Source: a virus
Reading direction: 5' to 3' (one strand)
Length of the DNA: 20,503 bases
Virus record (IMG/VR): IMGVR_UViG_3300018421_000287
Coordinates: 1 to 20,503 of that record
The notes under the pieces were generated by a model. It made no database searches. It was not told the DNA's origin and was given only the letters and a program-made list of their open reading frames with translations. Both the position numbers and the translations under genes were made by a program. Numbering within the stretch: the stretch's first letter is position 1; each line of letters begins with the position of its first letter. Below, in pieces: positions 1 through 20,503 of this stretch.

Positions 1-304
1 AATCACCAAGTTCTTTTACTACTCTTTGACCATCTTGTAGTATTTCCCACTCTATTTCATCATCTTCACCAACACTATCAGATAATTCTATTGTGAATGG
101 TTCATTATATAACACAATTCTAGATGGTGAAAAACTTGAATCATCATACCAACCATCACGTAAGATGTAACTGTTGATATTTTGATTTTCTATTTGGGTT
201 AACTGACCACTAGGTCCTCCCACATCGGGCTCAGTCTCAACGGCCTCTAACGATGGTAAGAGTTTGAGTATATCTGGTAGTTCTACGTAAGGTTTTCTGG
301 CCAT
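1..304 (-). CDS. Partial virion-associated protein, N-terminal about 101 residues
   Basis: An open frame runs from the ATG at 304 off the left edge of the window. It begins MARKPYVELPDILKLLPSLE and continues as a beta-rich, acidic sequence. The ATG shares its first base with the TAA of the gene before it (TAATG), so it is translationally coupled to the structural operon. I recognise no family. Its position downstream of baseplate genes suggests another tail or baseplate-associated component. The C-terminus is missing. Confidence 0.75.
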   Translation of the reverse strand, partial: MARKPYVELPDILKLLPSLEAVETEPDVGGPSGQLTQIENQNINSYILRDGWYDDSSFSPSRIVLYNEPFTIELSDSVGEDDEIEWEILQDGQRVVKELGD

Positions 305-1707
305 TAGTGAGTCTCTATTATTGCTGGTAGATGAATCGTAGATTCATCATTTGCAGTGTTATCTTTTATTGTTAATTTTATACCGATGTGACAATCTTTA
401 CTAAAAAGTTCTAATCTAAGTCTTGCACCATTCCTTGTACTACCGTTACCAGTTTCACCATCTATAGTTTGAGTTGCTATAAATGGACTTTGTGAACTAC
501 GAGTAGCGTAAGTTTCGTTTGGTGTAACGATTCTGAAGTCTCCACCTTCATCTGCTCCATCTGGTCGTGGTTGTATCCTATTATAACTATTGCCGTCTTT
601 ATCAAAACCTGTCACTTCCCATGTATATAATGTTGTAGTATCTGCTCTTAAAAAAGAATTACTGACAATATCTATTACAGGACTAGGATCGTTTCTTTTT
701 AAATAGACACAATTAAATTTACTATCTGATAAGTTTCTGACATCATCTAAAGTTCTACCACTTCCTTCAAAATCAACACCATCATCCCATTGTTGAAAAG
801 TCTGTGATTCTTGTCCGAGTGTAAGGTCTTTGAACCTAGCAAAAGCTGGTGCAAAATTGGTATCACCAAATTTATTTGAATTATTCTTTTTAAATACCTT
901 AACTCCTGGTTCTTCATCTAAAAAGAAACTAGCTTGAAATATATCACTACCAACTACCTCTGTTGTACCTAAACCTACATCATCCGCATTAGGAATTACT
1001 GGTGGGAAAATTCTATCTACTAAAAAAAAGTTTGGTATTGATATAGTTCCACCTACCATCGATTGTTCGAATTGACCTGAATCTTCAAGACCAACTGGTG
1101 GTACAAATCTAATTTGTGTTGAGTTTGATTTTTCTTCTGCAGTACCTACAAATTCTATATTACTAAAAGATGAATCGTCTGCTGTAACCTTTTTGTTTCT
1201 AGCAGCTAGTCTGTAAAAATCTCTGACATATTTTTCATCTCGTATGTTTTGTGTTACTAATCTAATCTCATTTCTTGATGGTGATATTTGATGTGTTATG
1301 TATTTGTCCTCTTTTATAAATAAGGTTTTATCTATTTCATTAACATCAACGTCACCATTAAATATATTACCACCTTGGTCTGTAACTACAGTTTGATATG
1401 AACCAGCAAGTTTTCTTAAAAAATTATATGTAACTTTAAATCTACCTCTATCATATCCCAACTTTCTAAGAATAGTACCAGTTTTTAACTTAACACCACC
1501 CTTTTCAGAATCATAATAGTAATCTTCTGAATCAGCAACTGATGTTTCTAATAGATTATCATTGGTGTCATATATCATAACCTCAACATAGTCTTCCGAA
1601 TCATTACCAAAGTAACCACCAAAGTATGTATTTTCAATCGAGTTGTAATTAAATGGTTCATTACCAATTAATATCTCTCTATCTTTTTCGTTTAATCTAC
1701 TTGACAT
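304..1707 (-). CDS. Putative tail/baseplate structural protein, 467 aa
   Basis: I do not recognise this family. The product is acidic, rich in Asn, Asp and Ser, has no membrane segment and no catalytic motif, and looks beta-rich. A stretch around residues 350-375 (LYTWEVTGFDKDGNSY) resembles a strand pair of an Ig/PKD-like fold. It sits between TAATG overlaps on both sides in the operon that contains gp6 and gp25, so a structural role (baseplate-peripheral or fibre-connecting protein) is inferred from context. Other possible roles are a fibre base or an adhesin-like protein. Confidence 0.8.
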   Translation of the reverse strand: MSSRLNEKDREILIGNEPFNYNSIENTYFGGYFGNDSEDYVEVMIYDTNDNLLETSVADSEDYYYDSEKGGVKLKTGTILRKLGYDRGRFKVTYNFLRKLAGSYQTVVTDQGGNIFNGDVDVNEIDKTLFIKEDKYITHQISPSRNEIRLVTQNIRDEKYVRDFYRLAARNKKVTADDSSFSNIEFVGTAEEKSNSTQIRFVPPVGLEDSGQFEQSMVGGTISIPNFFLVDRIFPPVIPNADDVGLGTTEVVGSDIFQASFFLDEEPGVKVFKKNNSNKFGDTNFAPAFARFKDLTLGQESQTFQQWDDGVDFEGSGRTLDDVRNLSDSKFNCVYLKRNDPSPVIDIVSNSFLRADTTTLYTWEVTGFDKDGNSYNRIQPRPDGADEGGDFRIVTPNETYATRSSQSPFIATQTIDGETGNGSTRNGARLRLELFSKDCHIGIKLTIKDNTANDESTIHLPAIIETH

Positions 1708-2300
1708 TAATCTACTGGCTCCCCCTCTGGTATACTATCTATAATCTCTTGAGTCCTAGTCTTCACCTTTCTCCACTCAGAACCGATTGCGTAAAAACTT
1801 TGTAAATCAGGAAATGGTCTTTTTTGATTTCCATCTATCAACCACTTTCTAACATCGTCTACATTATCTGAAGTTATAGTGTCACCATTTTCTAATCCAT
1901 CTGGTAACGGATCTGCAATATCTACTTGTATTAACTCTGAAAAAAATCTGTCCACTAATTTGTCTGAGTTTTGGTCTTTTCTTGTTTGAGTTAATCCCCT
2001 TGTTTGAACAGAACAAGATTCTTTTTCAATCAAATCTTTAAAATCATCATATCCAAGTTCTTGTATATTTGTCCTACTCAATTCAGTTTCTAACGTAGAA
2101 TATTCAGGATTACTATTTAGTACAGCATCTTCTATTCCCAAACGTGTAGTAATATCTTCAAAAGAATATAACACACCCTCTTCGTTTCTAAATAAATTTT
2201 TAGCACGAGAAACTAACTCAGATAAATATTTACTTCTGAGTTTGTCTATAAAATTATTATAGAACCCAACGTTACTTAACTCTTCTTTTTTGTAAGGCAT
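1707..2300 (-). CDS. Hypothetical tail/baseplate-region protein, 197 aa
   Basis: A mostly helical, charged protein with no recognisable domain, no signal peptide and no membrane segment. The N-terminus is Lys/Glu-rich, and the middle has short helices separated by acidic loops. Start and stop codons both lie in TAATG overlaps, with the DNRLRE-like gene upstream and the 467-aa gene downstream, so it is very likely co-translated with virion proteins. In T4-like phages small wedge or connector proteins occupy such positions, but I cannot assign one here. Confidence 0.75.
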   Translation of the reverse strand: MPYKKEELSNVGFYNNFIDKLRSKYLSELVSRAKNLFRNEEGVLYSFEDITTRLGIEDAVLNSNPEYSTLETELSRTNIQELGYDDFKDLIEKESCSVQTRGLTQTRKDQNSDKLVDRFFSELIQVDIADPLPDGLENGDTITSDNVDDVRKWLIDGNQKRPFPDLQSFYAIGSEWRKVKTRTQEIIDSIPEGEPVD

Positions 2301-3400
2301 TACTGAGAAACCTTGAATGTGAATCCCTCGTTAAAATATTGGTCAAGTTCATCAACACCACTACCACTTCGGACTCTAAATTCTAAACGATAGTATCTTT
2401 CAGGTTGATAACCATTTAAATCCAACATAAAATAATTACCAGTAGAGTCACAACTTAGTTTTGAACCACTACCATAAGGAACAATTACTTCTTCAGTCTC
2501 TGCATCTAATATAGAATAAAAAGATGAACCACTTGGTAAATATTTTACAGATAAGTTAGCTGGTGTTGTAGAATACGAAGCTTCAGGAAATCTTTCTCTA
2601 CCAACTAATCTAAATTTTACTCTAGAATTTTCCTTGTACTCTGGTCGTAGTCCTTTCATATAAATCGTCATATCTTCTAAGTTTGCCATCGTTAATGGTG
2701 AAAGAGAACCACTATCCCAACTAGAGTCATCCCAAACTGTTTCTAAAGTTGGTGGATATTTAGTATGAGTATCTGATGAGAAAAATGACAAATTACCAAA
2801 AAGTTTTGTATTACCTTCATCTACATTAGAATCTAAATTTCCAATACTACCACTTCGTTTTATCATAAACCCATCATTAGAAATAGAACCTGACAACCAT
2901 TGATTGACAATATCTGTTACGTTCATTCTTATATCAATAGTCTTATGGTTGATAGAATGAGACGCTTCATAACCACTTCCACTATACCATGTTCCACCAC
3001 TAGCACTAATTGAACTATCCCATATAGTACCAGCTGTTAAACCATCTCTAAAATTCCAACTACAACCCTCCTCTGTAATTGGATTGTCATACGAATGTCC
3101 TTGTCCCATTGTCCATGATTGACTTACAGGATAAGCATAAATACTTTGTGATATATCTAAATTACTGGATTTTGCATCAAATAAATTTAAATAATATGAT
3201 GGATTGGTTATTGTACCATCTACTATAGAAGATGATATTTCTGCTAAATCAAATTTAATAAGTATTCTAGAGACGTTTACTGCATCACCAGAATCACTAA
3301 CTGTTTTTTGTATTTCTAATACTTCGTCTAACCCAGCATTTAAACTACCACTTTTTTGGTAAATAGTTGTATCTTTTTCTGCAAATGTAAAATAATGCAT
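2300..3400 (-). CDS. DNRLRE-domain-like virion protein, 366 aa
   Basis: Residues about 5-200 look like a DNRLRE-type beta-sandwich. There is a 'D-T-T-I-Y' opening, an Asn/Gly turn, a buried strand reading ILIKFDLAEI, aromatic-rich strands (SQSWTMGQGHSYDNP), and a later 'VTDIVNQWLSG...GFMIKRSG' segment typical of the end of that module. The family occurs on surface and virion proteins and is structural, not enzymatic. Residues about 240-366 form a second beta-rich region ending YYRLEFRVRSGSG, which may anchor to the tail. The gene follows gp6 by two bases and is joined to the next gene by TAATG. Ser, Gly and Trp content is high. The domain call is by eye. Confidence 0.7.
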   Translation of the reverse strand: MHYFTFAEKDTTIYQKSGSLNAGLDEVLEIQKTVSDSGDAVNVSRILIKFDLAEISSSIVDGTITNPSYYLNLFDAKSSNLDISQSIYAYPVSQSWTMGQGHSYDNPITEEGCSWNFRDGLTAGTIWDSSISASGGTWYSGSGYEASHSINHKTIDIRMNVTDIVNQWLSGSISNDGFMIKRSGSIGNLDSNVDEGNTKLFGNLSFFSSDTHTKYPPTLETVWDDSSWDSGSLSPLTMANLEDMTIYMKGLRPEYKENSRVKFRLVGRERFPEASYSTTPANLSVKYLPSGSSFYSILDAETEEVIVPYGSGSKLSCDSTGNYFMLDLNGYQPERYYRLEFRVRSGSGVDELDQYFNEGFTFKVSQ

Positions 3401-3402
3401 TA

Positions 3403-5391
3403 CTACTCCCTAACTCCTAAATTATCACCCAACACTTTTCCTTTAATATCTGAGTTAGGGAACTTAACTTCAAATATACTAGGATCTAATGCTGGGTACA
3501 AAATACCACCACGTAACGATGTGTTTATATCAAAGAAATTACCAGAGTAACCTTGAGCAATTTGATACTTGTTTTCAATTACAATTGGTAAATTATTTGG
3601 ATTGTTTTCTGTTGGATTTACAACAGTTGCAACACCATCAACTAAAGACAACTCATAAACCAAATCTGCAAGAACAATTGGTTGTCCTATTTGCCACCTA
3701 TCAATATCAAAGAAATCTTGAACAGCAGAAACACATCTCAATAAAACCTCTTGTTTATTAAAACCCACTTTTGTTAATATTGCAAAACTAATTCCTATAT
3801 TTATTATGTAAGCATCTTTTATATTTATAGCATCTGTTACCAATCTATATTGTGATAAGTATGTTTTTAAATTTTGTTTTGTTGTTTGTGTTAATCTAGA
3901 TAATTTTTTATTAGAGTCAAATCCAAGAGTATACATGTTCATTGCTAATGGATTTGGAATATTATTAACTTGTAAATCTTTTAAACTCTTACCTACATCT
4001 GAATTAGTAATTTCACGTTCTAATGTTTCAGCCATACCAACTTTACTTAATTGTTCATCTTGTGACAGATGAATTTTTGCAACAGTTCCATATTTTGCTG
4101 GTAAAGAATATGCTCTAACAATATAGTCATCTTTAGTAACTGCTCTTGATTGTGCTTGAAAGAATGCTAATGCATTTTCTCTAGTTTCTCTAACTGTTTC
4201 TCCTGAAGAACCACCAGTTGCTGGTCTTGGATTTGTAAATGAAACTGAGTCTTTTGATTCTTGTACTAATGTTGAAGAAAGACCATTTTCATTTATGGTA
4301 AAAGATATAGGCCCTAACTGATTAACATCACCTACATTTACATTGTCATCTATACCACCACCATATGAATATTCTATTGTAAGAGTTGTGTTTGCTGGTG
4401 CCATACCAAATGTACTTGTCTTTAAAAAGTTAGAAGGATCGAAAGCAGTTGTTAAATATGATGGACTACCTGGTAAATTAGAACCAACATTTGTTGGATT
4501 AGGTACAATCTCTTCATCAGGATTGTCTGATATACCAGCTCCAAATCTTAAAACAGTTTCATCATTTTCATTTATATAAGTTGTAAATCTTCTTGATACT
4601 TTTTTTAGTTTAAGTATGTAACCTGCTTTTTCTCTATCCCCAACCGAAGAAGGATCGTTTGCTGAGTTATTTTCCATATCTTCAAATACAGTATCTCTGG
4701 CTAAAGAATCAACTTCATACCATTTGTTACCATCACTATCAGTACATGATATAATTTCTATTACATCTGAATTAGCTAATCTAATTTGTGGATATTTTTC
4801 TGCAGAACCAAAATCAAAAAACTCTGTAGATATCTCACCACTTCTTGCTTTTATTTTTTTCTTTAATAAAAATTTTGTAGGTTCACCACTATCTGTTTCA
4901 AATATCGTAACGTCTCTGGTATCATAAGAACTAGAAAATTTAAAATTGACATCTTCTAAAGTTCTAAACGTTGTTCCGTTAGAACCAGCATTAACTTGAG
5001 TTCCCTCATTAACTGTTAGAGCATATCTATAATCTGGTCTACCATTAAGAGCTGGAACAGTCTGAAATACATCTAGAACAACATCAGCAGGTGAAGTTGT
5101 TTTTGGTTTATAACCAAATGATTGTGCTATGTTATATACATTTCTTTTTTCTTCAGCATAAGCTAAAAGAGTTTCTCTAAATTGTGAATCAATATAATAA
5201 GATAGAACATCTCCTACATAAGAAGCCATTTCGATAAACATCATACCAGGTGATGCTTCGTTAAAGTCATTATATGTATTCGGAAAGTATTGTTTAGCAA
5301 ACTCTATAAGATTTGTTTTAAAGTCACTAAAGTCTTTATTTAAATAATTTATAGATTTTACCGAATCTTTTTTTATACTTGTACGTGCCAT
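3403..5391 (-). CDS. gp6: Baseplate wedge protein, T4 gp6 / baseplate J-like, 662 aa
   Basis: In T4-like phages gp6 forms the dimeric ring that links the six baseplate wedges around the hub. This product is 662 residues, close to T4 gp6 (about 660). Its N-terminus carries the typical opening for the family: INYLNKDFSDFKTNLIEFAKQ, then NEASPGMMFIEMASYVGDVLSYYID and a YNIAQSFGYKP motif. The J-like region includes 'TRENALAFFQAQSRAVTKDDY' around residue 405, which matches the baseplate-J signature of a strand followed by 'R.vT..DY'. It lies directly downstream of the gp25 gene with a TAATG overlap, the order commonly seen in contractile-tail phages. I am confident of the family and less so of finer functional detail. 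Confidence 0.92.
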   Translation of the reverse strand: MARTSIKKDSVKSINYLNKDFSDFKTNLIEFAKQYFPNTYNDFNEASPGMMFIEMASYVGDVLSYYIDSQFRETLLAYAEEKRNVYNIAQSFGYKPKTTSPADVVLDVFQTVPALNGRPDYRYALTVNEGTQVNAGSNGTTFRTLEDVNFKFSSSYDTRDVTIFETDSGEPTKFLLKKKIKARSGEISTEFFDFGSAEKYPQIRLANSDVIEIISCTDSDGNKWYEVDSLARDTVFEDMENNSANDPSSVGDREKAGYILKLKKVSRRFTTYINENDETVLRFGAGISDNPDEEIVPNPTNVGSNLPGSPSYLTTAFDPSNFLKTSTFGMAPANTTLTIEYSYGGGIDDNVNVGDVNQLGPISFTINENGLSSTLVQESKDSVSFTNPRPATGGSSGETVRETRENALAFFQAQSRAVTKDDYIVRAYSLPAKYGTVAKIHLSQDEQLSKVGMAETLEREITNSDVGKSLKDLQVNNIPNPLAMNMYTLGFDSNKKLSRLTQTTKQNLKTYLSQYRLVTDAINIKDAYIINIGISFAILTKVGFNKQEVLLRCVSAVQDFFDIDRWQIGQPIVLADLVYELSLVDGVATVVNPTENNPNNLPIVIENKYQIAQGYSGNFFDINTSLRGGILYPALDPSIFEVKFPNSDIKGKVLGDNLGVRE

Positions 5392-5852
5392 TAATATCCT
5401 CCAGGTCTACCCTCAGAACTATCTCCACCAACTTCAGTTCCATCAGATGCGTTTAATGTTAACGATTGATTTACCAACGGATCTAAAGTGGTTGAAAATT
5501 TTATACTAACAAATATTTTTTCTGGTTGGTTTTCCTCAGTTAAAGTTTCAATATCAATTATATTGATATATGGTAAAAATACGTTTGTTGCTTCTATAAT
5601 TACATCTTCAATTTTTGATGGTAAGTTTTCATCATGTTGTTCAAAACATACTTCCCTTAACCTACAACCAAATTCAGGATTACCTACTCTTTCACCAGGA
5701 TAAGTTAATAGCAAATTCCTAAGATTGTGCCTAGACTGCTGTAAAGAATTTTTAGTCATAGTAAAGTTGTTATTGTTATCTGCCCTTAAAGGAAAAGATA
5801 ACCCAACATATGTTCTAGGATCTAAATCTACTTCTCTAGCACTTCTTGGCAT
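5391..5852 (-). CDS. gp25: Baseplate wedge protein gp25 (GPW/gp25 family), 153 aa
   Basis: A small wedge subunit that contacts the tail sheath and starts sheath assembly in contractile-tail systems. The family signature is clear at residues about 43-64: LRNLLLTYPGERVGNPEFGC. A C-terminal beta strand reads KIFVSIKFSTTLDPLVNQSLT. The length fits the family (T4 gp25 is 132 residues), with a short Gly/Ser-rich acidic tail added. An AAGGAGG Shine-Dalgarno sequence precedes the start, and the gene is TAATG-coupled to both neighbours. Old 'lysozyme-like' labels for this family are not supported by any catalytic residues here. Confidence 0.93.
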   Translation of the reverse strand: MPRSAREVDLDPRTYVGLSFPLRADNNNNFTMTKNSLQQSRHNLRNLLLTYPGERVGNPEFGCRLREVCFEQHDENLPSKIEDVIIEATNVFLPYINIIDIETLTEENQPEKIFVSIKFSTTLDPLVNQSLTLNASDGTEVGGDSSEGRPGGY

Positions 5853-6304
5853 TATCCCAATCCTCCTTGTTTCTTCTTATCTAATGCTTTCATTAATTTA
5901 CTATAATCCTTTGTTAATGCATTTGTTACATGGTCTGGTACTTGGTCAACAGACATTCCAGCTTTCTTTATAGTATCTACAGCAACCATGTCACGTTTAA
6001 CTTCATCTGTTTGACCGTATCCTAATAGTTCAGTCATTCTTGAAGTGTCAAATGTTTCACCACCCATTGTTGGATATTCACTAGTTTGGTTTTTACTAAG
6101 ACCAACAGTTTCATTCAGAACTTCATTTAAAGATTTATTATTTGTATACTTTACTTGTTCTTTTGGTTCTGATACTTGTGGTATAACATCAGCTAATTTT
6201 TTAGATGAAGTTTTTTGTTCGTTAATAAATATCTCATTTATCTCTTTTTTTATTTCTCTACGAACAACTTCTTGGATTATTTTTACCAACTGTTTTTTAG
6301 TCAT
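5852..6304 (-). CDS. Hypothetical baseplate-region protein, 150 aa
   Basis: No family recognised. The first 30 residues (KKQLVKIIQEVVRREIKKEI) form a basic amphipathic helix. A polar low-complexity middle and a short helical C-terminus ending KALDKKKQGGLG follow. It has an ATAGGAGTT Shine-Dalgarno site and lies between the gp5-like gene and gp25. Its start is 8 bases past the stop of the gp5-like gene, and its stop is coupled to the start of gp25. A small structural or assembly role in the hub or wedge is likely from context only. Confidence 0.75.
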   Translation of the reverse strand: MTKKQLVKIIQEVVRREIKKEINEIFINEQKTSSKKLADVIPQVSEPKEQVKYTNNKSLNEVLNETVGLSKNQTSEYPTMGGETFDTSRMTELLGYGQTDEVKRDMVAVDTIKKAGMSVDQVPDHVTNALTKDYSKLMKALDKKKQGGLG

Positions 6305-6312
6305 GATAACTC

Positions 6313-7272
6313 CTATATCGTTTTTACTTTTTTACTTAACATATTATTTATCTTTAATGTCAATCCAGCTATCTTACTTACCATTTGAGGATCTTTAGCA
6401 GATAACGGTGATTGTGTGTTGTCAATTGCTACTGGTAATAATTTTAACACACTAGCAATATCTTCTAATATTTTTTTCAGTTCATCTCCCAATACTACTG
6501 CTTGTGTAGCATCTTTACTGCCTAATTTTACTTCGTCTTTAATTACACTTAAATTAGGTGCGTTAATTTTTACCTCTTGTCTTCCTTTAATAAATATACC
6601 ATCGGACTGAATTAACACTTTTTTTCCTTCAACCTGTTCACCATCAAACTTATCCCTCATACCACGAGATATTAAATATATTGATGCGTCATCATTATCA
6701 ATACTTTCTTTTCTAAAGTTTCCATCCGATTCATCAACGTGTGTAGATATTTTTATTTTTGGTGTATTATCGTGTCCGTCAAAATGTAATGTCTGACCAA
6801 ATCTACCATCAAATGTGATACACCCTTCTCCTATCTCAATAGGTTTTACTTTTTTTCTTTCAAAAGTTTTTCCATACTTTGTGTTTTCTACATAAATACC
6901 TGATGCACCAGGTATTGAATTTTCGTTAGTAGAACCTTTTCTATTTATAATAGCAGAATAATAATGTTGACCATTAAACTCTGTTACCACAACATGTTCA
7001 CCAATAACAGGTATTGTGGTCATGTTTCCAAATAAAGGTTTTACGTTTTCTAAAAAATTACCACTATTTAAAAAAGTACCTGATATTGAACCACGATTAT
7101 TTACCTCGTTTAACGTAACACTCTGTACTTCCATAGCTTCTGTTTCATGAAAATCATATTGAGAAGCAGTAATTAATCTTTTTATGTAAGAACTAATTTC
7201 TGATGGTGTTGCTAAACGACTTAAAGGTATAGAGGTTGTTTGGTCAATATTCCTTTTTTCTCTATATGCCAT
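6313..7272 (-). CDS. gp5-like baseplate hub / spike protein without lysozyme domain, 319 aa
   Basis: The N-terminal 130 residues look like the gp5/VgrG-type OB fold. A strand set leads to 'LFGNMTTIPVIGEHVVVTEFNGQHYY', where the 'P..GE.V' turn is characteristic. The C-terminal half (about 225-265) has short alternating strands, KVLIQSDGIFIKGRQEVKINAP, then 'VKLGSKDATQAVVLGDEL', which is the usual lead-in to a beta-helical spike in phage hub proteins. The lysozyme domain of T4 gp5 (575 residues) is absent, so this hub protein would not cut peptidoglycan. The gene sits directly upstream of the gp25/gp6 block. The exact assignment to gp5 and not another OB-fold spike is inferred. Confidence 0.75.
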   Translation of the reverse strand: MAYREKRNIDQTTSIPLSRLATPSEISSYIKRLITASQYDFHETEAMEVQSVTLNEVNNRGSISGTFLNSGNFLENVKPLFGNMTTIPVIGEHVVVTEFNGQHYYSAIINRKGSTNENSIPGASGIYVENTKYGKTFERKKVKPIEIGEGCITFDGRFGQTLHFDGHDNTPKIKISTHVDESDGNFRKESIDNDDASIYLISRGMRDKFDGEQVEGKKVLIQSDGIFIKGRQEVKINAPNLSVIKDEVKLGSKDATQAVVLGDELKKILEDIASVLKLLPVAIDNTQSPLSAKDPQMVSKIAGLTLKINNMLSKKVKTI

Positions 7273-7667
7273 TAATTTATCCTATCAGCATTTTCTATTT
7301 TATTATGTATCTTATCTGACTCTGTTTGTATATCTTTTATAGTATCTTCAATACCAGATAGTAATTGAGTTTTCTCTTCTTCTGATAATCCAAATTCATC
7401 TTCTGCACCAGCTTTACCTTCAGCGGAAATAAGTCTCTGAACGATACCAGCCATCTTTACTAGTTGGTCGTCATTTCTGACATTTATTTCAAGATACTCT
7501 TTTATCATAGGAACTATCTGAACTGCAGTATCTCCATCCTTAATAAACTGAACTAATTCTTTTGTAAGAATGTCCAATTGTTTTCTATTATATTCTGTAT
7601 TTTTGTAAATATCTTCGAAAAGTGATGATAAAGATTTACCTTCAAATATTTCGTAATCTATACTCAT
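7272..7667 (-). CDS. Small acidic coiled-coil protein, 131 aa; first gene of the structural operon
   Basis: The protein is predicted all-helical, with a heptad-like C-terminus (TQLLSGIEDTIKDIQTESDKIHNKIENA). It has no membrane segment and I recognise no family. It is the first gene of the minus-strand virion operon, preceded by the 153-bp divergent intergenic region. Its TAA overlaps the ATG of the gp5-like gene. A tail-assembly or chaperone role is possible but unproven. The start ATG is followed by SIDYEIFEG, and no earlier in-frame start is apparent. Confidence 0.75.
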   Translation of the reverse strand: MSIDYEIFEGKSLSSLFEDIYKNTEYNRKQLDILTKELVQFIKDGDTAVQIVPMIKEYLEINVRNDDQLVKMAGIVQRLISAEGKAGAEDEFGLSEEEKTQLLSGIEDTIKDIQTESDKIHNKIENADRIN

Positions 7668-7689
7668 GATTAAACCTATATGTTTTTAT

Positions 7690-7704
7690 ATACTAATAAA
7701 TATA
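7690..7704 (-). repeat. 15-bp motif shared by two gene leaders (copy 1)
   Basis: On the minus strand this reads TATATTTATTAGTAT, 22 bases before the start of the 131-aa gene. The identical 15-mer occurs at 17118-17132 across the start of the 169-aa gene. It is AT-rich, and its distance to the ATG differs between copies. It may be a promoter element or coincidence. Confidence 0.4.
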
Positions 7705-7726
7705 GGGATGTGAAAAAAAGACAATA

Positions 7727-7734
7727 TATAAATA
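7727..7734 (+). promoter_or_regulatory. T4-late-type promoter element TATAAATA
   Basis: An exact match to the T4 late promoter -10 consensus, on the plus strand in the divergent intergenic region, upstream of the only plus-strand gene. The window also encodes a gp55-like sigma factor that would read such promoters. In AT-rich DNA the same octamer also occurs by chance inside genes, so the support is its position. Confidence 0.45.
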
Positions 7735-7776
7735 TATACTGAAAATTATTATTTGATGAGATTATAGTTATATACG

Positions 7777-7800
7777 AGGGTTTTTATTAACCCTTTTTTT
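7777..7800 (+). terminator. Terminator-like hairpin plus T-run in the leader of the plus-strand gene
   Basis: AGGGTT (7777-7782) pairs with AACCCT (7789-7794) around a 6-base loop and is followed by a run of T. On the plus strand this has the form of an intrinsic terminator, but it lies just before the Shine-Dalgarno and start of the 73-aa gene. It could act as an attenuator, a 5' stabilising hairpin, or the end of a short leader RNA. No T-run follows on the minus strand. Confidence 0.6.
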
Positions 7801-7820
7801 CTAACTAACGGGAGATAACC

Positions 7821-8042
7821 ATGCAGGAAATAATAACAATGGTAAAGGGATACATAGATGACATTGTTCATTTATTGGTTTCCTTTGTAGCCGTAGGTGC
7901 AGTTTCTGAAGTAATATTCGGAACTGGTATCTTTGGTGTCAATGTTATTGGTAACCTCACATCCATCATTAATAAGTTCGGCGAGTCGGGTTTCGCTGGA
8001 CTTGTCGCCTTATTGGTGTTGGTGGGTTTATTTCGTAAGTAG
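7821..8042 (+). CDS. Small hydrophobic two-helix membrane protein, 73 aa
   Basis: This is the only plus-strand gene in the window. It has two hydrophobic segments, about residues 15-38 (HLLVSFVAVGAVSEVIFGTG) and 57-71 (GFAGLVALLVLVGLF), separated by a polar linker with NKFGESG, and it ends in RK. There is no cleavable signal peptide. The start has a clean GGGAG Shine-Dalgarno. Its codons contain more G and C than its neighbours, and it is followed by a strong terminator, which together suggest high, independent expression. Size and topology would fit a holin or a small membrane-associated virion or lysis protein. I cannot choose between these on sequence alone. Confidence 0.8.
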   Translation: MQEIITMVKGYIDDIVHLLVSFVAVGAVSEVIFGTGIFGVNVIGNLTSIINKFGESGFAGLVALLVLVGLFRK

Positions 8043-8080
8043 GTACGAAATAGTTTGATAGTCCTACGCTATCGGGCAAG

Positions 8081-8110
8081 AAAAAAGGGGAACTTAGTTC
8101 CCCTTTTTTT
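8081..8110. terminator. Strong bidirectional intrinsic terminator
   Basis: GGGGAAC (8087-8093) pairs perfectly with GTTCCCC (8097-8103) around a TTA loop. The stem is flanked by A6 on the left and T7 on the right, so it can terminate transcription in both directions. It lies between the convergent 73-aa gene (+) and the sigma-factor gene (-). A smaller hairpin, GATAG/CTATC at 8057-8073, sits just before it. Confidence 0.9.
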
Positions 8111-8112
8111 GT

Positions 8113-8862
8113 TTAGAATATTGAACCAGTATTTGCAGTATCTATTTTTCCACCTTGTTGAAATTCTTCCATCATATTAAAATAATAATTTTTCATTTGA
8201 TTTATTACTCTCGTAATATGTTGAGTATTAGAACCTGTCATTTCACGAATCATGATATAGAGAGCTTTCTTATTAAAGTTTTCTATGTTTCTTCGTCTAC
8301 GAAATAATTCCAAAACAGAATCAGCAACTAGAATATCTTTTTGTCTACGAAAAATATTTGTAATATTATTATCCCAATATTCTAGCATTTGGTCAACAAA
8401 CTCCATTTGAAAACTATCATTTTCACTAACAGATTGTTCTGATGTTACATTTCTGTTATAATCCAAAACGGTTATTTGGTCATGAATCTTCATCTTTTTA
8501 TAATTGTTATTATTATGAAGTATCAACCAATTCTTACCAACAATAGAAAAGTATGAGAACGCTCTACCTTTCTCTGGTTTGTATTTTGGCATTTGCATAA
8601 CTAAGAACGCTACAACCTCATGTTTTACCTCTTCGATTGGATAATCAAAATAGTAAAATTTAAAAGTATGAATTAGATTTTCAGCTAACTTATTAAAAGC
8701 AAATGCTATATGTTCCTTGTAAATTCTATTTTTAATTACAGGATTATCACTTTCATTGTATCGTATAATTGCATTCTGTACAGGTGTACCAAAATAGATT
8801 CTACTTTTCTTTTTACGTTTTCTTTTTACTTTAGGTTTAGTCGATTTATTTGTCATCAACAT
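8113..8862 (-). CDS. gp55: gp55-like late-transcription sigma factor, 249 aa
   Basis: In T4, gp55 is a minimal sigma factor that directs host RNA polymerase to TATAAATA late promoters with the sliding clamp and gp33. This protein has a very basic N-terminus (KPKVKRKRKKKSR). A sigma region-2-like helical core follows at about residues 30-115: IRYNESDN, HIAFAFNKLAENLIHTFKF, and 'MPKYKPEKGRAFSYFSIVGKNWLI', where the 'KG.AFSYF...' segment is typical of sigma-2 core helices in phage late sigma factors. It is longer than T4 gp55 (185 residues) and has an extended C-terminus. It ends at the bidirectional terminator. The start lies 7 bases after GAGG; an ATG two codons later is an alternative. Confidence 0.8.
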   Translation of the reverse strand: MLMTNKSTKPKVKRKRKKKSRIYFGTPVQNAIIRYNESDNPVIKNRIYKEHIAFAFNKLAENLIHTFKFYYFDYPIEEVKHEVVAFLVMQMPKYKPEKGRAFSYFSIVGKNWLILHNNNNYKKMKIHDQITVLDYNRNVTSEQSVSENDSFQMEFVDQMLEYWDNNITNIFRRQKDILVADSVLELFRRRRNIENFNKKALYIMIREMTGSNTQHITRVINQMKNYYFNMMEEFQQGGKIDTANTGSIF

Positions 8863-9106
8863 CTTCCCCCCTCATATCATTTAGTTGGTTTACGGTTTCT
8901 TGTATTTGTTTAAATATTGTACCAGTCTCATCATCAGATTCAAAACTTCCCATCGAATCAATAACTTTTAGTTCGTCATTAACAGATATAATCACATCAT
9001 TAAAATCTTCTATCCAAGTTTCTAACATTTCTGTTTTTCTCATAAGATTCCATACTATATATGATTCTACTATTAATAAGACACCTAATATTATTTCAAC
9101 AATCAT
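8846..9106 (-). CDS. Small membrane-anchored protein, 86 aa
   Basis: One N-terminal transmembrane helix, about residues 2-20 (IVEIILGVLLIVESYIVW), is followed by an acidic helical cytoplasmic or periplasmic tail that looks like a short coiled coil (WIEDFNDVIISVNDELKVID, then IFKQIQETVNQLND). No family recognised. It overlaps the upstream HD gene by ATGA and the downstream sigma-factor gene by 17 bases, so the three are co-translated. No catalytic residues are apparent. Confidence 0.75.
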   Translation of the reverse strand: MIVEIILGVLLIVESYIVWNLMRKTEMLETWIEDFNDVIISVNDELKVIDSMGSFESDDETGTIFKQIQETVNQLNDMRGEDVDDK

Positions 9107-9882
9107 GACTCTTCTCCGAATAGTTCGTTAAACAAGTCTTTAGATTTTTGTGAAAGTTGTTCTGTTACTTCTTCTGTAGAAACAGCTGACTTTATTTTTT
9201 CAACACTTTGTTTAGTCTTCTGTTCCTCTTCACGTTCAAGTTTCATATTTAATTCATATTCAATTCTAGTCGTTGCCATATCAGCTTGGTGAATAATTAA
9301 TGGCATATTTGATTTCAATTTCTTTTCAGGTGCATACGATTTTAAATACTGAATGTTACCATCATCATACATACCATCAGCTAGTTTTATTCCTAACACT
9401 TCATTTATTGTCATCTTGATTCCGAACTGATTTAGTATCCAAAGACCTCTATCAGGTGGTGTTAAAAATGGAATATCAGGATTGTTTACATATAACTTAC
9501 CTTGATTCTTTACATGCCAATCAGATTCGTTTGGAATGTAGTGGTCACTATCCATGTCACCAACCTTACCCAAGTCATGATGCATAGCAGCAAAGACAAG
9601 TTCTTCCATAGTGTAATCATCTACGTAAGCTCCGTTGTCTTTCCATATCTTATAAAACTCTTTACTATAATGTACAATGTTTAAGATATGTTGTACATAA
9701 CCACCTGGTGTACATAAATGAAAATGTAATTGACCAGAAGCAGGAGCTACACACATCCTATCTTCAAAGTGACTATACATCTCTAACAACTTTTCTTTAC
9801 GTTCACCTTCAAACGTATCTTCTATAAGTTGAATTAGTTTATTCCAATTTTCTTGGATTTGTTCTGGTGTAAATTCTATCAT
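9103..9882 (-). CDS. HD-domain metal-dependent phosphohydrolase, 259 aa
   Basis: HD proteins hydrolyse phosphoesters, often nucleotides, using a metal held by His/Asp residues. The pattern is visible: H65 (GGYVQHILNIV), H102-D103 in HHDLGK, and a distal D201 in IIHQADMATT, giving the H...HD...D set. The C-terminal 40 residues are a charged coiled coil with no clear function. The start has AAGGAG spaced well from the ATG. It sits next to dpdA and the preQ0 genes, so a role in nucleotide-pool control is possible (inference). An alternative is a (p)ppGpp- or cyclic-nucleotide-like phosphohydrolase. The substrate cannot be read from the sequence. Confidence 0.85.
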   Translation of the reverse strand: MIEFTPEQIQENWNKLIQLIEDTFEGERKEKLLEMYSHFEDRMCVAPASGQLHFHLCTPGGYVQHILNIVHYSKEFYKIWKDNGAYVDDYTMEELVFAAMHHDLGKVGDMDSDHYIPNESDWHVKNQGKLYVNNPDIPFLTPPDRGLWILNQFGIKMTINEVLGIKLADGMYDDGNIQYLKSYAPEKKLKSNMPLIIHQADMATTRIEYELNMKLEREEEQKTKQSVEKIKSAVSTEEVTEQLSQKSKDLFNELFGEES

Positions 9883-9891
9883 ATATACTCC

Positions 9892-11076
9892 TTAAAAGAA
9901 AGAATGTTCTTTCACTTTGATTTCGTTTTTTAAATTACTCATTTTCTGAAAAAGTTGTTTATACTTTTCAAAAACATTTTTTGGTTTGTCACTTTTTACC
10001 ATTTCGTCTAAAGCCTTTAGAAGTTTAAACATATCTCTAGAAACCACTTGTTCTAAAACATGGTCATGACTATGTACATAGTATTCTGCTTTGTCAATAG
10101 CTTCTTTGAATATCATTAAGTTATGTAATCTGATTGCAGTAGTACAAGTACTTTTCCATTCTATAGTATCTTCCCAAATAAGTGATTCTCTTAGATATTC
10201 TTTATCAAACTCTGTAGAAACTGGTAGATAAGGAAATGGTTGGTCTTTAAAAGAATCATCATGTTTAGGAACGTTTATAGATTGGAATGAAGCTTTCTTA
10301 AAATTATAATCTAAATAGTAACCACCAAAAACAACTGCTCTATCTGGTGATGAACTATCTGTGGTTACAACTACTTTAGAACCTACTTCGTTTAAAGATT
10401 TCTGTAATTGATTTAACATTAAGAAATCAGATACTTTGGAGATACCTAAAATATGAAACCATTTATTATTTTCATTTAGATGTTCTTTACCATTTAATAA
10501 AGATAAAACACCTGACATAAAAGCATATACATTTCTTCCACCACCACCGACAGCCCATCCTTGAAATGGAAATTGTTTTACTTCATTGTACCAACTTATA
10601 TATTCTAATTCATTTGTACCTTGAACAACATTTAAGAAATCTGTGTTACCACTTTGATTATCTGCAAAGTATTTAAAATTGTCTTTACTGATTCTCAAAC
10701 ACTCTTCGTACTTACCTTCATATTTCATCTTTGGTGGTATATCTAAATTCATTGCAATGTCTGAATTATTTTCTAACCAAACAAAAACTTTTTCTAAAAG
10801 AGACTTATCCCATTTCAAAGCACCTGATGCAATCTGAAATCCACCAGAATCTCCCATAATCAAATTATCTTTTGTAAATCCAAATTCATCATAGAAGTTA
10901 GGATGATTCTTAAAAAAGTGACCTGCAGATATTAAGAACTCGGTATGTCTATATCTTTCAGGAAAGTCTTTTGAATAAAATCTAGATGTCAATCCATTTC
11001 TTAAAATAACATTTTTTCTAAGAGCTTGACCAAATCCAGCTACTGAAAAAGATGGAAAATATTTAAACTTACTCAT
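9892..11076 (-). CDS. dpdA: DpdA-like DNA guanine transglycosylase, 394 aa
   Basis: DpdA is the phage/bacterial relative of tRNA-guanine transglycosylase (TGT) that exchanges guanine in DNA for a 7-deazaguanine such as preQ0. TGT-fold landmarks appear in order: DSGGFQ at 76-81 (general acid region), VVQGT at 150-154, WAVGGGG at 174-180 (the TGT 'GGLAVGE' substrate loop), HILGIS at 208-213, and VTTDSSSPDRA around 237-247, where D240 is the best candidate nucleophile (TGT 'D..DCV.PTR'). The TGT zinc site (CxCxxC...H) is not intact: only STC in the 330s resembles it. Association with folE, queC, queD and queE supports DNA and not tRNA as substrate. It overlaps the phosphoribosyltransferase gene by ATGA. 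Confidence 0.85.
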   Translation of the reverse strand: MSKFKYFPSFSVAGFGQALRKNVILRNGLTSRFYSKDFPERYRHTEFLISAGHFFKNHPNFYDEFGFTKDNLIMGDSGGFQIASGALKWDKSLLEKVFVWLENNSDIAMNLDIPPKMKYEGKYEECLRISKDNFKYFADNQSGNTDFLNVVQGTNELEYISWYNEVKQFPFQGWAVGGGGRNVYAFMSGVLSLLNGKEHLNENNKWFHILGISKVSDFLMLNQLQKSLNEVGSKVVVTTDSSSPDRAVVFGGYYLDYNFKKASFQSINVPKHDDSFKDQPFPYLPVSTEFDKEYLRESLIWEDTIEWKSTCTTAIRLHNLMIFKEAIDKAEYYVHSHDHVLEQVVSRDMFKLLKALDEMVKSDKPKNVFEKYKQLFQKMSNLKNEIKVKEHSFF

Positions 11077-11471
11077 ACTAAATAATCCTGTACTTCTTTA
11101 CTATCTTCACGCTCCCAAGGATAAACAATCCACTTGTCACCCTTTTCACTTATCCAATAATCAGGTACTACTGAAGATTGTTTATGATAATCCAATGTTG
11201 CAAATGTAGCTCCATTACAAACCTCTAGTCTTTTCATTTTTTCTAAAGTAAGACCAGTATCTGCTATATCATCTACAACTAAAAACTTTTTACCATACAT
11301 ATCTCTAAGACTTGTGATTAATGGAATACCCAACTTATGACTTACCAACACTGCAACTATTAGTCCACCTCTAGGTATACCATACACAGCTTCAAAAGAT
11401 TCATGTTCAAGTCTTTGACATAAATCATTTACTCTACCATCAATGTCTTCCCAATTATAAAATACTTTCAT
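11073..11471 (-). CDS. Gpt/Hpt-like purine phosphoribosyltransferase, 132 aa
   Basis: Type I phosphoribosyltransferases join a purine base to PRPP. The PRPP loop is clear at 63-76, FLVVDDIADTGLTL. An upstream 'YGIPRGGLIVAVLVSHKLGIPL' (30-51) matches the PRPP/pyrophosphate-binding region of xanthine-guanine phosphoribosyltransferase. It is shorter than E. coli Gpt (about 152 residues). Its start overlaps the folE stop (TAATG) and its stop overlaps the dpdA start (ATGA), so it is wired between preQ0 synthesis and base exchange. Likely substrates are guanine or xanthine. A role in recycling guanine released by DpdA is my inference. Confidence 0.85.
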   Translation of the reverse strand: MKVFYNWEDIDGRVNDLCQRLEHESFEAVYGIPRGGLIVAVLVSHKLGIPLITSLRDMYGKKFLVVDDIADTGLTLEKMKRLEVCNGATFATLDYHKQSSVVPDYWISEKGDKWIVYPWEREDSKEVQDYLV

Positions 11472-12100
11472 TATTTTAAATCCCTTATAAAATTATAAAA
11501 CTCTTCACGTACTCTAGTTTTATTTTTAAACACATTACTTAACTTTGCAGTCTTCATAATTGCATCATGTTTAACACCACGAACACAAGCACACATGTGA
11601 CTTGCTTCTATCATAACAGCAACACCAATATTATCTATACATTCTTTATGAATGTGGTCATGTATTTGAATTGTTAAATTTTCTTGTACTTGAGGTCTAC
11701 GAGCATAAAACTCAACAATACGATTTAATTTACTTAAACCTATAACCATACCATTTGCTGTAGGTATGTAAGCTACATGAGCATTACCAATAAAAGGTAA
11801 ATGATGATGTGAACAAAAAGAATGTAATTTTATATTACCTTGAAATACTATCCCATCATAATTGTTTACATTTTCAAAAGCTGTTATCTTTGGTGGTTCA
11901 TTATAAACACCACTAGCCAAATCATTAACAAAAGCTTTTGCAACTCTAATCGGTGTGTCTGAAGAATTAGGATCTTCTTTCCAATCAAATCCAAGAGCTG
12001 ACATATAATTACCATAATGTTCAGCAGCTTCTTCAATCATTTCTTGTTTTTCTTTTTCGGTTAATGGATGATTACCATTTGCATGTTTTAATTTATTCAT
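11471..12100 (-). CDS. folE: GTP cyclohydrolase I (FolE), 209 aa
   Basis: Converts GTP to 7,8-dihydroneopterin triphosphate, the first step of both folate and 7-deazaguanine synthesis. Zinc and active-site residues are present: C96 and H99 in [11 protein letters not shown], and C170 in HMCACVRGV. The [13 protein letters not shown] and [24 protein letters not shown] blocks are diagnostic for the type IA family. Length is close to the E. coli enzyme (222 residues). An AAGGAAG Shine-Dalgarno lies within the end of queC, which overlaps by 8 bases. In this cluster its product feeds QueD. Confidence 0.96.
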
Positions 12101-12815
12101 TGATATCTTCCTTATATTTTGTAACGTCTTCTATTCCAGCTTTCTCAAAAGCCAATATTCTATCTGTACATGCTCCACATTTACCACAACCATCACCTGT
12201 GTAACATGATATAGAATTTTCAAAAATATATTTAAAATCTAAACTTAACTCATCACATATATTTTTTGCATCTTTAATTATTTCATATTTCTTTTTATTT
12301 ACATAAGGTAAATAATAATTTATATTTTCTGTATTTACATTTCCTATCTTAAATGCATCTTCTAACTTTTCATAAAATTCTGGTGTACAATCAGGTGGGA
12401 TAATATTACCATCTCCAGCATGTACTCCCAAACAAACATCAACTGCTTCATCAGAATCCTTTGCAATAGAAACTGCAAACCCATAAAGAACTGAAGAGAA
12501 TATTGCATTTCTGTTTGGAACAAAATTCATCTTCATTTTATTTTCATCTGTGGTACCTGTAGGTACATCAACATCAGAACTTGTTAAGGAAGAATTAAAC
12601 GTTCCAAATACTGAAGATAAATCTACTCTTTTATTTTCTATTGTATATTGTTGATACTCAAGATAATGTAAAATACGAGCTAGACCATCTAACTCAACTT
12701 TATTTTTCTGACCATAATAATAACTTATGGTGTGTATGTCGTAACCCTTATGTATAAGATGTAATAACAATGCAGTGGAATCTAGTCCACCACTTAAACT
12801 TAATATTGCTCTCAC
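12093..12815 (-). CDS. queC: 7-cyano-7-deazaguanine (preQ0) synthase QueC, 240 aa
   Basis: ATP-dependent conversion of 7-carboxy-7-deazaguanine to preQ0. The PP-loop SGGLDST is at 8-14, the FVPNRN motif at 98-103, and the C-terminal zinc site is C204, C210, C213, C216 in [17 protein letters not shown]. Length equals normal QueC, so this is not the amidotransferase-fused version used to make ADG-type DNA bases. The gene overlaps the 3-TM gene by ATGA and folE by 8 bases. Confidence 0.96.
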
Positions 12816-13039
12816 TTACTTTTTCTCCAATTAAGATAACCATAAACATTTAAACCCATAAGAACTACTGCAAGTAAAACTTGTGGATTTGCTTTTATGT
12901 AAACAGAATATACTAACATAAATAAATTTCCTAAAAACCAAACTATCCAAGATACTTCTAACTTTCTTGCATTTAGATAGTAACCAAATAAGATACATAT
13001 TGTACCTAACCAACCTATAATATCAAACACCACGAACAT
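12812..13039 (-). CDS. Small three-helix membrane protein (PnuC/SemiSWEET-like size), about 75 aa
   Basis: Three hydrophobic helices are visible: FDIIGWLGTICILFGYYL, WIVWFLGNLFMLVYSVYI and QVLLAVVLMGLNVYGYLNW. The WxxY-type ending '[12 protein letters not shown]' recalls PnuC and related small transporters, but one copy is too short to be a full PnuC and would need to oligomerise. It overlaps queE by at least 17 bases and queC by 4, so it belongs to the preQ0 operon. The start is uncertain: an in-frame TTG at 13045, ATG at 13039, or GTG at 13033/13030. The GTGs lie at the best distance from GGAG. A role in precursor or nicotinamide uptake is speculation. Confidence 0.75.
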   Translation of the reverse strand: MFVVFDIIGWLGTICILFGYYLNARKLEVSWIVWFLGNLFMLVYSVYIKANPQVLLAVVLMGLNVYGYLNWRKSK

Positions 13040-13772
13040 CTCCAAAAGCTATAATATGTAATCGGTCTGTATAATTGTAACCTTCTCGTTCACATATCTC
13101 CATTAACCAAACTCTTCTTTCATTTAGTTGTTCAGATACCAAACCTTCGGGCATTAACCAAACCATATTATTTGGAATGTCTAATATCTTCTGCAACTCT
13201 TTAACTTCTTGTAAATCTTTTTCATTTGATATAACTGGTTTTAACTGATAGTCTTCATGATTGTCAATGAGTTGTCTCATAGCATCGTAGTTACATCTCC
13301 ACTTCTCGTGTTGTTGTTTATCTTTTTCTGTAACCTCACGATTAGCATAGGTCATCCAAGTACCTGGTCTTGGTGTAGAGTTAGATAACTTTGGTGATAG
13401 TGAAATACAATCAGCTTCTGTTTGTACGAACTCACTACCTTCAGTTTCTATTGTTATTGTATGGTCATACTTTTTACCGATAACACATAACTCTTTTAAT
13501 AACTCTGGATGTATTGTAGGACCTCCACCTGTAACCATTGTATGTTTAATTTGTGGATTTGATTCGTATACCTTTACAACATCATTTAATGTGAATATAC
13601 CTTTCTCAGGTTTCCAAGAAGCATAAGGTGTATCACAAAATGAATCTGAGAATTGACATCTCAATCTACAACCGGTAACTCTGATAAGAATATGTGGAAC
13701 ACCCATGTACTTGCCTTCACCTTGAAGACAAGTATATGTTTCACCAAGTGGTTGTTTTTTAGTATAATCCAT
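13023..13772 (-). CDS. queE: 7-carboxy-7-deazaguanine synthase QueE, radical SAM, divergent, 249 aa
   Basis: Radical SAM enzyme that contracts 6-carboxytetrahydropterin to 7-carboxy-7-deazaguanine. The N-terminus ETYTCLQGEGKYMGVPHILIR is the QueE substrate-binding start ('GE..QGEG...G.P..F.R'). The cluster-binding cysteines appear to be C35, C39 and C46 in GCRLRCQFSDSFCDT, that is CX3CX6C where the textbook arrangement ends CX2CDT. SLSPK at 124-128 and the C-terminal 'DRLHIIAFGDVRGV' fit QueE. The SAM motif reads TGGGP (81-85) instead of TGGEP. It lies between an unknown gene and the 3-TM/queC genes. I am confident of the family; the altered motifs are noted separately. Confidence 0.9.
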   Translation of the reverse strand: MDYTKKQPLGETYTCLQGEGKYMGVPHILIRVTGCRLRCQFSDSFCDTPYASWKPEKGIFTLNDVVKVYESNPQIKHTMVTGGGPTIHPELLKELCVIGKKYDHTITIETEGSEFVQTEADCISLSPKLSNSTPRPGTWMTYANREVTEKDKQQHEKWRCNYDAMRQLIDNHEDYQLKPVISNEKDLQEVKELQKILDIPNNMVWLMPEGLVSEQLNERRVWLMEICEREGYNYTDRLHIIAFGDVRGV

Positions 13773-13775
13773 ATT

Positions 13776-14396
13776 TTAGTCCGCTATTAATGGAACTGGT
13801 ATTCCAACTTCTTTATAGTGTTCTAATAACATCTTTTGTTCTAGTGAATGTTTACCACGAGCTATACCATTACTATCATCTTCATCTTCTTTTTGATGTT
13901 CACTCTTTAATATTCTACAAGTAAAGAACAACTCAAGATTATTAGGTAACCACTCATCACACATATACTTCCAATCCCATCCACTATTTATGAACTCCAT
14001 AAATATATGAACTCCAACTTCAGTAACTCCAAATATATGGTCTTTAGTTAATTTCTTCCCAATCTTACGAGCAACTTTTAACTTGTAAGCTTCTTCACTA
14101 AACAACTCAAATCCAACATTAGTTTTATTAAGAGGTAGAACCAAACCATTATATCCTAGTGGTAATCGTAAGAATGAACGAAATTTACCTTTTATATTTT
14201 CAAGGTCACCATTACTATAGTGATTTTTAAAAACATCTGAATCATATGGATTGTCAAGGGCAGCTTCATACTCAGCCTTGACACCCATTAACTTGTTATA
14301 AAAAAATGCTTTTATTTCTTTTTCATTTTCATTCCAATATTTACTTACCTTAATATTAACGAATTTACTATCGTTTACTGGTAACTTTATATTCAT
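13776..14396 (-). CDS. Hypothetical protein inside the preQ0 island, about 206 aa
   Basis: No family recognised. The protein is soluble and mixed alpha/beta, with an aromatic-rich middle (HIFGVTEVGVHIFMEFINSGWDWKYMCDEWLPNNLELFF), an acidic loop (KEDEDDSNG) and a C-terminus ending GIPVPLIAD. I chose the ATG at 14396 over an upstream in-frame ATG at 14417 because AAGGG lies 7 bases before it and an upstream sequence motif has the same distance to it as in another gene. It is separated from queE by only 3 bases, so a link to DNA modification is plausible but unproven. Confidence 0.75.
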   Translation of the reverse strand: MNIKLPVNDSKFVNIKVSKYWNENEKEIKAFFYNKLMGVKAEYEAALDNPYDSDVFKNHYSNGDLENIKGKFRSFLRLPLGYNGLVLPLNKTNVGFELFSEEAYKLKVARKIGKKLTKDHIFGVTEVGVHIFMEFINSGWDWKYMCDEWLPNNLELFFTCRILKSEHQKEDEDDSNGIARGKHSLEQKMLLEHYKEVGIPVPLIAD

Positions 14397-14418
14397 ATTA
14401 AAACCCTTATTTATCATA

Positions 14419-14438
14419 TGTTAAATTACGAAAAAAAA
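14419..14438 (-). promoter_or_regulatory. T8-C-GTAATTTAACA leader motif (copy 1)
   Basis: On the minus strand a run of eight T is followed by CGTAATTTAACA, ending 22 bases before the preferred ATG at 14396. The same 11-mer, also preceded by T8 and also exactly 22 bases from an ATG, occurs at 17142-17160. It may be a promoter. The T-run also follows the upstream ParB-like gene, where a weak ACAA/TTGT hairpin could aid termination. Confidence 0.4.
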
Positions 14439-14447
14439 CAACATTTG

Positions 14448-15512
14448 TCAAGCAGTTTTTTTTACTTTTTTAAAGTATTTTTCTTCTAATACTAACATTT
14501 TTTCATGAATAAAATGACTAAATAAAATACTACCACCTGGAAAACCACCTTTGTCTGGTATCATATTTACTATTCTATCTCCGATATATGTTATATATTG
14601 TTTAAATTCGAAGAAGTGTGAATCTGAATATAGGTCACCTGAGATAGGAAAACAATTTTTCACTGTATCAGCTTTCACAACACCACTCTTATCGTACGCT
14701 TGACCTTTGAATCTTGAGTTTATGGTTGATGTTCTAAGGTACTTTGCAAGAAGTGTTAGGAAAGGAGCCTTTGCATCTTTACTACCATGTTCAACTCTAA
14801 TATCAAATAACACTTTTAATATTTCATCCGAATATCTTTTGAATCTCATATCAAAAGGTATGTTTGCTTCTATTCTCATTTCTTCAGTTAATGCATTAAT
14901 TGTTCCACCTAGAACAACTTTATTACTTAAGTTACCATGATACTTTTTCATCTGTGATGTTAAATATTCCCAAACTTCTTTTTGAACTTTGTCTGTTATA
15001 GCACGTGAACCAGTTGAAATGAAATCGTAATCTGTCCACTTCATTTGACCAGTATTTAATGTCACTAATGTAGTCCATAGTCTTTCTATGATATCTTCAT
15101 CTACATTAGTACTATCTTTGAGAACTATATGTGTTACATCTAGGACAGGTAGCATACCTTCAATGTCTGTACCTTTATTAAATATAGCTCCTTCCTCTTC
15201 CAAGTCTTTACAAACTCGTATTCTACCATTAACATCAACTGCTAACCAATAACCTTTCTTATATGATTTCTCAAACAGTATGACATCATTTGGTAATTGT
15301 ATACCTATGACACCAACTAAAAATCCATTTTTTCTAATTGAATCTATTAATGTGTCATATGCTTTTCGAACAGCTGGGACATCTAAATCCCATCTTGTGG
15401 CATCGGTGTCACCACCGTTCAAACCAACAGGTTCTAGTATTTTATTAAGAGGTACGTATCGTATTTTTGGTGTGAGTATTGTAAAGGTCTTCACCTTGTT
15501 TTTATAATCCAT
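14448..15512 (-). CDS. ParB/Srx-like N-terminal-domain protein, 354 aa
   Basis: Residues about 15-170 resemble the ParB/sulfiredoxin fold seen in many phage DNA-associated proteins: 'YVPLNKILEPV', 'DTLIDSIRKNGFLVGVIGIQ', 'YWLAVDVNGRIRVCKDLEE' (the GxxR pocket), and 'LVTLNTGQMKWTDYDFISTG', which matches the 'NT...W...D' segment of this family. The C-terminal half is helical and unassigned. The family includes DNA-binding proteins, nucleases and CTP-dependent switches, and I cannot tell which applies here. It lies inside the preQ0 island, preceded by a perfect 20-bp palindrome and a 105-bp leader, so it likely has its own regulation. The Shine-Dalgarno (AGAAAG) is weak. Confidence 0.65.
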   Translation of the reverse strand: MDYKNKVKTFTILTPKIRYVPLNKILEPVGLNGGDTDATRWDLDVPAVRKAYDTLIDSIRKNGFLVGVIGIQLPNDVILFEKSYKKGYWLAVDVNGRIRVCKDLEEEGAIFNKGTDIEGMLPVLDVTHIVLKDSTNVDEDIIERLWTTLVTLNTGQMKWTDYDFISTGSRAITDKVQKEVWEYLTSQMKKYHGNLSNKVVLGGTINALTEEMRIEANIPFDMRFKRYSDEILKVLFDIRVEHGSKDAKAPFLTLLAKYLRTSTINSRFKGQAYDKSGVVKADTVKNCFPISGDLYSDSHFFEFKQYITYIGDRIVNMIPDKGGFPGGSILFSHFIHEKMLVLEEKYFKKVKKTA

Positions 15513-15524
15513 TTTATTCTTTCT

Positions 15525-15544
15525 GATTAATCTATAGATTAATC
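15525..15544. promoter_or_regulatory. Perfect 20-bp palindrome in the leader of the ParB-like gene
   Basis: Half-site GATTAATCTA followed by its exact reverse complement, ending 12 bases before the ATG of the ParB-like gene. It could be an operator for a dimeric DNA-binding protein, or form an RNA hairpin next to the weak ribosome-binding site. No T-run follows it, so it is not a terminator. Confidence 0.65.
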
Positions 15545-15617
15545 TTGATTTAAGTTAAAAAACAAACTACTTCTGTGTTGTTTTTATATAAGTATAATCA
15601 AGTTACTGAAAATACAA

Positions 15618-16064
15618 TTATTTTTTTCCTATATGATATTCTGCCATATTATCTTCGTGTTCCCAACATTGAACTTTAGATACAGAAGCTCTTCCATCTG
15701 TTTCTCTTTGTACAACGTCTTGTAAATACTTTGCAACTAACTCAGCAAACTTTTCACATCCAACACCATTCTCTAATATTCGTAAATCTATAACTCCACG
15801 ATTATGCATTTCTTTGAACATCTCAAGTTCAGGATCGTCAGCAGCAACACAAGTGGTATGGTCAAACATATTCTTTAACCATTCTTTGACTCCGTTACGT
15901 TTAAAACATCCAAAGTCAATTACCCAACCATTGTCATCTAGTTCACCTTCGAACCAAACTTTAAAACAGAATGCATATCCATGAATTAATTTACAATGTG
16001 AATCAGCTCTCCATTGTCTGAAAGCTGTACTATAACCTATAAAACGTTTATAACTTTTATACAT
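15618..16064 (-). CDS. queD: QueD / 6-pyruvoyl-tetrahydropterin synthase family, divergent metal site, 148 aa
   Basis: QueD converts dihydroneopterin triphosphate to 6-carboxytetrahydropterin, linking FolE to QueE. Fold landmarks are present: C24-KLI-HG at 24-29, GELDDNGWVIDFG (40-52), FDHT at 67-70, and a late 'VQCWEHEDNMAEY'. Two of the three usual zinc histidines are not in place: the 'AAH' motif reads TAFRQW, and HGH reads HGY. This may be a phage-type subfamily using other ligands such as H23. I chose the ATG at 16064 because GGGAG lies 4-5 bases before it; an upstream ATG at 16088 lies inside the previous gene. Context with folE, queC and queE supports the role. Confidence 0.82.
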   Translation of the reverse strand: MYKSYKRFIGYSTAFRQWRADSHCKLIHGYAFCFKVWFEGELDDNGWVIDFGCFKRNGVKEWLKNMFDHTTCVAADDPELEMFKEMHNRGVIDLRILENGVGCEKFAELVAKYLQDVVQRETDGRASVSKVQCWEHEDNMAEYHIGKK

Positions 16065-16386
16065 ATTTCTCCCAAGGTGATGGTTCATAATGAGCTTCTA
16101 CTTCGAAAATAAATCTATTTGGAACTAACTTATTTTGTTTCTTACTCCAATTTTTCTCACTATCTGAAATCATACTTTCGTGTCTATCATCGTACTTTAT
16201 ATATCTTAAAACCTTAATAGGAAACGTAGTTGGCCCTGCTTTGGGAAAATCAATATCATGAACCTTGACATCGACTATTTTTCCTATGTTTCTTTTTAAT
16301 ATATTTGATTCTTTTTTATCTGCATGATAATATCCTATATCTGAATTGAACTTATGTTTAGCCCAACTTACTATAGTATCTCTCAT
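16057..16386 (-). CDS. Hypothetical protein, 109 aa
   Basis: Small, basic, soluble protein with no recognisable family. Beta-strand-rich stretches (GKIVDVKVHDIDFP, FPIKVLRYIKYD, RFIFEVEAHYEP) suggest a compact beta fold. Its stop overlaps the queD start by 8 bases and its start is TAATG-coupled to the SelW-like gene, so it travels with the preQ0 island. No metal-binding or catalytic motif is evident. Confidence 0.75.
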   Translation of the reverse strand: MRDTIVSWAKHKFNSDIGYYHADKKESNILKRNIGKIVDVKVHDIDFPKAGPTTFPIKVLRYIKYDDRHESMISDSEKNWSKKQNKLVPNRFIFEVEAHYEPSPWEKYV

Positions 16387-16610
16387 TATAACCTCTCTTT
16401 AATTGAATTAATGACCGTTGTATTATCAACTGGTGTTTGACCAGTATAGATAATACTACCATCAAATTGAACTTGATATTTTGCACCCATCAAACTTTCT
16501 GTAACACCAAGTTTGTTTACATTACAATCAGCCCACTCTTGTTTTATATCATTTCTAAGTGAGTCTGCATTTGATTTGAAATTAGTATTATATATAATTG
16601 TAACCAACAT
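16386..16610 (-). CDS. SelW/Rdx-like small thioredoxin-fold protein lacking the CxxC motif, 74 aa
   Basis: The layout matches the Rdx family (SelW, SelT, SelH): a first strand VTIIYN, then a helix (FKSNADSLRNDIKQEW), 'VNKLGVTESLMGAKYQVQFDGSIIYTGQ' (the family's 'G.FEV..DG..i.s' region) and a final helix INSIKERL. The redox CxxC or CxxU after the first strand is absent: the position reads YNTNFK, and the only Cys is in ADCNV. It would therefore not act as a thiol oxidoreductase by the usual route. It is TAATG-coupled to both neighbours. The assignment is by eye. Confidence 0.55.
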   Translation of the reverse strand: MLVTIIYNTNFKSNADSLRNDIKQEWADCNVNKLGVTESLMGAKYQVQFDGSIIYTGQTPVDNTTVINSIKERL

Positions 16611-17119
16611 TAATATATTGTACTATCTACAACCAAATCGGTTTTGACTATTTTAGCCTCTTGAAACATATATGGTGGTACACCTGGCGACTCTAGAATA
16701 TCTATTCGGTTTACAAACCTTTTATTCATAGTGTCTCTTACTTGATATACACCATCCTTTTTTTGATTAGTACCCTTCAGTAAAACAAAGTCTCCGTAAT
16801 CTAGGAACCCACCATGTCGTTTCAAAAGATTTCTACTCACCGCTATGAATCGGTACTCGCTAGCTTTGTGTACCCTAATGCGCGTTCCATCCGCGAGAAT
16901 GTTCGGTGTAGAATCAGTTTGATAACGAACAGGTTCATACATAGTTACGGTCACGTTCATTCCTTCTGTTTCGTACTTCTCCAACTTCTGTTTCAATACT
17001 TTGTTATCACTAACTAAAGCTTGAAGTTGTTTGTTCTTATCTTCTAAGAACTTTGTTGATACCCAACCATTGGTTACAGTTATCAACGCAATGTATAACG
17101 CTAGTTTCTCTTTATACAT
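16610..17119 (-). CDS. Membrane-anchored double-psi-barrel (3D/RlpA-like) protein, 169 aa
   Basis: An N-terminal hydrophobic segment (LALYIALITVTNGWV, about residues 6-20) could be a signal anchor. A short coiled coil (KNKQLQALVSDNKVLKQKLEKYE) follows, then a domain from about 55 to 165 resembling the 3D/double-psi-barrel fold of MltA- and RlpA-type cell-wall proteins: 'VTMYEP..YQTDSTPNILADGTRI', 'RFIAVSRNLL', 'YGDFVLLKG', 'GVYQVRDTMNKRFVNRIDIL'. The Asp residues of 'TDSTP', 'RDTM' and 'RIDI' match the family's conserved Asp pattern. Related domains bind or cut peptidoglycan, so an exported cell-wall or lysis role is plausible. It is the first gene after the tmRNA. The start lies close to AAAGG. 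Confidence 0.7.
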   Translation of the reverse strand: MYKEKLALYIALITVTNGWVSTKFLEDKNKQLQALVSDNKVLKQKLEKYETEGMNVTVTMYEPVRYQTDSTPNILADGTRIRVHKASEYRFIAVSRNLLKRHGGFLDYGDFVLLKGTNQKKDGVYQVRDTMNKRFVNRIDILESPGVPPYMFQEAKIVKTDLVVDSTIY

Positions 17120-17132
17120 ACTAATAAATATA
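17118..17132 (-). repeat. 15-bp motif shared by two gene leaders (copy 2)
   Basis: TATATTTATTAGTAT on the minus strand, overlapping the ATG of the 169-aa gene. It is identical to the copy at 7690-7704. Confidence 0.4.
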
Positions 17133-17141
17133 TCCTTTACT

Positions 17142-17160
17142 TGTTAAATTACAAAAAAAA
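17142..17160 (-). promoter_or_regulatory. T8-GTAATTTAACA leader motif (copy 2)
   Basis: On the minus strand, T8 then GTAATTTAACA, ending exactly 22 bases before the ATG at 17119, the same distance as the copy at 14419-14438. The T-run follows the tmRNA 3' end by two bases and could also help end its transcription. Confidence 0.4.
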
Positions 17161-17162
17161 TT

Positions 17163-17581
17163 TCGTGGAGCTGGTGGGATTCGAACCCACGTCCAGTCTG
17201 TTTTCTTCAACGAGTCATTCACAGCTTAGTTCAGTTTCAATAAGAAGTAACTGACAAACCACTTACAACTTTGCTCAGAGTTGTCAACTGGTAGTTTCTT
17301 TAATCTCTAACTTCTATCCTAACTAAAGAGATGGTGTCTAACTTTTTTTATGACCGAGTGTTAGACAACTCAGTATCTTATGCAGCGTATGCGTAAGATG
17401 GTTGAGAATCACCAATCGGTAATTCAACTGAGTAATCATACTCAGCTAAATGCCAATCGATGTCCAACCCTTCTAGCGATTGTTCGCCATATAGAATTGT
17501 GAGTCTTTTGTAACGAGACATACTCAATCTCTGCTGCACTCCATTGTCAAATAACACCTGTCGATTTCCAAATACAGCCCC
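17163..17581 (-). ncRNA. ssrA: tmRNA (one-piece), with an unusually long tag reading frame
   Basis: Rescues stalled ribosomes with SmpB. The 5' end (GGGGCTG, then TTTGG...TCGACAGG) and 3' T-arm (GTGGG-TTCGAAT-CCCAC, then CAGCTCC) form the tRNA-like domain and pair as an acceptor stem. Four pseudoknots can be drawn. PK1 is GAGA/TCTC (17528-17531 with 17515-17518) interlocked with TTGAGT/ACTCA. After the tag come CTGAG/CTCGG interlocked with TTGTCTAAC/GTTAGACA, then ATCTCT/AGAGAT with CTTTA/TAAAG, then ACAACT/AGTTGT with a GTTGACAA pairing. The tag starts 11 nt after PK1 as in E. coli, with U and A conserved at -5 and -4. The resume codon is GGC (17488) and the stop TAA (17378-17380). CCA is not encoded; the 3' end reads ACGA. 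A weak -35 (TTGACA, 17616-17611) lies upstream. Confidence 0.95.
17378..17488 (-). other. tmRNA tag-peptide reading frame, 36 codons plus stop
   Basis: Starts GEQSLEGLDID and ends QPSYAYAA followed by TAA. By the E. coli spacing rule the resume codon is GGC at 17488-17486. The peptide contains about eight acidic residues and no Lys or Arg. An in-frame ATG eleven codons earlier (17521) overlaps PK1 and is unlikely to be used. Ordinary tags are often 8-15 residues and end in (A)LAA. Confidence 0.85.
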
Positions 17582-17587
17582 ATATTT

Positions 17588-17749
17588 TTACCAATCTTCA
17601 GTATTGTAGTTGTCAAAAGGATTATCAATTGCTTCTCTAATCTGACTTACTACATCGTCAATTCCATCCCAATTTTCTTCCTCAACTGCTTCTTCTAAAT
17701 TATTTAGAATCTCTTCTAACAACTCTTGATATGCTTCACTGCTATCCAT
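17588..17749 (-). CDS. Small acidic helical protein, 53 aa
   Basis: Reads MDSSEAYQELLEEILNNLEE at the start and ends DNPFDNYNTEDW. It is strongly acidic and helical, with no recognised family. An AGGAGG Shine-Dalgarno, itself the last codons of the gene before, sits before the ATG. The stop lies 7 bases from the tmRNA 5' end, so the tmRNA may be processed from a shared transcript. Small acidic proteins in phages can be DNA mimics or inhibitors, but nothing here proves that. Confidence 0.75.
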   Translation of the reverse strand: MDSSEAYQELLEEILNNLEEAVEEENWDGIDDVVSQIREAIDNPFDNYNTEDW

Positions 17750-17750
17750 T

Positions 17751-17924
17751 TTACCTCCTGTTTAAAATAATATCTTCTAAAAATGATGCCATAACGATAA
17801 TACCAAGAACAGCTAAAGTTACACCAAACATAAATGTAAGTATAGGTACTGCAATCAAAAAGAATATTAATCTTGCAAATACTTTTAAGTTGTCTACTTC
17901 TTTTTCTTTGGATAAACTTTTAAT
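17751..17924 (-). CDS. Small membrane protein with a probable non-canonical AUU start, about 57 aa
   Basis: An open frame encodes a short charged N-terminus ([11 protein letters not shown]) and a long hydrophobic stretch (LKVFARLIFFLIAVPILTF, then MFGVTLAVLGIIVMASF), ending EDIILNRR. It has no ATG before the membrane segment. An ATT at 17924 lies 8 bases after AAGGAG, which would make a rare AUU start. Its TAA ends one base before the ATG of the 53-aa gene, as expected for coupled genes, which argues that the frame is real. It overlaps the end of the 178-aa gene by 31 bases. An alternative is a -1 frameshift from that gene adding this tail. Confidence 0.55.
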   Translation of the reverse strand: MKSLSKEKEVDNLKVFARLIFFLIAVPILTFMFGVTLAVLGIIVMASFLEDIILNRR

Positions 17925-18430
17925 TTCTCAATCTCCTTATCGTTAAATTTGTCAAAATATTTTGTTTTAATTAAACTCTTATGTGCCTTATTTAATTCTT
18001 TTCTTGTGGCAACATTAATTAAAAAGTATGGTGATTTTTTTCTAGTCTCCTCACCACCAGCACTCCATTCTTCATACGGTGAAAAACAAAGAGCTTTGTA
18101 ATCTGTGTATTGTAAAAAATCTTGTAAAGTATTCTGATACTTTTTTCTAGTCACATCTTTCCATCTTAGGTTTTTACTATCAGTACATATAAATAATGCT
18201 GAGTGATATTTTGACTCAAAAAACTCTTCGAACAAACTATCTAAAGAAACCTTAGTTGGTCGCCAAACTTTTACAAATAATCTGTCACTCATTCTTTCAG
18301 GTTTCAGAAAAGGACAAACTGGCATACCAGAAAATGCATCGTTTGGTTTTTCTAGATAATCAAAATACTGTTCAGTTTCTAGAATCATCTGTTCGTCACT
18401 TTTGTTAAATAGTTCTAATTGATACAACAT
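17894..18430 (-). CDS. Hypothetical protein, 178 aa
   Basis: No family recognised. Contains '[26 protein letters not shown]' around residues 33-58, an alpha/beta-like core ([46 protein letters not shown]), and a basic Lys-rich C-terminus ending YPKKKK. The start overlaps the deformylase gene by 16 bases. There is no signal peptide or membrane segment unless it is frameshifted into the next frame. Confidence 0.75.
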
Positions 18431-19050
18431 TTTTTATATTTTTTTCCACTACCACAAGGACATGGTTCATTACGACCAATCTTTGGTTTATCTCTTCTGA
18501 TGGTAAGTTCCATAGCTCTATCTAATATTCTCATACCATTAAGATGGTCAATCTCATGTTGAACACAAACCGATTCTAATAAATCTAAATCTGTATCTCC
18601 ACCACCAAAGGTCATATTACTTTCCATATTATCCACTTTAACTTCTATAGTCTTATATCTTTTAGTGTGACAACCTTTTTTTGGATAACTCAAACAACCT
18701 TCATAATATCTTATTTCTTCTTCTTTACTAACGATTTCAGGATTAACAAGAACGATTGGCTCTTTGACGTTAACCACGGCAACCGAAGCATCAATTCCCA
18801 CTTGATTCGCTGCCAACCCAATGCCGTCCCCTCTTTTGTTAAGTACTTGAAATATTTTTGTTGCAATCTCATATCCTTCTTCAACTGATACTCTCCTTAA
18901 CTTTTTTTGTATTAACGGATTATCTTCTTTAAAACAATTTATAACTTTCAATATAGTATTGTCCTTTGTGTGTTTAGGTTCGTATGGACACATCAAACAT
19001 CCATGTCCACAACAATAACCTCGTTCTGTTAAAAACTCTCTTGATAACAT
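18415..19050 (-). CDS. def: Peptide deformylase with Cys-rich N-terminal and SEC-C C-terminal modules, 211 aa
   Basis: Removes the formyl group from nascent-protein N-termini. All three catalytic motifs are present: GIGLAANQ (76-83), EGCLS (117-121), with Cys a metal ligand, and QHEIDH (164-169), giving the two His ligands and Glu. Before the enzyme lies a Cys-rich '[17 protein letters not shown]' (C13, C14, C18, C21), resembling the DUF5522 motif. After it comes a SecA-type SEC-C zinc tail, [18 protein letters not shown] (192-209; C197, C199, C208, C209). Phage deformylases are often trimmed at the C-terminus; here a Zn tail takes the place of the ribosome-binding helix. It is TAATG-coupled to the upstream Zn-ribbon gene. 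Confidence 0.95.
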
Positions 19051-19355
19051 TAATCAGCTTTTTTATAAAAGCCTAGTGTTTTATCAATATCAACTTCCAC
19101 GAAATATTCTATGAGAGCATTACACGTACCACACCAAACAGGTGTTACTGATTTATGTTTTTTATACTCTCGTAAATGGTTCTCTATATATTCTTGTACC
19201 GACAAATTATCTTCTGAGTTATGTCTATACCTCAAACCCAATTCACGATTTTTTGGATTTTGACCACATTCTTTACACACACCTTTTTTTGCTTTCGTAG
19301 TTTTGTGTTTTAAGACGTAGGAACCATCTTTACGTTTGGTTAAACTTTTACTCAT
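19050..19355 (-). CDS. Small zinc-ribbon-like protein, about 101 aa
   Basis: Two CxxC pairs, CKEC (about residues 28-31) and CGTC (about 76-79), are spaced as for a zinc ribbon or a zinc-stabilised small domain. The N-terminus is basic ([23 protein letters not shown]) and could contact nucleic acid. The ATG at 19355 is preferred; a GTG at 19358 also precedes it in frame. It overlaps the 41-aa gene upstream by 8 bases and is TAATG-coupled to the deformylase. Specific function unknown. Confidence 0.75.
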
Positions 19356-19473
19356 CACCTACCTTCTCACGATATAACTTAGCGTCGTGGTCATCACGAG
19401 CATAAAATTTAGTTCCATCTTTTAGGGTGTACTGTTTATACCCATCCCAATAGGTTTTCTTTTTCTTTGACAT
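19348..19473 (-). CDS. Small basic protein, 41 aa
   Basis: Reads MSKKKKTYWDGYKQYTLKDG at the start and ends YREKVGDE. It is basic at the N-terminus and probably a small two-strand/one-helix protein. The ATG lies one base after the TAA of the 147-aa gene, and its end overlaps the next start by 8 bases. This close packing supports it as a real gene. No family recognised. Confidence 0.6.
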   Translation of the reverse strand: MSKKKKTYWDGYKQYTLKDGTKFYARDDHDAKLYREKVGDE

Positions 19474-19474
19474 A

Positions 19475-19918
19475 TTAATCTCCGAATTTGTGGTTTAAAA
19501 AATCTTTTTGTTTTTGTACAGCTTTCTTAAGTGCAGCTTTCTTTTCAGCTTCTCTTGCAATAAGTATCTGCTCTTTAGTTCTACGTTTAGTTTTTTTCTT
19601 CTTAACAGGTTTAACTTTCGTGGGTGGTAGCGTACCTTTCAAATCAGGTTGTTCTACACCCTTGTGAAATACGTTTCCATCTTTATCCACGAACTCAGCC
19701 ATGAAATGCCAACCTGCAGGTCTACCAGTTGGTTTGTAAGCTGGTTTACTTGTATCAGGAAACAACTTGTTAAGTTGACCATTGATAGCTCTACTACCCA
19801 TTACAGATACAGCATCCGTACTGACGTTACGAACTGTTTCACCAGTTACCCTACAATCCATACATGGGACACCATCAATATAATATCCACCATTTTGTTC
19901 AAATGTTTTTTTAGCCAT
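19475..19918 (-). CDS. Lys-rich-tailed hypothetical protein, 147 aa
   Basis: The N-terminal half has a CMDC pair (19-22) and a mixed alpha/beta character. 'HFMAEFVDKDGNVFHKGVEQP' resembles a beta hairpin. The C-terminal 45 residues are very basic, with repeated KKKKTKRRTK and AAxKKA helices, suggesting nucleic-acid or ribosome binding (inference). No known family. It overlaps the SWIM-finger gene by 8 bases. Confidence 0.75.
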   Translation of the reverse strand: MAKKTFEQNGGYYIDGVPCMDCRVTGETVRNVSTDAVSVMGSRAINGQLNKLFPDTSKPAYKPTGRPAGWHFMAEFVDKDGNVFHKGVEQPDLKGTLPPTKVKPVKKKKTKRRTKEQILIAREAEKKAALKKAVQKQKDFLNHKFGD

Positions 19919-20144
19919 TTTTTACTCCTTTTTTTAATGCAAATGAATTACTTAATTCTGTTATATGTCTACACCTTCGTCTATAAGTATAACCCAAACA
20001 AGTACAACTGTATTGTCTGTGATACTTATCCCAATTTACTGTGTAACGTTTACCATTGGAACCATCAACTCTCCATTGATTAGGAACCATGATTTCACCA
20101 TCAAATGTTTTGATTACCGTATCTAATATTTGTTGATTGGTCAT
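19911..20144 (-). CDS. SWIM-type zinc finger protein, 77 aa
   Basis: A clear SWIM finger: YSCTCLGYTYRRRCRHI with C47, C49, C58 and H60 (CxCx8CxH), preceded by the usual beta pair 'KRYTVNWDKYHRQ'. SWIM fingers bind DNA or protein and usually sit in larger proteins such as transposases or helicases. Here the finger is nearly the whole protein. A short helical N-terminus (QQILDTVIKTF) may aid dimerisation. It is TAATG-coupled to the 53-aa gene before it. Confidence 0.85.
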   Translation of the reverse strand: MTNQQILDTVIKTFDGEIMVPNQWRVDGSNGKRYTVNWDKYHRQYSCTCLGYTYRRRCRHITELSNSFALKKGVKNG

Positions 20145-20305
20145 TAACCATTCTCCAACGTTTTTATTAAAGTAGTTATCTCACTTATAGCAAAGTCTAT
20201 AGATGTTAGTGAGTCTGATGTACCACCCTCAGGTAGTTGATGAACAGCATCATTAAGTTCTGACTCAATAATATTTAGTGATAATATAATATCTTTATAT
20301 TCCAT
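20144..20305 (-). CDS. Small acidic helical protein, 53 aa
   Basis: Begins MEYKDIILSLNIIESELNDA and ends LIKTLENG. Two helices are likely, with no family recognised. It has a GGAGGG-type Shine-Dalgarno, and both of its junctions are TAATG overlaps. The coupling supports it as a gene. Confidence 0.65.
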   Translation of the reverse strand: MEYKDIILSLNIIESELNDAVHQLPEGGTSDSLTSIDFAISEITTLIKTLENG

Positions 20306-20503
20306 TATACCCTCCCAAACATAGATTCGTTTTTATAAACACAACCATACTTACTTACTGGTTCAGGATCTTGTTGTCCTAACATAATACCATCGTAATG
20401 CTTCATCAATTCTGACATCAAATGATTTCTACCATTCTCAGACATCCAATTAATCCTATGGAACTTACCATCAGCCGTCATCTCCACAACCTTAATTTTG
20501 TTG
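20305..20503 (-). CDS. Partial hypothetical protein, C-terminal part (about 65 aa)
   Basis: The frame is open to the right edge of the window; an in-frame GTG at 20487 is possible but the frame extends further. The visible part includes VEMTADGKFHRINWMSENGRN and ends YKNESMFGRV. No family recognised. Its stop overlaps the start of the next gene (TAATG). Confidence 0.6.
   Translation of the reverse strand, partial: NKIKVVEMTADGKFHRINWMSENGRNHLMSELMKHYDGIMLGQQDPEPVSKYGCVYKNESMFGRV

Follow-up and report, generated by a model that had tools for sequence, protein, structure and literature searches.

Tags encoded by tmRNA are usually regarded as short degradation signals whose interior is free to vary. 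The DNA analysed here (the window, a whole stretch of 20,503 nucleotides from IMG/VR virus record IMGVR_UViG_3300018421_000287) raises the question of whether this view holds for phages: a preliminary description, made from the sequence, proposed that it carries a phage tmRNA with a 36-residue, highly acidic tag ending YAYAA. Is this long tag real, and what could it do during infection? We confirmed that the observation, a phage tmRNA with a 36-codon tag, is genuine. It is a widespread variant of phage tmRNA, and more than 100 phage contigs keep the long tag with its middle under strong purifying selection. The tag exceeds the reviewed range of lengths and is truncated by a standard annotation tool, ARAGORN. 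It offers a concrete handle on why phages carry tmRNA, either as a spare rescue RNA or as a means of controlling the fate of unfinished proteins.

The gene was identified by cmscan as tmRNA (Rfam RF00023) with 79.8 bits and E = 8e-30, the gathering score being 47 bits, and the match spans the full model (positions 1-374), in agreement with the preliminary placement. Its 5' end, GGGGCUG, pairs with CAGCUCC, and the third acceptor pair is the G.U that confers alanine identity. The 3' CCA is not encoded in the window, where the discriminator A is followed by CGA (3' end ACGA). PK1 consists of GAGA/TCTC and GAGT/ACTC, and further pseudoknots are present 3' of the tag frame. ARAGORN also found a tmRNA in the window, but placed its 5' end at 17665 and reported only the last 21 tag residues; we rejected these boundaries, which the homologues do not support.

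Table. Features of the tmRNA locus, in window coordinates.
Feature	Position	Strand	Evidence or remark
tmRNA (ssrA) gene, one-piece	17163..17581	-	RF00023 79.8 bits, full model
Acceptor stem 5' strand GGGGCUG, third pair G.U wobble	17575..17581	-	G-U in 42/42 sequences
Pseudoknot PK1	17501..17531	-	found in 52/52 relatives
Frame-setting UAUAU before resume codon (U at -5, A at -4)	17489..17493	-	-4 A in 52/52 relatives (count partly circular)
Tag reading frame, 36 codons + TAA: GEQSLEGLDIDWHLAEYDYSVELPIGDSQPSYAYAA	17378..17488	-	frame kept in homologues
Conserved internal module SLEGLDIDWHLAEYDY	17432..17479	-	near-invariant positions in 44 distinct tags
C-terminal SYAYAA, candidate degron end	17381..17398	-	similar ends in relatives and cellular tags
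Pseudoknot PK2	17335..17374	-	two helices, compensatory changes
PK3 region	17292..17332	-	helix ATCTC/GAGAT in window
T arm and 3' acceptor strand of tRNA-like domain	17167..17190	-	compensatory pairing
53-residue acidic ORF, candidate partner gene	17588..17749	-	ends 6 nt before tmRNA

Relatives were collected by several scans. With the neighbouring QueD-like protein we reached phage contigs, six of which have a homologous tmRNA above the cut-off. Five others above it came from a DNA pattern based on the conserved PK3 region. When IMG/VR was scanned with the tag alignment, 110 places were confirmed, and we kept 80 of them. Wherever a kept place is not cut by a contig end, the 3' tRNA-like motif lies downstream of the tag stop. 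The samples used below comprise 52 distinct full-length tmRNAs, 44 distinct tags, 42 aligned sequences and 37 distinct core blocks. Homologous tmRNAs score 69-103 bits with the covariance model.

We then considered the RNA itself in the 42 aligned sequences. Its helices are paired in 89.8% of cells, a value that falls to about 40% when they are slid, and they contain 116 double-sided changes, compared with 33 in shuffles. The T stem is paired in 100% of cells with 39 double-sided compensatory cells, the acceptor stem in 97.6% with double-sided changes present, and the two helices of PK2 in 99.7% and 97.0%; the form of PK3 varies among relatives. PK1 seems weaker in the alignment because its forms differ and are misaligned, and when each sequence was searched singly its pairing was found in 52/52. 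The RNA structure is under selection in addition to the peptide.

The resume codon of E. coli tmRNA follows PK1 by 12 nt; the frame is set mainly by A86, at position -4, and U85 has a role in it as well (PMC2481249). In the window, PK1 ends 11-12 nt before GGC 17488, the exact figure varying with the treatment of its last pair; U occupies position -5 and A position -4. The model's resume codon aligns with this same GGC, the codon that the preliminary description had derived from the E. coli spacing. From there the frame runs, without a start codon, over 36 codons to TAA 17380-17378. The distance from PK1 to the resume codon is 11-13 nt in all 52 full-length tmRNAs. An A at -4 also fits all 52, a count that is partly circular because A at -4 was itself our script's condition for accepting an offset of 9 or 10 codons, although no sequence failed. 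The resume codon is GGC in 46 of them and AGC, GAC or GAU in the other 6. A tag frame that ends in a stop and has no start codon is conserved in all relatives.

Comparison with related phages likewise upheld the tag. The frame is kept in all 52 full-length relatives, indels among them being multiples of three, and the tag measures 34-42 codons, except for one that reads through to 49. This read-through is seen in L223 and L225, which have lost the tag stop, so that their frame continues into PK2 (...YAYAQVSELSNTRT*) and gives a tag of 49 codons. A review gives a tag range of 8-35 residues (PMC8012679), and a 2025 database paper reports 10 residues as the commonest length and 2 as extremely short (PMC11915505). 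Lengths in the literature run from about 2 to 35 residues. With 36 codons here and 34-42 in relatives, the length is outside the reviewed range, and the preliminary description was right to call it unusual. It was also right about the composition, 8 acidic residues and no Lys or Arg before the SYAYAA end; the net charge of the 52 tags is -4 to -9, and Lys and Arg are absent from 40 of them.

The middle of the tag is strongly conserved. In 44 distinct tags, L5, L8, D11, W12 and H13 are invariant, and G7, I10, L14 and A15 almost never vary. The 12-codon core block SLxGLxIDWHLA has a pN/pS of 0.196 (pS 0.416, pN 0.081). The +1 frame is closed in 37/37 distinct core blocks and the +2 frame in 27/37. 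Judged from these substitutions, the tag is under purifying selection as a peptide. AlphaFold gave no confident fold for it (pLDDT 60), which is expected of a linear motif. The module does not match any known adaptor-binding motif in Pfam, PHROGs or PDB, and searches of the whole tag against proteins (phages, Pfam, PHROGs, PDB) gave nothing convincing.

These data bear on two other readings of the frame. If translation resumed one base later, at GCG, the product would be a peptide AxxR* of 4 codons, and 29 of the 52 relatives do encode a 4-codon peptide in this +1 frame; ARAGORN also gives shorter tags, of 11-25 residues in relatives. However, the +1 frame has 3 to 13 codons in the remaining relatives, and using it would break the rule of A at -4; we discarded it on these grounds. 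The ARAGORN tag start differs between near-identical relatives, and the codon selection extends through the part that it omits. A short true tag is thus extremely improbable. The other reading is that a protein gene was the source of a captured module, or that the frame is part of a longer protein overlapping the tmRNA (MSRYKRLTILYGEQ...). The window frame is indeed open upstream through the tRNA-like domain, but in many relatives it closes within 6-20 codons on that side; the tag therefore does not belong to any longer ORF, and this candidate was dropped. Against capture, the module occurs in no protein of the phages, Pfam, PHROGs or PDB searched, and the retained matches with enough sequence all have a downstream tRNA-like domain, contig-end truncations excepted. 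We regard this second reading as very unlikely.

The C-terminal end is less peculiar than first thought. The only cellular-genome match of the tag is a phage-like contig in the MAG TMED198, a contig that may be mis-binned, and we compared the ends with cellular tmRNAs of the same phylum. Their tags, mostly of 8-10 residues, include ADNYAYAA, ANNYAYAA, ADNFAYAA, ...VAYA, ADYGYMAAA and GESNYALAA; several of these resemble the YAYAA end, which the preliminary description had set apart as abnormal. Among the 52 phage tags, 30 end in AYAA and 10 in YAYA, the rest having other Ala/Ser-rich ends except the one read-through. A small apolar C-terminal end (AYAA, YAYA, YAAA, AYTA and similar) is thus present. 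Since cellular tags have the aromatic-Ala end too, the phage tag can be read as having a usual beginning (GE/GD) and, as its end, a usual Ala-rich degron, separated by about 26 extra acidic residues. The surprise lies in this conserved insert and in a linked acidic gene, not in the YAYAA end. In the order of TMED198, cellular tags mostly end in YAAAA; one cellular tmRNA of this order (L304) has an odd ARAGORN tag, ENSFTSVNIQDSFILL, probably from a misread frame.

The window tmRNA shares with bacterial one-piece tmRNA (RF00023) the tRNA-like domain, the G.U alanine pair, PK1 and further pseudoknots, as well as a resume codon with A at -4 and a tag frame with a stop. In the phage family, unlike the bacterial RNAs, the tag has 34-42 codons and includes a conserved internal module, CCA is mostly not encoded and the phage carriers are without detected smpB. 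The E. coli ssrA tag AANDENYALAA has an adaptor (SspB) site in its N-terminal part and a protease signal in its C-terminal part. The phage module, unlike this tag, is much longer and has no recognisable SspB motif. The Mesoplasma florum ssrA tag, AANKNEENTNEVPTFMLNAGQANYAFA, is likewise long and acidic with an aromatic-Ala end (YAFA as against YAYA/YAYAA) and is read by Lon (PMC9097571), but its internal sequence is unrelated and it is 10 residues shorter than the phage tag.

An ssrA gene is also found on the genomes of Bxz1-like mycobacteriophages, Bacillus phage G, the OM43 phage Melnitz, whose tmRNA is two-piece unlike that of the window, and huge phages; the present tag family is not reported in this literature (PMC4131195, PMC9004378, PMC7162821). 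With 402 phages known to carry tmRNA by 2021 (PMC9004378), such genes are commoner than the preliminary description implied. The huge phage LR756508, which is distantly related through its baseplate protein (40%), has a tmRNA (L036:1501-1947) whose frame, set by the same rules, is GVNNADYESAGFTAEDFAQMDGESLYHGSERKPAAV. This tag has the same length as that of the window, 36 codons, but a different sequence, and ARAGORN reads it as GRRKPLSW, so that long phage tags may be under-recorded. LR756508 also has a 112-nt sequence (L038:1501-1612) that matches the tmRNA model at 58 bits but lacks most of the mRNA-like part; it resembles the tRNA-like-domain-only RNA of mycobacteriophage DS6A, a reported tmRNA inhibitor.

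We looked for possible partners among the neighbouring genes. An HMM of the acidic ORF of the table has a match on the upstream side of the tmRNA in 61 of 75 relatives (L162-L241); in 57 of the 75, no more than about 11 nt separate the ORF's stop from the tmRNA 5' end. The homologues have about 45-55 residues and the motif LxEAxExxDWDLVxExI; no known family matched. This linkage makes the acidic ORF the best candidate partner, although it is no strict requirement because about a fifth of the loci are without it. SmpB was detected neither in 25 contigs nor in 14 long contigs of up to 165 kb, these contigs being incomplete, while the control search matched 10 of 14 control genomes; host SmpB is therefore probably borrowed. 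Of 10 long contigs, only 2 yielded ClpP, so that a phage-encoded protease is no general partner. A peptide deformylase fused to a SEC-C motif, with a DUF5522-like N-terminus, is encoded at 18415-19050 (-) and lies near the tmRNA in many relatives.

The RNA structure, resume codon, frame, peptide selection, length and linkage are all read from the sequence, and the long tag with its conserved middle suggests that the virus marks unfinished proteins in its own way. The reading that we favour, to which we give about an even chance, is a working phage tmRNA that would use host SmpB and alanyl-tRNA synthetase and whose long tag would carry an extra recognition site. Host alanyl-tRNA synthetase would charge the tmRNA with alanine, and host SmpB would carry it into ribosomes stalled on cut or non-stop mRNAs during infection. 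Translation would resume at GGC 17488, adding alanine and the 36-residue acidic tag and freeing the ribosome. The Ala-rich end would then offer an ordinary protease signal; the module SLxGLxIDWHLAEYDY and a variable linker lie between the first residues and this degron. We infer that the module most likely provides an additional site to be recognised, either by an adaptor of a host protease or by a phage partner, for example the upstream acidic ORF. Proteins tagged in infection would thus meet a handling different from that of host-tagged proteins; tmRNA activity, use of host SmpB and proteolysis are likewise inferred in this scheme. A more specific version, which we put forward only tentatively, is a two-gene cassette: the tag would have a dedicated protein-binding module, the acidic protein of about 50 residues would bind the tag or a host protease, and stalled proteins would go to a fate chosen by the phage.

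Alternatively, the insert could be a mere spacer or reflect a structural constraint, the tag being an ordinary degradation tag, long by chance, whose middle has no partner. The ordinary kind of C-terminal end and the absence of an AlphaFold fold are in line with this, and long tags exist elsewhere: that of M. florum, counted with its Ala, has 27 aa (PMC9097571), and tags of 20-26 aa occur in other phage tmRNAs among the matches listed, in a survey biased to enterobacterial prophages. However, a mere spacer would not retain W and H, and the five invariant positions and the low pN/pS of the core make this explanation unlikely. The tag might instead divert or block proteolysis, the acidic module protecting phage fragments or jamming ClpXP or its adaptor and so titrating host quality control. 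A strong negative charge together with a conserved module is unlike degradation tags, and phage RNAs reduced to the tRNA-like domain are known to inhibit tmRNA by competition (PMC4131195). Almost all relatives nevertheless retain a protease-readable Ala-rich end, and we consider such a diversion doubtful.

The tmRNA belongs to a large family of uncultured phages, and its carriers are probably marine viruses of bacteria. The tag search found no match in the annotated phages of INPHARED, and in Mel-JY01 and immuto, the nearest relatives in culture, no tmRNA scored above the cut-off. The baseplate protein matches Flavobacterium and Microcystis phages at 41-45%, and the QueD DNA resembles that of Cellulophaga phages. 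In the six tmRNA-bearing contigs found with the QueD-like protein, the usual gene order is PDF - (o178) - acidic ORF - tmRNA - o169 - queD. In the window, a queuosine-type cluster occupies 9892-16088 (-), with QueC, QueD, QueE, FolE and a TGT/DpdA-like protein (Pfam TGT E 2e-4), which suggests modified DNA or tRNA.
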